From positions 62,001 through 126,000 of the forward strand of contig NZ_JALJQZ010000010.1 in NCBI RefSeq assembly GCF_022968395.1: a stretch of 64,000 bases of DNA, written 5' to 3'. The notes beneath the pieces were generated by a model that saw only the letters and a list, made by a program, of their open reading frames with translations, did not search any database and had not been told where the DNA came from. Within the stretch, counting starts at the first letter, position 1; each line of letters opens with the position of its first letter. Shown piece after piece: positions 1 to 64,000 of this stretch. The DNA is from Affinirhizobium lemnae. GTDB taxonomy: Bacteria; Pseudomonadota; Alphaproteobacteria; Rhizobiales; Rhizobiaceae. The position numbers and the translations under genes are program-made.

Positions 1-1595
1 GCTACATAAAGCGCCTCACGCTCCTCGATCGAGGGCATCAGCTTGTTGGCAAGCGGGTGCTCATCCGCAAAGCGACCCTTGTCGATATCGGAAAGGGCTT
101 CGACAGCGCGGATCAGGTGCTCGTCCACTGTATAATGGTGATACATGCTGAACTGCATCATCGCGACGATCTTGCCGAATTCCGGGATGAAGCGCCCTAG
201 AACACCAGCTTCGTTCATTCGCCTGAGCGTCAAAGCCGGTTCAAGCCGTGATGTGAGGATCGAGAGGAACAGCCGGTTGGCTTCGGCATCCTCACGCAAT
301 TTGTCGTCTATGAGATGCAGGCTGCGTGTAATCGCCTGAAGCGCGTCCGGATGATATTCAAGGCCATGGAGATCGGCCACATGAAACAGGCGGATGATGC
401 TGACCGGATCCCGCTTGAAGACCTCGGGATCTGCCAGTGCGATGCGTCCACGATCTTCAACGAATTCCGAGCTTCCGGGGAGCCTGCGCACGCGACGGCG
501 GAAACGCCCGATCACGCCCGTAATGCCGGGGGCAGGTTTTGCCTGCTCTTCCTCAAGCGCGGCGCAGAGGATGCGCGTCAGATCCCCCACATCCTTGGTG
601 ACAAGGAAGTAGTGCTTCATGAAGCGTTCGACGGCAGAGAGGTTTGGTCTGTTGTTATAACCAAGATTGGCGGCGATTTCGCGCTGGATATCGAAGGAAA
701 GCCGCTCTTCTGCCTTTCCCGTTACGAAATGCATCTGGCAGCGTACGGCCCAGAGGAAATCTTCCGCCTTCTGAAAAAGATGCCATTCTCGGCGAGACAG
801 GACACCAAGCTTCACAAGCTGGGCGGTATCCCGAACACGGTAATGATACTTGGTAATCCAGAAGAGGGTCTGGATATCGCGGAGTCCGCCCTTGCCTTCC
901 TTGACGTTCGGTTCGACGAGATAGCGCGTATCGCCAGCCTTCTGGTGCCGCTGGTCGCGCTCGCCCAGCTTTGCCGCGATGAAGTCTTCGGCGCCGTGAC
1001 TGACGATTTCGCTATCGAAGCGATGCTGCAGTTCATCCGACAGAAGCTTGCGGCCGCAGATGAACCGCATCTCCAGCACTGCGGTGCGGATCGTCATGTC
1101 CTGCTTGGACAATGCGATGCATTCATCGACGGTGCGGGTGGCGTGGCCTACCTTGAAACCGAGATCCCAAAGGACATAGAGCAGGAACTCGATCGCCTTT
1201 CGCATTTCGTCTGTATTCTTGGAAGGCAATAGGAAGAGCAGGTCGATATCAGACCCTGGCGCCAGCGTGCCTCGGCCATATCCGCCGACGGCAGTGACTG
1301 AAACCTGCGCCGCAGCCGCTGGATAAAACTTGGCGGTAACCGTTTCGAAGATGATGGCGATCAACTGATCCTGAACGTAGGAAATACGCTCTGCGCAGTT
1401 CAGGCCGCTGCCATCCTCTGCCAGAAGCTCCCTGGCCCGGTCACGGCTTTCATTGCTCGCCTTGCGAAAAATGGGTAGCAATGCTGCTCGCATTTCCAGG
1501 ATCTTGTCGGCTCCCAGTTCCAGAACCGCTTCGCAGTCCTTTCTCAGTTGAGCCGCATCCAGAAGTCCGGAAAATTCTATCTCGTGTCGTGCCAT
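1..1595 (-). CDS. glnD: PII uridylyltransferase/uridylyl-removing enzyme (N-terminal ~530 residues; runs off left edge)
   Basis: GlnD adds UMP to PII signal proteins (GlnB/GlnK) under nitrogen limitation and removes it when glutamine is high, acting as a cytoplasmic nitrogen sensor. The open frame starts at an ATG read as [10 protein letters not shown] and stays open to the window edge. The nucleotidyltransferase signature [18 protein letters not shown] lies near residues 104-121 with both metal-binding aspartates, and the start of the HD hydrolase domain (YHHYTVDEH) is near residue 480. The C-terminal part, including the expected ACT domains, lies outside the window. Position next to mutS and the malic enzyme matches the order recalled for Sinorhizobium. 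Identity is secure. Confidence 0.95.
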
Positions 1596-1676
1596 GTTAT
1601 CCCGCCGGGTGCCGCACCCTGCGCTACAGCCTCAATCGCATCGTGTCGATACCGGATTGAGACGTAACGCCTCATT

Positions 1677-1694
1677 GCGGCACAGTGGTGCCGC
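1677..1694. terminator. Short GC hairpin between the AraC-type gene and glnD
   Basis: GCGGCAC and GTGCCGC form a perfect 7-bp stem around the loop AGTG. There is no T-run on either side, so it is at best a weak or Rho-assisted terminator for the upstream minus-strand gene. Confidence 0.35.
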
Positions 1695-1764
1695 AGTGTT
1701 GCCAGAGCGTTTCAGTCCTGCGGATAGATTTCACATCCGGGCCGATTTTCCAATCCTTGGTTTC

Positions 1765-2781
1765 TCATGTCTTACTGATTGACGAAGTACGCAACCTCAA
1801 ACGCCACTCGCTGGGGCTCATTCCCATTACGCGGCGAAACTCGCGATTGAAGTTAGACTTCGTCGCGAAACCGGCATCGAGCATGATCGTCGTCAAAGGC
1901 TGATCTGTTTCTTCCAGCAGACGGCACACTTCGCGTATACGGCGGTTGTTGACGAATTGCGACACGTTGAGACCCGTTGCACGATTGATTGCTGCGGAGA
2001 CATCCCGCGCGGGTGCACCCACCCGGCGCGCCAGCTTGGCAAGGCTCAAATTCTCCCGCCGGTAGAGATCCTTGGTATCCAGAGCCTCCTGGATACGGAT
2101 CAGAAGAGCTTGATCGTCAGCGGAAGGCACCGTCTGTTCGGCTTCCGCTGCGGGCGGTTCACGTCCGAAGATCTGGGGCGCGAATCCGTAGATGGCGACC
2201 GTAACCAGCACGGCAATGTTCATGGCCGTTACGACCGTCGGCACTGCTTCGTTTCCGTAAACAAAAGTGAAGGCCGCAAGGCCTGCATCCGTCAGGCCGA
2301 AGAACAGCAACAACACAGCACAGAGCCGCGCCGCCCGAAGTGCAGGCAGCATTCGAGGCAGAGGCGTTTCTGCGACCGCATCCGGATGATCATACGTGAA
2401 GCGATGAAGCAGAACGCCGTAGGCGATGAATGTCGCCATCAGCAGCAGGTCAGTCAGGAACGGGAAGAAGGCGACCGCCATTGCGACTGCCAGAAAGGGC
2501 AGAACGTGCAGCCACGGCTTTTCCGAACGGATCGCCGCCAGCGAACGGAAAGCAAGGTAAGCGAGCGGCGGCATGGCAGCTGCGGTGGCTGGCTGAACCA
2601 GATGCAGCCACTCTACTCCGTAACCGAAACGAAGGCCGATAATGATGCCTTGCAAGGCATAGGCGATCAGGAAGACCGTGAAATATCGCTTTGAACCCGG
2701 TGTCTCGACGCCTTTAAGATTCCGATACAGCGTGAGTGCAAAGACCAATCCAACGATGAATGGCAGTGGAATGGAAAGCAC
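1765..2781 (-). CDS. AraC-family regulator with N-terminal multi-pass membrane domain
   Basis: A 338-residue protein. Roughly the first 200 residues are a run of hydrophobic segments (for example IPLPFIVGLVFALTLY, then several more, and a last one near IAVLVTVAIYGFAP), giving six or seven predicted membrane spans. The last ~105 residues are an AraC-type double helix-turn-helix; the second helix pair reads TTIMLDAGFATKSNFNREF. This suggests a membrane-embedded sensor fused directly to a DNA-binding domain. The start appears to be a GTG with no strong ribosome-binding site, so the N-terminus is uncertain. The ligand is unknown, and the neighbours (glnD, mutS) give no clue. Confidence 0.8.
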   Translation of the reverse strand: MLSIPLPFIVGLVFALTLYRNLKGVETPGSKRYFTVFLIAYALQGIIIGLRFGYGVEWLHLVQPATAAAMPPLAYLAFRSLAAIRSEKPWLHVLPFLAVAMAVAFFPFLTDLLLMATFIAYGVLLHRFTYDHPDAVAETPLPRMLPALRAARLCAVLLLFFGLTDAGLAAFTFVYGNEAVPTVVTAMNIAVLVTVAIYGFAPQIFGREPPAAEAEQTVPSADDQALLIRIQEALDTKDLYRRENLSLAKLARRVGAPARDVSAAINRATGLNVSQFVNNRRIREVCRLLEETDQPLTTIMLDAGFATKSNFNREFRRVMGMSPSEWRLRLRTSSISKT

Positions 2782-2855
2782 GGCAACGTCTCGGCAATCT
2801 CTTTGAACCGGGGTGGCCTTATCATGAATTGCGAACCGCCGTCACGACACCTGCG

Positions 2856-5582
2856 TCATGCTCCCAACTGTTTTCGCAGCGCATAAAGCGCATCCAGCGC
2901 CTCGCGCGGTGTCATCTCATCCGGGTTGATAGCCTTCAGCGCTTCTTCCACCTTTGAGGGACCGCGCTTTTCCTGCTCCTTGCGCACCGCCACCTGAAAC
3001 AGCGGCAAATCATCGATCAACTGGCTTGCCGGGTTCTTGCGATCGGCATCCTCAAGCTTGTTAAGCACATCACGGGCACGGGCAACCACCGCATCGGGCA
3101 GGCCGGCCAGTTTCGCCACTTGAATACCATAGGATCGATCCGCCGCTCCCGGGCCCACCTCGTGCAGGAAGATGACATCGCCATCCCACTCCTTCACCTT
3201 CATGGTAGCATTGGACAAGCGGTTCAGCTTTTCCGAGAGCACCGTCAACTCATGGAAATGCGTCGCAAACAGGCCGCGGCAGCGGTTTGCCTCATGTAGA
3301 TGTTCCACCGCTGCCCAGGCGATGGAGAGACCATCGAACGTGGCCGTACCGCGCCCGATCTCATCGAGAATAACCAGCGAACGATCGGTTGCCTGATTGA
3401 GGATGGCAGCCGTTTCCACCATTTCCACCATGAAGGTGGAGCGTCCGCGAGCCAGATCGTCAGACGCGCCGACGCGAGAGAACAGCCTGTCCACGACACC
3501 GATCTGAGCCTTGGTGGCGGGAACGAAGGAACCCATCTGCGCGAGAATGGCGATGACAGCGTTCTGGCGCAGGAAGGTCGATTTGCCGCCCATGTTCGGT
3601 CCGGTAAGCAACCAGAGCGCACCGAAGCCGCCCGCCTTCTGCGGCGAAAGATTGCAATCATTGGCGATGAACGATCCGGACGACTGACGGCGCAAAGCCT
3701 GTTCCACAACCGGATGACGCCCGCCTTCGATGCAGAACTGACGGGAAGCATCGACCTCCGGCCTGCAATAATTCCATTCCTCGGCCAGCAGCCCAAGAGC
3801 TGCCGCGACATCGATCACCGAGAGTGCGCGGGCACCTGCCTTGATGACTTCGGCGTGGGCAAGCACCATACCCGTCAGGCGGTCGAAGGCTTCCAGCTCT
3901 ATGGTCAGCGCCCGATCGGCCGCATTGGCGATGCGGCTTTCCAGATCGGCCAATTCCGTTGTGGTAAACCGCATGGCATTGGCCATGGTCTGGCGATGAA
4001 TGAAACGAGCCTTGGCTTCCGGCGTATCGGTCATCGGTCCGGCATTGCCCGCCGTGACTTCAATGAAATAGCCAAGCACATTGTTGTGCTTGATCTTCAG
4101 CGACTTGATGCCGGTTTCTTCCGCGTAATGTAGTTGCAGCCCCGCAATGACGCGACGCGACTGGTCGCGCAGCGCCCTCACCTCATCCAGCTCACCATGC
4201 GCACCGTCGCGCACAAACCCGCCGTCGCGCTTCAGAAGAGGCAGGTCGTCGCCAAGAACACGATCCATTTCGTCCTCGACGAAGCGAGGAAGTGCTGAAA
4301 GATCCTTCAATGCAGCAGACAGCTCTTCGGGCAACAATGCTCGCCCGAGAAAATCTGCGACCTGACGGGCCGCTGCCAGCCCTTGCCGGATAGCACCCAG
4401 ATCTCGTGGCCCGCCACGATCCAGCGCAAGGCGGGACAGGGCACGCGGCATATCCGGAACATGCTTGAGCGAGGTGCGAAGATCGCCACAGAGAGATGGC
4501 TCACCGATCAAAAAAGCGACGCTATCGAGGCGCCGGTTGATCTCGTCCGGGTCGGTCAGCGGCGACATCAAACGCTCCGCCAGAAGCCGCGCACCGCCGC
4601 CGGTCACCGTGCGGTCTATGGCTTTCAGAAGCGAACCGTCGCGGTCTCCTGCCAAGGTGCGGGTGAGCTCCAGATTGGCGCGCGTGGCTGGATCGATGAA
4701 CAGTGTGGACGCGCCACTTTCCCGCTCCGGCGGGTTGAGCGGCGGACGCTCCGCGATCTGTGTCTTCTCCACATAGGCCACAGCGGCGGCAGCAGCAGCG
4801 AGTTCAGCCCGCGAAAATGCGCCGAAACCATCCAGTGTGCCGACACCGAAATAGCGCGTAATGCGCCCTTCTGCAGTGGCGCTATCAAAGAGAACAGCTG
4901 GTTGAGGCACGGCGACCCGGCCTAACACATCAAATGTTGGCTTCAGTTCCTCATCGTGGAATACGCTATCGGCGATAATCAGTTCCCGCGGTTCGATGCG
5001 CAAAATGTCTGCCAGAAGCCTGAGCTGCGTCGTTTCCGCCAATCGGAATACGCCGGTGGAGATATCGATCCAGGCAAGCGCCAGTTGCGGCTCAGAACCG
5101 CCCTTGATGCGGGCAAGCGCCATCAGATAATTGGATTCAGAAGGAGAAAGCAGCTTGTCCTCGGTCAAAGTACCGGGAGTGACCAGACGCACCACATCAC
5201 GCTTGACGACAGACTTCGAGCCTCGCTTTTTTGCCTCTGCCGGGTCTTCCACCTGCTCGCAGACAGCGACACGAAATCCAAGCGAGATCAGCTTCTGCAG
5301 GTAATCGTCTGCTGCATGGATGGGCACGCCACACATGGGGATATCCTGCCCCAGATGCTGGCCGCGCTTCGTCAGGGTAATTCCAAGCGCGCGGGATGCC
5401 TCGACCGCGTCTTCGAAAAACAGCTCGTAGAAATCGCCCATGCGGTAAAACAGCAGCGAATCCGGGTTGTTCGCCTTGATCTCGATATACTGTTCCATCA
5501 TCGGCGTTGCCGAAGCACGGCTCTCGGGCGAGGCCAGTTCCGCTGTGTTCAACACGTCTGAGGTAAAGCTAAGCAAGATCAT
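2856..5582 (-). CDS. mutS: DNA mismatch repair protein MutS
   Basis: MutS recognises base mismatches and small loops in newly replicated DNA and recruits MutL, using ATP. The 908 residues are a full-length family member: the mismatch-binding domain begins at [29 protein letters not shown] (read in two overlapping parts, residues ~27-56) with the Phe-X-Glu mismatch-contact motif; the Walker A motif is [13 protein letters not shown] and the Walker B/signature region is [19 protein letters not shown]. About 26 residues precede the conserved core, usual for rhizobial homologues. It is divergent from the malic enzyme gene, with 112 bp between. Confidence 0.97.
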
Positions 5583-5694
5583 CCAGCCATTTTTTGTTGC
5601 GCAGGCTAATCCGTAACTCTATCGATTATGACCCCGGGAACACAATATCGCGCATCCGAAACAGAACGGATGCCCACAGGATGCTGGAGGAAAC

Positions 5695-7995
5695 ATGGCG
5701 CCCAAGGAAAATCATCCCAAGAATGGTGGGAAACGCTCTCGCCCGAGCGTGACCGAAAAGGAAGCGCTTGATTTTCACTCGGAAGGGCGCCCTGGCAAAC
5801 TCGAGATCGTTCCGACAAAGCCGATGGCAACGCAGCGCGATCTGTCGCTCGCCTACTCACCGGGGGTGGCGGTTCCGGTCAAGGCCATCGCTGCCGATCC
5901 GGCAGCGGCCTACGACTACACCACGCGCGGCAACATGGTGGCCGTGATCTCCAACGGCACGGCAATCCTCGGCCTTGGCAATCTGGGTGCATTGGCCTCG
6001 AAGCCGGTGATGGAGGGCAAATCCGTTCTCTTCAAGCGCTTCGCCGATGTCGATTCTATCGACCTGGAAGTCGACACGGAAAATGTCGATGAGTTCATCA
6101 ACTGCGTTCGCTATCTCGGCCCCTCGTTCGGCGGCATCAATCTTGAGGATATCAAGGCGCCGGAATGCTTTATCATCGAGAGCCGACTGCGCGAGCTCAT
6201 GGATATTCCGGTTTTCCACGACGATCAGCACGGCACGGCCATCATCGCCGCCGCGGGCCTGATCAACGCGCTGGAACTGACGGGGCGCGACCTGAAGACC
6301 ACAAAGCTTGTCTGCAACGGCGCGGGTGCAGCGGCAATCGCCTGCATCGAACTCATCAAGTCCATGGGCTTCAATCCGGAGAACATCATTCTCTGCGATA
6401 CCAAGGGCGTGATCTATCAGGGTCGCACCGAAGGCATGAACCAATGGAAGAGCGCACATGCGGTGAAAACCGACCGGCGCACGCTGGAAGAAGCCATGAA
6501 AGGCGCAGACGTCGTATTCGGTCTGTCCCAGAAGGGTGCCTTCACCGAAGAAATGATCCGTTCCATGGCGGAGCGGCCCATTATCTTCGCCATGGCAAAC
6601 CCGGATCCGGAGATCACGCCGGAAGAGGTGGCCCGTATTCGCGATGACGCCATCATGGCGACAGGTCGATCGGATTATCCGAACCAGGTCAACAACGTCC
6701 TCGGCTTCCCTTACATTTTCCGCGGAGCGCTGGATGTTCGCGCGCGCCAGATCAACGATGCGATGAAGATCGCGGCGGCGGAAGCGCTTGCAAGCCTAGC
6801 CCGCGAAGACGTGCCGGACGATGTGGCTGCGGCCTATCAGGGCATTCGTCCGCGCTTCGGGCCACAATACATCATTCCGGTTCCCTTCGATCCACGCCTC
6901 ATCTCGGCCATTCCGGTAGCTGTTGCCAAGGCTGCAATCGAGAGCGGTGCCGCACGGCGGGTGATCGGGGATCTCGATGCCTATGGCCGCGAGCTTTCAG
7001 CCCGCCGCGACCCGATTGCCGCAACGACCCAGAACATCTACGCGCAGGTGCGTCGTAGCCCCAAACGGGTTGTCTTCGCAGAAGCGGAAGAAGAACAGGT
7101 CATGCGTGCTGCCGTCTCCTTCATCAATCAGGGCCTTGGCACCGCAATTCTGCTGGGCCGCGACGATGTGATCCGCTCGACGGCGGAGCGGGCCGGCATT
7201 GAGCTTGACCGACCGGGGATCGAAATCGTCAACGCTCGTATCTCCAACCGCGTGGAAGCCTATATCGATTACCTTTACGCCCGACTTCAGCGCGAAGGCT
7301 ATCTACAGCGTGATGTTCAGCGCCTGATCCACAACGACCGCAACCACTTCGCAGCCTGCATGGTGGCGCTCGGTGATGCAGATGCCATGGTGACGGGAAC
7401 GACGCGAAACTACGCGACGGCGCTTTCCGATATTCGGCGCTGCATCGATCCGAAGCCGGGTCATAAGGTGATTGGCGTATCGATCGTGGTTTCGCGCGGG
7501 CGAACAGTGTTCGTGGCCGACACCGCTGTTCACGACATGCCAAGCGCGCAGGATCTTGCGGATGTTGCCTGCGAGGCAGCACGTCTGGCACGCCGCATGG
7601 GTTACGAGCCACGTATTGCGATGCTTGCCTATTCCACCTTCGGACAACCAAGGGGAGAAAGATCCGAACGCGTGCGTGAGGCAGTTGCAATTCTCGATCA
7701 GCGGCGTGTCAATTTCGAATATGATGGCGAAATGGCTGCGGATGTTGCACTGAACGCGGCCCGCATGGAGCAATATCCGTTCAACCGGCTATCCGGCACC
7801 GCCAACGTTCTGGTCATGCCCGCCATTCATTCGGCATCCATATCCACACGCATGCTGGAAGAACTGGGCGGCTCGACGCTGATTGGTCCGCTGCTGGTCG
7901 GCCTCGATAAATCGGTGCAGATCACATCCATGGGGGCGAAGGATGCCGATATCGTCAACATGGCAGCCATCGCGGCTTATAACGCGGGAAGCTGA
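5695..7995 (+). CDS. tme: NADP-dependent malic enzyme with C-terminal phosphotransacetylase-like domain
   Basis: Malic enzyme oxidatively decarboxylates malate to pyruvate, feeding acetyl-CoA or NADPH pools during growth on C4-dicarboxylates. The 766 residues contain the malic enzyme half (malate-binding [11 protein letters not shown], metal-site FHDDQHGTA, and a nucleotide-binding fold near [15 protein letters not shown]), then from about residue 430 a phosphate acetyltransferase-like region ([16 protein letters not shown]) typical of large rhizobial malic enzymes. A strong ribosome-binding site (GGAGGAAAC) precedes the ATG. NADP rather than NAD specificity, and hence tme rather than dme, is inferred from the mutS-olsB neighbourhood recalled from S. 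meliloti, not from the sequence. Confidence 0.9.
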
Positions 7996-8004
7996 ACGGA
8001 TAAA

Positions 8005-8037
8005 CCCGGCGGAGTTGATCCCGCCGGGCTTTTTTTC
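8005..8037 (+). terminator. Rho-independent terminator of the malic enzyme gene
   Basis: CCCGGCGG pairs perfectly with CCGCCGGG across an 8-nt loop and is followed by CT and a run of Ts. It lies 10 bp after the malic enzyme stop codon and separates it from the convergent olsB. Confidence 0.9.
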
Positions 8038-8053
8038 CTCAAATATAGAGAGT

Positions 8054-8926
8054 TCATCCACCAAAGCGGCCAGCGTCAGCACCATAGTAATTGATGTAGC
8101 GGCCGGAGATCGATTCGATCGGCAGTACGATCAGTACATCCGTCGTGTTGAAGGCTTTGTCGACAACAGCGCCATTGCCGACCATGGCACCCAATCTCAG
8201 ATAGCCCTTGATCAATGGCGGCATGGACATCAGCGCATGCTTGGCGTTGATTGCTTCCTGCGGCATCAAATCCATGGTGTTGAACAGTTCTTCAAGGGCG
8301 GACACTGCCCACTCGCCTTTGGCGCCCACAGAATGATGCAGAAATGAAAGGGCCAATGCATGGCTTTCCGGGCTGGTACCAGGGAAGGATGCGCAGCCGA
8401 ACATCGCATGGATGCCGTGTCGCAGAGCGTAGGCCCAATTGCCCTGCCAGAGAAGTTCCACTGTACGCTTGGTGCGGTAATGCGGCAAAACGCAAGAGCG
8501 ACCGAGCTCCATGAACTTCTTGGTCGGGTGACGTGCGAGAAGCGGGGCGATGTCATATTCGCTCGCAGAATAAAAGCCCCCATTGGCGAGGGCGACCTCC
8601 TGCCGCAGAAGACGATAGGTACCAACGATCTGTTCCTCCGGCTCGCCGGTCAGGGCCGTATCAACGACGAGAAGATGATCACAAAAATCATCGTAGACAT
8701 CGAAGTCACGCTTGCGCTTCATCGCCTCAGGCGCAAGCGTCGCGCCCATTTCTTCGACAAAAACCCTGTAGCGGATAGATTGTGCCGCCTGGATTTCCTG
8801 AGAATTCCGCGCAAGCCGTGTTTCCATACTGCCAATGCGGCCAAACACATCGGCAGGCAACAGAGATGTTGCAGGCTTCATAACCGTTGCAGATGCGACT
8901 TCACGATTGAGCAGATCGATACTCAT
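8054..8926 (-). CDS. olsB: L-ornithine N-alpha-acyltransferase (ornithine lipid synthesis)
   Basis: OlsB transfers a 3-hydroxyacyl group from acyl-ACP to the alpha-amino group of ornithine, making lyso-ornithine lipid, the first step to the phosphorus-free membrane lipids of rhizobia. The 290-residue protein has the GNAT-like OlsB core: AAQSIRYRVFVEEMGA, IVGTYRLLR, and FMELGRSCVLPHYRTKRTVELLW. The ATG read as MSIDLLNREV has a good AGGA site; the reading frame is open nine codons further upstream, but without better support. Convergent with the malic enzyme gene across a terminator. The placement beside the malic enzyme is as I recall it in S. meliloti. Confidence 0.9.
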   Translation of the reverse strand: MSIDLLNREVASATVMKPATSLLPADVFGRIGSMETRLARNSQEIQAAQSIRYRVFVEEMGATLAPEAMKRKRDFDVYDDFCDHLLVVDTALTGEPEEQIVGTYRLLRQEVALANGGFYSASEYDIAPLLARHPTKKFMELGRSCVLPHYRTKRTVELLWQGNWAYALRHGIHAMFGCASFPGTSPESHALALSFLHHSVGAKGEWAVSALEELFNTMDLMPQEAINAKHALMSMPPLIKGYLRLGAMVGNGAVVDKAFNTTDVLIVLPIESISGRYINYYGADAGRFGG

Positions 8927-9045
8927 ATTTCCTGTTCCAGCAGCTGGCGCCAATCCCTAATTTCCATAAAGCACCCTTCTGCGACAGGAAAGTGACATGG
9001 CCGTGGATCGCAACGCCCGGCAACGAGCAGTGACAGGGGGCCTGA

Positions 9046-11043
9046 TCAGGCAGGTTTACGCCCGGCACTCTGGAGTACCGAATCAATTTCCGCCAGAAGC
9101 TGCCGTGGATCGATGGGCTTTTGAAGAATGCATTTGGCGCCGCTGGCCAGAACGCGCTCACGGATTTGCGGATCCGTTTCACCCGACAGGACCAGCACGG
9201 GAGCATGCTCGCCGGGCGCTCCGGCGCGCTCACCAAGCAAGGGCAGAACATCGGCAAGATCCCCGCCCGGCATATGCAAATCGGAAATGATGAGGTCGGT
9301 GTGCCTGTCCGCAAGAGCGGCCTGATGCAGACCCTCCAGATCTGTGACCTGGTGAACGATGCAGCCCGCCTTGCGTAGGATGGCACCTACCATCATGGCG
9401 GACACCGGGTCATCCTCCGCAAGCAGCACGGATAGTCCGATTTCCGAACGCGTGCTTTCCGCAGATGGAACCACTTCGGCACTCATCCGTCCAGCCATAC
9501 CGCCGAGACGACCGCGAAGAACATCCACCAGCGACTGTTCCCGCAACGGGCGGATAAGCCAGGCATCATAAGCATCCCAACGCTGACTGCTGCGTTCCTC
9601 CGGGCTGACGAGAAGGATACGACGGATTCTTTGGGCAACGGGGCCGAGAAGGTCGACACCCAGCACGCGATGATCAACAATCATGTCGGTGAAGGCGAGG
9701 TTCTTACTCGTCAGATTGGCAATTGTCCATTCCGCTTCTTCGGCGGATGCTGCATGTCGGCATCGACCGCCAAGGGTCTCAATAGTCGAAATGATTGCCT
9801 GAGCTGCCGGACCGTCCGGTGCCAAAAGCAGCACGTGCGATGATCGGAGCAACAACATCCGATCATTACCACCGGCATTCATGTCCGCTGATATGGCAGG
9901 CAGCTCGATCGTGAAGGTCGTACCGACACCCTCTTCACTCTCGACCGAAAGCTTTCCTCCGAATTCACGCAGGATGCGCGATGAGATCGACAGGCCGAGA
10001 CCGGTGCCGCCGCTTCGCTCGGCGGCCGTTCCCACCTGCCCGAATTCCTCGAAAATTCTCTCCCGTGCTTCGGCAGACATGCCGGGGCCGGTGTCTGCAA
10101 CGGTGATCACCATTGCACGTCCATTCAGACGGACACAGACGAGAACACCGCCGACCTTCGTGAATTTGACCGCGTTGCCGATGACATTGAATAGAACCTG
10201 ACGCAGACGAGCCGGATCGAAATCCATGAGGTTCGGCACATCGAAAGCGACGGTGGCACCCAGTTCGATACCTTTTTGATGAGCGCGCGGCGCAAGCATT
10301 TCCACCACGCTTTCCAAAAGCTGTCGAATATTTTCAGCTCGGCTGTTCAAGCGAAAACGACCGGCCTCTATCGTGGAAAAGTCGAGAAGATCGTCAACCA
10401 GTTGAGCAAGGGCAGAACCGGCCTGGGAGATGCCAACGATATAGTTTCTCTGTTCCGGAGTGAGCCCTGTCTGTTGGAGCAGGTGGCTCATACCGAGAAT
10501 ACCATTCAAGGGCGTCCGCAATTCGTGAACAACGGTCGCCAGTTGCCGACTTTTCGCACGGCTTGCTTCTTCCGCATGAAGACGCGCCTCTTCGCGGGCA
10601 TGTTCAAGGCGGCGATCCTCTGTCACATCGCGCGCGGTTCCGAACACAAGATAATCCCCGCTTATGGAATCGCGTACAACCACATCCTGCCAGCTCAAAA
10701 CGCGTGCTTCGTGCTGTATGGACATCTCGATATCGCGTGGCGACGCTAGAGGCTGCTCGGACAGTGGCAAGCCCAGATCTTCAAGCGTACGACCTTCCGG
10801 CGATTCGGTACCGATAATCTTCTGAAACGTCCTGTTCACAGCAAGTACCACACCGTCGATGCTGCGAACCACTGCCAGCGAAGACAGAATGTCCTGGCTT
10901 TCGAGAAAGGCGCGTGGACCGGCATCCACGATTTCCTGATCGGCCTGTTGCGCTGCCTTCGACAACAGGCCACCCTCCCCAGCCGGCTTTACCCTGCTGA
11001 AGGTAGATCGCAGTCTCTCATGAAGGTCGGCGAGGTTGCGCAT
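9046..11043 (-). CDS. Hybrid sensor histidine kinase (PAS-HisKA-HATPase-receiver)
   Basis: A 665-residue cytoplasmic hybrid kinase without evident membrane spans. In order: a PAS-like region (about residues 45-145), the dimerisation/phosphoacceptor helix with H-box VVHELRTPLNGILG (His near 173), an ATPase domain with N-box NVIGNAVKFT and G-boxes DTGPGMS and GGTGLGLSIS, a degenerate receiver-like middle part (about 400-520), and a C-terminal receiver with LLAEDDPVSAMM, phosphoacceptor Asp in IISDLHMPG (near 588) and the conserved Lys in ILQKP. I chose the ATG read as MRNLADLHER because AAGG sits properly upstream; a GTG three codons earlier is possible. No partner output regulator lies next to it. 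It lies 51-60 bp downstream of lspA, possibly in one transcript. Confidence 0.85.
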   Translation of the reverse strand: MRNLADLHERLRSTFSRVKPAGEGGLLSKAAQQADQEIVDAGPRAFLESQDILSSLAVVRSIDGVVLAVNRTFQKIIGTESPEGRTLEDLGLPLSEQPLASPRDIEMSIQHEARVLSWQDVVVRDSISGDYLVFGTARDVTEDRRLEHAREEARLHAEEASRAKSRQLATVVHELRTPLNGILGMSHLLQQTGLTPEQRNYIVGISQAGSALAQLVDDLLDFSTIEAGRFRLNSRAENIRQLLESVVEMLAPRAHQKGIELGATVAFDVPNLMDFDPARLRQVLFNVIGNAVKFTKVGGVLVCVRLNGRAMVITVADTGPGMSAEARERIFEEFGQVGTAAERSGGTGLGLSISSRILREFGGKLSVESEEGVGTTFTIELPAISADMNAGGNDRMLLLRSSHVLLLAPDGPAAQAIISTIETLGGRCRHAASAEEAEWTIANLTSKNLAFTDMIVDHRVLGVDLLGPVAQRIRRILLVSPEERSSQRWDAYDAWLIRPLREQSLVDVLRGRLGGMAGRMSAEVVPSAESTRSEIGLSVLLAEDDPVSAMMVGAILRKAGCIVHQVTDLEGLHQAALADRHTDLIISDLHMPGGDLADVLPLLGERAGAPGEHAPVLVLSGETDPQIRERVLASGAKCILQKPIDPRQLLAEIDSVLQSAGRKPA

Positions 11044-11103
11044 TGATGGCACCTTATCACGCGATTACTTCCGATAGATTTACGACTCCAAGGATAAAAC
11101 CGC

Positions 11104-11604
11104 TCAGTTCGTTTTTTTGCGGCTTTGCAAAAGCTCATCCAGGATCACGCAACCTGCCCCTATTGTAATGAAGCTGTCGGCGAGATTAAAGACCGCAAAT
11201 GACCATGTCTCGGTATAGAACAGAATATAATCGACGACATGTCCGTAAATGAAACGGTCCAGAATGTTGCCGATTGCTCCCGCGATGATCAACGCAAAAC
11301 CGGTATGGGCGAAAAATCGGTCGTTCGGCGTTCGCCTCCAAAGCCAGATCACGAAAGCGACGATGCAAAGCCGCATGGTGACAATGAACCAGCCGTCCAG
11401 ATGATCCAGCATCGAAAACGCCACACCCAGATTATAGGTGCGATAAAGGGCAAGATAGGGAATGACATGCACGGCCTGCTGCAAAGGCAGATAGGCTTCG
11501 ACGGCGATCTTTATGATCTGGTCGGCCAGGACTGCGAGAATGATGAAGGCAAAGATCGGTGCCGGACGCGAGAACAGGGTCGGCTTCAGGTCCGCTAGGG
11601 TCAT
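11104..11604 (-). CDS. lspA: Lipoprotein signal peptidase (signal peptidase II)
   Basis: LspA is an inner-membrane aspartyl protease that removes the signal peptide from diacylglyceryl prolipoproteins. The 166 residues have four hydrophobic segments and both catalytic-Asp motifs: [16 protein letters not shown] and [14 protein letters not shown]. The ATG overlaps the stop of the upstream methyltransferase gene (ATGA), indicating translational coupling. Length and motifs are typical. Confidence 0.95.
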
Positions 11605-12458
11605 CGTGCCTCCAGGCTCAAAAAGGTTCGGCGCGCTTCGTACAGCATGACCGCTGTCGCAACTGCAAGATTGAGACTATCCGCTCGTCCGGCCTGGGGA
11701 ATGCGTGCCAACCGGTCAGCTGCCTTTGCTAACTGTTCCGGAAGACCGCTCTGCTCGTTCCCCATCAACAGAATTGTCGGCTTTTTCGCATAATCTATGG
11801 TGCGGTAGTCGACAGAGCCTGCCAGGTGAGTGGCCACGATCTGACCATCTGACTGATTTGCCCAGCCCACAAATTCGTCCGCATTTGCACGATAGACTGG
11901 CATAGCAAAGACAGACCCCATCGTGGCGCGGACCGTTTCCAGCGAGAATGGATCCGTACAGTCACCGACCAGGATTACGCCAGATGCACCGGCCGCGTCG
12001 GCGGTTCGAATGATGGTCCCCAAATTGCCAGGATCGCGGACACGATCGAGAGCAACAAAGGTCTGCCCTTTTTCAAGCGAAAGATGACCAAGGTTTCTCC
12101 ACTGCTGCTCGAAGACGCCAACGACCATTTGCGGATTGTCACGCCGCGTTATGCTGGAGAGGACCTTCTCGCTGACCTCCAGCACCAGACCGCCCCTCGC
12201 GACAGTCCTCGCTGCGACCTGCTCAACCAGCGGCTTTCCCTTCGCAGCCTTCGCGTAAACGAGGGTGCGGATTTCCCATCCCAGCTCGACCGCATCGATG
12301 ATCAGCTTGAGGCCTTCTGCCAAAAAGGTTCCGCTTTCCTCGCGTTCCTTCTTGGAGGTCAGTCCCTTGATATCCTTGACGATCGGGTTGGTCAGGCTTG
12401 TGACTTCCTTGACCTGACCGACACGTTGCGCGCCGGGCTTACGATATTCATAACTCAT
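11601..12458 (-). CDS. TrmH/SpoU-family RNA 2'-O-methyltransferase
   Basis: A 285-residue SPOUT-class methyltransferase expected to methylate a ribose 2'-OH in rRNA or tRNA. The N-terminal substrate-binding domain ([17 protein letters not shown]...) is followed by the SPOUT knot motifs: [31 protein letters not shown], and [18 protein letters not shown]. Which RNA it modifies cannot be told from the sequence. Both gene boundaries are ATGA overlaps: its start overlaps the stop of the upstream rlmI-like gene and its stop overlaps the lspA start, so the three are almost certainly co-translated. Confidence 0.9.
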
Positions 12459-13630
12459 TGACGCACCCACCGGCTAAACAAGGACGTGGACAAGACCCGG
12501 GCCGGTTCTCGTCCATTAAGACCCGCCTCGCGAATGACAAGCTCGCCTGATTCCACCGCGCCGCCTGCGCCGCGCATCGTTTCGCGCATCAATTCATGGA
12601 TGGAATAGAAACTGGCGCGGATCGAATAGGCCGTCAGCACAAGTCCTATTGCTTTCGGCGACAGGATTTCGCGGCAGACATCCAGCATCAGCGGCAGTTG
12701 CTCGAACAGGTGAAAGACCTCGCCATTGGGACCACGGCCGAATTTCGGTGGGTCGGCAAGGATTATGTCATACTGATTGCCCCGCCGCTCCTCACGAAGA
12801 ATAAACTTCATGGCATCCTCACAGATCCAGCGGATCGGCGCACGTTCCAGCCGGGCAAGTGCCTGGTTTTCCCGCGCCCAGCCGATTGCCTTCTTCGAAG
12901 CATCGACATGCGTGACTTCGGCACCCGCAGCAGCGGCAACCAGAGATGCAACGCCGGTATAGCCAAAAAGATTCAAGACCTTGATAGGGCGATCCGTCTT
13001 TTCCGCTTGCTCCTTGACCCAGGACCAGTGAACGATCTGTTCCGGAAAAACCCCGACGTGGCGAAATGACGTGAAGCGACCGAGAAAATCGACATCCAGG
13101 AGAGACATAGGCCATGTTTCACCAAGGGCCGCCTTTGGAAACCGCCAACGTCCCATACCGTCTTCGTCGGTATCCCCGGTAAAGATGGCGTCGACATTCT
13201 CCCACACGCTCTCGGGAAGACCAGGCTGCCAAAGCGCCTGCGCTTCCGGTCGAACGATCCGGTAAGGGCCATATTGTTCCAGCTTGAGGCCAGCGCCACT
13301 ATCGATCAGGTAAAAATCCCCCGCCCCGGTCGATTCCAGAATGACTGGCACGCGCTCGCGGGGCAATTCGCCTTTGCGTGTGATGAGCCGACGTGTCTCC
13401 GCAACCGGGGTCGTAACGCTCTCGGGTTTCACATTTCCCCGGGGAGGATTACGCTGCGGGTGATCCGATCTCGCTGAATTCGATGCCAGCGACCCCACGG
13501 CTCCAGGCTTACCGCCCTGGCTTCGTTTTTGCCCACGATCTTGCGTATTTTTCTGCGCGGACCGATCCGGCCGCTGCGGTTTCTTGTTCAAGAGACGTCT
13601 TCCGCTGTAATCGAATTGTTTAAACTGCAA
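12455..13630 (-). CDS. Class I SAM-dependent rRNA methyltransferase, RlmI-like
   Basis: About 390 residues with a Rossmann methyltransferase core: SAM-binding VLNLFGYTGVASLVAAAAGAEV (read as VLNLFGYTGV then AGAEVTHVDASKKAIGWA) and catalytic-loop DPPKFGRGPNGEVF. This matches the family of 23S rRNA m5C methyltransferases (RlmI/YccW). The first ~80 residues are a basic, low-complexity tail (KKPQRPDRSAQK) and the start is a TTG, so the true N-terminus may be shorter. First gene of the overlapping set leading into the TrmH-like gene and lspA. Confidence 0.82.
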   Translation of the reverse strand: MQFKQFDYSGRRLLNKKPQRPDRSAQKNTQDRGQKRSQGGKPGAVGSLASNSARSDHPQRNPPRGNVKPESVTTPVAETRRLITRKGELPRERVPVILESTGAGDFYLIDSGAGLKLEQYGPYRIVRPEAQALWQPGLPESVWENVDAIFTGDTDEDGMGRWRFPKAALGETWPMSLLDVDFLGRFTSFRHVGVFPEQIVHWSWVKEQAEKTDRPIKVLNLFGYTGVASLVAAAAGAEVTHVDASKKAIGWARENQALARLERAPIRWICEDAMKFILREERRGNQYDIILADPPKFGRGPNGEVFHLFEQLPLMLDVCREILSPKAIGLVLTAYSIRASFYSIHELMRETMRGAGGAVESGELVIREAGLNGREPARVLSTSLFSRWVRQ

Positions 13631-13722
13631 ATAGCATCGGCATTGCTCTTGGCAAAGCGCTTTCCCTTCTGCGACGAAGCACGCTAATATGGGTTCGTAG
13701 AATGCTGGCTTGGGAGGGTCGC

Positions 13723-14181
13723 ATGGAGATCAGTGGAGAAGAACGTATAGCCGCACCGCGTGCCGTCGTGTGGGCTGCCCTCAACAATCCGGATATTCTC
13801 CGCCAGTGTATTCCCGGCTGCCAAACCCTGGAACAAAAATCACCAACCGAACTTGCTGCCACCGTGAAACTCAAGATCGGTCCTGTCTCCGCAAGCTTCA
13901 ACGGCGAAGTTACGCTGTCGGACATAAACGCACCGGAGAGCTATCGCATTTCCGGCGAGGGTAAAGGTGGAATCGCCGGGTTTGCCAAAGGCCATGCCGA
14001 TGTTGTGCTGGAAGAAGATGGCGCGGACACTATCCTGCGCTACAAGGCAGATGCACAGGTCGGCGGCAAGCTTGCACAACTGGGATCGCGCCTGATCGGG
14101 TCGACATCCCAGAAACTTGCACAGCAATTCTTTGCAGACTTCAACGCGGTGTTGACGACACCGGCGGAAACCAGTCTGTAA
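13723..14181 (+). CDS. CoxG-like SRPBCC-fold protein
   Basis: A 152-residue protein of the carbon monoxide dehydrogenase subunit G (CoxG) family. MEISGEERIAAPRAVVWAALNN and PDILRQCIPGCQTLE match the family N-terminus, and GGKLAQLGSRLIGSTSQKLA the C-terminus. Members have a hydrophobic ligand-binding cavity; in CO oxidisers CoxG helps anchor the enzyme, but stand-alone copies like this one, with no cox structural genes nearby, have no settled role. The chosen ATG follows GGGAGGG at good spacing, in preference to an ATG seven codons upstream. Confidence 0.82.
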   Translation: MEISGEERIAAPRAVVWAALNNPDILRQCIPGCQTLEQKSPTELAATVKLKIGPVSASFNGEVTLSDINAPESYRISGEGKGGIAGFAKGHADVVLEEDGADTILRYKADAQVGGKLAQLGSRLIGSTSQKLAQQFFADFNAVLTTPAETSL

Positions 14182-14185
14182 CTGC

Positions 14186-14530
14186 TCACATCCTGGAGCC
14201 AGGCAAAGTAACGGCGTTTGTTGCGGCTTTTACAGGCGCAGAAACGGCCTGCTTTTCTCTAGCGATGGCTGCTCGCGCCTCCAGCCGAGCCTGCTTGCGG
14301 TACTTGCCTTGTGCAAACCATGTACCGACAGCGCCGATTAGCATGCCCACCAGCAAAGCCAGAAAAAGCATGAGGAAGAGTGGACCGGTAACAGAGAGCA
14401 CGGTATCGGAAGGCTGGAACGGATTGAGCGCCAGCCTTACTGGCTCGCGATTGGCGACGCAGAGCACAATCAGCATGATGGCCAGCGGCACAAAAATCAC
14501 GAGGCTGACGATCTTGCGGACTCGGTTCAT
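14186..14530 (-). CDS. LapA-domain (DUF1049) inner-membrane protein
   Basis: A 114-residue protein with two membrane spans (VSLVIFVPLAIMLIVLCVANR and FLMLFLALLVGMLIGAVGTW, both typical for the LapA/DUF1049 family) and a basic, Ala/Arg-rich cytoplasmic tail. In Escherichia coli LapA works with LapB in LPS assembly and regulation; whether that holds here is unknown. Its ATG follows GGGAGCATGTC. It lies downstream of ihfB on the same strand, separated by a hairpin. Its stop lies 4 bp from that of the convergent CoxG-like gene. Confidence 0.8.
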   Translation of the reverse strand: MNRVRKIVSLVIFVPLAIMLIVLCVANREPVRLALNPFQPSDTVLSVTGPLFLMLFLALLVGMLIGAVGTWFAQGKYRKQARLEARAAIAREKQAVSAPVKAATNAVTLPGSRM

Positions 14531-14589
14531 GACATGCTCCCGATAACGTGCCTGGACTCAGGGCTGCTGCCTGATGACGTGAATTCACA

Positions 14590-14605
14590 CCCTGCTCAAG
14601 CAGGG
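14590..14605 (-). terminator. Hairpin between ihfB and the lapA-like gene
   Basis: CCCTGCT and AGCAGGG form a 7-bp perfect stem with a 2-nt loop, about 90 bp after the ihfB stop. No T-run follows, so it may only attenuate transcription into the lapA-like gene. Confidence 0.4.
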
Positions 14606-14697
14606 TTGAGACGGCTCGAACTGCACCGGCTCTTCAAGACCAGAGATTAGTGTTCAAAAGGTTGGTTTCAAGACAGACCAACCCCGACAAGGGCAGC

Positions 14698-15003
14698 TCA
14701 GTCTTCGTCTTCTTCGTCCACCAGATCGGGATTCAGGCGTTCGCGCAGCTCTTTACCAGTCTTGAAAAACGGCACCCATTTTTCTTCGACGAAAACCGTA
14801 TCGCCGGTGCGAGGGTTGCGTCCGGAGCGAGCCGGACGATTCTTGACGGAGAAGGCACCGAAGCCGCGAAGCTCCACTCGGTTCCCCGCGGCAAGGGCGT
14901 CGGTGATTTCATCCAAAACGGCATTGACGATATTCTCGACATCACGGTGGTAGAGATGCGGATTACGGGCCGCAACAATCTGCACCAGTTCGGATTTAAT
15001 CAC
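14698..15003 (-). CDS. ihfB: Integration host factor subunit beta
   Basis: IHF-beta pairs with IHF-alpha to bend DNA sharply at specific sites, supporting sigma-54 activation, recombination and chromosome architecture. The 101 residues have the HU/IHF fold with the DNA-intercalating arm ([22 protein letters not shown]) and an acidic tail typical of IHF-beta (DLVDEEDED). Translation starts at GTG, preceded by AGGGGGAAG. It follows sppA by 27 bp, so the two are probably one operon. rpoN, whose promoters often need IHF, lies 3.4 kb away. Confidence 0.93.
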
Positions 15004-15030
15004 GACTTCCCCCTGGAATATTCTGAATTT

Positions 15031-15975
15031 TCAATCCTTACCAACCTGCCAAACGGAAACAAGACCGTCAAGGAACAACTTGGATCCGAGCAGGCTGTGG
15101 GCTTTTGATAGATCCGGGTCGAAGCCCAGGGCTGCGGCGATATAGGGCACAAAAGCACCGAACCCCAGATAACCGGTTTCCCTGCGCTCTTTCCATTCGA
15201 TGATCGGCAGATCCTTCGAGACGCCGCGCGTGGCAAGGTAGGCACGAATTTCCGGCGTGCCGCCAAGCGTATCGACGAGCTTTACGTTCAAGGCCTGCCG
15301 CCCTGTGAAGATGGCACCGTTGGCGAGCTTGAGAACTTCCTCCCTTGGAAGCTTGCGTCGGTCTGCCACCAGATCCACGAACCAGTCATAGCTATCCATG
15401 ATCATGCTTCTGATCATCGCCTTTGCCTCCTCCGGCGGAGCGTGGAATGGCGATGGTTCAGCCTTCATGGGAGCAGACTTGATCTCTTCCAGAGACACGC
15501 CGAGCTTTTCGAGAAGATTCTGGATCTGCGGATACTGGAAGATGACGCCGATCGAACCGGTGATGGAGCTCTCGCCCGCGACGATGGTATCGCCTGCGGA
15601 CGCGATCATGTAGCCCGCCGAGGCGGCCAGGGTACGAACGTCGGAAACCACCGGCTTTTCGGCCGCAACGGCACGAATGGCCTTGAAGATCCGTTCGCCG
15701 CCGAAAGTGGTTCCGCCAGGTGACGAGATTGACACAACCAGGGCCTTGACCTGAGCGTTCTTGCGGATCGTGTCGAGCCTTTCGATCAGTTCGTCGTCAT
15801 CGGTGATCATACCGGCGATCTCGACCCGCGCCACATGCGGCCGTGCCGATCCCTCTCCGCCGACAACGCTGTAGAGCGAGAAACCGATGGCTACCAGCAG
15901 CAAAGCCGCAGCGATCCGCCAGAAAGTAAGCTTGCGTCGAAGTTGACGACGGTCCGCGATCGCCGACTGATCCAT
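15031..15975 (-). CDS. sppA: Signal peptide peptidase SppA (S49 family), short form
   Basis: SppA is a membrane-anchored serine/lysine protease that degrades cleaved signal peptides. The 314-residue version has one N-terminal anchor (FWRIAAALLLVAIGFSLYSVV) and one S49 domain. The presumed catalytic Ser is in RTLAASAGYMIAS, followed by GESSITGSIGVIFQYP and the region carrying the candidate general-base Lys, LEEIKSAPMK. The ATG read as MDQSAIADRR was preferred because AAGGGA lies 8 nt upstream; the open frame extends 23 codons further. Confidence 0.9.
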   Translation of the reverse strand: MDQSAIADRRQLRRKLTFWRIAAALLLVAIGFSLYSVVGGEGSARPHVARVEIAGMITDDDELIERLDTIRKNAQVKALVVSISSPGGTTFGGERIFKAIRAVAAEKPVVSDVRTLAASAGYMIASAGDTIVAGESSITGSIGVIFQYPQIQNLLEKLGVSLEEIKSAPMKAEPSPFHAPPEEAKAMIRSMIMDSYDWFVDLVADRRKLPREEVLKLANGAIFTGRQALNVKLVDTLGGTPEIRAYLATRGVSKDLPIIEWKERRETGYLGFGAFVPYIAAALGFDPDLSKAHSLLGSKLFLDGLVSVWQVGKD

Positions 15976-16169
15976 TAGAAATCCCTTCATTAAGGCGTCT
16001 GTAGATGACTTATTTGCCATCATTGCCGGAATAAGATTCTTCAATACACGAATTTGTGTCGAACGTTATTGTTTCTTGATGGATAAAAGCCATATTGGGA
16101 GACCATGTGGTGGGTCCGAATAGCGCGTCCGAGTACGGCCTTCGACCGACACGGCATCAAAAGGTTTCC

Positions 16170-16853
16170 ATGCTGCAAAAGCTTGCATCAAATCATGAAG
16201 CTCCCCGCAACAATGGAGCGGCCACTGGCACCTACCAGGCTGCCTTGGTGCATTCACGTCGCGTGAAGCGGCTGCGTATCCTGCTTCCGGTTGCTGCGCT
16301 GGCGATTTCCGCCCTCTTTATCGGCATCACTTTTATCCGGTCCTACCTGCCGGAAAATCTCACCGTTCAGAGCGCGCGCATCGAAAACGGCAAGATCGTC
16401 ATGGAAAGCCCCGCGATCGCTGGTCGTAACGAAAGAGGCATCAGCTATTCGTTGACCGCAACCAGAGCGCTTCAGGATGTAACTGATCCGAACATGCTGT
16501 CACTAGAGAATGTGAAGGCGGCAATGCCGATGAGCGGCGACGTTATCGCGCGTGTCGTTGCAACCGCTGGCGTATTCGATCGCTCGGCCGATCGGATGAA
16601 CATGACGGCTCCCTTCGAGGTGAACCTCAGCAACGGCATCACTGCGAATTTCCAATCGGCACGGCTGGATATTCCCGGCGGCTTCATGGAATCGACCGAC
16701 CCGGTCAATATCAAAACAAACGACGCCGCCATTGTTGCGAAGTCGATGAAGATATCGGATAACGGCAAGACAATCACGTTCACGGGGCAAGTTCAGGTCA
16801 ACCTGACGGGCTCCGCTCTCAAACAACAAGACAACCAGAGCCCGGCCCAATGA
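16170..16853 (+). CDS. lptC: LPS export ABC transporter periplasmic protein LptC
   Basis: LptC is a single-span inner-membrane protein that passes lipopolysaccharide from the LptBFG extractor to the LptA bridge. The 227 residues have one membrane anchor (LRILLPVAALAISALFIGI) and a periplasmic beta-jellyroll region (GMFMESTDPVNI-like repeats, for example GGFMESTDPVNIKTNDAAIV). The ATG read as MLQKLASNHE follows AAGG; an upstream ATG in frame (25 codons earlier) lacks support. Its stop overlaps the lptA start by 4 bp (ATGA). Confidence 0.88.
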   Translation: MLQKLASNHEAPRNNGAATGTYQAALVHSRRVKRLRILLPVAALAISALFIGITFIRSYLPENLTVQSARIENGKIVMESPAIAGRNERGISYSLTATRALQDVTDPNMLSLENVKAAMPMSGDVIARVVATAGVFDRSADRMNMTAPFEVNLSNGITANFQSARLDIPGGFMESTDPVNIKTNDAAIVAKSMKISDNGKTITFTGQVQVNLTGSALKQQDNQSPAQ

Positions 16854-17428
16854 CACCTTGCCGTTCAACTTCTCTTCGTCTTATCTCCTGGCTGATCGCT
16901 GGCATCGCGCTTGCAAGCCTGACCGGTACAGCTTCAGCGCAGTCCACCTCCAAGCAGATGGACGGCATGAAGCTGTCTAATGACAAGCCGATCCAGATCC
17001 AGAGTGATCAGCTTGAAATCAAGGATAATGAGAAGAAGGCCTACTTCACCGGTAATGTTGAAGTGGTGCAGGGCACGACAACGATGAAGGCGATGAAAAT
17101 GGTCGTCCTGTACAAGGGTGATCCTGCTGGGGGCTCTTCGGGCGGCTCGGGCGCCGCATCCGGCAAGCAGGATATCGACAAGATCTTTATCGACGGCAAG
17201 GTCGTGCTGAACTCCGGTCAGCAGACGGCAACCGGCGATCAGGGCGAGTACGACATGGCTTCACAAATGCTGACCCTTACGGGCAAGCAGGTTGTGCTGA
17301 CGGATGGCCCGAACGTGTTGACCGGGTGCAAGCTCGTGGTGCGCGTCGATTCCGGTGAGGCCAAGCTCGATAACTGCGGCAAGAGGATCCAAATTCTTCT
17401 GGATCCTAAATCCAAGCCGCAACAGTAA
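16850..17428 (+). CDS. lptA: LPS transport periplasmic protein LptA
   Basis: LptA polymerises into the periplasmic bridge that carries lipopolysaccharide to the outer membrane. The 192 residues begin with a cleavable signal peptide (ISWLIAGIALASLTGTASAQ) followed by the OstA beta-jellyroll (PIQIQSDQLEIKDNEKKAYF, then TGNVEVVQGTTTMKA). A Gly/Ser-rich insertion (GGSSGGSGAASG) around residue 95 is a flexible loop often seen in alphaproteobacterial copies. Coupled to lptC by an ATGA overlap, with lptB 16 bp downstream. Confidence 0.92.
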   Translation: MTPCRSTSLRLISWLIAGIALASLTGTASAQSTSKQMDGMKLSNDKPIQIQSDQLEIKDNEKKAYFTGNVEVVQGTTTMKAMKMVVLYKGDPAGGSSGGSGAASGKQDIDKIFIDGKVVLNSGQQTATGDQGEYDMASQMLTLTGKQVVLTDGPNVLTGCKLVVRVDSGEAKLDNCGKRIQILLDPKSKPQQ

Positions 17429-17444
17429 GGCGCTCCCCTACTCC

Positions 17445-18236
17445 ATGTCTTTCTTTTCCCGCTCCAAAGCGCCTGCGCCCGAGGGTTTCGACCCGAAGGA
17501 CAAGGTTCGCTATGAAGGCACGCTGATCGCGCATAGCCTATCGAAGACCTATGACACGCGACGTGTTGTAAACGGCGTTTCGCTGATTGTGCGGCGTGGC
17601 GAGGCAGTCGGGCTTCTCGGTCCAAACGGCGCGGGCAAGACGACCTGCTTCTACATGATCACCGGACTTGTTGGCGTCGATGAGGGCATGATCGCCATCA
17701 ATGGCAATGATGTCACCCGCATGCCAATGTATCGCCGGGCTCGTTTGGGCGTTGGCTACCTGCCTCAGGAGGCATCGATTTTTCGCGGACTGACGGTCGA
17801 GGAAAACATCCGTGCCGTGCTTGAAGTGCACGAACGCGACCGGCAGAAGCGCGAGCGCAAACTCGATGAATTGCTGGAAGAATTTCATATCAGCCGATTG
17901 CGGAAGGCCCCGGCTGTGGCCCTCTCGGGCGGCGAGAGACGACGCCTTGAAATCGCCCGCGCGTTGGCAACAGATCCGGCCTTCATGCTGCTGGACGAAC
18001 CATTTGCGGGCGTCGATCCGATCTCGGTGTCCGACATCCAAAACCTCGTTCGCCACTTGACGGCCAGGGGCATCGGCGTTTTGATCACAGATCATAATGT
18101 CCGTGAGACCTTGGGCCTCATCGACCGGGCCTACATTATCCATGCCGGTGAAGTTTTGACGCATGGACGGGCGGACGATATCGTCAATAATGCTGATGTT
18201 CGGCGCCTTTATCTTGGCGACAAATTCCATCTCTGA
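17445..18236 (+). CDS. lptB: LPS export ABC transporter ATPase LptB
   Basis: LptB is the cytoplasmic ATPase that drives extraction of LPS from the inner membrane with LptF and LptG (not in this window). The 263 residues have Walker A GLLGPNGAGKTTCFY, Q-loop region GYLPQEASIFRGLTVEENI, ABC signature LSGGERRRLEIARAL, Walker B FMLLDEPFAGVDP and the H-loop ITDHNVRE. The start read as MSFFSRSKAP falls 16 bp after the lptA stop; a longer frame overlapping lptA is not needed. About 20 residues precede the ABC core. Confidence 0.93.
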   Translation: MSFFSRSKAPAPEGFDPKDKVRYEGTLIAHSLSKTYDTRRVVNGVSLIVRRGEAVGLLGPNGAGKTTCFYMITGLVGVDEGMIAINGNDVTRMPMYRRARLGVGYLPQEASIFRGLTVEENIRAVLEVHERDRQKRERKLDELLEEFHISRLRKAPAVALSGGERRRLEIARALATDPAFMLLDEPFAGVDPISVSDIQNLVRHLTARGIGVLITDHNVRETLGLIDRAYIIHAGEVLTHGRADDIVNNADVRRLYLGDKFHL

Positions 18237-18290
18237 CAGCAAGCTGGCGAGAATCTTTACCTCAAGCCTCGTCCATGCTTGACCAAACCT

Positions 18291-18372
18291 CCTAAAAAAG
18301 CAATTTTTGGGCCAGTTGGTCTCACCATCTCCCAATTTCCATACCATTGGGCGATCCGAGAGGTTTTTTAGG
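18291..18372 (+). promoter_or_regulatory. Inverted repeats in the rpoN leader
   Basis: CCTAAAAAA at 18291-18299 is the exact reverse complement of TTTTTTAGG at 18364-18372, and the pairing nearly extends to CTCC/GGGAG. A second pair, CCCAAT at 18331-18336 and ATTGGG at 18346-18351, nests inside. The outer 3' arm runs into AGGGAG, the best ribosome-binding candidate for rpoN, 13 nt before its ATG. This could form a leader structure or protein-binding site; its function is inferred only from layout. Confidence 0.4.
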
Positions 18373-18388
18373 GAGTTCAGCGTCCGTT

Positions 18389-19942
18389 ATGGCTTTATCT
18401 ACCAGCCTGTTGCTGCGCCAAGCTCAAACTCTGGTCATGACACCGCAACTGATGCAGTCCATCCAGCTGCTTCAGATGACACACCTCGAACTCAACCATT
18501 TCATTGCGCAGGAAGTCGAAAAGAACCCTCTGCTCGAATTCTCTCCATCTGATGGAGAAGCAAGCAATGACAGTTTCGAGAGTTTCGAGGCACCAGAGAC
18601 GAATGCCAACGAAGATAGCGGACACTCAGCCTCCGGCGATGGGGATGCGGACTGGTTCGATTCCGGTTCGAACGATCATGGACAGCTCAACGAGCGCCTA
18701 GACGCGAATTTCGAGAATGTTTTTCCTGATGATGTAGCCGAGCGTCGGCCGGATGCACCTGAACTGATGGGTCAATGGAAGTCCATGCCCGGCGGTGAGG
18801 CTGGCGAGGGATATGATCTGGAGGATTTTGTTGCGAGCACTGTTTCCCTGCGAGACTATCTCTCCCAGCAAATCCCCTTTCTGCTGCATCAGGAAAGAGA
18901 CCGGCTCATCGCGCAGCACCTGACAGACCTTCTCGATGAGAATGGCTATCTGCAGGGCGATACGTCAGAGGTCGCGGAACGCCTTGGTACGACGCCAGCG
19001 CAGGTCGATGCCATTCTGAAGTCCTTGCAATCCCTCGATCCACCGGGAGTTTATGCACGCTCGCTCACCGAATGTCTCTCCATCCAGCTGACCCAGAAGG
19101 ATCGCCTGGATCCGGCCATGCAGGCACTTCTGGGAAATCTCGAACTTTTGGCCAAGCGCGATTTCGCGTCGCTGCGGCGCATCTGCGGGGTGGATGACGA
19201 GGATCTCATCGACATGCTGGCAGAGATCCGCGCGCTCAACCCGCGTCCGGGCAGCAGCTTCGAAAATGGCGGCTACGAGGCTATCCTCCCTGACGTGGTG
19301 GTGCGTGCCGGGACTGACGGAAGCTGGCTTGTCGAGCTGAACCCAGACACCTTGCCGAGGGTGCTCGTCAACCAGACCTATTTTCAGTCGATTTCCAAGA
19401 AGGCGTCCAGACCGGGCGAAGACGCGAATTTCCTCTCTGAGTGCCTGCAAAATGCAAACTGGTTGACACGTAGCCTGGACCAGCGCGCCAAGACGATCAT
19501 GAAAGTGGCCTCCGAAATCGTCCGTCAGCAGGACGCATTCTTGCTCCACGGGGTCGATCATCTTCGTCCGCTGAACCTGAAGACCGTGGCCGAAGCCATC
19601 AAAATGCACGAGTCAACGGTCAGCCGGGTCACATCGAATAAGTACATGCTGACCCCGCGCGGGCTTTTCGAGCTCAAATATTTTTTCACAGTTTCCATCA
19701 ACTCAGCTGAAGGTGGAGACAATCACTCCGCGGAAGCCGTGCGTCATCGCATTCGCCAGATGATCGCGCAGGAGGCTCCCGAAGCGGTCCTCTCCGATGA
19801 CGATATCGTCGCCATCCTGAAGAAATCAGGGGTCGAGCTGGCACGAAGAACCGTTGCCAAATATCGGGAATCCATGAACATTCCGAGCTCCGTCCAACGA
19901 CGGCGCGAGAAGCGGACTCTTGCCAGGATTGCCGCCTGTTGA
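18389..19942 (+). CDS. rpoN: RNA polymerase sigma-54 factor
   Basis: RpoN directs RNA polymerase to -24/-12 promoters that need AAA+ activators such as NtrC, NifA and DctD. The 517 residues have region I (LLLRQAQTLVMTPQLMQSIQ, Gln/Leu-rich, activator-responsive), an acidic region II (about residues 50-130), the core-binding region, and the C-terminal RpoN box ARRTVAKYRE. The start read as MALSTSLLLRQ is the conserved rhizobial N-terminus; 14 upstream in-frame codons are disregarded. The order lptB-rpoN-hpf-ptsN is the classic proteobacterial arrangement. Confidence 0.96.
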   Translation: MALSTSLLLRQAQTLVMTPQLMQSIQLLQMTHLELNHFIAQEVEKNPLLEFSPSDGEASNDSFESFEAPETNANEDSGHSASGDGDADWFDSGSNDHGQLNERLDANFENVFPDDVAERRPDAPELMGQWKSMPGGEAGEGYDLEDFVASTVSLRDYLSQQIPFLLHQERDRLIAQHLTDLLDENGYLQGDTSEVAERLGTTPAQVDAILKSLQSLDPPGVYARSLTECLSIQLTQKDRLDPAMQALLGNLELLAKRDFASLRRICGVDDEDLIDMLAEIRALNPRPGSSFENGGYEAILPDVVVRAGTDGSWLVELNPDTLPRVLVNQTYFQSISKKASRPGEDANFLSECLQNANWLTRSLDQRAKTIMKVASEIVRQQDAFLLHGVDHLRPLNLKTVAEAIKMHESTVSRVTSNKYMLTPRGLFELKYFFTVSINSAEGGDNHSAEAVRHRIRQMIAQEAPEAVLSDDDIVAILKKSGVELARRTVAKYRESMNIPSSVQRRREKRTLARIAAC

Positions 19943-20240
19943 GCTTAAGACTAAAGCTGACTCAGATGATCAGGAACCGGCGAATCACTTTTTGGCTGCC
20001 GAATCACGCCAAAGATAAACCTAGGCTTTAAAATATTATGCGCATATACCACCGTTGACTTTCCCGAAATCGACCGTTAGAAGCGCGCCGCACAATGAGA
20101 AAGGACGGCGGAAGCCGCATTTAACGGTCGGTCAGGCCTATCGTTATCAAATCGGCGAAGTATCAGCAGAGACGCTTGGATGAGGGAGCCGCTTGGCGTA
20201 GACTGCCACGTGCAAGTCACGACAAGAAGGAAGGAATTCC
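19943..20240. other. Intergenic region between rpoN and hpf
   Basis: 298 bp without a credible gene. It holds two GAATC (GANTC-type) sites at 19982-19986 and 20001-20005 and a loose promoter-like TTGACT at about 20054, 17 bp ahead of TAGAAG. hpf therefore probably has its own promoter here. I see no stable terminator after rpoN. Confidence 0.4.
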
Positions 20241-20813
20241 ATGAGTGTGCGTGTATCCGGAAAGCATATGGAAATCGGCGATTCGTTCAGACAGCGGATC
20301 GAGGGCCATATCGGGGAGGCGGTTACAAAATACTTCGACGGAGGATATTCGGGTCAGGTGATCGTGGAGAAATCCGGATCCCGATACACCTCGGACTGTA
20401 AGGTGCACCTGGACACCGGCATCGTGCTTCATGCCACAGGTGAAGCCAACGATCCGCAGGTTAGCTTCGATGCAGCATCGGAACGGATTGAAAAGCGCCT
20501 GCGCCGCTACAAGCGCAAGCTTCGCGACCACCATGCTGGGGCAACCCAGAACGGCTATGCAGAAATCGCCTACACGGTGATGGACGCAGTGTCGGAAGAG
20601 GAGGATGAGGTTCCGGATGACTTTGCTCCCACGATCGTGGCAGAAAGCTCCAAGCCTCTGAAGACAATGACCGTCGCAAGCGCCGTCATGGCGCTCGACA
20701 TGACAGACGAACCCGTTCTGTTTTTCAGGAACCCTGGAAAACAGTTGAACATTGTGTACCGCCGCAACGACGGCAATATTGGCTGGATCGACGCCGCCAG
20801 TATCAAAGGATAG
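20241..20813 (+). CDS. hpf: Ribosome hibernation promoting factor, long form
   Basis: Long HPF binds the 30S subunit and dimerises ribosomes into inactive 100S particles in stationary phase. The 190 residues have the N-terminal S30AE domain (MSVRVSGKHMEIGDSFRQRI; basic helix RIEKRLRRYKRKLRDHH) and, after a linker, the C-terminal dimerisation domain (from about residue 130, ALDMTDEPVLFFRN, IVYRRNDGNIGWID). A strong ribosome-binding site (AAGGAAGG) precedes the ATG. It is followed by a stable hairpin and ptsN. Confidence 0.93.
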   Translation: MSVRVSGKHMEIGDSFRQRIEGHIGEAVTKYFDGGYSGQVIVEKSGSRYTSDCKVHLDTGIVLHATGEANDPQVSFDAASERIEKRLRRYKRKLRDHHAGATQNGYAEIAYTVMDAVSEEEDEVPDDFAPTIVAESSKPLKTMTVASAVMALDMTDEPVLFFRNPGKQLNIVYRRNDGNIGWIDAASIKG

Positions 20814-20819
20814 CCTGAA

Positions 20820-20839
20820 GGGAGTGCTTCGGCACTCCC
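20820..20839 (+). other. Stable UUCG-loop hairpin between hpf and ptsN
   Basis: GGGAGTGC, loop TTCG, GCACTCCC: an 8-bp perfect stem with the extra-stable UUCG tetraloop, 7 bp after the hpf stop. A C-run rather than a T-run follows, so an RNA-stability or processing element protecting hpf mRNA is as likely as a terminator. Confidence 0.6.
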
Positions 20840-20873
20840 ATTCCCCCCCAGCGGGGGCAGAAGGATGGAAAGA

Positions 20874-21335
20874 ATGGCGTTGGCAGATCTGCTGCAGCAA
20901 GATGCAATTGTTCCTGCGCTCAAGGTCAATTCCAAGAAACAGCTTCTCCAGGAACTCGCCGTCAAGGCTGCAAAGCTGACGGGACTTCCAGAGCGCGAGA
21001 TATTCGATGTCATCCTGCAGCGTGAGCGACTTGGCTCGACCGGTGTCGGCCACGGCATTGCCATTCCGCACGGCAAGCTTGGCAGTATTGGGGCAATCAC
21101 GGGATTATTTGCTCGACTTGAAACCCCTGTGGATTTCGAAGCATTGGATGATGAACCGGTCGATCTGGTTTTCCTGCTTCTGGCACCAGAAGGCGCTGGA
21201 GCTGACCACCTCAAGGCACTCTCGCGGATTGCCCGGGTGCTGAGAGATCACGATCTTGTGGCAAAGCTGCGCGCCACCGATTCAGCGTCCGCCATTTATG
21301 CGTTTCTGAATCAGGAGCAGGCGAACGCCGCATAA
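20874..21335 (+). CDS. ptsN: Nitrogen-regulatory PTS enzyme IIA (EIIA-Ntr)
   Basis: EIIA-Ntr receives phosphate from the PTS-Ntr relay and regulates potassium, nitrogen and sigma-54-linked processes rather than sugar uptake. The 153 residues carry the active-site His in GHGIAIPHGKLG (His66 from the chosen start) and the PTS EIIA-2 fold. I prefer the ATG read as MALADLLQQD, the family start; an ATG three codons upstream has AGAAGG directly before it and could also be used. Third gene of the rpoN-hpf-ptsN set. Confidence 0.93.
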   Translation: MALADLLQQDAIVPALKVNSKKQLLQELAVKAAKLTGLPEREIFDVILQRERLGSTGVGHGIAIPHGKLGSIGAITGLFARLETPVDFEALDDEPVDLVFLLLAPEGAGADHLKALSRIARVLRDHDLVAKLRATDSASAIYAFLNQEQANAA

Positions 21336-21362
21336 TCCACTTCCATCGTCTTAAAATCAAAA

Positions 21363-21447
21363 AGGTCCGCCTCTTTCGAAGCGGACCTCAGATTGATGAT
21401 AGACCCTCATGCTGGCGGTTGGACCAGTGGGGTTTGTCAGAAAGCTG
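21363..21447. repeat. Palindromic hairpin plus short repeat block, copy 1
   Basis: AGGTCCGC (21363-21370) and GCGGACCT (21381-21388) form a perfect 8-bp stem around CTCTTTCGAA. About 20 bp later, 21411-21447 carries a block whose reverse complement begins CAGCTTTCTGACAAACCCC; a close match lies at 55481-55524. It resembles the mosaic palindromic repeats common between genes in rhizobia. The hairpin may also end ptsN transcripts. Confidence 0.7.
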
Positions 21448-21479
21448 GTGCTGCCAATGGCAGGCCGAACTTGTTCAGC

Positions 21480-21755
21480 TTAGGGCGTTTCAGGGCTCAA
21501 TGGAATCGTTCTGCCGTGCTCGGTTTCAGTCAGGATCAAGGCTTTTGGCGAAGGGCATACCCGCAAGGTACGATCGAGACAAAAGCCGCAGATAATGGCT
21601 GAAAATGATCCGGCCCTCTGGGTTTGAGATGGCGGGTCATCTGCTTTGTCGCAGGGCTTGGCCCTATGCTGAGGCTACGACACGCGCCCTTCTCCTCGCA
21701 TCTGCTCCCGCCCTCCCAAACAGAACTGTTTCCATTTAACCCTGAAGCGCTCTAA
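21480..21755 (+). repeat. 276-bp element with terminal inverted repeats, copy 1 (MITE-like)
   Basis: The left end reads TTAGGGCGTTTCAGGGCTCA and the right end, on the opposite strand, TTAGAGCGCTTCAGGG, so the element has imperfect terminal inverted repeats of about 25 bp. It is nearly identical (about five differences by eye) to 55566-55841 in the opposite orientation. No transposase is encoded and no clear target duplication is seen. Short internal frames exist but match only the other copy. Confidence 0.85.
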
Positions 21756-21904
21756 CGGCGAATGGACGCCGTGCTGCACGGATCCACGCCATAGGCGGGC
21801 GCGCAGGCGCTCTTGTTGGCGGCAACAGTGCCGGGGGCCAGGAACGAGCCTGCAAGAATAACAAATGCCGCACACGCAAAAAACAGTGCGATGGATTTGC
21901 CCAT
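21752..21904 (-). CDS. Small exported peptide, unknown function
   Basis: A 50-residue frame starting MGKSIALFFACAAFVILAG, which looks like a signal peptide ending near GTVAA, leaving a mature piece of about 23 residues with two cysteines (SACAPAYGVDPCSTASIRR). The stop codon (TAG, 21752-21754) lies inside the terminal repeat of the neighbouring element, so the element's insertion may have fixed the C-terminus. The ribosome-binding site is weak (AAGG about 10 nt upstream). Existence as a real gene is likely because of the signal peptide, but unproven; no family recognised. Confidence 0.5.
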   Translation of the reverse strand: MGKSIALFFACAAFVILAGSFLAPGTVAANKSACAPAYGVDPCSTASIRR

Positions 21905-22080
21905 GGGGGGAAGCCTTTCGGAGGAGGGTGTGGCAGTCACGGCGATACTCGGGTACTTGGGAGAATGGCGGCGGTGTACGGGCCGTCGCGATCTGTTTCA
22001 ATAGAGTATTTTGCTGAACCGCCGGTTAACGTTAAGCAGTTGTGCGTTGCGTCATTTACGCCACAACCCTGAACGTCAAA

Positions 22081-22103
22081 GAGGCAGAACCATGTCCTGC
22101 CTC
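22081..22103 (-). terminator. Hairpin downstream of the NDUFA9-like gene
   Basis: GAGGCAG and CTGCCTC form a 7-bp stem with a 9-nt loop about 40 bp after the minus-strand gene's stop. There is no marked T-run; probable but weak terminator. Confidence 0.45.
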
Positions 22104-22141
22104 CTGCTTGAGCATATCTAATTGAAGTGGATTTTCGGCCG

Positions 22142-23122
22142 TCAGGCTGCCTTGCCGGAATTGGTGAACTGCCCCTGCACGCGATACTGGACGAGGTAGC
22201 TTGGCAGGATCGCATCCAGCAGCGTAGGACGGATACCGAAGGCTGCAAGCGTGCGGCCTTCCTGCTCGGCTTCCTTCGAAACAACGTTATCAGACTTCAG
22301 GAGCAGAACCTGATCGCTCGTCAGCGGCGGCGTGATCAGAGGAACCATGGAGGCGATGCTGCCGATCAACGAGGCAACACCGAAGGGTAGCGTGACCAGC
22401 GGACGCTTGCGGTAGGTGATGCGAAGGACAGCCTCGAGACACTGCTTGAAGGTCAGAACCTCTGCGCCGCCGAGTTCATAAATCTTGCCCTTGGCAACCT
22501 TGCCTTCGACCGCCTTTGCAATGGCCGTGGCGACGTCTTCCACGAAAACGGGCTGGAACTTGGTCAGCCCGCCACCGATCAGCGGAAGGAAGGGCATGGT
22601 GCGCGCCATATCGGCAAATTTATTGAAGAAGTTATCTTCCTTGCCGAAGATAATGGAGGGACGCAGGATGATAGCATCCGGAACGGTGGAGAGGATTGCT
22701 TCCTCGGCGCGGCCCTTGCTGCGTGCATAGGAGGACTGCGAATTGGCATCCGCGCCGATGGCCGATACATGCGTCAGGGTTGCGCCCGCGGCGCGGGCAG
22801 CCTCAGCTACGGCCTTGGCGCCAAATTCCTGCACGGCATCAAACGAGTTCTTGCCGCTTTCGAACAGGATGCCAACGCAGTTGACCACGTGATCCGAGCC
22901 GGCAACCGCCTGATCGATCGATTTCCGGTAACGCAGATTGGCCTGTACCAGTTGAATCTGGCCCACATAGCCAGCCGGACGCAGGAAGCCAGCGAGGTCC
23001 GGCCGACGGACAGCCACACGGATACGGTAGCCGCGCTTGGCCAGTTCCCGCACAACATGCCGGCCGACAAAGCCCGACCCCCCGAAAACGGTCACGAGCG
23101 GCGGAAGATTGGACATGGTCAT
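22142..23122 (-). CDS. NDUFA9-like NAD(P)-binding protein (complex I-associated family)
   Basis: A 326-residue atypical short-chain dehydrogenase of the complex I NDUFA9 family. The Rossmann motif VTVFGGSGFVGRHVVRELAK is at the N-terminus, then the conserved VNCVGILFESGKNSFDAVQ, HVSAIGADANSQSSYARSKG (with the Tyr-X-X-X-Lys pair YARSK) and LRPSIIFGKEDNFFNKFAD. In mitochondria NDUFA9 stabilises complex I; the bacterial role is not settled, and quinone-related functions have been proposed. A GGAG site precedes the ATG. Last gene of a minus-strand run from pmtA. Confidence 0.85.
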   Translation of the reverse strand: MTMSNLPPLVTVFGGSGFVGRHVVRELAKRGYRIRVAVRRPDLAGFLRPAGYVGQIQLVQANLRYRKSIDQAVAGSDHVVNCVGILFESGKNSFDAVQEFGAKAVAEAARAAGATLTHVSAIGADANSQSSYARSKGRAEEAILSTVPDAIILRPSIIFGKEDNFFNKFADMARTMPFLPLIGGGLTKFQPVFVEDVATAIAKAVEGKVAKGKIYELGGAEVLTFKQCLEAVLRITYRKRPLVTLPFGVASLIGSIASMVPLITPPLTSDQVLLLKSDNVVSKEAEQEGRTLAAFGIRPTLLDAILPSYLVQYRVQGQFTNSGKAA

Positions 23123-23265
23123 GGGAGTACTCCGAAAGCCAAGGAGAGTTGTTTTTCTTTGTCTCTAGCCGAAACCGCGGACGAGGTGAAGGGTTGCAAT
23201 GCACGCATTCGCTGGCAGCGCATGTTTTCTTCAATGCGCTCTGCGCAACAGAGGATGCCTTAGGG

Positions 23266-23562
23266 TCAAACGTCTCCGATGCCTTCGACAACCACCATTT
23301 CCGCATCGGCAACCTGCTGACGGATCTTGGCGGCAATCTGATATTCGGGAGACTTGTAGCAATCGACTGCGGCCTGCATGGAAGGGAACTCTATGACAAC
23401 GTTCCTGGCCCGGGCCGTTCCTTCCAGCCGCGTATGATCGCCGCCGCGTGCCAGAAACTTTGCGCCATACTTCTCGAACGCTGGTTTGGCCGCTGCCACA
23501 TAATCCTTGTACCGTTCGGGATCACGAACATCGACGCGCGCAATCCAGTATCCCTTCGGCAT
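23266..23562 (-). CDS. DUF1330 family protein
   Basis: A 98-residue ferredoxin-like-fold protein: MPKGYWIARVDVRDPERYKD, FLARGGDHTRLEG, and IEFPSMQAAVDCYKSPEYQ are typical of DUF1330 (related to dimeric alpha-beta barrel proteins). No biochemical role is known. GGAGGAAGGC precedes the ATG at ideal spacing, so the start is clear; the frame is open four codons upstream. It follows pyrF by about 40 bp. Confidence 0.85.
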   Translation of the reverse strand: MPKGYWIARVDVRDPERYKDYVAAAKPAFEKYGAKFLARGGDHTRLEGTARARNVVIEFPSMQAAVDCYKSPEYQIAAKIRQQVADAEMVVVEGIGDV

Positions 23563-23601
23563 GCCTTCCTCCATATTTAATTTTACGGAATGAAAGGCGC
23601 C

Positions 23602-24300
23602 TTATGCGGAAAGCGCAAGTGCCATTTCATCAAGGATCGATTTTGCCGCAGCGAGAGGATCGCTCGCCTTGATGATGGGGCGTCCGACAACCAGATGGCT
23701 CGAACCGTTCCTTATCGCATCGCCAGGCGTCACCACGCGCTTCTGATCGCCCGCGTCAGAACCCGCAGGACGAATTCCTGGTGTGACGAGCGCCATATCG
23801 GGTCCGATGACGCTGCGCACAGCAGAGGATTCCTCGGCAGAGCACACTATACCGCCCATCCCGGCGTCTCGGGCCTGTTCGGCGCGCTTGAGAACCAACG
23901 AGCGAGGATCGGTGTCGTAGCCAGCGTCCAAGAGATCTGGCGCGTCCATTGATGTAAGGACGGTGACGCCCAGCAGGCAAAGATCCGATCCCTTCGCTGC
24001 CGCGACCGCTGCACGCATCGCCTTCGGATAGGCATGCAGCGTCAGCATGTTCACGCCCATCTTGGCAACATTCTCGACCCCGTGGGCAACGGTGTTGTCA
24101 ATGTCGAGCAGCTTCATGTCGAGAAAAACGGATTTTCCGTTCCGAACCAGATCGCGCGCCAGTTCCAGTCCACCGACAAAAGCCAACTGGTAGCCGATCT
24201 TGTAGAAGGAAACCGTCTCGCCAAGTGTGCGGATCAGCGCCTCTGCCTCGCCAACGGTCGGTACATCCAGGCCCAAGATCAGGCGGTCGCGAGCATCCAT
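23602..24300 (-). CDS. pyrF: Orotidine 5'-phosphate decarboxylase
   Basis: PyrF converts OMP to UMP, the last step of de novo pyrimidine synthesis. The 232 residues form the TIM barrel of the family with the catalytic Asp-Lys array [18 protein letters not shown] and the C-terminal phosphate-binding VTPGIRPAG...VVGRPI motifs. The start is fixed by AAGGAG followed by the TGATG overlap with the upstream phosphatase-like gene (its stop TGA shares its A with the pyrF ATG), so the two are translationally coupled. Confidence 0.95.
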
Positions 24301-24899
24301 CACGTTTCTCCTTGCCAGAATTCCATCGGTGTCCACTCGCATTTGAGGCGGCACTCGGCAAGATTGCGCGCAAGAGAAAAGCAGAAAAGATTGCCGCCTC
24401 CCGCTGGCTGATCCCAGTCTCGAGCGATGGACCGACCCGCAAGCGCGCATTTGAGGAGCGTTCCAACTCCGCCGTGGCCTACAAACACGATGGGGCGGGC
24501 GGGATCATGTTCCAGAATGATCTGCGAAATCGTGGTCACGATCCGCTGTTGCGCATCGATAGCCTTCTCCCAACCCCGAAAGCTGCGGGAAGGATCCGCG
24601 AAAAAGCGATCGGCCGCTTCTTCATGGGCGTCATGCGTGAGATAGCCCGTCGCGGATCGATCAATTTCGCGGCTGGCGCTCGCGATTTCCAACTCGACGC
24701 CAGCCGCCTCGACCAGGATTTCGGCGGTCTCGATGGCCTTGCGTTCCGGACTGCTAATAATCCGCTGCAGCTTTGTCACCCATGGACGAGCTGCTACAGC
24801 AAAAACGCGTTCACGCCCAAGCGGCGAGAGGCTCCAGTCGGGAACCGGAATCTGCGGGTCGATCTGCACCTGAGGATGACTGATATAGAGCCCGAACAT
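24300..24899 (-). CDS. Histidine phosphatase superfamily protein with altered RHG motif
   Basis: A 199-residue protein of the phosphoglycerate mutase-like family. Present: the phosphate-pocket segment LSPLGRERV, the second Arg in [15 protein letters not shown], an acidic partner ([11 protein letters not shown]) and the second His in [12 protein letters not shown]. The N-terminal motif, normally Arg-His-Gly, reads LYISHPQV: the nucleophilic His stays, but Arg is Ser and Gly is Pro. Catalysis may be weak, altered or lost. Its stop overlaps the pyrF start. Substrate unknown. Confidence 0.82.
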
Positions 24900-24907
24900 T
24901 TTCTGAT

Positions 24908-25504
24908 TTAATCAGGACGCGTATAGGTCCACAACTGCGCCGGCGGTAAATTGCGCACCACGAAGTCAAAATGCTTGATGCGATAGCAATCCGGCTTTGC
25001 GATGATGGGTGAAACCGGTCCGTAGGTGATCTGCATCACCGGGCGGCCGTGTGGCATGCGATCCAGAAGGTCTTCCAGGAGCCAGATCCGCTTTTCCATC
25101 GGGAAGCTTAGCATCGGGATGGCAGAAATGACGGCGTCGAATTTGCGATCCTTGAAGTCGCCAAGAATGGTCTGAAGCTCGAAAGCATCGCCGTTGACGA
25201 AGCGCACGTCCGGCATGGTCCTCATCAGATGCTGATAGAAGTCCGTCGAATACTCGATGGACACCAGATCCTGCGGCTTGATGCCCCGTTTCAGGATTGC
25301 CTTGGTGATGATGCCCGTGCCGGGACCAAGCTCCAGAACCGGAAGACCGGACTGCGGATTGATGACGCTTGCCATCCGGCGTGCCGTGACGCTGGAGGTG
25401 GGCAGGATCGCCCCAACCTGCTTGGGGCCTTCCATCCATCCCTTGAAGAAACGGATTTCCTCATCGAATTTACGGCCCAGTCGTTCCTTCAGGCGCAATT
25501 CCAT
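24908..25504 (-). CDS. pmtA: Phosphatidylethanolamine N-methyltransferase, Sinorhizobium type
   Basis: PmtA methylates phosphatidylethanolamine three times with SAM to make phosphatidylcholine, a major rhizobial membrane lipid. The 198-residue soluble-looking protein has the start MELRLKERLGRKFDEEIRFF, the SAM-binding motif PVLELGPGTGIITKAIL and VISAIPMLSFPMEKR, matching the small Sinorhizobium-type PmtA. The closest alternative is another rRNA-adenine-dimethyltransferase-like enzyme of the same fold. GGGAGA precedes the ATG. With olsB it gives the window two membrane-lipid enzymes. Confidence 0.85.
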   Translation of the reverse strand: MELRLKERLGRKFDEEIRFFKGWMEGPKQVGAILPTSSVTARRMASVINPQSGLPVLELGPGTGIITKAILKRGIKPQDLVSIEYSTDFYQHLMRTMPDVRFVNGDAFELQTILGDFKDRKFDAVISAIPMLSFPMEKRIWLLEDLLDRMPHGRPVMQITYGPVSPIIAKPDCYRIKHFDFVVRNLPPAQLWTYTRPD

Positions 25505-25590
25505 CAACTATCTCCCGCGAATCTATTCAGTGTTCATCGCGCCGACATGACGCAAAATCAAGGAAAAATGTCGCATCTGAAATGCGGCAG

Positions 25591-25616
25591 AAAAAAGGGC
25601 CGCGGCTGCGACCCTT
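25591..25616 (-). terminator. Rho-independent terminator of dnaN
   Basis: Read on the minus strand, AAGGGTCGC, loop AGCC, GCGGCCCTT (one G-T wobble) is followed by a run of six Ts, 10 bp after the dnaN stop. A textbook intrinsic terminator. Confidence 0.9.
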
Positions 25617-25626
25617 GAAATTTAGA

Positions 25627-26745
25627 TTAAACACGCATCGGCATCAGCACATAAAGTGCGTCATCGCCCGCTGTATCCCGAACGAGTGTCGGCGAACCCG
25701 CATCGGCGAGGAGAAATATCGCATCCTCTCCTGATAGCTGCGCCGTGATATCTAGAAGATACTTGGCGTTGAAGCCAATTTCCATCGGGTCGCTTTCATA
25801 GCCGACGGCCACTTCTTCCGTAGCGCTGCCGGAATCCGGGTTGTTGACCGTCAGGAGCAACTGCCCGTCGCTCAGTGCCAGCTTCACGGCGCGGCCACGT
25901 TCGGAAGAGATTGTGGACACGCGATCGACTGCGCGGGTAAAGCTCTGACAATCCACGCGCATTTCCTTATCGTTTCCAGTGGGAATAACGCGCTGATAAT
26001 CCGGAAACGTCCCATCGATCAGCTTGGACGTCATGACTATGCCACCAAGCGTAAAGCGGATTTTGGCATCCGAAACCTCGACCGTGACCACGGCTTCCGC
26101 ATCGTCCATCAACTTCTGCAACTCGCCCACTGTCTTGCGGGGAATGATGATGCCTGGCATGCCTTCCGAACCGGAGGGTGCCTCGATATCGGCGCGAGCA
26201 AGCCGATGTCCATCGGTCGCAACGGCTCGCAGCTTCAACTGACCGCCCGTCTCGATCGTATGGAAGAAAATGCCGTTGAGGTAATAGCGCGTTTCCTCCG
26301 TAGAGATCGCGAACTGCGTGCGATCGATCAGCATCTTCAGATCGGATGCCTTGATCTTGAAGCTATGCGTGAAACTTCCCGCCGTCAGGTCAGGGAAGTC
26401 AGCTTCGGGCAGGCATTGCAGCGAAAACTTCGAACGGCCGGACTGAACCGACATCGTGCTGCCATCCGGGTTGACGGCTAGAAGAACCTCCGAGCCATCA
26501 GGCAGCTTGCGCACGATTTCATAGAGAAGATGCGCCGGAACCGTTGTCGCACCGGCCGTCTCCACCATTGCCGGCAGTTCTTCAGTGATCTCGAGATCTA
26601 GGTCCGTCGCCTTCAGCGCCAGATCGTTGCCGGAAGCACGCAGCAGGACGTTGGAAAGGATCGGAATCGTGTTGCGGCGCTCCACCACTCGGTGAACGTG
26701 ATTCAGCGATTTCAGGAGGTTGGACCGCTCAAGAGTAATACGCAT
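25627..26745 (-). CDS. dnaN: DNA polymerase III beta subunit (sliding clamp)
   Basis: DnaN forms the ring that tethers DNA polymerase III to DNA. The 372 residues are the standard length, with three repeated clamp domains; the start MRITLERSNLLKSLNHVHRV, the FSLQCLPEADFP segment and the C-terminal VLMPMRV are highly characteristic. It is not next to dnaA (about 22 kb away), as expected in Rhizobiaceae where dnaA and dnaN are separated. Divergent from rsmI with 261 bp between. Confidence 0.97.
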   Translation of the reverse strand: MRITLERSNLLKSLNHVHRVVERRNTIPILSNVLLRASGNDLALKATDLDLEITEELPAMVETAGATTVPAHLLYEIVRKLPDGSEVLLAVNPDGSTMSVQSGRSKFSLQCLPEADFPDLTAGSFTHSFKIKASDLKMLIDRTQFAISTEETRYYLNGIFFHTIETGGQLKLRAVATDGHRLARADIEAPSGSEGMPGIIIPRKTVGELQKLMDDAEAVVTVEVSDAKIRFTLGGIVMTSKLIDGTFPDYQRVIPTGNDKEMRVDCQSFTRAVDRVSTISSERGRAVKLALSDGQLLLTVNNPDSGSATEEVAVGYESDPMEIGFNAKYLLDITAQLSGEDAIFLLADAGSPTLVRDTAGDDALYVLMPMRV

Positions 26746-27006
26746 GGGATGCTACCGCTTTCGACCGTGCCGGCTTCCGATGAGAAGCCGAATGTTATTC
26801 TCATCCGTCAGGCTGGTCGGACGGATATGGACCGGCAAAATGGCAGACAAAGCGGCAAAAAGGCAAGAGGGCCGTCAGATTCTCAGGTCGGAATCAAGTT
26901 GGTGCATGAACTACTCACAGCTTTCCACATGGTTGCCGCTTTTGCCTTGCTCAGCATGGTGCGCTCGCCCATAAAGGCGAGATATTCACCAGGCGGGCGT
27001 TAAGCA
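26746..27006. promoter_or_regulatory. Divergent dnaN/rsmI intergenic region with a DnaA-box-like site
   Basis: 261 bp with no gene. CTTTCCACA at 26921-26929 matches the DnaA-box consensus TTWTNCACA at eight of nine positions. Two GANTC sites (GATTC near 26878, GAATC near 26888) lie close by. These would fit replication-linked control of dnaN, but a single near-match box is weak evidence. Confidence 0.35.
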
Positions 27007-27921
27007 TTGACGGAAGATCGACAACAAGCGGCGAAAACCTATCGAATCGGGAACACGGCGATCCCGGCGCGACCGCTGGAACCGGCACTCTATCTGGTGG
27101 CAACTCCGATCGGCAATCTGGGCGATATCACTCTTCGTGCCTTGGAAACGCTGGCAGGCGCGGATGTTTTGGCCTGCGAGGACACACGGGTCACGCGTGT
27201 GCTGCTGGACCGTTTCGGCATTACGGGCAGGCCATATGCATATCATGAACACAACGCCAACGAGGCTGGACCGAAGCTTCTGGCGGCGCTTGAGGTCGGC
27301 AAATCTGTTGCGCTGGTGTCAGATGCCGGAACTCCGCTGGTTTCCGATCCCGGTTATCGCCTGGGCCAATTGGCGATTGAAGCGGGCTATCGGGTGGTGC
27401 CGATCCCCGGCGCCTCGGCGCCGCTGGCTGCACTTGTGGGTTCGGGCTTATCGACGGAAACTTTTCTCTTCGCGGGCTTCTTGCCGGTGAAGGAAAAGGG
27501 CAGGCGAGATCGTTTGGCAGAGCTTTCCAAGATCCCGGCAACCCTAATTTTTTTCGAATCACCGCACCGGATTTCAGATACGCTCACCATTGCAGCGGAT
27601 GTTCTTGGCCCGACACGTGCAGCCTGCGTGTGCCGTGAACTGACTAAAACTTTCGAAGAGTTCCGCCGCGGAACGCTGGGCGATCTGGCAGTGCAGTACA
27701 AGGACGTGACGGTCAAAGGGGAAATCGTTTTTGTTGTTGGTCCACCAGACTATGATGATGTTCCCGCCGCCGTCGATGTGGACATCATGCTGAAAGAACT
27801 CTCCATCGCCATGCCAGCCACCAAAGCCGCAGCTGAGGCCGCCCGGCTTACCGGTCTCTCGCGTAAAGATCTTTATCAGCGCCTGATCGAGTTGAAAGAT
27901 GCCGAAGACACACAAAAATGA
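27007..27921 (+). CDS. rsmI: 16S rRNA (cytidine-1402-2'-O)-methyltransferase
   Basis: RsmI methylates the ribose of C1402 in the decoding centre of 16S rRNA. The 304 residues have the tetrapyrrole-methylase fold: ALYLVATPIGNLGDITLRAL, ACEDTRVTRVLL, YHEHNAN, VSDAGTPLVSDPGYRL and IPGASAPLAAL. Translation seems to begin at TTG. Its 3' end overlaps the yraN start by 23 bp, a common pairing. Confidence 0.95.
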   Translation: MTEDRQQAAKTYRIGNTAIPARPLEPALYLVATPIGNLGDITLRALETLAGADVLACEDTRVTRVLLDRFGITGRPYAYHEHNANEAGPKLLAALEVGKSVALVSDAGTPLVSDPGYRLGQLAIEAGYRVVPIPGASAPLAALVGSGLSTETFLFAGFLPVKEKGRRDRLAELSKIPATLIFFESPHRISDTLTIAADVLGPTRAACVCRELTKTFEEFRRGTLGDLAVQYKDVTVKGEIVFVVGPPDYDDVPAAVDVDIMLKELSIAMPATKAAAEAARLTGLSRKDLYQRLIELKDAEDTQK

Positions 27922-28273
27922 CGGCAAACGGCGCAGGCACGCAGAAAGGCGAGGCCGATATTCGGAGTATTTGGCAGCGCTTTATCTGATGGCCAAAGGC
28001 TATCGGATTGTCTCGACACGGTATCGTACGCCTCTTGGCGAGATTGATCTGATTGCCCGTAAGGGCAGCGTTGTTGCATTTATTGAGGTCAAGGCGCGCA
28101 AATCGGAAAATTTAGCTGTCGAGGCGGTCGGCTTTCAAAGCCAGAAACGTATTCGTGCAGCAAGCGATTTGTGGCTTGCAAAGCAAAGGAAGGCATCCGT
28201 CTTATCGCTAAGATATGACATCGTTGCGGTAAGGCCTTGGCGTCTACCAAGGCATTTTGTTGATGCTTTCTGA
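27899..28273 (+). CDS. YraN family protein (UPF0102)
   Basis: A 124-residue predicted nuclease-fold protein. The restriction-endonuclease-like core is visible: GRYSEYLAALYLMAKGYRI, then RTPLGEIDLIARKG and VAFIEVKARKS (Glu-Asp-...-Glu-X-Lys arrangement). Role unknown; it is often found beside rsmI, as here, overlapping it by 23 bp. In the ancestral order gshB probably followed; here the ugp remnants lie in between. Confidence 0.88.
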   Translation: MPKTHKNDGKRRRHAERRGRYSEYLAALYLMAKGYRIVSTRYRTPLGEIDLIARKGSVVAFIEVKARKSENLAVEAVGFQSQKRIRAASDLWLAKQRKASVLSLRYDIVAVRPWRLPRHFVDAF

Positions 28274-28401
28274 GTGCTTTTGCATAATTTTGCAAATTCG
28301 ATGAATCTGCATTAGTAAGTCATATCTATTTCAAGGACCCGTCACGGAACGTCGCTAATCACCCCCCTCATCCTAAACTTAAGGAAAGAGGGACTATCCC
28401 C

Positions 28402-28975
28402 ATGTTCAAGAAGCTTGGCCTTGCAGCGGTAGCGTTTGCTCTATCTGCATCCACGTCGCTTGCGGCAACTGAGGTCACCTGGTGGCACGCCATGGACGGC
28501 GAACTCGGCAACAAGCTCGAAGAGATTGCCGCGAAGTTCAATGAAGGCCAGAGCGAATACAAGGTCGTTCCCGTTTACAATGGTTCCTACCCGGAAACTC
28601 TGACTACAGCCATTGCTGCCTTCCGCGCCAGTCAGCAGTCGGCCATCATTCAGGTTTTCGAAGTCGGAACCGGCACTATGATGGCCGCCAAGAGTGCCGT
28701 TTACCCGTCTGCAAGCTGATGAAGGATGAGAGCGAAAGCTTCGAGCCGAAGTCGTTCCTCGGTCCGGTCGTCGGCTACTACTCCGACACTCAGGGCAATA
28801 TCCTGTCACTGCCGTTCAACTCGTCAACGCCCGTCCTCTATTACAACAGATACGTTTTCAAGAAGGCTGGCCTTGATCCAGAAGTTGCTCCGAAGACCTG
28901 GAAGGAAGTCGAGGAGTTTTCAAATAAGATCGTAACGTCGGGCGCGGCCAAGTGCGACTTATGCGGTAGCACCGG
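28402..28975 (+). pseudogene. ugpB: ugpB remnant: glycerol-3-phosphate-binding protein, frameshifted and truncated
   Basis: UgpB is the periplasmic receptor for sn-glycerol-3-phosphate. The remnant starts with a signal peptide (MFKKLGLAAVAFALSASTSL) and ATEVTWWHAMDGELGNKLEE, then at about 28711 the frame shifts: after VYPSAS and a stop, homology resumes one frame over with KLMKDESESFEPKSFLGP and continues to SGAAKC near 28955. The C-terminal two thirds are missing; the sequence then runs into a ugpA-like segment, so an internal deletion joined the two genes. Upstream, AAGGAAAGAGGGACT would have been the ribosome-binding region. Confidence 0.85.
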
Positions 28976-29500
28976 TCGTCGCAGGCGTTTTGTGGTGGTT
29001 TCTCTTAAATACCTCGACGGGCTTATGCCCTTTGTTCTGGAACGATTCGGCATTCGCTGGGACCATGATCTGATGGCACGCATGCGATGATCCTGATCAT
29101 CGTTGCGGCTGCCTGGAAACAGATCTCATACAACTTCCTGTTCTTACTGGCCGGTCTGCAATCCGTGCCGTAGGCGTTGATGGAAGCCGCCGCAATCGAC
29201 GGCTCCGGCCCGATGAAGCGCTTCTTCACTATTTCGCTGCCGCTTCTCTTCCCCACCACCTTCTTTCTGTTCATCATGAATGTGAACTACACGATGTTCG
29301 ACACCTTCCCGATTGTTGATGCGACGACGGTTGGCGGGCCGACACAAGCAATCATCACCCTCGTCTACAAGGTCTATAAGGATGGCTATCTCGGCTTGAA
29401 TCTCGACTCCTCCTCGGCGTAATTGGTCCTTCTGATGCTCATCGTCATGGTGCTGACGTTTGTTCAGCCCCGCTACATCGAACGCCTAGCGCTGTATTGA
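28976..29500 (+). pseudogene. ugpA: ugpA remnant: permease subunit, deleted and interrupted
   Basis: UgpA is one of two membrane subunits of the importer. The N-terminal part is absent; homology appears at [13 protein letters not shown], shifts frame near 29085, continues as [20 protein letters not shown] (the permease EAA region follows: EAAAIDGSGPMKRFFTISLP), and is broken by in-frame TAG (29171-29173) and by a TAA in place of a sense codon near 29420. The end PRYIERLALY with its stop is preserved. At least four disabling changes, so not functional. Confidence 0.82.
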
Positions 29501-29509
29501 GGAACGACC

Positions 29510-29750
29510 ATGATTGAAGACAAACCCTTCCTCGCCTTTCTCACGCATCTTTTCCTCATCTGCGGCTTTCTGGTCGCCGCGCTGCCTATCTATGTGGCAG
29601 TCATTGCTTCTACCCATTATGTTTCGACTTTGATGGTCAGCGGATTCCCCTGTTACCGGGGGATCATTTTATCAAAAATTACCGAATAATCCTGACCAAT
29701 GCTCCGGCTGCAAATGGCCTGCCGAACTATTCCCACATGGCGCTGACGGC
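29510..29750 (+). pseudogene. ugpE: ugpE remnant: 5' part of the second permease gene
   Basis: MIEDKPFLAFLTHLFLICGF and ALPIYVAVIASTHYVSTL are the N-terminus and first span of UgpE. The frame shifts near 29645; homology resumes as PLLPGDHFIKNYRIILTNA and stops around 29740, where the sequence joins the middle of ugpC. Most of ugpE and the start of ugpC are therefore deleted. The ATG still follows the ugpA stop by 9 bp with a GGA site, recording the old operon spacing. Confidence 0.8.
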
Positions 29751-29754
29751 TAAG

Positions 29755-30741
29755 TCATCGTCGGTCCTTCGGGCTGCGGCAAGTCAACGTTGCTTCGCAT
29801 GTTAGCCGGGCTGGAGACGATTTCGGAAGGTGAAGTTTCCATCGGTGGCAGCGTGGTCAACCATAAAGAACCGGCCGAGCGCGACATTGCGATGGTCTTC
29901 CAGAACTATGCGCTCTACCCGCATATGACCGTCTATCAAGACCTGGCTTACTGCCTGAAAAATCGCGGCACGCCAAAGGTGGAAATCGATGCGCGCGTCG
30001 CAGAAGCCGCTCGCATGCTGGAGATCATCCAGTATCTGGAGCGCAAGCCGCGCGCACTTTCCGACGGGCAGCGCCAGCACGTTGCCCTGGGGCACGCCAT
30101 TGTACGCAAGCCAGCGGCATTTCTTTTCGACGAGCCGCTCTCCAATCTCGATGCAAAGCTGCGCGTGTCCATGCGTGGCGAAATCAAGCGCCTCCAGCGG
30201 CGTCTCGGCACCACCTCTATGTCTTGCATGATCAGCTAGAAGCCATGACGCTGGCGGATCGGCTGGTAGTGCAAAACAGCGGAGAGATCGAGCCGATCGG
30301 GTCTCCGCGCCAAGTCTATCACGCGCCAGCGTCTGCCTTCGTCGCAAGCTTTCTCGGATCTCCCGCGATGAACCTGTTACGAGCAGAAGGTGCAAGGCTC
30401 AAAACTATTGATCGGCTCTGGACAGCTGGATCTATCGACGCCAGGACTGTTATCGGGAGCAGTGACCGTGGGGCTAAGGCCAGAGGACATGCGAGTGGTG
30501 AGAGTCGGCGAGAGAGGGCTTCCATTCCGGCTGGACTACATCGAGGAACTTGGCCCGCAACGTCTTGCGGATGGCTTTGTCGGAGACCAGGCTCTGACAG
30601 CCTTTTCTGCCAAATCTCTGCTGGCCGAGGATCTTTGCATGGTGATTGACCCAGCATGGCTCCATTTCTGCGATGCAACCAGCGGAAAAAGGCATGCGCT
30701 GGAAGGGTCGAGGCCACTTGCTCGATCTTCTGCAAGGGCAT
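29755..30741 (+). pseudogene. ugpC: ugpC remnant: importer ATPase, N-terminally deleted and frameshifted twice
   Basis: UgpC is the ATPase of the importer. The remnant begins at Walker A ([17 protein letters not shown]), continues through the Q-loop ([16 protein letters not shown]), a damaged signature [17 protein letters not shown] and Walker [15 protein letters not shown], then shifts near 30220 ([18 protein letters not shown] resumes in another frame) and again near 30385, where the regulatory tail [17 protein letters not shown] follows. The strand upstream of Walker A is missing. Not functional. Confidence 0.85.
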
Positions 30742-30843
30742 GATCAGAATTTTGGGCAAACGATTAAAATGTGAGTGACCGCAGAAACCTGATCGTTGGT
30801 TGTACCTGATACTCTCCGCTCGAATATGGTCGTGGGGGAAAGT

Positions 30844-31353
30844 ATGGTATTGAAACTGGCTTTGGCTGGGGCATTGGCTCTGGCTCATCGTAGACGGATT
30901 GCCAATAAAGAGACGGTCCCGACTCCGTTCATCGGTGCCAGCAACGAGCACCTCGTCAGGGATATGGTGTCTTCGCCAATTGAGCCGAGCTGGATCCTAT
31001 CCGGTAACCCGCAGGCGCGTGTCGCCTATCAATCCATAGCGGCGGACAAATGCGCATCGACAGCGATGTGGGATTGTACGGCCGGTAGTTTTCGCTGGTT
31101 TTTTGCCGAAGACGAGACAGTGGTTATTCTTGAGGGCGAGGTTTTCATAACAGCCGCGGATGGCACCCAGAAACTGCTGAGAGCCGGGGACGTAGGTTAC
31201 TTCACAGCGGGTACCTGGGCGACATGGCGTATCGATCACTATGTCCGCAAGATCGCCTTTATGCGCCAGCCACTAGGTCTGCCTATGTCGTTCTTTTACC
31301 GGATGCGGCGGCGCATCATCTGGGAGCTTAAAGGTCGGCAACGAAATCTATAA
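30844..31353 (+). CDS. Cupin-domain protein
   Basis: A 169-residue protein with a small RmlC-like cupin core: CASTAMWDCTAGSFRWFF, DETVVILEGEVFITAADGTQ, and LLRAGDVGYFTAGTWATWRI match the two conserved cupin motifs of the EutQ/DUF861 type. The first ~30 residues are hydrophobic (LKLALAGALALAHRRR) and could be an anchor or signal. GGGGGAAAGT precedes the ATG. Function unknown. Its neighbours are the ugp remnants and gshB; it remains open and looks intact. Confidence 0.75.
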   Translation: MVLKLALAGALALAHRRRIANKETVPTPFIGASNEHLVRDMVSSPIEPSWILSGNPQARVAYQSIAADKCASTAMWDCTAGSFRWFFAEDETVVILEGEVFITAADGTQKLLRAGDVGYFTAGTWATWRIDHYVRKIAFMRQPLGLPMSFFYRMRRRIIWELKGRQRNL

Positions 31354-31375
31354 GGTTTGTTTCACGCGTTGCCAT

Positions 31376-31421
31376 TGCCCCTCAGGCATCCTACATCTGC
31401 CAGGCAATTCCTTGAGGGGCA
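31376..31421 (+). promoter_or_regulatory. gshB leader hairpin that includes the ribosome-binding site
   Basis: TGCCCCTCA (31376-31384) is the perfect reverse complement of TGAGGGGCA (31413-31421). The 3' arm holds GAGGGG, the only good ribosome-binding site for gshB, whose ATG is at 31425. When paired, the site would be hidden, suggesting translational control by structure. Confidence 0.55.
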
Positions 31422-31424
31422 GTC

Positions 31425-32378
31425 ATGGCCAGTATTCGCAAAGTCGCGTTCCAGATGGACCACATATCCGGCATCAACATAGCCGGAGATTCGACCTTCG
31501 CCATGGCGCTGGAAGCGCAGTCGCGCGGCTACGAACTTTTTCACTATACGCCTGACCGGCTGACCATGCGCGATGGTAAAGTCTCTGCCGCAGTGGAAGC
31601 CATGCAGTTGCGTGACGAAAAAGGCAACCATTTCACTTTGGGTGAGCGGGAGCGCGTGGACCTTTCGACCATGGATGTCGTCCACCTGCGGCAAGATCCC
31701 CCCTTTGACATGGGCTATATCACATCCACTCATCTTCTCGAGCGCATTCATCCCAAGACACTGGTCGTGAACGATCCAGCCTGGGTTCGCAATTCTCCTG
31801 AAAAGATTTTTGTGACCGAGTTCGGAGATCTGATGCCGCCGACCCTGATCACGAAGGATGTCGGCGAGATCGCTCGCTTCCGGGAAGAACTCGGCGATAT
31901 CATCCTGAAGCCACTCTATGGCAATGGTGGCGCAGGCGTCTTCCACTCTGCTCGTGATGATCGAAACTTTTCGTCGCTTCTGGAAATGTTCGGCCAGATG
32001 TATCGCGAACCTTACATCGCCCAAGCCTATCTGCCGGCTGTGCGCAAGGGTGACAAGCGTATCCTCCTCGTGGACGGGAAGCCGGTCGGGGCCATCAACC
32101 GCGTCCCTGCCGAGCATGACGCCCGTTCCAACATGCATGTCGGCGGTCGTGCAGAGCCGACAGAGTTGACCCGCCGCGAGCAGGAAATCTGCGATCGGAT
32201 TGGGCCCGCTTTGCGTGAGCGCGGCTTCCTGTTCGTCGGGATTGATGTCATCGGTGATTACATGACCGAGATCAATGTCACGTCTCCAACCGGCATTCGC
32301 GAGGTGAAGAAGTTCGGGGGGGTCGATGCGGCCGCGCTGCTTTGGGATGCGATTGAGGCAAAGCGTTCTGCCGCTTGA
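31425..32378 (+). CDS. gshB: Glutathione synthetase
   Basis: GshB joins gamma-glutamylcysteine and glycine with ATP to make glutathione. The 317 residues have the family N-terminal domain ([33 protein letters not shown]) and the ATP-grasp domain ([41 protein letters not shown]-like [19 protein letters not shown]). The start is well placed after GAGGGG in the leader hairpin. Full length and typical. Confidence 0.96.
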
Positions 32379-32514
32379 GAGTTGAGACCTTTCAAATTTA
32401 GATGCAACTTTAACAGGATTTTTGTTCTCTAATTGTTCTTGTTTCCGCCTGCAAGTTGTGCTTGATTGCGCGCGAGCTTCGGTGCTGCTGCCGAAGCGTG
32501 GCTGGCAGGTGGAA

Positions 32515-34047
32515 ATGGTCGCGCGTGTTAATACGGTTGCCTTTCAGGGCATAGAGGGCGTCCCTGTTGACGTGCAGGTCATGGTGGGCCCGGGGAAGCT
32601 CGCCATGCAGATCGTTGGCCTGCCGGACAAGGCGGTAGCCGAGAGTCGTGAGCGCGTACAGGCAGCCCTGCATGCCTCCGGTCTCGCGCTGCCGCCGAAA
32701 CGGATCACGATTAATCTGGCGCCCGCAGATCTTCCAAAAGAGGGATCTCACTTCGATTTGCCAATTGCACTGGGGCTCATGGCTGCCTTGGGCGCCATTC
32801 CTGCAGAAGCGTTGGCAGGCTATGTCGTCATCGGCGAGCTCAACCTTGACGGAACACTGGCTGCGGTGGCCGGTGCATTGCCCGCAGCCATTGGTGCAAA
32901 CGCGCTCGGCAAAGGCCTCATCTGCCCGGCTGATAGCGGCGCGGAGGCTGCCTGGGCTGGTGCCGAATTCGATATTCTGGCACCTCGCAGTCTGATTGCG
33001 CTGGCCAATCATTTTCGCGGAAGCCAGCTTCTCTCAAGGCCAGCGCCAGCAATTCGTGCAGCTCCCACCAACTTGCCGGATCTCGCCGAGATCAAAGGAC
33101 AGGAAAGCGCCAAGCGAGCGCTGGAAGTTGCTGCGGCGGGTGGTCATAATCTTCTGATGGTGGGGCCGCCAGGTTCTGGAAAGTCGATGCTGGCGGCGCG
33201 CCTTCCTTCCATTCTCCCGCCGCTTTCGGCTGCGGAGCTTCTGGAAGTCTCCATGATTCACTCGATTGCGGGTCAACTTTCGGGAGGGAAGTTGTCGGAC
33301 CGGCGGCCGTTCCGCACACCGCATCATTCGGCCACCATGGCAGCGCTTGTCGGTGGCGGTTTTCGGGCAAAACCGGGTGAAGCATCACTGTCACATCACG
33401 GCGTATTGTTCCTTGACGAGTTTCCCGAATTTTCCCCGCAGGTTCTCGATGCCTTGCGACAGCCGCTGGAAACGGGCGAGTGCATTATTGCACGCGCCAA
33501 TCATCGGGTCTCTTATCCGGCCAATATCCAACTGGTCGCTGCCATGAATCCGTGCCGATGCGGTATGGCCGGTGAGCCGGGGCATACCTGTGCCAAGGGT
33601 CCCAAATGCATGACGGATTATCAGGCACGCATCTCCGGGCCTCTGCTGGATCGCATCGATATCCGTATCGACGTACCTGCTGTCGCGGCAGCGGACCTCA
33701 TCCGTCCTCGTCCGGCTGAAAGCAGTGCCGATGTGGCTGCCCGCGTCGCGAAGGCAAGGGATCGCCAGCGCCGGAGGTTCATTGCCGCAGGCATGCCTTA
33801 CATCAGCACCAATGCAAGATGTTCGACCTCGCTCATCGAGCAGGTCGCTGAACCTGACAATGCCGGAGCGCAACTGCTGAAGGATGCGGCCGACAAGATG
33901 AAATTCTCGGCGCGCGCTTATCATCGGGTGCTGAAAGTAGCCCGAACCCTTGCGGATCTGGACGACTGCGACCGTGTTGGGCGCATCCATCTCGCGGAAG
34001 CCATATCCTACCGAATAGCAGGAGAACGATTGACTGCAGCCGTCTGA
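32515..34047 (+). CDS. YifB/ComM family Mg-chelatase-like AAA+ ATPase
   Basis: The 510 residues have an N-terminal Lon-like domain (GVPVDVQVMVGPGKLAMQIV; VAESRERVQAAL), Walker A MVGPPGSGKSM, Walker B GVLFLDEFPEF, and a Mg-chelatase C-terminal part with a cysteine cluster (NPCRCGMAGEPGHTCAKGPKC, read in two pieces around the metal-binding cysteines). ComM homologues are branch-migration helicases in natural transformation; the role in rhizobia is unproven. The ATG read as MVARVNTVAF is the family start. Confidence 0.9.
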   Translation: MVARVNTVAFQGIEGVPVDVQVMVGPGKLAMQIVGLPDKAVAESRERVQAALHASGLALPPKRITINLAPADLPKEGSHFDLPIALGLMAALGAIPAEALAGYVVIGELNLDGTLAAVAGALPAAIGANALGKGLICPADSGAEAAWAGAEFDILAPRSLIALANHFRGSQLLSRPAPAIRAAPTNLPDLAEIKGQESAKRALEVAAAGGHNLLMVGPPGSGKSMLAARLPSILPPLSAAELLEVSMIHSIAGQLSGGKLSDRRPFRTPHHSATMAALVGGGFRAKPGEASLSHHGVLFLDEFPEFSPQVLDALRQPLETGECIIARANHRVSYPANIQLVAAMNPCRCGMAGEPGHTCAKGPKCMTDYQARISGPLLDRIDIRIDVPAVAAADLIRPRPAESSADVAARVAKARDRQRRRFIAAGMPYISTNARCSTSLIEQVAEPDNAGAQLLKDAADKMKFSARAYHRVLKVARTLADLDDCDRVGRIHLAEAISYRIAGERLTAAV

Positions 34048-34171
34048 CGAAAGGCTCTCGAGATAACCGGTGAGACCCGCTGATGAGCAGACCGGATGCT
34101 CGCTCGTAGATCTCACGCCCGATGTCGGGCTGACCCCGACCATGGAGATCAGCCCTGACGGCGTAGCGCTA

Positions 34172-34219
34172 ATGCATGTCGCGCTCAACCGGATTCGGTT
34201 GAGCGAAACGAACATGCAT
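34172..34219. repeat. Palindromic intergenic repeat (ATGCATGT type)
   Basis: ATGCATGT (34172-34179) and ACATGCAT (34212-34219) enclose CGCTCAACCG, GATT, CGGTTGAGCG: a 10-bp perfect inner stem within an 8-bp outer one. Repeats beginning with this ATGCATGTCG motif are familiar between rhizobial genes. It sits in the cysK 3' region. Confidence 0.7.
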
Positions 34220-34230
34220 CATTTCAAAGT

Positions 34231-34275
34231 CTTACAGCGTCGTCCGCGCGTTCAATCGAACGCGCCGCGCTGTAG
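34231..34275. repeat. Second palindromic repeat (CTACAGCG type)
   Basis: CTTACAGCG pairs with CGCTGTAG, and the inner CGCGTT with AACGCG, giving a long imperfect hairpin directly after the previous repeat. The CTACAGCG...CGCTGTAG pattern is another common rhizobial intergenic palindrome. The two together may end both yifB and cysK transcripts (convergent genes). Confidence 0.65.
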
Positions 34276-34309
34276 TGGTGTCCGGCAAGTCTTATCGCGT
34301 TGCTTGGCT

Positions 34310-35275
34310 TTAGGCACCGAGACCGTCGAACAGGACGGTCGAGAGATAGCGTTCTGCAAAAGACGGAATGATCACAACGAGGTTTTTCCCTTCATTCTCT
34401 GGCCGGGAGCCGATTTTGATGGCGGCTGCGAGTGCTGCGCCAGACGAGATGCCGACCGGCACGCCTTCAAGACGAGCCACCAGACGCGCGGTGTCGATGG
34501 CCTCCTGGCTGGAAATGGTCACGATTTCGTCATAGACGGATTGGTCGAGGATCTTGGGTGCAAAGCCCGCACCGATGCCCTGGATCTTGTGAGGACCGGG
34601 TTCTCCGCCAGACAGGACCGGGGATTCAGCGGGTTCAACGGCGATGACCTTGATGTCCGGTTTGCGGCTCTTCAGAACCTGACCCGTGCCGGTAATCGTG
34701 CCACCGGTACCGATGCCGGACACGAAGAAGTCGACCTGTCCGTCTGTATCGTTCCAGATTTCCTCCGCGGTTGTCTTGCGGTGTATTTCAGGATTGGCCG
34801 GGTTCTCGAATTGCTGGGGGATAATGGCATCGGGCAGGCTGGCCGCCAGCTCTTCTGCCTTGGCGATTGCTCCCTTCATCCCCTTAGGCCCCTCGGTCAA
34901 AACAAGTTCCGCGCCCAGAAGCGCCAACATCTTGCGACGCTCGATGGACATGGTCTCCGGCATGGTGAGGATGAGGCGGTAACCCTTGGCGGCGGCTGCA
35001 AAGGCGAGTGCAATGCCCGTATTTCCGGAGGTCGGTTCGACCAGAACTGTCTTGCCCGGCGTAATCGTACCTGCAGCTTCCAAAGCCTCGATCATTGCAA
35101 CGCCAATACGGTCCTTGACGGAGGCGATCGGATTGAAAAATTCCAGCTTGGCCAAAAGATTGGCCTTCACACCCTTCTCCTTGGCCAGCTTTTCCAGCCG
35201 CACAATCGGGGTGTTGCCAATCGTTTCGGTGATCGAGGAATAGATTTTGCCGCGACCCGGTTTTGCATCAGTCAT
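34310..35275 (-). CDS. cysK: Cysteine synthase A (O-acetylserine sulfhydrylase)
   Basis: CysK makes cysteine from O-acetylserine and sulfide using PLP. The 321 residues carry the PLP lysine in [13 protein letters not shown] (Lys54), the phosphate/substrate loop [14 protein letters not shown], and the glycine-rich [14 protein letters not shown]. The ATG read as [10 protein letters not shown] follows TTGGAGA. Typical length. Convergent with yifB across two palindromic repeats; the neighbouring gshB, two genes away, makes glutathione from cysteine. Confidence 0.95.
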
Positions 35276-35431
35276 TGCGTATCTCCAAGCATTCGTCAAG
35301 CATCGAGTTTGGGGTGATTGAGCCTCAACCTAAGCCGTAAAACCGTGTTGCGCGAGGGGAGAGTGAACGCTGTCCGCCGGACTTGGCGGAATAATTTTTC
35401 CCGCGTTGGATCCGGTGCTTACCCTGCGTTC

Positions 35432-36043
35432 TCAGCGTGCTGCGATGTAAGCCGCTGTTCCCGCCAGAATACCTGCTGCCGAACGATTGAGTGCCTGCAG
35501 CGTGCGTGGTTTCTTCAGGAGTTCGCGCGCTTTCGACGCGAGCAAAATATAGGGCAGCAAGACCGCTAGCAGCACGATGAACGTAGTCGCTACCAGAGCC
35601 ACATAATCTCGCAAACCGATGTCCTGCAACGGTATCAGGGTTGGCACGAGCGCCACGTAAAACAGCATGGTCTTCGGATTGCCAAGCGTGACCAGCAGTC
35701 CGGATAGAAATGCCATCATGCCGGTTGCACCCTTTGTCGCCTGAATGTCTTGCCGCAGCAATCCTGCAGTCCACAGCTTCCAGGCGATATAGCAGAGATA
35801 CAGAGCACCAAGATATTTGATGATGAGAAAGGGCGTCGTGAAATTCTGCGCAAGAATGGCAAGGCCGAGAATGACGGCCGTGAGATAGACGAGATCACCC
35901 AGAATGAGGCCAAGCCCCATGAAGAATGTGGGGCGGAAGCCGGATCCGAGGGCCCGCGCGACAATGGCTGTCATGCCGGGACCGGGAATGGCCGCTGCGA
36001 TGAACAGAGCGCCAGCATAGGTGATCAATGAAGCAAGGGTCAT
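35432..36043 (-). CDS. LysE-family amino-acid/metabolite exporter
   Basis: A 203-residue membrane protein with about six hydrophobic segments. The N-terminus ITYAGALFIAAAIPGPGMTA and the FMGLGLILGDLVYLTAVILG segment are characteristic of the LysE/RhtB superfamily. Substrate cannot be assigned (amino acids or homoserine lactones in relatives). GAGGAGATAG precedes the ATG. Stands between cysK and dut, both on the same strand. Confidence 0.88.
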   Translation of the reverse strand: MTLASLITYAGALFIAAAIPGPGMTAIVARALGSGFRPTFFMGLGLILGDLVYLTAVILGLAILAQNFTTPFLIIKYLGALYLCYIAWKLWTAGLLRQDIQATKGATGMMAFLSGLLVTLGNPKTMLFYVALVPTLIPLQDIGLRDYVALVATTFIVLLAVLLPYILLASKARELLKKPRTLQALNRSAAGILAGTAAYIAAR

Positions 36044-36097
36044 GAACTATCTCCTCATTCGCCATTGCTAATTGCGTTGCGATCCGGGCGCAACGGT

Positions 36098-36556
36098 TTA
36101 TACACCGGTAGAGCCGAAGCCGCCCGCACCGCGCGCCGTGTCATTGAACGTATCGGCCTCCTGCACCTGAGCCTGAACAACGGGCGCGAAAACCAGCTGT
36201 GCGATCCGCATGCCGCGGTCGATCGTGAAGTCCTCCTGGCCCAGATTGATCAGCAGGACTTTAACCTCACCGCGATAGTCGCTATCGATCGTGCCGGGCG
36301 TGTTGAGACAGGTCACGCCATGTTTGAACGCGAGCCCAGAGCGAGGGCGGACTTGAATTTCAAAACCCTGCGGTATCTCCAAAATGAAGCCGGTTGGCAC
36401 AAGCATGCGAGTGCCGGGCTGCAGGACGAGAGATTCACTCACAGCGGCGCGAATGTCCATACCGGCCGCGCCCGCCGTTTCATAAGCCGGCAGATCAAGC
36501 CCCTCAGCATGAGGCAGTCGAACGAGTTTCAGGGCAGGGCCGATGACTTCGCGCAT
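36098..36556 (-). CDS. dut: Deoxyuridine 5'-triphosphate nucleotidohydrolase (dUTPase)
   Basis: Dut hydrolyses dUTP to dUMP, keeping uracil out of DNA and supplying thymidylate synthesis. The 152 residues have the trimeric dUTPase motifs: [47 protein letters not shown], and the C-terminal Gly-rich arm [11 protein letters not shown]. The ATG after AAGGAG is preferred to a TTG five codons upstream. Divergent from prfC. Confidence 0.96.
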
Positions 36557-36641
36557 GAGCGTCTCCTTCAAATCAGGCAGGTCAATTGCATAATTGGCCC
36601 GAAATCGCTAGATACGCCGCAACTCGAAGGATTTGCACATC

Positions 36642-38225
36642 ATGGCTGAAAGCATTGCCGAGGCGGTATCCCGCCGCCGCACATTCGCGATTATCGCGCA
36701 CCCGGACGCCGGTAAGACGACGCTCACTGAAAAACTGCTGCTGTTCGGCGGTGCCATCCAGCTCGCAGGTGAGGTAAAGGCGAAGAAGGATCGTATCCAG
36801 ACCCGGTCCGACTGGATGAAGATAGAGCGCGAACGCGGCATTTCCGTCGTGACCTCGGTCATGACCTTCGAATACGAAGGCAATGTTTTCAATATTCTGG
36901 ATACGCCGGGTCACGAAGACTTCGCGGACGATACCTACCGCACGCTGACGGCAGTGGATGCGGCTGTCATGGTCATCGATGCCGCAAAGGGTATCGAGCC
37001 GCGAACGCTGAAGCTTTTTGAAGTCTGCCGCATGCGCGACATTCCGATCATCACATTCGTCAACAAGATGGACCGCGAGAGCCGCGATACCTTCGAAATC
37101 CTGGACGAAGTGGAAGAGAAACTGGCGCTGGACACGGCGCCGGTCACCTGGCCTGTCGGGCGGTCCAAAACCTTCTGCGGCTCCTACAATCTGGCCAACA
37201 ACACCTATCGTGGTTCCGACACACAGGTTGAGCCATTGAAGGTGAATGGTCCGCAAAGTGTTGCCGAAAACCTGCCGGAAAACGAACGCGATGCTTTCAT
37301 CGACGAACTGGAGCTGGCGCGCGAAGCCTGCCGCCCGTTCGACCGTCAGGCTTTTCTAGAAGGCCATATGACGCCGGTCTTCTTCGGCTCGGCGCTCAGA
37401 AACTTTGGCGTTCGTGATCTCATCAATGCGCTGGGCGATTTTGCGCCTCCACCACGAGATCAGGTAGCCGATACCCGCACCGTTCATGCGGCTGAAGACA
37501 AGATGACGGCCTTCGTCTTCAAGATCCAGGCAAACATGGACCCCAACCATCGCGACCGCATTGCTTTTGCCCGCATTTGCTCCGGCAAGCTGGAGCGCGG
37601 CATGAAGGCGCGCCTGGCCCGTACCGGCAAGCAGATGGGCCTGACCGCACCGCAGTTCTTCTTTGCCTCGCAGCGCCAGCTGGCAGATACAGCCTATGCA
37701 GGCGATGTGGTGGGTATTCCGAACCACGGCACGTTGCGTATCGGTGATACGCTGACAGAAGGCGAAGCGCTGGTCTTCCAGGGCGTGCCGAACTTCTCGC
37801 CGGAAATCCTGCGACGCGTGCGGTTGGAAGATGCCATGAAGGCAAAGAAGCTGAAGGAAGCGCTTCAGCAGATGGCAGAAGAAGGCGTTGTGCAGCTCTT
37901 CTCGCCAGAGGATGGCTCACCGGCCATTGTTGGCGTGGTCGGTGCTCTGCAGCTTGACGTTCTGAAGGAACGGCTCTCTGCCGAATACAGCCTTCCAGTC
38001 TCGTTTGAAATGTCGCGCTTTTCGGTTTGCCGCTGGATTTCCTCGGAAAACAAGGCCGACATGGAGAAGTTCCTGACCGTCAAGCGAGGCGATATCGCCC
38101 GCGATCTGGATGGCGATCCGGTGTTCCTGGCTCAGGATGCGTTCTCGCTCCGCTATGAGGCGGAACGCTACCCGTCCATCAAGATGGTTGCAATCAAGGA
38201 GTATCACGTCGCCAAGGCGGCGTGA
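36642..38225 (+). CDS. prfC: Peptide chain release factor 3
   Basis: RF3 is a GTPase that removes RF1/RF2 from the ribosome after termination. The 527 residues show the G1 loop IIAHPDAGKTTLTE, G2/switch ERERGISVVTSVM, G3 DTPGHEDFADDTYR, G4 VNKMDRES, and the RF3-specific C-terminal domain (VVGALQLDVLKERLSAEY). The ATG read as MAESIAEAVS is chosen over a TTG three codons earlier. The last 22 bp overlap the end of the convergent otsA gene. Confidence 0.95.
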   Translation: MAESIAEAVSRRRTFAIIAHPDAGKTTLTEKLLLFGGAIQLAGEVKAKKDRIQTRSDWMKIERERGISVVTSVMTFEYEGNVFNILDTPGHEDFADDTYRTLTAVDAAVMVIDAAKGIEPRTLKLFEVCRMRDIPIITFVNKMDRESRDTFEILDEVEEKLALDTAPVTWPVGRSKTFCGSYNLANNTYRGSDTQVEPLKVNGPQSVAENLPENERDAFIDELELAREACRPFDRQAFLEGHMTPVFFGSALRNFGVRDLINALGDFAPPPRDQVADTRTVHAAEDKMTAFVFKIQANMDPNHRDRIAFARICSGKLERGMKARLARTGKQMGLTAPQFFFASQRQLADTAYAGDVVGIPNHGTLRIGDTLTEGEALVFQGVPNFSPEILRRVRLEDAMKAKKLKEALQQMAEEGVVQLFSPEDGSPAIVGVVGALQLDVLKERLSAEYSLPVSFEMSRFSVCRWISSENKADMEKFLTVKRGDIARDLDGDPVFLAQDAFSLRYEAERYPSIKMVAIKEYHVAKAA

Positions 38226-39604
38226 TCCCCTTCCGACGTAAGGTCTACCAGGAAGTCGTCGCACCAGCGCTTCACGTCATGAACCAGCAAATGGTCCATC
38301 ATGCCGCGCCAACGCTGGATACGCTCCTCCTTGCCCATCGTCAGGGCGCGAGCGATTGCATGGCCCGTTCCCTCGATGTCGTAGGGATTGACCAGAAGAG
38401 CGCCGTTCAGTTCTCGTGCCGCTCCCGCAAAACGTGATAGCACCAGAACTCCGGGATCTTCCGGGTCCTGTGCGGCGACGAATTCCTTGGCGACAAGGTT
38501 CATGCCATCTCGCAAAGGTGTCACAAGACCAACCTTCGCCAGCCGGTAAAGCCCCGCCAGAACGGGACGCCCGATGGAACGGTTGATGTAGCGGATGGGA
38601 ACCCAGTCCACAGTGCCGAGAGCGCCGTTCACCCGACCAGCCTGCTCTGCAACGGTTCGCTGCATGGCCTCGTATTCCGGCACTTCTGACCGCGATTTCG
38701 GCGTGATCTGCAGATAAGTGACTTTGCCCTGATAGGCAGGATTGTGGGACACCAGGCTTTCATAGGCGTCGATGCGCTGGGTGATGCCCTTGGAATAGTC
38801 CAGCCGGTCGACACCGATGATCAGATCACGGCCCTCAAGGCTCTGCCTTGCCTTGCGCACCATGGTGGTGGAGGCGGCCCGTTTGGCAAATTCTGCAAAC
38901 GCCGCTGTCTCGATACCGATGGAATAAAAGCCGCCTTTAAAGGTTCGTCCGTGCGAGGAATAAAGCCCCTCTCCAACCGCATTGCCGAAACCCTCGCGAA
39001 CCAGGCAGCCACGGAAGTTTTCCAAATCGTGGTCTGTCTGAAAACCAACAACGTCATAATGGGTCAGTCCGCGCATGATCTCTTCATGCACGGGCATGGC
39101 AAACAGCACATCTGCTGGCGGCCAGGGAATGTGCAGGAAAAAACCAATCTTGTTCTTGAAGCCCATCTGCCGGAGTTCGGCTGCAAGCGGGATCAGATGA
39201 TAATCGTGGATCCAGAGAACGTCGTCCTCCTGGATGAGAGGAGCCACCCTATGGGCGAAAAAGCGGTTGACCCTGAAGTAACCGGCCATTTCCTTGCGGC
39301 CATACTCTGCGAGATCCAGCCGGTAATGACATATCGGCCAGAGAACACGGTTGGCGAAGCCGTGATAATATTCTTCGACATCGGTGCTCGTCAGATCGGT
39401 CAGCGCATAGGTAATGTTGCCGCGCTCCGTCAGTGCCAGCGGGGCTGGCTCTTTTGTGCCGCTCGATTTCCCGGACCAGCCCATCCACACGCCGCCGCGC
39501 TCTTCAAGCGCTGCCTGAAGTGCGACCGCAAGTCCGCCGGCAGGTGCCGTGCCGTTTTTCTCCGGCATGGGCACGCGGTTGGAAATGACAACGAGACGGC
39601 TCAC
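38204..39604 (-). CDS. otsA: Alpha,alpha-trehalose-phosphate synthase (UDP-forming)
   Basis: OtsA (GT20) makes trehalose-6-phosphate from UDP-glucose and glucose-6-phosphate, for osmotic and desiccation protection. The 466 residues begin [20 protein letters not shown] and contain [44 protein letters not shown] and the C-terminal [20 protein letters not shown]. Translation starts at GTG after AGGGAG. otsB lies just upstream, so the order is otsB-otsA. The 3' end overlaps prfC by 22 bp tail to tail. Confidence 0.95.
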
Positions 39605-39646
39605 AATAAACTCCCTCTTCAACGATCGAATTCAATCCGAATGGTG

Positions 39647-40438
39647 TCAGGCCTGGCGCGCCAGATCGGCCAGAATCTTCCTGAGTGCATCGGGTGACGG
39701 TATCGCACACACCGCGGCGGTATCGCGCAGTTCTCCGATCCGGATGGACAGGCCTCCCAACTCGTTGGCGACTTTGAACATCGCCTCATCCGTCAGATCA
39801 TCACCGATGGCGATGGGTTTGCGCCCTAGAAAGGGTTCCGCATCGAGGAATGCCTTCAATGCCTCTCCCTTGCTGGCACGGGCAGGCCTGATCTCGATCA
39901 CCATTTTGCCGCGTTGAAGCGTGTAGTCAGCCCCTGCCTCCTCGGCAGCAGATTGCATGACGGCGTCCAGCGCTCCGGCCCATTGCTGCGCCTGACGGTA
40001 ATGGGCCGCCACTGCTGATCCCTTGTCCTCGATGATGACGCCGTCCCAGTCGGCGGTTACGCGTGCCAGAGATCGTTTAAGGGCCTCGAAATCGTCGTCT
40101 TGGGGCAGCCGTTCCAGATCCCCGGCAGAATTTCGCCTTTCTGCACCATGAAGGCCGGCGATTGGCAAAGCCAGCGGTGAGAAAAGCTGGTCTGCAAAGG
40201 AAACCGCCCGCCCGGTAACAAGCCCGACCGCGCCGCCCAGAAGGTTTGAGATCCGCGACAGGGTCGAAATCAACCCCTCAGGAACGACAACCGCTTCCGG
40301 CGTCTCTGCAAGGTCTATGAGAGTGCCGTCAATATCGAGGAACAGCGCCCAGACTTGAGGCTCTCTTGCAAGCTCTTCAAGCACTGCTGAGTCCGCGAAC
40401 TGCCCCTTGGCTTCACAAGCTGTATCAGGTGTTAACAT
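39647..40438 (-). CDS. otsB: Trehalose-6-phosphate phosphatase
   Basis: OtsB dephosphorylates trehalose-6-phosphate to trehalose. The ~263 residues are a HAD-fold phosphatase: nucleophile motif ALFLDIDGTLIDLAET, VGLVTGRAV, HGAERR, and the late HAD motif PIAIGDDLTDEAMFKVAN. Start choice is uncertain between the ATG given and a GTG eight codons upstream. Followed by otsA after 42 bp, certainly one operon. I saw no clear general-stress (EcfG-type) promoter upstream. Confidence 0.93.
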   Translation of the reverse strand: MLTPDTACEAKGQFADSAVLEELAREPQVWALFLDIDGTLIDLAETPEAVVVPEGLISTLSRISNLLGGAVGLVTGRAVSFADQLFSPLALPIAGLHGAERRNSAGDLERLPQDDDFEALKRSLARVTADWDGVIIEDKGSAVAAHYRQAQQWAGALDAVMQSAAEEAGADYTLQRGKMVIEIRPARASKGEALKAFLDAEPFLGRKPIAIGDDLTDEAMFKVANELGGLSIRIGELRDTAAVCAIPSPDALRKILADLARQA

Positions 40439-40647
40439 GTTTTGGGATGTAGACCGGGGCACTCATAAGGCAAGGTGTCAACCGCGAACTGACTGCTTCG
40501 GTGCGAATACGCCTGGTCATTTATTTGACACTTTCCAGGCAAGTTTATCAGGCACGACGTTCGCTAAGACATCGTTTACCAATTCGTCACAAGCTTTACA
40601 TCGATATCCCGGCAGGTTGCTGGGCATTTAAGTCAGGAAGATCGATC

Positions 40648-41442
40648 ATGTGTCGCTGGGCCGCCTATCGCGGTAACCCTCTTTACCTGGAGGAACTCGT
40701 TTCCTCTCCTGCCCACTCCCTTATCGAGCAGAGCCATTGCGCAAGCCGCGCAAAAACAGCCACCAACGGCGATGGCTTCGGTATCGCCTGGTATGGCGAC
40801 CACCCCGAACCGGGGCGATATCGCGATATTCTGCCCGCCTGGTCGGACTGCAACTTGCGCAGTATCGCCAAGCAGATCCGCTCGCCGCTGTTCCTCGCTC
40901 ATGTGCGCGCAGCGACCAGCGGTGGAACACGGCGCGATAACTGCCATCCCTTCGTTTTCGGTCCGTGGTCGTTCATGCATAACGGCCAGGTCGCAGGCTT
41001 CGACAAGATCCGCCGCAAGCTGGAAGCGCATTTGTCGGATGAACTCTTCCATGCCCGTTCGGGCACGACAGATTCCGAACTGCTTTTTCTGCTCTCCCTG
41101 GAAACGGGCATGGCGAAGGATCCGATCGGTGCCGTTTCTCGCGCAATCGCTCTGGTGCAGAAACATGCCGCAGAGGAAGGGGCAAATCCGCTTGTGCGCT
41201 TCACGGCAGCCTTCTCGGATGGCAAATCGCTCTATGCAGTTCGTTATGCGAGCGATCAAAAGCCGCCGACGCTTTACGCGGCTCCCATGGGGCCACAAGG
41301 CGGCTATTGCCTCGTGTCTGAGCCATTGAACGATGACGTTGATGCCTGGACGGAGATCCCCGCCGGAAGCGCCGTTCTGGTGACGGATGATGGACTGCTG
41401 ACCTCTGCATTTTCGCCCGCACCTTTCGCGAAAGCGGCTTGA
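40648..41442 (+). CDS. Class II glutamine amidotransferase (EgtC/YafJ-like)
   Basis: A 264-residue Ntn-type amidotransferase with the nucleophilic Cys at position 2 (MCRWAAYRGNPLYLEELV). Other glutaminase motifs: NGDGFGIAWYG, LAHVRAATSG, NCHPFVFGPWSFMHNGQVAGF and SGTTDSELLF. Stand-alone proteins of this kind include EgtC (ergothioneine) and others of unknown substrate; no ergothioneine genes are adjacent. The open frame upstream of the ATG is discounted because Cys must follow the initiator Met. Confidence 0.88.
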   Translation: MCRWAAYRGNPLYLEELVSSPAHSLIEQSHCASRAKTATNGDGFGIAWYGDHPEPGRYRDILPAWSDCNLRSIAKQIRSPLFLAHVRAATSGGTRRDNCHPFVFGPWSFMHNGQVAGFDKIRRKLEAHLSDELFHARSGTTDSELLFLLSLETGMAKDPIGAVSRAIALVQKHAAEEGANPLVRFTAAFSDGKSLYAVRYASDQKPPTLYAAPMGPQGGYCLVSEPLNDDVDAWTEIPAGSAVLVTDDGLLTSAFSPAPFAKAA

Positions 41443-41450
41443 TCATAAAA

Positions 41451-41484
41451 CAGGACGGCCAGATCAGTTGATCTGGCCGTCCTG
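41451..41484. terminator. 16-bp perfect hairpin between the amidotransferase and chrA genes
   Basis: CAGGACGGCCAGATCA and TGATCTGGCCGTCCTG are exact reverse complements with a 2-nt loop, starting 8 bp after the stop codon. No T-run follows on the plus strand, but AAAA precedes it, so it would look intrinsic on the minus strand. Likely a strong terminator or attenuator. Confidence 0.75.
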
Positions 41485-41510
41485 CATTGCAATGGAAATG
41501 AGAGTTGACG

Positions 41511-42074
41511 ATGAAGACTGACGGCGCCCCCACGATTTCCTCAGCGCCCCCGACCAGTTTTCAGCTGTTTCTCGGTTTCTTAGGGATAGGCATCATCGGC
41601 TTTGGCGGCGTTCTGCCCTTGGCCCGTCGCATGCTGGTGGAAGACCGACGCTGGCTGACGCCCGATGAATTCGTCGATCTTCTGGGTCTTTGCCAGTTCC
41701 TGCCGGGTGGCAATGTCATCAATATTTCCGTCGCCGTTGGCATGAAGTTTCGCGGGTGGCGTGGCGCTCTGGCGTCCATTCTCGGCCTGACGGCGGTTCC
41801 AACGGCTTTCGTCATCGTTCTCGGCGTGATCTACGATCGGTATCGTGACGATCCGCATGTGCAGCAAGTCTTCGCAGGTCTGGCAGCGGCGGCAGCGGGC
41901 TTGCTGATCGCCATGGCAATCAAGCTCGTCACGCCGATCCTCACCAAACCCGCGGCGCTTTTCATCGCCTCCTTACTCTTCTTTGCGGTCGCCTTCCTGC
42001 GTCTGCCGCTATTGCCAACCATGCTGGTGCTTGCGCCGTTATCCGTTCTTCTGGCCTGGAGGTTGCGTCCATGA
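41511..42074 (+). CDS. Chromate transporter ChrA, first half-protein
   Basis: A 187-residue short-chain ChrA subunit. The conserved start FLGFLGIGIIGFGGVLPLAR is followed by FVDLLGLCQFLPGGNVINI and several membrane spans. In the chromate ion transporter superfamily, paired half-genes encode antiparallel monomers that export chromate together. The ATG is preferred to a TTG two codons upstream. Its stop overlaps the second half-gene by 4 bp. Confidence 0.88.
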   Translation: MKTDGAPTISSAPPTSFQLFLGFLGIGIIGFGGVLPLARRMLVEDRRWLTPDEFVDLLGLCQFLPGGNVINISVAVGMKFRGWRGALASILGLTAVPTAFVIVLGVIYDRYRDDPHVQQVFAGLAAAAAGLLIAMAIKLVTPILTKPAALFIASLLFFAVAFLRLPLLPTMLVLAPLSVLLAWRLRP

Positions 42075-42598
42075 TCGGAACCCTTATTGCGCTTGCTTTC
42101 ATCTTCACCGAGCTGTCGCTCATGGCGTTTGGCGGAGGCTATGCGGTTCTGCCCGAGATCCAGCGGCGGGTGGTGGATGTGCAGCACTGGGTGACAGCAG
42201 AGGAATTCAGCGCGCTCTTCGCGCTTGCGCAGGCAGCACCCGGACCAAACATGATGATCGTCCCGCTCATCGGCTGGCACGTTGCCGGATTGCCGGGGCT
42301 CGCGGTTGCATCAATTGCGAAATTCCTGCCTTCGTCGCTGATCACCTGCCTGACCGTGTCGGTCTGGGACCGGTTCCGCGACCGCCCGTTGCGCACCGTG
42401 GTACAGGCCGGGCTCCTGCCCATCACGACGGGGTTGGTCGCGGCCAGTGCCGTCGTGATTACCGTCGCATCCGCCAATACGCTGCTGCTTGCCGCGATAA
42501 CGGGGGCTACCGCGGCAATCTCCATCTGGACCCGCGCCCACCCTGTTGCGGTTCTTGGGCTCGGCGCGGCTGTGGGTCTCGCCTCAAGCTATCTCTGA
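42071..42598 (+). CDS. Chromate transporter ChrA, second half-protein
   Basis: A 175-residue partner of the preceding gene, coupled by ATGA overlap. The N-terminal motif is the same family in variant form: FTELSLMAFGGGYAVLPEIQ, then FSALFALAQAAPGPNMMIVP. About five membrane spans. The pair is probably a functional heterodimer; chromate or sulfate as substrate is inferred from family, not shown. Convergent with coaBC, 5 bp between stops. Confidence 0.88.
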   Translation: MIGTLIALAFIFTELSLMAFGGGYAVLPEIQRRVVDVQHWVTAEEFSALFALAQAAPGPNMMIVPLIGWHVAGLPGLAVASIAKFLPSSLITCLTVSVWDRFRDRPLRTVVQAGLLPITTGLVAASAVVITVASANTLLLAAITGATAAISIWTRAHPVAVLGLGAAVGLASSYL

Positions 42599-42603
42599 CG
42601 CTG

Positions 42604-43809
42604 CTATCCGAGCCGGCGCGCAATCTCGTGCGCAAGCTTCTCGGCAACTTCGTCCTTGCCGAGATCCGGCCATTCCTCGATGCCGGTGGGCGAAATCACT
42701 TTAACCCGGTTTCGATCGCCGCCCATGATGCCAGTTGCAGGCGAAACATCGTTCGCGACGATGATGTCTGCTCCCTTCGCTTCGAGTTTGCGGCGGCCAT
42801 TCTGCTCGACATTCTGCGTCTCAGCTGCAAAGCCCACCACGAAGCGGGGTCGAAGGGCATGGTGACCTATCATCTTCAGGATATCCGGATTTTCGGTGAG
42901 TTGAAGTGGAGCCGGAGGTTCACCCGGTTGCTTCTTGATCTTCTGGTCTGAGGAACCCGCGACGCGCCAGTCTGCCACCGCCGCAACCATCACGGCGATA
43001 TCCGCCGGGAGAGCGGCCAGAACAGCGTGCAACATCTGGTCTGCGGTTTCCACATGGGTAGTAGTAACTCCCGTCGGATCGGCAATCACTACCGGTCCCG
43101 AAATCAGCGTGACCTCGGCACCAAGTTTTGCAAGGGCTGCGGCGATGGCGTGACCCTGCTTGCCGGAAGAACGATTGGCGATGTAGCGTACCGGATCGAT
43201 CGGCTCGTGTGTGGGGCCTGACGTAACGATGGCCTTTTTGCCCGCCAGCGGCTTCTCGCCCGGCAAAAGCAGGGCGGTGACAGCCGCAGCAATCTCCAGC
43301 GGTTCGGCCATGCGACCCGTTCCCGCCTCGCCACTTTCCGCCATTTCGCCCTTCATGGGGCCAATGAAATGGATACCGTCCTGTTGAAGTGTTGCGACAT
43401 TGCGCCGCGTTGGCGCCGCATCCCACATCTTCGGGTTCATGGCGGGCGCAACAAGAACAGGCCGGTCGGTTGCCAGCAGCACGGCGCTGGGCAGGTCATC
43501 GGCCAGACCATGCGCCATCTTGGCCATCAGATCAGCGGTTGCGGGCGCGACCAGAACCAGATCGCAATCGCGAGCAAGCCGGATATGTCCGACATCCTGC
43601 TCGTCTTCCCGCGAAAAGAGACCGGTATAGACATGCCCCGAAGAGAGAGCGCCGACGGCAAGCGGCGTGATGAATTCCTGCGCGGCCCGCGACATCACCG
43701 GCCTGACCTCAGCACCCCGTTCGCGCAGCCGACGGATCAGGTCGAGGCTTTTATAGGCGGCAATGCCGCCCGAAATGATGAGAAGAATGCGCTTTCCCGC
43801 AAGCTCCAT
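42604..43809 (-). CDS. coaBC: Bifunctional phosphopantothenoylcysteine decarboxylase/phosphopantothenate-cysteine ligase
   Basis: CoaBC carries out two steps of coenzyme A synthesis. The ~401 residues have the FMN-dependent decarboxylase (IAAYKSLDLIRRLRERGAEV; VAPAMNPKMWDAAPTRRN; substrate loop GEMAESGEAGTGRMAEP) and the CTP-dependent ligase (VTSGPTHEPIDPVRYIANRS-SGKQG; FAAETQNVEQNGRRKLEAKG; NDVSP). The start is uncertain between this ATG and a GTG four codons upstream. It follows ubiB by about 70 bp on the same strand. Confidence 0.94.
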   Translation of the reverse strand: MELAGKRILLIISGGIAAYKSLDLIRRLRERGAEVRPVMSRAAQEFITPLAVGALSSGHVYTGLFSREDEQDVGHIRLARDCDLVLVAPATADLMAKMAHGLADDLPSAVLLATDRPVLVAPAMNPKMWDAAPTRRNVATLQQDGIHFIGPMKGEMAESGEAGTGRMAEPLEIAAAVTALLLPGEKPLAGKKAIVTSGPTHEPIDPVRYIANRSSGKQGHAIAAALAKLGAEVTLISGPVVIADPTGVTTTHVETADQMLHAVLAALPADIAVMVAAVADWRVAGSSDQKIKKQPGEPPAPLQLTENPDILKMIGHHALRPRFVVGFAAETQNVEQNGRRKLEAKGADIIVANDVSPATGIMGGDRNRVKVISPTGIEEWPDLGKDEVAEKLAHEIARRLG

Positions 43810-43881
43810 GACCGCACTCACTCCTGCCCTTTTTTGGTCCTGATCCTAACCCTATTGCCTATGCGAGAGAAGAAGGGCGGT

Positions 43882-45456
43882 TCAGCTCAGTTGAACGGCG
43901 ATATAGATCAGTGAGGCAGCAATGACCCAAAGCGCTATGCGTCCCCATCGGCCGTGCTTTGCCTCGGATTTGCCGATCGCTTCTGCTGTCTGATCGTCGA
44001 AGCGCACGCCATGTTCCGTCATATGCAGCAGCTGCTGATGAAACTTCTCGGTCTTGGCAGCGATCTCTGGCGCCGCCTCCGCAAGTTTCATCGCGGCTTT
44101 CAGCCCGTCCTTCAGATCCGTGACGACCCGCTTTGGACCCAGATTGTCGCGGATCCAGTCTCCCACAACGGGTTCTGCCGCACGCCACATGTTGAAACGC
44201 GGATCCAGCATACGCGACACGCCTTCGACAACCACCATGGTCTTCTGAAGCAGGATTAATTCGGGCCGTGTCTGCATTTCGAAGAGATCGGTCACCTCGA
44301 ACAGAAGGGCCAGTAGCCGTGCCATGGAAATCGTTTCAGCGGGCTGCCCGTGGATCGGTTCGCCAATGGCGCGGATGGCCTGTGCAAAGCTCGCCACGTC
44401 ATGATGGGACGGCACATAGCCCGCTTCGAAATGCACTTCCGCCACCCGCATATAATCGCGCGTGATGAAGCCATAAAGGATTTCCGCCAGGAAACGGCGC
44501 TCCTTTTTGCCGAGACGCCCGACAATGCCCATGTCGACGGCGACAATCGTGCCTGCAGGATCGACGAACAGGTTGCCGGGATGCATGTCGGCATGGAAGA
44601 AGCCGTCGCGCAGCGTGTGGCGCAGGAACGACTGGATCAGCGTTTCCGCCAGCTTCTCCAGATCATGGCCCGCCTCTCGCAGACCGTCGATGTTCGACAT
44701 CTTGACGCCATCGATCCATTCCATGGTGATGACGTCGCGCCCGGTTCGCTCCCAGTCGACCTGAGGTACCCGGAAGCCCGGATCGTTTTTTGTATTTTCG
44801 CCTATTTCGGATAGGGCGGCTGCTTCCAGCCGCAGATCCATTTCCAGCTTCGTCGTCTGCTCCAGCGTGCGCGTCACTTCCACCGGCTTCAGACGACGCG
44901 TAGACGGCAGGAAGCGCTCTTGCATGCGGGAGATCAGGTACATGCTTTCTATGTCGTGGGCGAAGCGCTGGCGCACACCTGGACGCACCACCTTCACCGC
45001 CACCTTGCGCTCACCCTTGGCATAGGCAACACGCGCTGGGTGAACCTGTGCGATGGAGGCCGCAGCAAGTGGCTCCTCGAAACGCGTATAAAGTTCGGTC
45101 ACCGGTCTGCCAAGCGAGGCTTCGATGGCGCTCTTTGCCGTCTCGGTCGGAAAGAAGGCCATGCGGTCCTGGAGCATGGAAAGATCAAGAGCCCAATCGA
45201 CGCCCACCACATCAGGGCGGGTTGCCAGAAACTGGCCGATCTTGACGTAGGACGGACCGAGCCTGTCGACGGCGCGTGTCAATCGAACGCTGCGGCTTTC
45301 CTGGATGGAGTTCGGCCGTGTGAAAATCTGCGCGAGCGACTTCACCAGTCCGACAACCGGCGGCAGACCCTGGGTCGGGAGTGCCGCCACCACGCCTTCC
45401 CGCACGAGAACCCAGCCCACGCGCGCAAGCCGGAAATAAGCGCCGATCGTGCTCAT
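43882..45456 (-). CDS. ubiB: Ubiquinone biosynthesis ATPase-like protein UbiB
   Basis: UbiB is an atypical protein-kinase-like ATPase needed for ubiquinone synthesis, membrane-anchored at its C-terminus. The 524 residues carry the hallmark KxGQ helix (SYVKIGQFLATRPDVVG), the Ala-rich loop AAASIAQVHPA, the catalytic region DGFFHADMHPGNLFVDPAG, VDMGIVGRL, and C-terminal membrane segments (GRIALWVIAASLIYIAVQLS). Downstream of ubiE by 39 bp; the two act in the same pathway. Confidence 0.95.
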   Translation of the reverse strand: MSTIGAYFRLARVGWVLVREGVVAALPTQGLPPVVGLVKSLAQIFTRPNSIQESRSVRLTRAVDRLGPSYVKIGQFLATRPDVVGVDWALDLSMLQDRMAFFPTETAKSAIEASLGRPVTELYTRFEEPLAAASIAQVHPARVAYAKGERKVAVKVVRPGVRQRFAHDIESMYLISRMQERFLPSTRRLKPVEVTRTLEQTTKLEMDLRLEAAALSEIGENTKNDPGFRVPQVDWERTGRDVITMEWIDGVKMSNIDGLREAGHDLEKLAETLIQSFLRHTLRDGFFHADMHPGNLFVDPAGTIVAVDMGIVGRLGKKERRFLAEILYGFITRDYMRVAEVHFEAGYVPSHHDVASFAQAIRAIGEPIHGQPAETISMARLLALLFEVTDLFEMQTRPELILLQKTMVVVEGVSRMLDPRFNMWRAAEPVVGDWIRDNLGPKRVVTDLKDGLKAAMKLAEAAPEIAAKTEKFHQQLLHMTEHGVRFDDQTAEAIGKSEAKHGRWGRIALWVIAASLIYIAVQLS

Positions 45457-45495
45457 GCTCCGGCCTCCGCAGCAATCCTTGCCAATTTCATGCGA

Positions 45496-46272
45496 TTACA
45501 GTTTCCAGCCAGAGTGAAGAGCTGCAATGCCGCCCGTATAATTGGTGTATGTCACGCGGGAGAAGCCAGCGGTCCGGATCATACGGGCAAAGTCCTCCTG
45601 ATTGGGAAACTTGCGGATCGATTCCACCAGATACTGGTAAGGTTCCGCATCGCCCGTGATCATCTTGCCGAACTGGGGAATAGCCCTGAAAGACCACTCG
45701 TCATAAAAGCGGTCGAGCAGAGGCATCTCGACCTCGGAGAACTCCAGCACCAGGAGACGGCCGCCACGCTTCAGCACGCGATAGGCCTCGCTCAGCGCCA
45801 CGTCGATGCGCGGAACGTTGCGAATGCCGAAGGCGATCGTGTAGGCGTCGAAGCTGTTGCTCTCGAATGGAAGTTCTTCCGCATTGGCTTCGACAAACGT
45901 CAGATTGTTGGAAAGCTTGCGGCTGGCAGCCCGTTCTGCGCCGACTTCCAGCATCGAGCCGTTGATGTCCAGAACGGTGGCATGGGCGAGACGGTTGGAG
46001 GCCTCCACGATCCGGAAGGCAATATCTCCGGTGCCGCCTGCGACATCCAGAACCTTGTAGGATGGATCCTTGCGCGGGTTGAGCGCGGCCACCATCGCAT
46101 TCTTCCAAACACGATGCATGCCGGCCGACATGACATCGTTCATGATGTCGTAGCGCTTTGCGACCTTGTGAAAAACCTCGTTCACCAGCCCCTGTTTTTC
46201 GCCTTCCGCAACGCTGCGAAAACCGTAGGAGGTTTCCATTCCGCCGTCTGCCGTGACACGGTTCTCAGCCAT
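45496..46272 (-). CDS. ubiE: Ubiquinone/menaquinone C-methyltransferase
   Basis: UbiE C-methylates the benzoquinol ring in ubiquinone synthesis. The 258 residues have [20 protein letters not shown], the SAM-binding [37 protein letters not shown], and the family signature [19 protein letters not shown] (in this copy, no oddities). The C-terminal [16 protein letters not shown] is the family's usual end. First gene of ubiE-ubiB-coaBC; divergent from mutM. Confidence 0.95.
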
Positions 46273-46414
46273 GGTTGTTCATCTCCGTTTCAAACTTGGC
46301 CGGACCATAGCGAAGTTGGATCGGCTATACTATCTCTGTTGAGGCCGCTTGCGGCACTTTGGCGCTGGTCTATAGAGCAAGGACAGCACCGTTGAAACAG
46401 GAAGTAAGGTACGC

Positions 46415-47305
46415 ATGCCCGAATTGCCAGAGGTGGAAACGGTGCGCCGCGGATTGGCGCCGGTGATGGAAAACATGACGGTGCTTGCGCTCGAAACCCG
46501 CCGTGCTGATCTGCGCTTCCCCTTTCCGGAGGATTTTGTCGCCCGCGTGTCCGGTCGGCGGATTGTCGGGCTTGGGCGTCGCGCCAAATATCTGCTGATA
46601 GATCTCGACGATGGCATGACCATCATAGCCCATCTGGGGATGTCCGGTTCCTTCCGCATCGAACAAGGCGGCTCGAGCGATCTTCCGGGTGAGTTTCATC
46701 ACGCGCGATCCAAGGATGGCAAGCATGATCATGTCGTCTTTCACCTCGACAGCGGCGATACGGCATGCCGTGTCATCTATAACGATCCGCGCCGCTTCGG
46801 CTTCATGCATCTGTGGCCGCGAGCTGACCTTGATCTCTATCCGGCCTTTGCCGGAATGGGGCCGGAGCCGACCGGGAATCTGCTGGATGCGGATCTGCTG
46901 GCGAGAAAATTCGAAGGACGTTCACAACCGCTGAAAAACCTGTTGCTCGATCAGACTGTCATTGCGGGCCTTGGCAATATCTACGTCTGTGAAGCTCTCT
47001 GGCGTGCCGGGCTTTCGCCTCTGCGAAAAGGCGCAACGCTCGTGACCGTGACGGGCAAGGCCCGGCCACCTCTGCAACTGCTGACGCAATCCATTCGCGA
47101 CGTGATTGCCGATGCCATCGCGGCGGGAGGGTCTAGCCTGCGAGACCATATTCAGACGGACGGCTCTCTGGGCTACTTCCAGCACAGTTTTGCGGTCTAC
47201 GATCAGGAAGGACAGCCCTGTCGGCGAGAAGGTTGCAGCGGAACGATTGAACGCGTCGTACAGTCCGGCCGCTCAACCTTCTTCTGCGCAACGTGCCAGA
47301 AGTGA
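46415..47305 (+). CDS. mutM: Formamidopyrimidine-DNA glycosylase
   Basis: MutM removes 8-oxoguanine and formamidopyrimidines from DNA and nicks the abasic site. The 296 residues begin [14 protein letters not shown] with catalytic Pro2 and Glu3, contain the DNA-contact [20 protein letters not shown], and end in a zinc finger (CRREGCSG... then FFCATCQK). It is upstream of rpsT and dnaA and divergent from ubiE. Confidence 0.96.
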
Positions 47306-47513
47306 CTCGCAAGACTTAAGGTTTGGGCGCTTTTCGCACAAATTCCTGCGAAATTGCGCGTTGACGGCGGGCGGCATTCCGGCTATTAGACCGCCCACAG
47401 TTGGGAAAGCCTTTGACGGCTTCCTCTATTGCTCCCAAATTGCTGGATGACAGGTCATGTAGACCCGGCGCGGCGACGGCGGAGTTTTGGTTCGAATTCG
47501 AAGAGAGGCAGAG

Positions 47514-47780
47514 ATGGCCAATACCACTTCGGCGAAGAAGGCGACCCGCAAGATCGCACGCCGCACAGACATCAACAAGGCGCGCCGTTCGCGTGTTCGT
47601 ACTTTCATCCGCAAGGTTGAAGAAGCCATTGCTTCGGGCGATGCAGCAGCAGCAGCAGAAGCTCTGCGTGCAGCACAGCCGGAAATCCAGCGTGCCGCCA
47701 CGAAGGGCGTCGTTCACCGCAACACGGCCTCCCGCAAGGTGTCGCGTCTGGCGGCGCGCGTGAAGGCAATTTCCGCCTAA
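47514..47780 (+). CDS. rpsT: 30S ribosomal protein S20
   Basis: S20 binds 16S rRNA early in 30S assembly. The 88 residues are lysine/arginine/alanine-rich: [59 protein letters not shown]. The start is chosen by family and by GAGAGGCAG upstream; nine codons before it are open but not conserved. Followed by an intrinsic terminator, then the dnaA upstream region. Confidence 0.96.
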
Positions 47781-47804
47781 TTACCGTCACAAACGGTTGT
47801 TTTT

Positions 47805-47831
47805 AAAAGCCTGGTCTTTGACCGGGCTTTT
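47805..47831 (+). terminator. rpsT terminator
   Basis: AAAAGCCTGGT pairs with ACCGGGCTTTT (one G-T wobble) over a 5-nt loop, 24 bp after the rpsT stop; the stem itself ends in TTTT. Good intrinsic terminator. Confidence 0.85.
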
Positions 47832-48610
47832 CGTGATTCTGACCTATAAGAACTTGGACCTAGGGCCAGAAAAGAGTTCCATGACATCGCAGTGACATAA
47901 ATAATCTTTTATTTACAATAGTTTATCGGAGGATCCTGTCAGGTCTATCGCGATCGGCCAGGGAAACTCGAGAGTCAGTGAGTCAAGCATTTTTTTATTT
48001 TTTTGCCCTTTTTCGCCATGTGTCTCTATGCCATTTTCGAATCCCATTGATTCGTTTGAGATTCTGGCTCAAAGCCCGCTGTCCGAGTCAAATTAGGTGC
48101 TCTGAGTCAACGCACCTGGCTTAATTTTATGTAAAATTCGTCGTTGATTCCCCCCCCTGATCCTGCCTTAATGCATTTCAACAAGCGGCACGGGGAACCC
48201 TCCAGAAAATCGACGCAGAGAACTCGGCGCAGCCGAGAACTTCAGGTTTTCGCCTCTTGTCCGGGCTGTGACTGCAGCGCGGTTCTTCAAAAAGCTTGAG
48301 CGTGTTCAGCGGTGCCTCTCCGGCTCCGGGGTTTCTCGTTCGTGCCGAATGGTTGGGCGTCGCCTTCGGATTGAAGTGTAGGCCTTATTTCATCGACGAG
48401 GGTGAAATCGGGTTTCTTGGGGCGCACGAGGCGAACCAGCAGCCGGGTAGCCGGCGTCGTGCGACGGGTCGCGCGGCACATGCAACCAAGGCGGATGTTT
48501 CCGGTTCTGACGAGGAGGACCGGGTGCGGAGGCCGAACAAGAATTTGTCCTGGCGGGTGGGTATGGCACCCTTCGGCGGGAAACTCATAAGAAGGCGGCA
48601 AGGAATGCAT
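47832..48610 (+). promoter_or_regulatory. dnaA upstream region with a cluster of eight GANTC sites
   Basis: About 780 bp without a supported gene, AT-rich from 47880 to 48160. Eight GANTC sites lie at 47972, 47980, 48039, 48049, 48060, 48085, 48104 and 48146 (first bases). GANTC is the CcrM methylation target in alphaproteobacteria, and dnaA is methylation-regulated in Caulobacter. A perfect 16-bp palindrome AATTTTATGTAAAATT is at 48123-48138, and TTATTTACA at 47909-47917 is a near-consensus DnaA box. A weak promoter candidate is TTGCCC (48003) 18 bp ahead of TATGCC (48027). Confidence 0.65.
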
Positions 48611-50185
48611 ATGAACACCGTATCGACCCGGACTTTGGAGAGTGGCAACCTGGTGTCCGAGGCGTTCGAAAGCGTTCAGTCCCAGGCGGCAGGGGAAAAG
48701 TCTGAAATGAAGCATGATGCTCTGTTCGAACGGTTTAGTGCCCGTTTGAAGGCGCAGGTCGGCCAGGATGTTTATGCCAGTTGGTTCGGCCGCTTGAAAC
48801 TGCATTCCATCTCCAGGAGTGTCGTCCGTTTGAGCGTGCCGACGACCTTTCTGAAATCCTGGATCAACAACCGCTATCTGGATCTCATCACCTCGATCTT
48901 CCAGGCCGAGGACTCCGAGATCCTTAAGGTCGAGATCTTGGTTCGTACGGCCAGCCGTGCAGTTCGTCCGTCAGGCGAAGAGCGCGCAGCCGTGCCGGAA
49001 ACTGCCGTTACAGCACCGCAGCGCCGTTCCAGCGGTCCGCGCGAAATCGGCCAAATCGCGGCCTTTCCGGCGCAGTCCCAGCCAGTGCAGCAGGCCGCAG
49101 CGCCATCGGCTCGCCAGCCTTCTGCGAGCCCGCTGTTTGGCTCGCCGCTCGACAGCCGTTATACCTTCGACACCTTCGTCGAGGGTCCGTCGAACCGGGT
49201 GGCACTGGCCGCTGCCCGCACGATTGCGGAAGCCGGTGCAAGTGCCGTGCGCTTCAATCCGCTGTTCATCCATTCCGGTGTGGGGCTTGGCAAGACACAT
49301 CTGCTGCAGGCCATTGCCAATGCGGCGGTCGGCTCATCGCGCATGCCGCGGGTCGTCTATCTGACCGCCGAATATTTCATGTGGCGTTTTGCAACGGCCA
49401 TTCGCGACAACGACGCGCTGACACTAAAGGAGTCGCTGCGCAACATTGACCTTCTCATCATCGATGACATGCAGTTCCTGCAGGGCAAGATGATCCAGAA
49501 CGAATTCTGTCACCTTCTGAACATGCTGTTGGACAGCGCAAAGCAGGTTGTCGTGGCTGCCGACCGTGCGCCTTGGGAACTTGAGTCTCTCGATCCACGC
49601 GTTCGTTCGCGGCTCCAGGGCGGTGTCGCCATCGAGATGGAAACACCTGATTACGAAATGCGCTTCGAGATGCTGAAGCGCCGTCTGGAAATGGCGCGTC
49701 AGGATGATCAGGCGCTCGATATCCCGGACGAGATCCTTAGCCACGTTGCGCGCAATGTTGCCAATTCGGGTCGTGAACTGGAAGGTGCGTTCAACCAGCT
49801 GATCTTCCGGCGCTCATTTGAGCCTGAGCTATCCATCGAGCGTGTCGATGAGCTTCTTGCTCATCTCGTCGGTGCAGGCGAGGCCAAGCGGGTTAGAATC
49901 GAGGATATTCAGCGGATCGTGGCGCGCCACTACAATGTATCGCGTCAGGAGCTTGTGTCGAACCGCCGTACGCGTGTCATAGTGAAGCCCCGCCAGATCG
50001 CCATGTATCTGTCGAAAACACTGACGCCAAGATCATTCCCTGAAATCGGCCGCCGCTTTGGTGGGCGTGATCATACTACCGTTCTTCATGCGGTGCGAAA
50101 GATTGAGGAGCTGATCTCCGGTGATACCAAGCTCAGTCACGAGATCGAACTGCTCAAGCGCCTGATCAACGAAAACAACGCCTGA
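48611..50185 (+). CDS. dnaA: Chromosomal replication initiator protein DnaA
   Basis: DnaA-ATP binds and opens the replication origin and regulates genes. The 524 residues have domain I ([20 protein letters not shown]), a Gln/Ala/Pro-rich linker (about 100-165), the AAA+ domain with Walker [19 protein letters not shown] and Walker [13 protein letters not shown], and domain IV with [20 protein letters not shown] and [17 protein letters not shown] chose the ATG read as [10 protein letters not shown], since AAGGA lies 6 nt upstream; an ATG two codons earlier overlaps that site. The frame stays open to a TTG at 48296, which looks fortuitous. Confidence 0.95.
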
Positions 50186-50199
50186 TGAAACGCGGTGGC

Positions 50200-50817
50200 A
50201 TGAGTACTGACGCTGATGCCACCCGATCCTTTTACAGCCGTCGTGCGGCAAGCTATGCCGCAGACACAGGTGATTATTCTGTCTCGTAACATCTGACGCG
50301 CTTCAGCGCTATCCTGGCGCAAAATGCGCGGGTGCTTGAGCTTGCTTGCGGCAGCGGCAGCGATAGCGCCTGGATGCTATCAAAAGGCCTTAAGGTTCAC
50401 CCAACCGATTGAATTACCGAGATGGCAGAGCATGCCTCGGCCCGTCTTGGAATTCCCGCTGCTGTCCTCCCCTTCGCTCAGATCAACGCTCCCGACACCT
50501 ATGATGGCGTCTGGGCGAATGCCTGCCTTCTCCATGTCCCGCGACTTGACTTGGCTGATATCCTCCAGCGTATCCAGCGTGCACTTAAGCCGAAGGGTAT
50601 CTTCTACGCCAGCTACAGGGCTGGTCATGCGGAGGGCTTTGATGGGCTTGGCCGCTACTACAATTATCCGGATCAGGATTGGCTGCGCGCGAGCTATGGT
50701 CGCGGCTGGTCTTTGCTGGAGACCATAGCGCAACAGGGTGGCGGTTATGATGGCCTGCCGACGCCTTGGCTCCATGTTTTTGCGCAGAAAGCCGATGGCG
50801 CTGAGGAGATCGTTTAG
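50200..50817 (+). pseudogene. Class I SAM-dependent methyltransferase, two in-frame stops
   Basis: A 205-codon frame that encodes a recognisable small methyltransferase: DADATRSFYSRRAASYAADT, SAM motif RVLELACGSGSDSAWML, then PDTYDGVWANACLLHVPRLD and LKPKGIFYASYRAG. The frame is interrupted by TAA at 50287-50289 (codon 30) and TGA at 50410-50412 (codon 71) but is otherwise in register throughout, so point mutations rather than frameshifts disabled it. It starts 14 bp after dnaA. Substrate unknown. The decay looks recent because the rest still aligns with family motifs. Confidence 0.82.
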
Positions 50818-50862
50818 ATCCGCCGCGCGTGAACGATGATTTCAGGGCTGGGGTCTGCGTTA

Positions 50863-52041
50863 TCAGCAAGCCAGGTCCGCCACCACCGCGTCGAGGATCA
50901 GCATCCCGGCTGGCGTGCACCGTAATCTGGAATTTCCGAGACGCTCTATAAACCCGTGTTCCAGTAAAAATTGCTCGCGCGCCGGATTGGGGAAGCGACC
51001 GGACAATTGCTGCCAGCGGGCAAGATCTACGCCCTCCCGAAGGCGCAAACCCATCAGTAGAAGTTCGTCCGCCTGTTCCTCGCGTTCGAGGATCTCGTGC
51101 TCCACCATGCCATGACCATTGGCTTCTACCTGTTCAAGCCAGCGTTCGGGCATGCGTTCGGTCGCGGTCGCGATCTTTGTGCGGTCACGGCTGATGCGTC
51201 CATGCGCGCCTGGGCCAATACCGGCATAATCGCCATAGCGCCAATAGGTCAGGTTGTGTCGGCTCTCGGCACCTGGCTTTGCGTGGTTTGAAACCTCATA
51301 GGCAGGCATGCCGAAACCTTCGGTGATGGATTGCGTCGCCTCATAGAGTGCCGCAGATTGATCGCCATCCGGTACGATCAGCTTGCCAGCCTTGTGGAGC
51401 CCATAGAAGGCCGTGCCTTCTTCAATGGTCAGTTGGTAGAGGGAAAGGTGATCCACGGCGTAGGATACAGCCTCGTTGAGCTCTCTTTCCCATTCCTCGA
51501 CAGTCTGGTTCGGCCGTGCATAGATGAGGTCGAAGCTCATGCGCGGGAAAATCTCGCGCGCCAGACGTATGGCTTTCAGTGCATCCGCAACATCGTGCAG
51601 GCGCCCGAGGAACTTCAGGTCGCGATCATTCAGCGCCTGAACGCCGAGAGACACACGATTGACACCCGCCGAACGGTAGCCACAGAAACGCTCCGCCTCC
51701 ACGCTCGATGGATTGGCCTCCATTGTTACTTCTATGCCGGCTGGCGTATGCCAGCGTGCCGCGATGCCATCCAGAATGGCTTCAACAGTGGCGGGATCCA
51801 TTAACGATGGCGTGCCGCCCCCCAGAAAGATGCTGGTCACGGTTCGCGGGCCTGTCAGGCTTCGCATCGTGTCCATTTCCTTCAGGAAGGCTTGTGTAAA
51901 CCGCTGCTGATCAACAGGCGTGTGACGAACATGGCTGTTGAAGTCGCAATAGGGGCACTTGGCCGCGCAAAATGGCCAATGGACATAAAGACCAAAGCCC
52001 GGTTCGCCGGTATCAGGCAGGAGAGGGGCGTCGGTCAGCAA
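50863..52041 (-). CDS. hemW: HemW-like radical SAM protein (heme chaperone family)
   Basis: HemW proteins resemble coproporphyrinogen III dehydrogenase but are thought to bind and deliver heme. The protein (392 residues from the TTG chosen) has FGLYVHWPFCAAKCPYCDFN with the radical-SAM Cys triad, SIFLGGGTPSLMDP, VSLGVQALND, and DLIYARPNQTVEEW. An ATG 25 codons upstream would overlap rdgB by 71 bp; the TTG lies just after the rdgB stop and is more economical, but this is not certain. Last gene of rph-rdgB-hemW. Confidence 0.9.
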   Translation of the reverse strand: MLTDAPLLPDTGEPGFGLYVHWPFCAAKCPYCDFNSHVRHTPVDQQRFTQAFLKEMDTMRSLTGPRTVTSIFLGGGTPSLMDPATVEAILDGIAARWHTPAGIEVTMEANPSSVEAERFCGYRSAGVNRVSLGVQALNDRDLKFLGRLHDVADALKAIRLAREIFPRMSFDLIYARPNQTVEEWERELNEAVSYAVDHLSLYQLTIEEGTAFYGLHKAGKLIVPDGDQSAALYEATQSITEGFGMPAYEVSNHAKPGAESRHNLTYWRYGDYAGIGPGAHGRISRDRTKIATATERMPERWLEQVEANGHGMVEHEILEREEQADELLLMGLRLREGVDLARWQQLSGRFPNPAREQFLLEHGFIERLGNSRLRCTPAGMLILDAVVADLAC

Positions 52042-52045
52042 AGGC

Positions 52046-52690
52046 TTATACGTCCAGGCAGGTTTCGACAAAAATCTTGAAGGCGCGGGCGCGGTGCGAC
52101 AGGGCCTGCGCATCACCGGGCTTCCAGCCGTGTTTCTCTTCCGCGCTCATTTCGCCGAAGGTGGTGGAATAGCCGGAAGGCTGAAAGATCGGATCGTAGC
52201 CAAAGCCCTGCGTGCCGCGTGGAGCAGGTGCAATCACGCCTTCCACTTCGCCACGGAAGAGCTCTGTATGTCCGTCCGGCCATGCGAGGCAAAGAACGCT
52301 GACGAACCGCGCCGTACGCTGTTGCGCGGTCGTGGCGCCACGCTCCTGCAGTACATCCTCCACCTTGCGCATGGCCATGGCGAAATCGCGCGTTCCATCG
52401 GGGGTCTCCGCCCAGTTGGCTGTATAAACGCCCGGCGCTCCGTCCAGAGCGTCAATCACCAGACCGGAATCGTCAGAGAGCGCAGGCAATCCGGCAGCCT
52501 TGGCAGAGGCCAAAGCCTTGATCGTCGCATTCTCTTCAAACGTCGTCCCGGTTTCATCCGGCTCGATAAAATTGAGTTCTGCTGCAGACTTTGCGGCGAA
52601 GCCGAAAGGGCCGATCAGATCCGCAATCTCGCGGATCTTTCCGGAATTGTGGCTGGCAACGACAATGGTGCGGGTGTCGAGTTTACGCAT
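52046..52690 (-). CDS. rdgB: XTP/dITP diphosphatase (non-canonical purine NTP pyrophosphatase)
   Basis: RdgB hydrolyses dITP, ITP and XTP, preventing damaged purines entering DNA. The 214 residues show [54 protein letters not shown] and [15 protein letters not shown], all family motifs. It follows rph by 14 bp and directly precedes hemW; this trio is common in alphaproteobacteria. Confidence 0.95.
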
Positions 52691-52704
52691 CGGTCTGACC
52701 TCGC

Positions 52705-53421
52705 TCAGGCAATGGCCTGCTTCTGAAGCGCAACCAGTTCGGCAGTGCCCGCAGCGGCCAGATCGAGCAGACCCAGCAGTTCGTCGCGCGTAAACGGCTT
52801 GCCTTCTGCGGTGCCTTGCACCTCTACGATTCCACCGGAACCGGTCATGACGAAATTCGCATCGGTCTCAGCAGCCGAATCCTCGATATAGTCCAGGTCG
52901 ATGACCGATTGTCCCGCGAAGATGCCGCAGGAGATCGCTGCAACGTGGTCCTTGAGGACGCGCTCCAGCTTGATCATGTTGCGAGCCTCCATCCACTTCA
53001 GGCAATCGTGCAGCGCAATCCAGCCGCCGGTGATGGCTGCCGTGCGGGTGCCGCCATCAGCCTGGATGACATCGCAGTCCACCGTGATCTGCTTTTCGCC
53101 GAGCGCTTCCAAATCGATGACGGCCCGCAGAGAGCGGCCGATCAATCTCTGGATTTCCTGGGTGCGTCCACCCTGCTTTCCGGCGGCCGCCTCGCGCTTC
53201 ATGCGGTCACCCGTAGCACGGGGCAGCATTCCATATTCAGCCGTTACCCAGCCTTTGCCGGAGTTGCGAAGCCACGGCGGCGTCTTTTCTTCGAGGCTTG
53301 CGGTGCACAGAACATGCGTATCGCCAAACTTGACTAGGCATGAGCCTTCGGCATGCTTGGACACATTGCGTTCAAAGCTGACCTTGCGCATCTGGTCGGT
53401 TTTTCTGCCTGAGGGCCGCAT
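52705..53421 (-). CDS. rph: Ribonuclease PH
   Basis: RNase PH trims tRNA 3' ends by phosphorolysis. The 238 residues have the family start [20 protein letters not shown], the phosphate-site [40 protein letters not shown] and [20 protein letters not shown]. Full length. Divergent from hrcA across 176 bp. Confidence 0.96.
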
Positions 53422-53531
53422 CGTTCTCTCCTGAAGTTCTCAAGACGCCTCTTAGAACTCCGGGCGAGGCTTTGCAAAGGAAAACCCATGAAAGATTAGC
53501 ATTCTTGCGGTTAGTAGCTGTCAAAAACCCT

Positions 53532-53559
53532 TTGGCGATCGCCGGATCCGCATTATATT
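53532..53559 (+). promoter_or_regulatory. Candidate promoter for hrcA
   Basis: TTGGCG at 53532-53537 and TATATT at 53554-53559, spaced 16 bp, about 40 bp before the hrcA ATG. Fair match to a housekeeping sigma promoter. No CIRCE operator is seen here. Confidence 0.4.
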
Positions 53560-53597
53560 CGCTTCAATATAGTCAACAGCCAGGTGAAGTGCGACAG

Positions 53598-54692
53598 ATG
53601 GATCTTCAGCCAACGCGGGGCAGGGACACCACATCGGTGCTTGACGAGCGATCGCGCGAGATCTTCCGGCGTATCGTCGAAAGCTATCTGGAAACGGGCG
53701 AGCCGCTCGGCTCGCGCAATCTCGCGCGCCTTTTGCCGATCTCCCTCTCTCCGGCCTCCGTCCGCAACGTAATGAGCGACCTCGAGGAACTGGGGCTCAT
53801 CTACGCGCCACACATCAGTGCCGGTCGCTTGCCGACGCAGATCGGCCTTCGCTTCTTTGTTGATGCCTTCATGCAAGTTGGCGATCTTTCCGTTGAAGAG
53901 CGCGCCAGTATCGAGCGTCAAATCCGTGCCAGTGACCGTGATCAGCCGATGGAAAGCCTTATGACGGAAGCATCGCTGATGCTCTCGGGTGTTTCGCGTG
54001 GCGCAGGAATCGTGATTACGGCAAAAAGCGACCCCGTACTGAAACATGTCGAGTTCATTCGTCTTGAGCCGACGAAGGCACTGGCTATTCTCGTTGGCGA
54101 TCACAACCAAGTGGAAAATCGCATTATCGATTTACCGGCCGGTGTCACCTCCTCGCAGTTGACAGAGGCTGCCAATTTCCTCAACGCCCATCTAAGCGGC
54201 CAGACTCTGCCGGAATTGCGCGGTCAGCTTCGCACTCTAAAGGAGCGCGTCCAGATTGAACTTGATACGCTGTCGCGCGATCTGGTAGAAAGGGGTCTGG
54301 CTGTCTGGGCAGGTGATACCGAGGAAGGAAAGCCTTCGCGTCTCATTGTGCGCGGTCGTGCCAACCTGCTGGAGGGCTTGGCTGGCGCGGAAGATCTGGA
54401 CCGTCTGCGTATGCTTTTCGATGATCTCGAAAAGAAGGACAGTCTTCTGGAGATCCTGGATCTGGCGGAGAGTGGCCCCGGTGTCCGAATTTTCATCGGC
54501 TCGGAAAATAAGCTGTTCTCCCTCTCTGGTTCCTCTCTGGTCGTTGCCCCCTATCGCGACGAGGAGGATCGCATCGTGGGTGCAGTGGGCGTGATTGGTC
54601 CAACCCGGCTGAACTATTCGCGCATCGTGCCGATGGTGGACTATACGGCGCAACTGCTGACGCGTCTCAGCCGAAACCCTCGCGCGCAGTAA
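53598..54692 (+). CDS. hrcA: Heat-inducible transcription repressor HrcA
   Basis: HrcA represses chaperone genes by binding CIRCE operators and is kept active by GroEL. The 364 residues have the winged-helix N-terminus ([36 protein letters not shown]) and the C-terminal dimer domain ([12 protein letters not shown]...[17 protein letters not shown]). The ATG read as [10 protein letters not shown] is preferred, 42 codons into the open frame. No CIRCE lies upstream of it or grpE, so its targets (likely groESL) are elsewhere. Confidence 0.94.
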
Positions 54693-54698
54693 ATCCGT

Positions 54699-54749
54699 CC
54701 CGATATGTATCGAAGCCTTGATTTTTCGGGCTTGAACCTCGATATCGGG
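54699..54749 (+). other. Inverted repeat between hrcA and grpE
   Basis: CCCGATAT (54699-54706) and ATATCGGG (54742-54749) are perfect reverse complements, with a smaller nested pair (AAGCC/GGGCTT). It lies in the 91-bp gap between the two genes and could be an RNA structure or attenuator. It does not resemble CIRCE. Confidence 0.5.
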
Positions 54750-54783
54750 CTCACTTTCAGACAAACCTTTGACGGAGTACGTC

Positions 54784-55425
54784 ATGACCGACGAGACGAA
54801 AAACCACGGACCTGACGCGGACGAGAATCAGGATGCCGCAGCAACTGCTGCCGCTGCTTCAGCTTTTGCGGAAAATGATTCGGAAGCTCCTGGTGAGCAG
54901 CAGCCGGACCCTTTGGAAACGCTTCGGGCGGAGAACAATGAGATCCGCGACCGTTTCCTGCGCCTCGCAGCAGAGATGGACAATCTTCGCCGCCGCACCG
55001 AGCGCGATGTGAAGGACGCCAAGTCCTACGCCGTAACCGCATTCGCGCGTGACATGCTGGCCGTCTCTGACAATTTGCGACGGGCGTTGGACTCAATCCC
55101 TGCCGAAACGCGCGAAGCGGGTGATGCTGGTCTCAAGGCCTTGATCGAAGGTGTCGATATGACAGAGCGCGCAATGCTGTCGGCACTTGAGCGCCACGGT
55201 GTGCGCAAGATTGATGCCGAAGGTCAAAAATTCGACCCGAACTTCCATCAGGCTATGTTTGAAGTGCCCAACCCGGCTGTTCCCAACAATACGGTCGTGC
55301 AGGTCGTACAGGCGGGCTATGTTATCGGCGAGCGCGTCCTGCGCCCTGCCATGGTGGGTGTTGCAAAGGGCGGTCCGAAGGTTGAAGCATCTACCGCTGC
55401 CGAAACAACTGCTGACAAGGTGTAA
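54784..55425 (+). CDS. grpE: Nucleotide exchange factor GrpE
   Basis: GrpE releases ADP from DnaK in the Hsp70 cycle. The 213 residues have an acidic, disordered N-terminus (about 1-45), a long coiled coil ([40 protein letters not shown]) and the C-terminal beta domain ([34 protein letters not shown]). The ATG read as [10 protein letters not shown] is chosen over a TTG five codons upstream. Second gene after hrcA, the arrangement known from Agrobacterium. Confidence 0.95.
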
Positions 55426-55454
55426 TGAACGCCGGTATTTTGAGTCAAGGAAAA

Positions 55455-55524
55455 GGGTCTACTTCGAAAGAGGCGGACCTCAGCTTGCTGACAAATCCCA
55501 CTGGTCCCGACTGCCAGAATAGCA
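55455..55524. repeat. Palindromic hairpin plus short repeat block, copy 2
   Basis: 55455-55480 reads GGGTCTAC, TTCGAAAGAG, GCGGACCT, an inverted, partly decayed copy of the hairpin at 21363-21388 (its loop is the reverse complement of that loop). The next block, CAGCTTGCTGACAAATCCC at 55481-55499 onward, matches the reverse complement of 21411-21447. So the same modules flank both 276-bp elements. Confidence 0.7.
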
Positions 55525-55565
55525 TTCACGGAACGTCTCTGAATTAAAAGAAGAACGTATCGGAC

Positions 55566-55841
55566 TTAGAGCGCTTCAGGGCTCAATGGAAACAGTCCTG
55601 TTTGGGAGGGCGGGAGCAGATGCGAGGAGAAGGGCGCGTGTCGTAGCCTCAGCATAGGGCCAAGCCCTGCGACAAAGCAGATGACCCGCCATCTCAAACC
55701 CAGAGGGCCGGATCATTTTCAGCCATTATCTGCGGCTTTTGTCTCGATCGTACCTTGCGGGTATGCCCTTCGCCAAAAGCCTTGATCCTGACTGAAACCG
55801 AGCACGGCAGAACGATTCCATTGAGCCCTGAAACGCTCTAA
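55566..55841 (-). repeat. 276-bp element with terminal inverted repeats, copy 2 (inverted)
   Basis: Same length as 21480-21755 and nearly identical when reverse-complemented, with only about five base differences visible, mostly in the terminal repeats. Ends TTAGAGCGCTTCAGGGCTCA and, on the other strand, TTAGAGCGTTTCAGGGCTCA. No transposase gene. It lies in the grpE-uppP gap. Confidence 0.85.
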
Positions 55842-55866
55842 AGAGACCGAGCTGAAGCCCAAGACA

Positions 55867-55909
55867 GGGTTTGTCAGCAGTCTGCGGGCTGCCACTGGCA
55901 GCCCTTTTC
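55867..55909 (+). terminator. Repeat-block fragment and hairpin after copy 2
   Basis: GGGTTTGTCAG at 55867 recalls the repeat block in copy 1. It is followed by GGGCTGCC, ACT, GGCAGCCC (55886-55904), a perfect 8-bp stem with triloop, then TTTTCT. This could terminate plus-strand transcripts from hrcA-grpE before the convergent uppP. Confidence 0.65.
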
Positions 55910-55957
55910 TTTGGTCGACCTGAAGATGCAAAGGCAGGATTTATGCCTTTGCCAGCA

Positions 55958-56764
55958 TCAGCCAAACACGAGTAGGCCGATAAGGCCGGCGGTGCCCACC
56001 AAAATGCGCCAGTAGGCAAATGGTGCGAAGCCTCGGGTCGATACGAAATCGAGCAGGGATCGCACCACGAAAAGCGCCGTCACGAAGGCGGCTACAAAGC
56101 CGATTGCGATAATTCCCGCATCATCGAAGCTAAGAGCATTCCTGTTCTTGTAGAGATCAAGAACAAACGCACCCAGCATGGTCGGCATGGCGAGAAAGAA
56201 CGAAAACTCCGCAGCAGAACGCTTGTCCGTCCCCATCAGCAATGCGCCGACGATGGTTGCTCCGGAGCGGGAGGTACCTGGTATCATCGCAAGGCACTGG
56301 AAAAGGCCAATCTTGAACGCAAGGCCCGCCGGATATTGCGTGATGTCTGTGTAGCGCGGCCTTAGGCTCATCTTGTCGACTGCCAGAAGGATGAAACCTC
56401 CGACAATCAGCATCACGCAGATCAGCATCGGAGTTTCGAACAGCACGCTCTTGATGAAGTCATGCGCCAGAGCACCGATGATTGCGGCTGGCAGAAACGC
56501 AAGCAGCACTGTCAGTACGAATCGTCGTGCCTGGGTGCTGTGGGGAAGGTCCAAGGCAATCTGAAGCAGCTTCTGGAAATAGACCAGAAGGATGGCGAGG
56601 ATGGCACCCAGCTGGATCAGCACCGCGAAGGTGTTACCGGGCGAGCGAAACCCCATGAAGTGTCCTGCAAGGAGCACGTGGGCTGTGGATGAAACGGGGA
56701 TAAATTCAGTCAGACCTTCGATCAAGCCGAGAACGAGGGCGCCAACGATAGATTGGTCGGCCAT
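55958..56764 (-). CDS. uppP: Undecaprenyl-diphosphatase
   Basis: UppP (BacA) dephosphorylates undecaprenyl pyrophosphate at the membrane, recycling the lipid carrier for peptidoglycan and polysaccharides. The 268 residues are strongly hydrophobic, with the family motifs [20 protein letters not shown] and [18 protein letters not shown]. Convergent with the hrcA-grpE unit, divergent from the GST gene. Confidence 0.95.
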
Positions 56765-56924
56765 TCTTGATCCTTTATTAACGGTGATGGGACCTATAGT
56801 GGGAACGGAATCTGCAACCTCACCCTAACAATTGGGCTTGGCCGCCTTATGTCAGCCACATTCCGGCTTTGGTGATCGCGACCGACTCAACGCTTATAAC
56901 AGCAAACTTCAATTTCGAGTATCG

Positions 56925-57617
56925 ATGCCCACTCTGTATCATCATCCCATGTCCTCGGCCTCCCGTTTTGTCAGGTTGATCCTGGCGGAATACGGCTTCC
57001 AGACGGATCTCGTCGAGGAGCAACCTTGGGAGAAGCGCCGCGAATTCTTGACAATCAACCCTGCCGCCACGCTGCCTGTCTATGTGGATGACAATATGCG
57101 GGCTTTGTGCGGGCCGAATGTGTTGCTGGAATTCCTCGACGAAACGCACGGCGTCCTGAAGCGGGATAAGCGCCTGTTCGCGGAAGACCCTTTCCAGCGG
57201 GCCGAGATCCGGCGCTTGACGGAATGGTTCCTTCTCAAGATGGAACAGGATGTCACGCGGCCACTGACCAAGGAGCGTGTCTACAAGCTCCAGATGACGG
57301 CAGCCCAAGGCGGCGGCGCGCCTGACTCCAAGGTTCTGAGAACGGCGCGAGGCAATATCCGCCAGCATATGAAATATCTTTCCTGGCTTGCCGGTTCACG
57401 CACCTGGCTTGCGGGCGACCGCCTGTCCTATGCGGATCTCGCCGCCGCGTCCTCGGTTTCCGTTCTGGATTATCTGGGCGAGATCGATTGGCAGGAGACA
57501 CCCATCGCCAAGGAATGGTATCAGAGGCTGAAGTCGCGCCCTTCGTTCCGGCCGCTCCTGGCAGAACGCATTCGCGGCATTACGCCGGTATCTCATTATG
57601 CGGACCTCGATTTCTGA
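56925..57617 (+). CDS. Glutathione S-transferase family protein
   Basis: A 230-residue protein with a thioredoxin-like N-terminal domain (TLYHHPMSSASRFVRLILAE, with Ser/Ser-Arg near the usual thiol-activating position, and INPAATLPVYVDDN) and an all-helical C-terminal domain (YLSWLAGSRTWLAGDRLSYA, DLAAASSVSVLDYL). The substrate is unknown. The ATG read as MPTLYHHPMS is the family start. Its last 20 bp overlap queG. Confidence 0.9.
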   Translation: MPTLYHHPMSSASRFVRLILAEYGFQTDLVEEQPWEKRREFLTINPAATLPVYVDDNMRALCGPNVLLEFLDETHGVLKRDKRLFAEDPFQRAEIRRLTEWFLLKMEQDVTRPLTKERVYKLQMTAAQGGGAPDSKVLRTARGNIRQHMKYLSWLAGSRTWLAGDRLSYADLAAASSVSVLDYLGEIDWQETPIAKEWYQRLKSRPSFRPLLAERIRGITPVSHYADLDF

Positions 57618-58794
57618 GACTGAAAGAGCAGACACGGATCGACAGGTTGCTAAGGCTCTGGATCGGCAGCGCAAGCTGAAGACGTTCCTGTTGGCTGAAG
57701 CCAAGGCGCTTGGCTTCGACAGTTGCCGCATAACCTTGCCCGATTCGATACCTCAGGCGCCTGAACGCCTCGGCACGTTCCTGCAGGCCGGACGCCATGG
57801 TACGATGGCATGGATGGAGGAAACGCGAGAGCGCCGTGCCGACCCCCGTGTCCTCTGGAGCGAGGTCCGCTCGATTGTCCTGTTCGGCGTGAACTACGGG
57901 CCGGATGAAGATCCGCGCGAACTTCTCGCCAAGACAGACCGAGCAGCCATATCCGTCTATGCCCGGCACCGTGATTACCATGACGTCATCAAGGGGAAGC
58001 TGAAGGAACTGGCCACCCGATTTGCGGCCCGCGCTGGCGAAGACGTCAAGGTGTTCGTCGACACAGCACCCGTCATGGAAAAGCCGCTCGCCGCTGCCGC
58101 AGGGCTGGGTTGGCAGGGAAAGCACACCAATCTGGTCAGCCGCGAATTCGGCTCCTGGTTATTTCTGGGAAGCATGTTCACGACCGCGGAACTGGAGATC
58201 GATACGCCGGAACGCGATCATTGCGGCTCTTGCCGTTCCTGCCTCGATGCGTGTCCGACGAATGCCTTTCCGGCCCCTTACCAGATCGACGCCAGGCGGT
58301 GCATTTCCTATCTGACCATCGAGCACAAAGGCATCATAGAGCCTTCCCTCCGGCCAATGTTCGGCAACCGCATCTATGGCTGCGACGACTGTCTGGCGGT
58401 CTGTCCGTGGAACAAGTTTGCCTCCGAAGCATCAGAAATGAAGCTGCGCGCACGCGCTGATCTGAAAGAGCCAAGGATTGCCGACCTGCTGGGCCTGGAC
58501 GACGGTCAGTTCCGCATTCTGTTCAGCGGCTCTCCTGTCAAGCGTATCGGGCGGGACCGCTTTGTCCGAAATGTGCTGATTGCAGCCGGCAATTCCGGTG
58601 ATCCGTCCTTCATCGAGCCGTGTAAAGCGCTATTGAATGATGCATCACCCGATGTGCGGGGTATGGCTGTCTGGGCCTTGTCGAGATTGATGCAGGCCGA
58701 TGTCTTTCTCCTTTTGGCGCAGCAAAGAGTGCCTGATGCGGATATCGACGTTGAGAATGAATGGGTAATGGGAGTTCAGGCATGCGGGTCATGA
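57598..58794 (+). CDS. queG: Epoxyqueuosine reductase
   Basis: QueG reduces epoxyqueuosine to queuosine in tRNA, using cobalamin and two 4Fe-4S clusters. The 398 residues have FLQAGRHGTMAWMEET, VFVDTAPVMEKPLAAAAGLG, and both cluster motifs HCGSCRSCLDACPTNAF and CDDCLAVCPWNKF, followed by a HEAT-like C-terminal helix region. The start overlaps the end of the GST gene by 20 bp. Full length. Confidence 0.95.
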   Translation: MRTSISETERADTDRQVAKALDRQRKLKTFLLAEAKALGFDSCRITLPDSIPQAPERLGTFLQAGRHGTMAWMEETRERRADPRVLWSEVRSIVLFGVNYGPDEDPRELLAKTDRAAISVYARHRDYHDVIKGKLKELATRFAARAGEDVKVFVDTAPVMEKPLAAAAGLGWQGKHTNLVSREFGSWLFLGSMFTTAELEIDTPERDHCGSCRSCLDACPTNAFPAPYQIDARRCISYLTIEHKGIIEPSLRPMFGNRIYGCDDCLAVCPWNKFASEASEMKLRARADLKEPRIADLLGLDDGQFRILFSGSPVKRIGRDRFVRNVLIAAGNSGDPSFIEPCKALLNDASPDVRGMAVWALSRLMQADVFLLLAQQRVPDADIDVENEWVMGVQACGS

Positions 58795-59666
58795 TTTTTG
58801 GTGCAGGCTATTCAGGACAGGCAATCGCTGCAGAATTCCTGAAGGCTGGCGCGGACGTGGCCGGGACGACGCGTAGCGAGGAGAAGAGCCAGAATTTGAA
58901 GGATAAAGCGATCCGGCCATTTCTCTTCGGCGGAACGGAATTGGGCGATGGTCTTCGGACGGAACTTGCCCAGACAACGCATCTCATACAATCCATTGCA
59001 CCGGCCATCGCACCGGGCAAAGACGGAGACCCGCTGCTCAACGTCATAAATGGAGACTTGCGCGCCGTCTTCCCAAAGCTTCAATGGGTCGCCTACCTTT
59101 CGACAGTCGGCGTCTATGGCGATCATCAAGGCGACTGGGTCGATGAGGAAACACCATGCCGCCCCGTCTCGGCGCGCTCCAGGGAACGCGTCGCTGCGGA
59201 AAACGCATGGCAGGTAGCGGCGAACCGCGCTGAAGTGCCACTCGCGATCCTGCGCCTCTCCGGAATCTATGGCCCCGGACGAAACGGCTTCATCAATCTG
59301 GCCCAAGGGACGGCACGCAGGCTGGTCAAACCGGGCCAGGTGTTCAACCGCATCCGCGTAGAAGATATCGGTCGTGCGACGCTGTTCCTGTCCGAGCGCC
59401 ACGCCTCCGGTATCTTTAACGTGACCGACGATCTTCCCGCGCCGCCACAGGATGTCGTTACGGAAGCCGCGCGCCTCATGGGCATCCAGCCACCGCCGCA
59501 ACGGGCCTTCGAAACAGCTGAACTGACGCCGATGGCGCGCTCCTTCTACGGCGAGAACAAACGCGTCTCGAATATGAAGATACGCAACCTTGGATTTAGC
59601 TTTCAGTTTCCGACCTTCGAGGTTTCATTGGAGCAGCTGTGGCAATCCGGTCGCTGGAAAGCGTAA
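58782..59666 (+). CDS. NAD-binding epimerase/reductase-like protein (YeeZ-like)
   Basis: A 294-residue extended-SDR-like protein. RVMIFGAGYSGQAIAAEFLK is a dinucleotide-binding motif, and WVAYLSTVGVYGDHQGDWVD plus AILRLSGIYGPGRNGF are epimerase signatures (the usual Tyr-X-X-X-Lys pair is not obvious). GGGAG precedes the ATG, which lies within the last 13 bp of queG. Substrate unknown. Confidence 0.85.
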   Translation: MRVMIFGAGYSGQAIAAEFLKAGADVAGTTRSEEKSQNLKDKAIRPFLFGGTELGDGLRTELAQTTHLIQSIAPAIAPGKDGDPLLNVINGDLRAVFPKLQWVAYLSTVGVYGDHQGDWVDEETPCRPVSARSRERVAAENAWQVAANRAEVPLAILRLSGIYGPGRNGFINLAQGTARRLVKPGQVFNRIRVEDIGRATLFLSERHASGIFNVTDDLPAPPQDVVTEAARLMGIQPPPQRAFETAELTPMARSFYGENKRVSNMKIRNLGFSFQFPTFEVSLEQLWQSGRWKA

Positions 59667-60059
59667 AGCCGGTCCTGCAGACGGTGTACGCGCGCCGTTG
59701 AAGAAAGATGAAAATTCCATCCAAATTGGGTAGCAAGATTATAGAAATTTAACTTTCATGACAAAGCGCCATATTTTTTGTCCAAATGTGGCGAGCGATT
59801 CTGCTTTTTGATAAAATTTTTTCTTCACGATTTCACGCGAATCACGCGTTCGAATCTCAACAGAACAATTTTCCAGAATCCTACTGGAATCACTTAATTT
59901 TTCCTGCCTAAACAGTCAATTTCATTAGCCGGCTTTAAATCACGATTGTTACATGTTTTAACATTGCGTGATCACAAGGCCCACGTTTTCGCCTTTTTTG
60001 GCCATGCCTAGACCACCTCGCACGCATCTCACCACTTGGATCAACGGGGATAATCGGAT
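59667..60059. promoter_or_regulatory. AT-rich intergenic region with five GANTC sites
   Basis: 393 bp without a gene. GANTC sites start at 59797, 59839, 59852, 59876 and 59887, five within 95 bp. TGTTA and TAACA (59947-59951 and 59959-59963) form a short inverted repeat. It presumably holds the promoter of the RlpA-like gene; the GANTC density suggests methylation-dependent, cell-cycle-linked control. Confidence 0.55.
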
Positions 60060-60422
60060 TTGAAACTTCCAAAACGCTCAGCTTTCGCAGCAGTCGCTCT
60101 CGCATCGTTTTCGATGATTGGCTCTCAAACGGCGCAAGCCGCTCCAGGTTGTGGTCACGCTTCCTGGTATGCACTGGGTTCCAAGACAGCCTCCGGCGAA
60201 CGTATGAACGCCTCCAAGCTCACCGCGGCGCATCGCTCGCTGAGTTTCGGAACGAAGGTCAAAGTTACCAACAAGCGCAATGGCAAGACCGTCGTGGTTC
60301 GCATCAATGACCGCGGTCCTTTCATTCGCGGCCGCGTCATTGATCTCTCGAAGGCAGCAGCAGCCGACATCGGAATGGTTTCGACAGGCACCGCCCAGGT
60401 CTGTTACGAGGTCATCGGCTGA
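60060..60422 (+). CDS. RlpA-like double-psi beta-barrel protein, secreted
   Basis: A 120-residue exported protein: signal peptide [20 protein letters not shown], then a double-psi beta-barrel ([60 protein letters not shown]). This is the RlpA catalytic fold, a septal lytic transglycosylase for denuded glycans. It lacks the lipobox Cys and the C-terminal SPOR domain of full RlpA, so it would be a soluble periplasmic DPBB protein. Translation starts at TTG. Confidence 0.85.
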
Positions 60423-60506
60423 TCCGCATGGATGACGGATTGCTCCTCAAGCTTGCCCTGATGGCTTTTCACGGTTAAACGCGCCGGAAAGCAAGGAGAT
60501 CAGGAC

Positions 60507-61787
60507 ATGCGACTGGGCGGACGGATGGCTGCAGCCATCGAAGTGTTGGCAGATATCGAGACGCGCAAACGTCCCGTTGCCGATGCACTGAAGGACTGGG
60601 GCCTGGCGCATCGCTTCGCCGGCTCCGGAGATCGCGCCGCCATCGGCAACATTGTCTATGATGCCTTGCGCATGCGTCTGTCCCATGCCTGGCTGATGGA
60701 TGACGAGAGCGAGACGGCACTGGTCTACGCCGTTCTTCTACGTCAATGGGGCTTCACGCGCACAAGCCTCGCGGCAGAACTGGCGGACGACAAATTTGCG
60801 CCACCCGCTCCGGATCTGACAGCTCTTTCCGAACGAAATCTGTCGGACGCGCCAGCACATATTCAAGGCGATATCCCGGAATGGGTCGTTGCGAGCTTCC
60901 GCTCCTGTTTCGGCGATGCCTGGCTTGCAGAAGCTCAAGCCATGGCTGGTCGGCCAACGCTGGATTTGCGGGCCAATACGCTGAAGGCTAACCGGGACAA
61001 GGTCGTCAAAGCGCTGGATCGGGCGGGCGCGCAGCCAACGCAGATCGCGCGTCAGGGCATTCGTATCCCTGCCGGTGATGGCGCATCCCGTCTTCCGAAC
61101 GTAACCGCCGAACTTTCCTTCCAAAAGGGCTGGTTCGAAGTCCAGGACGAAGGATCGCAGATTGTTGCCGATCTCGTAATGCCATCCGAAGGGCAGCAGG
61201 TTCTGGATTACTGCGCAGGTGGCGGCGGCAAGACGCTGGCGCTTTCGGCAAGCCTCAACAACAAGGGTCAGGTTCATGCCTATGACGCCGACCGCAAACG
61301 CCTTGCTCCCATCATCGAGCGCATGCGCCGCGCCGGCACGCGCAATGTTCAGGTGCACGACGATGTGCAGCAGATGGATGCCCTGAAGGAGAAGCTGGAC
61401 GTCGTGCTTGTGGATGCTCCCTGCACGGGTACAGGAACATGGCGCAGGCGGCCCGATACAAAATGGCGCCTGACGCAGAAGAACATTGAGGAGCGCCTTG
61501 GGCAACAGCAGGATGCGCTGTCGTCGGCTGCGGCCTATGTCAAACCGGGCGGAACACTCGTCTATGTCACCTGCTCCGTTCTGCCGGAAGAGAATGACCG
61601 ACAGATCGAGCGCTTCCTGGCAAACAATCCTTCTTACGAGGTCCAGCCAGCGCTGGACGACTGGAAAACATTGTTTGGCAAGGACGCGCCCAAGCCGCAT
61701 TCCGCCGATGGTCGTAGCCTGACGCTGACACCGGCCTCCACGCAGACCGATGGCTTCTTCTTCTGCAAGCTTAAACGGCGGAGCTAA
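60507..61787 (+). CDS. RsmB/NOP2-family RNA m5C methyltransferase
   Basis: A 426-residue methyltransferase. The N-terminal NusB-like part (RKRPVADALKDWGLAHRFAG) is short; the C-terminal catalytic part has SAM-binding VLDYCAGGGGKTLALSASLN, DAPCTGTGTWRRRPDTKW (motif IV Cys) and YVTCSVLPEENDRQIERFL (motif VI Cys). Typical of RsmB-like 16S or other RNA cytosine methyltransferases; the target is not certain. AAGGAGATCAGGAC precedes the ATG. Confidence 0.88.
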   Translation: MRLGGRMAAAIEVLADIETRKRPVADALKDWGLAHRFAGSGDRAAIGNIVYDALRMRLSHAWLMDDESETALVYAVLLRQWGFTRTSLAAELADDKFAPPAPDLTALSERNLSDAPAHIQGDIPEWVVASFRSCFGDAWLAEAQAMAGRPTLDLRANTLKANRDKVVKALDRAGAQPTQIARQGIRIPAGDGASRLPNVTAELSFQKGWFEVQDEGSQIVADLVMPSEGQQVLDYCAGGGGKTLALSASLNNKGQVHAYDADRKRLAPIIERMRRAGTRNVQVHDDVQQMDALKEKLDVVLVDAPCTGTGTWRRRPDTKWRLTQKNIEERLGQQQDALSSAAAYVKPGGTLVYVTCSVLPEENDRQIERFLANNPSYEVQPALDDWKTLFGKDAPKPHSADGRSLTLTPASTQTDGFFFCKLKRRS

Positions 61788-61965
61788 AAAGGACTGTCGA
61801 GGCTGGAATTCCTCTAATCTAGATTATTTGACACCAGTTTCCTTTTGCGCAATGAGGATTGAAACGATTGATCGGAGAAAGGGCAGACACGCCTTGCTCC
61901 AGTCACGTTTTGCCGGGAAGGCGTGATCGGCCATCGGCATCGTCATTTTCAGACAGGAGGGGACC
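61788..61965 (+). promoter_or_regulatory. Upstream region of the imelysin gene
   Basis: 178 bp. A perfect palindrome TAATCTAGATTA (61815-61826) sits two bases ahead of a TTGACA (61828-61833), possibly an operator overlapping a promoter, but no good -10 follows at 17 bp. I could not recognise a clear Irr or RirA box. Confidence 0.35.
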
Positions 61966-63237
61966 ATGCTCCGCCGAACTCTCTCGACTATCAGTTCTGC
62001 TCTAGCCGCTTCGGTGGCTTTTGTCGCGCTGCCTGCACTGGCTGCAGAGCCCACCGAGGTTCTGAAACACTATGCGGCCGTCGGTCATGCGAAATTCGAA
62101 GACGCCCTGAGTACAGCCAAGGCATTGGACAAGGCCGTAGACGCCCTCATCGCAAAGCCATCAGAGGAAACGCTGAAGGCTGCGCGTCAGGCATGGCTTG
62201 TGGCGCGTACACCCTATTTGCAGACTGAGGTCTACCGCTTCGGCAATCCCATTGTTGATGACTGGGAAGGCAAGGTGAATGCATGGCCTCTCGATGAAGG
62301 TCTTATCGACTATGTCGATGCCGCCTACGGCACCGAAAGCGATGCCAATGCCTTCTACACAGCCAATGTCATTGCCAATCCCAAGCTCAAGATCAACGGC
62401 GAGGACATCAATGCCTCGAAGATCACGCCGGAACTGATCCGCAGCCTGCATACGGCTGGCGAAGTGGAGGCCAATGTTTCGACCGGCTATCACGCGATCG
62501 AATTCCTGTTGTGGGGGCAGGACCTGAACGGCACCGGACCGGGAGCAGGCAATCGTCCCTTTACCGATTACGACAAGGCCAATTGCACGCATGGCAATTG
62601 CGATCGTCGTGGCGACTATCTGAAGTCGGCGACCACGCTGCTGGTTCAGGATCTTCAAGAAATGGTAGAGGCCTGGGCTCCCACCGGCGAAGCCACGAAG
62701 GCTGTTCTGGCCGATCCGAAGGCGGGCCTTTCCGCAATCCTCACAGGCATGGGCTCACTGTCCTACGGCGAACTGGCCGGAGAGCGCATGAAGCTTGGCC
62801 TTCTGCTGCATGATCCAGAAGAGGAGCAGGATTGCTTTTCCGACAACACGCACAATTCGCACCTGAACGACGCCATTGGCATCGCGTCCGCCTATCGCGG
62901 AACCTACACGCGCACTGACGGAACCAAACTGGCAGGGCCTTCCCTATCCGATCTCCTCAAGGCCAAGGATGCCGTTCTCGACACGGAACTGAACGTCAAG
63001 CTCGACAAGACGCTTGCCGACATGCAGATCATGGCGGAGCGCGCTCAGAAGATCGAAGCCTATGACCAGATGATCGCCGAGGGCAACAAGGAGGGTAACG
63101 CAGTTGTGCAGGCCCCGATCGATGACCTTATTGCCCAGACGAAATCAATCGAGCGCGTGATCGCGGCGCTCGATCTTGGCCAGGTGAAGCTCCAGGGTTC
63201 GGCGAGCCTCGATAATCCGAACGCCGTGTTCAAATGA
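61966..63237 (+). CDS. Imelysin-family periplasmic protein (IrpA-like)
   Basis: A 423-residue exported protein with signal peptide LSTISSALAASVAFVALPAL. It has the imelysin signature GxHxxE as GYHAIEFLLWGQDLNGTG and the second conserved part QTEVYRFGNPIVDDWEGKVN, and the C-terminal repeat half. Relatives (iron-regulated IrpA, ICMP, EfeO domain) take part in periplasmic iron handling. GGAGGGG precedes the ATG. Followed by a DUF1111 gene, the usual partner. Confidence 0.9.
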   Translation: MLRRTLSTISSALAASVAFVALPALAAEPTEVLKHYAAVGHAKFEDALSTAKALDKAVDALIAKPSEETLKAARQAWLVARTPYLQTEVYRFGNPIVDDWEGKVNAWPLDEGLIDYVDAAYGTESDANAFYTANVIANPKLKINGEDINASKITPELIRSLHTAGEVEANVSTGYHAIEFLLWGQDLNGTGPGAGNRPFTDYDKANCTHGNCDRRGDYLKSATTLLVQDLQEMVEAWAPTGEATKAVLADPKAGLSAILTGMGSLSYGELAGERMKLGLLLHDPEEEQDCFSDNTHNSHLNDAIGIASAYRGTYTRTDGTKLAGPSLSDLLKAKDAVLDTELNVKLDKTLADMQIMAERAQKIEAYDQMIAEGNKEGNAVVQAPIDDLIAQTKSIERVIAALDLGQVKLQGSASLDNPNAVFK

Positions 63238-63245
63238 GATCAGGA

Positions 63246-63271
63246 CGGCCCATCGAATGTTCGGTGGGCCG
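63246..63271 (+). terminator. Hairpin between the imelysin and DUF1111 genes
   Basis: CGGCCCATCGAA, TG, TTCGGTGGGCCG: a 12-bp stem with one G-T wobble, 8 bp after the imelysin stop. It contains the ATG at 63257, making that a poor start for the next gene. No T-run, so likely attenuation or mRNA-end protection. Confidence 0.6.
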
Positions 63272-63280
63272 CTACTCCCG

Positions 63281-64000
63281 ATGCAGCAACGCGCACTCGT
63301 CCTTGCTCTCCCCATCCTGCTGACCTGTCTCGTGCCAGCGTCCGGCATTGGACAGCAGGAGTTGCTGTATCAGGGTCAACGCGGGGATTTGACGCCGAAG
63401 GATCAGGCGCGTGTCACTGCGGTCATTCGACCAACCGGTAATTTTGGCCAGGCAGAACCATTTGAAGCGATGGCCGCCGGTGCCGCGACCTCGACGCGTA
63501 CCGTCGATGCCGGTGCTTTCTCGCAGTTCACACCCGGCATCACCTTCAGCCAGCAGGAAGAGTTCAAACTCGGAAATGCGCTTTTCACCAAGCTATGGGT
63601 CGCCGCACCCTCCTCAACACAAGCCTCCGACGGATTGGGGCCGCTCTACAATGCACGCTCCTGTGTCAGCTGCCATGTGAAGGACGGACGCGGCCATCCG
63701 CCCGAAGGGGGCAATGACAGGATCTCCATGTTCCTGCGGCTGGCGCGCGCCCCTGCAACACCGGAAGAGAGAGCACGTGTTGCCGATCATCGTGCGCTCA
63801 ATTTTCCCGATCCGATCTACGGTGCGCAGTTGCAGGATCTTGCCGTCCCTGGACTTGCTGCCGAAGGGACGATGCAGATCTCCTACACGGAAGCGCCTGT
63901 CCGCCTCAAGGATGGTACTACCGTTTCGCTACGACGCCCGGCCTATTCGGTCAGCGGTCTGGCTCAAGGCCCGCTTGCAGCCGGAACGACCCTTTCCCCC
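63281..64000 (+). CDS. Di-heme thiol oxidoreductase-like protein, DUF1111 (partial, runs off right edge)
   Basis: The visible 240 residues begin with a signal peptide (RALVLALPILLTCLVPASG) and contain one heme-binding motif CVSCHVKDGRGHPPE in SDGLGPLYNARSC, with a second CxxCH expected beyond the edge. This is the DUF1111/thiol-oxidoreductase family that accompanies imelysin genes in iron-uptake clusters. The ATG given avoids the preceding hairpin; an ATG 8 codons upstream is inside it. No clear ribosome-binding site. Confidence 0.88.
   Translation, partial: MQQRALVLALPILLTCLVPASGIGQQELLYQGQRGDLTPKDQARVTAVIRPTGNFGQAEPFEAMAAGAATSTRTVDAGAFSQFTPGITFSQQEEFKLGNALFTKLWVAAPSSTQASDGLGPLYNARSCVSCHVKDGRGHPPEGGNDRISMFLRLARAPATPEERARVADHRALNFPDPIYGAQLQDLAVPGLAAEGTMQISYTEAPVRLKDGTTVSLRRPAYSVSGLAQGPLAAGTTLSP

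Follow-up and report, generated by a model that had tools for sequence, protein, structure and literature searches.

The sequence analysed is a window of 64,000 nt from Affinirhizobium lemnae (Rhizobiaceae), corresponding to positions 62,001–126,000 of the forward strand of contig NZ_JALJQZ010000010.1 (assembly GCF_022968395.1), and all coordinates are those of the window. The region of interest is the gap between rpsT and dnaA, whose elements are itemized in Table 1. Eight GANTC sequences are located within 179 bp of this gap (47972–48150), all at the positions given in the original prediction. The cluster lies ~465–640 bp 5′ of the chosen dnaA start (48611), and is not directly at the start codon.

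Table 1. Features of the rpsT–dnaA region. Fractions are the number of sequences carrying the site among the 81 Rhizobiaceae sequences compared.
Feature	Position	Strand	Remarks
rpsT (30S ribosomal protein S20)	47514–47783	+	Reading frame, named from the protein reading; the gap starts 3′ of it
Putative promoter P1, GTGACA-16-TACAAT	47892–47919	+	Consensus scan 10/12; partly conserved; putative function
GANTC, window only	47972–47976		1/81
GANTC s1 (GAGTCAAG)	47980–47984		79/81
GANTC s2 (GAATC)	48039–48043		66/81; CAA-N5-TTG in 14 others; L071 has neither
GANTC s3 (TTGATTC)	48049–48053		81/81
GANTC s4 (GATTCT)	48060–48064		80/81
GANTC, small groups only	48085–48089		9/81
GANTC s5 (GAGTCAA)	48104–48108		81/81
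CtrA-like TTAA-N7-TAAA, one mismatch, within AATTTT..AAAATT dyad	48121–48135	+	Predicted
Invariant promoter-like block, probable promoter P2	48144–48172	+	Predicted start near 48180
GANTC overlapping the predicted −35	48146–48150		2/81 (window and L037)
dnaA	48611–50185	+	Reading frame; DnaA relatives; start codon by ribosome-site spacing

In the 179 bp of the cluster 0.58 GANTC are expected from independent bases. Dinucleotide shuffles of the stretch contain 0.92 ± 0.89 with a maximum of 6, and eight or more were found in none of 20,000. Each of seven other palindromes with identical make-up is present 0–2 times. GANTC is avoided overall in the window, since 101 are observed against 341 from shuffles; such avoidance is reported for alphaproteobacteria, as is a generally higher frequency of intergenic than of coding GANTC (PMC3973325, PMC8725594).

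The background in the same genome was taken from 60 further stretches plus the window (1,080,112 bases, ~22% of 4.85 Mb), which contain 1741 GANTC or 1.61 per kb. Thirteen clusters have at least four GANTC per 179 bp, comprising the dnaA cluster with eight, three with five and nine with four, so within the 1.08 Mb sampled no other 179-bp stretch is as dense as the dnaA cluster, the runner-up having five. The idea that such density is out of the ordinary is therefore borne out in the 22% of the genome sampled, where no unrelated intergenic region is similarly dense. One cluster of five adjoins gcrA; the remaining clusters are found some between and some within predicted reading frames. Elsewhere in the window there are five GANTC in 95 bp at 59797–59891, in an intergenic region before a putative RlpA-like frame at 60060, and five in 138 bp at 19868–20005, at the end of a putative rpoN-like gene and before a putative hpf-like gene.

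The region was compared in 81 sequences, comprising the window and the best 80 named Rhizobiaceae dnaA loci, with DnaA 77–88% identical over the best segment. rpsT is upstream of dnaA in all 81, with a gap of 760–1046 bp. Dense GANTC upstream of dnaA extends across Rhizobiaceae in all 80 of these loci, the best count per 179 bp in the gap being 4 in 6, 5 in 23, 6 in 50 and 7 in 1, while the window has 8. In 81 of 81 sequences this count exceeds the best elsewhere in the same sequence. Five of the sites (s1–s5) are conserved, most commonly at −68, −10, 0, +11 and +54 relative to 48049 (18 patterns altogether), and the 10- and 11-bp spacings, about one helical turn, are present in most of the sequences. 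The wording of s1, s3, s4 and s5 is nearly exceptionless, including the base N. In the 43 rows of <85% identity the mean entropy is 0.16 bits for the GA..TC columns and 0.03 for the N columns, against 1.23 for 159 other columns. A further aligned GANTC, at 47835 nearer to rpsT, is present in 53 of the 81.

The conserved blocks are short words separated by variable DNA. A coding or structured-RNA region was rejected, as the blocks resemble neither and an Rfam scan of the window gave no match at gathering level. Taken over the whole gap of the 81 sequences GANTC is 1.8 times as frequent as in shuffles; GTNAC, however, reaches 2.4 times, so that a whole-gap surplus over shuffles is an unspecific test, and whole-gap counts are moreover inflated because the conserved words share descent. 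The argument rests instead on site-by-site conservation, which supports the view that selection maintains the five GANTC as an array upstream of dnaA across Rhizobiaceae. Lineage-specific extra GANTC were set aside as evidence for selection, there being too few independent gains. The cluster had been proposed as a single strengthened switch of eight sites; five of these belong to the conserved array, but those at 47972, 48085 and 48146 do not. Chance is excluded for the five, and may hold for the other three.

The block TTGAT-N10-GATCCTG-N2-T-W-AAT, downstream of s5, is constant in all its named columns in 81 of 81 sequences. The rhizobial sigma-70 form is CTTGAC-N17-CTATAT, to which the block is an imperfect fit, and a consensus promoter scan did not list it; the scan did list P1, on the 5′ side of the array. 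P2 is preferred to P1 as the probable dnaA promoter because its block is invariant. Transcription would then start near 48180, with the conserved sites 74–198 bp upstream and a leader of ~430 nt. A long putative dnaA leader is described in Sinorhizobium meliloti, with probes at −372 to −319 (PMC4414408). If transcription started mainly from P1, the leader would contain the array; alternatively, the array may be flanked by two dnaA promoters. In 58 of the 81 sequences the CtrA-like element precedes GATCCTGC by no more than 50 bp. Minus-strand promoters formed from CTTGACTC or TTGACTC at s1 and s5 were rejected, as by eye there is no −10 element at the right distance.

The reach of the array was examined in 80 further family genomes out of 120 returned, mainly distant and few with DnaA at least 75% identical, and in 29 additional loci found by searching the whole order (L091–L119; L092 and L216 represent one genome). 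The triad GANTC-N5-GANTC-N6-GANTC is present in 65 of the 81 sequences, occurs once in the 4.85-Mb A. lemnae genome, and is found in 6 of the 80 further genomes (L180, L181, L182, L184, L191 and L226). Among the order-wide loci only L091, of the same family, has it. The core block, searched by pattern, is in 80 of the 81 sequences, 5 of the 80 genomes and none of the order-level loci. For 74 family genomes lacking the triad, the ratio of GANTC in the gap to shuffles is 1.42, and for 27 order-level loci it is 1.05. Other gaps contain 0–7 GANTC per 179 bp in different layouts. In L218 (G158) the sites are denser than in the window and differently arranged, the dnaA gap containing 10 GANTC within 179 bp and 13 within 600 bp.

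Two loci illustrate retention and loss. In L226, from a 1.5-Mb genome, the gap is 28% G+C, yet s2–s5 and the core block are kept. In L185 (G103) none of the five array sites is left, while the core block can still be recognised, GTCAAG is retained at two of the five places, and both CcrM and the cluster at gcrA (L282) are kept; this relative is a natural comparison strain. CcrM is present in all 14 genomes tested, none of which thus offers a natural loss of the methylase for comparison, and it is kept without the array in G103, G180, G085, G185 and G168. This distribution places the array in a single large group and shows that it can disappear.

The A. lemnae genome encodes CcrM (L085:1156–2283, minus strand), with N6_N4_Mtase and RAMA domains; the frame matches PDB 6pbd, ‘Modification methylase CcrMI’, with E = 2.3e-163. 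GcrA is also encoded. Two marks of a methylation-responsive promoter, GANTC in the regulatory region and CcrM in the genome, are both found. In S. meliloti the average GANTC methylation frequency is reported as 0.99, and the 2025 methylome has dnaA among the top intergenic hits for GANTC methylation (PMC11711589). Taking hemE as the marker of the origin, dnaA is ~0.20–0.70 Mb away in nine of ten relatives (one value assuming a circular contig), the tenth being G137. An origin-like region adjoins hemE in A. lemnae (L153:16374–16900), with two copies of TTATCCACA and one of TTGTCCACA. Three GANTC lie together within 30 bp at the margin of this region, and GANTC is therefore not at its densest at the origin.

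A second cluster is found upstream of gcrA. In 30 loci (that of A. lemnae and the best-scoring 29 from a search of 40 other genomes) the 400 bp upstream have 3–6 GANTC per 179 bp, against 0–3 in the 900 bp that follow the start, and three alignment columns contain GANTC in 24, 29 and 27 of the 30. The cluster (L138:11690–11939 in A. lemnae, L261–L289 in relatives) has its common positions near −186, −176, −167, −154 and −40. It is more widespread in the family than the dnaA array. Agrobacterium tumefaciens gcrA is reported to have six GANTC in 250 bp and to be repressed by methylation, rising 2.8-fold on CcrM depletion; methylation lowers the activity of this promoter even in Escherichia coli (PMC11514494).

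The array bears on how dnaA expression is coupled to replication in alphaproteobacteria, and may let dnaA sense the recent copying of its own stretch of chromosome. We consider it on balance probable that in the Rhizobium–Agrobacterium–Sinorhizobium group the cluster serves the dnaA promoter as a conserved cis-element, at which hemi-methylation after fork passage alters transcription. The array, its conservation and the CcrM and GcrA genes are observed here, while the position of the promoter, a response to methylation, its direction and a reader are inferred. Five GANTC at nearly fixed spacing would be methylated by CcrM upstream of a sigma-70-type start. On passage of the fork through dnaA the array would become hemi-methylated, a state lasting until the late-cycle action of CcrM. 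This could alter its binding by NtrX, GcrA, an unnamed protein or the polymerase itself, and thereby the transcription of dnaA during the remainder of S phase. The direction we lean to is less transcription in the hemi-methylated state.

This explanation is favoured because the five sites are present in 66–81 of 81 sequences at nearly fixed spacing, with N largely fixed in diverged DNA. The single triad in the genome, the top rank of the array within its locus in every sequence, the retention in L226 and the presence of CcrM count for it, as do the near-complete methylation in S. meliloti, the gcrA precedent and the distance from hemE to dnaA. The original reading as a methylation switch is partly supported, by a selected array in a Rhizobiaceae genome with CcrM and GcrA. 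Counting against a promoter element responding to hemi-methylation are the relatives that carry CcrM without the array, an invariance of N and of the TCAA/TTGA flanks that exceeds what methylation needs, and the whole-gap frequency of GTNAC. In A. tumefaciens depletion or overexpression of CcrM is reported without significant change in ori1 timing, and in the text of that paper dnaA is absent from the genes named as affected, none of six mentions of DnaA reporting a change in dnaA (PMC11514494); in Caulobacter without CcrM the level of DnaA is described as unchanged (PMC3667746).

A special case of the favoured explanation is that GcrA is the reader, the methylated sites recruiting GcrA with sigma-70 polymerase. 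Its gene is present, GANTC is bound more strongly by S. meliloti GcrA when methylated (PMC3667746), and the extended GcrA motif YGAKTCK occurs at least once in 71 of the 81 arrays (at s4 in 64), the one copy in the window being at 48049. However, this motif is not enriched among the array sites of the 81 sequences relative to background, with 83 of 431 (19%) against 466 of 1733 (27%). Moreover, known GcrA sites are at or near the core promoter, while the array sites are 74–198 bp upstream of the predicted start. The suggestion that GcrA reads the cluster is therefore unsupported, and we regard it as a rather unlikely option among others.

Alternatively the invariant blocks might be ordinary sites for regulators such as NtrX or CtrA that happen to contain GANTC, with methylation a bystander. 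The fixed N and flanks would be expected from this, and TT precedes or AA follows GANTC at 281 of the 538 sites in the gaps, compared with 154 of the 1741 in the background. The S. meliloti dnaA site shown by gel shift to bind NtrX is CAAAACCCTTG (PMC9223101), which in Sinorhizobium loci is at s2–s3, sharing TTG with TTGATTC, and CAA-N5-TTG is at this place in 14 of the 81 sequences. The predicted CtrA-like element and the words retained in L185 after loss of its five sites also fit. Against this, 66 of 81 sequences have GAATC replacing the NtrX half-site, and five independent sites that are all GANTC, in a genome that avoids GANTC, are hard to explain without methylation. This leaves the bystander role possible but doubtful. 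No CAA-N2-5-TTG of the NtrX type is present in the window array, while three are found elsewhere in the window gap. DnaA boxes within one mismatch are absent from the window gap; at least one is present in 59 of the 81 gaps, and an exact box in 5.

Methylation might also act directly on the polymerase or on DNA shape, without a dedicated reader. This is possible because methylation lowers gcrA promoter activity in E. coli (PMC11514494), and a GANTC overlaps the predicted −35 in the window and L037; but with a site inside the core promoter in only these 2 of 81 sequences, and the five conserved sites upstream of it, we think it improbable. Chance, or a general intergenic surplus of GANTC such as the literature describes and the low ratios outside the core group might suggest, is very improbable for the array in view of the shuffles, the genome background and the site-by-site conservation.

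The richness in GANTC at dnaA has been glimpsed before, since the S. meliloti methylome named dnaA (PMC11711589). Titles and the openings of abstracts of the papers listed, with subscription papers mostly outside this coverage, contained no description of the array. Two comparative studies are described as looking only 200 or 400 bp 5′ of start codons (PMC11514494, PMC2877005), a range that falls short of the array, which in most of these genomes is ~450–750 bp away. In a third study the 125 bp upstream of transcripts were considered (PMC8725594), which would take in only the near end of the array if the predicted start is right. With a fixed array, an array-less relative (G103) and the overlap with the NtrX site, the question is therefore testable in the laboratory.

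Among known systems, the Caulobacter dnaA promoter is similar in gene and methylase. The state of its GANTC alters dnaA transcription, an effect described as small but significant (cited in PMC3973325). The S. meliloti NtrX site is at the same place in the orthologous dnaA region, but its box is absent from the window array, and GANTC does not appear in the text of the paper describing it (PMC9223101). The A. tumefaciens gcrA promoter is from the same family and has dense GANTC 5′ of a cell-cycle regulator. Unlike dnaA, its methylation response has been measured (PMC11514494). As in the dnaA array the gcrA sites are conserved and about one helical turn apart, but they are within 190 bp of the start codon and their flanking bases differ. 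The E. coli dnaA promoter has several GATC sites, subject to Dam and SeqA, that are hemi-methylated after fork passage. A. lemnae resembles it in having several methylation sites at dnaA, with the helical-turn spacing (10 and 11 bp) of a SeqA-type arrangement, and differs from it in motif and methylase. More speculatively, and with little probability, the dnaA and gcrA arrays might form a paired replication clock, in which one shared factor would bind both arrays when hemi-methylated and fork passage would reset the two regulators in opposite directions; if so, it would be a separately evolved counterpart of the control of dnaA by SeqA.
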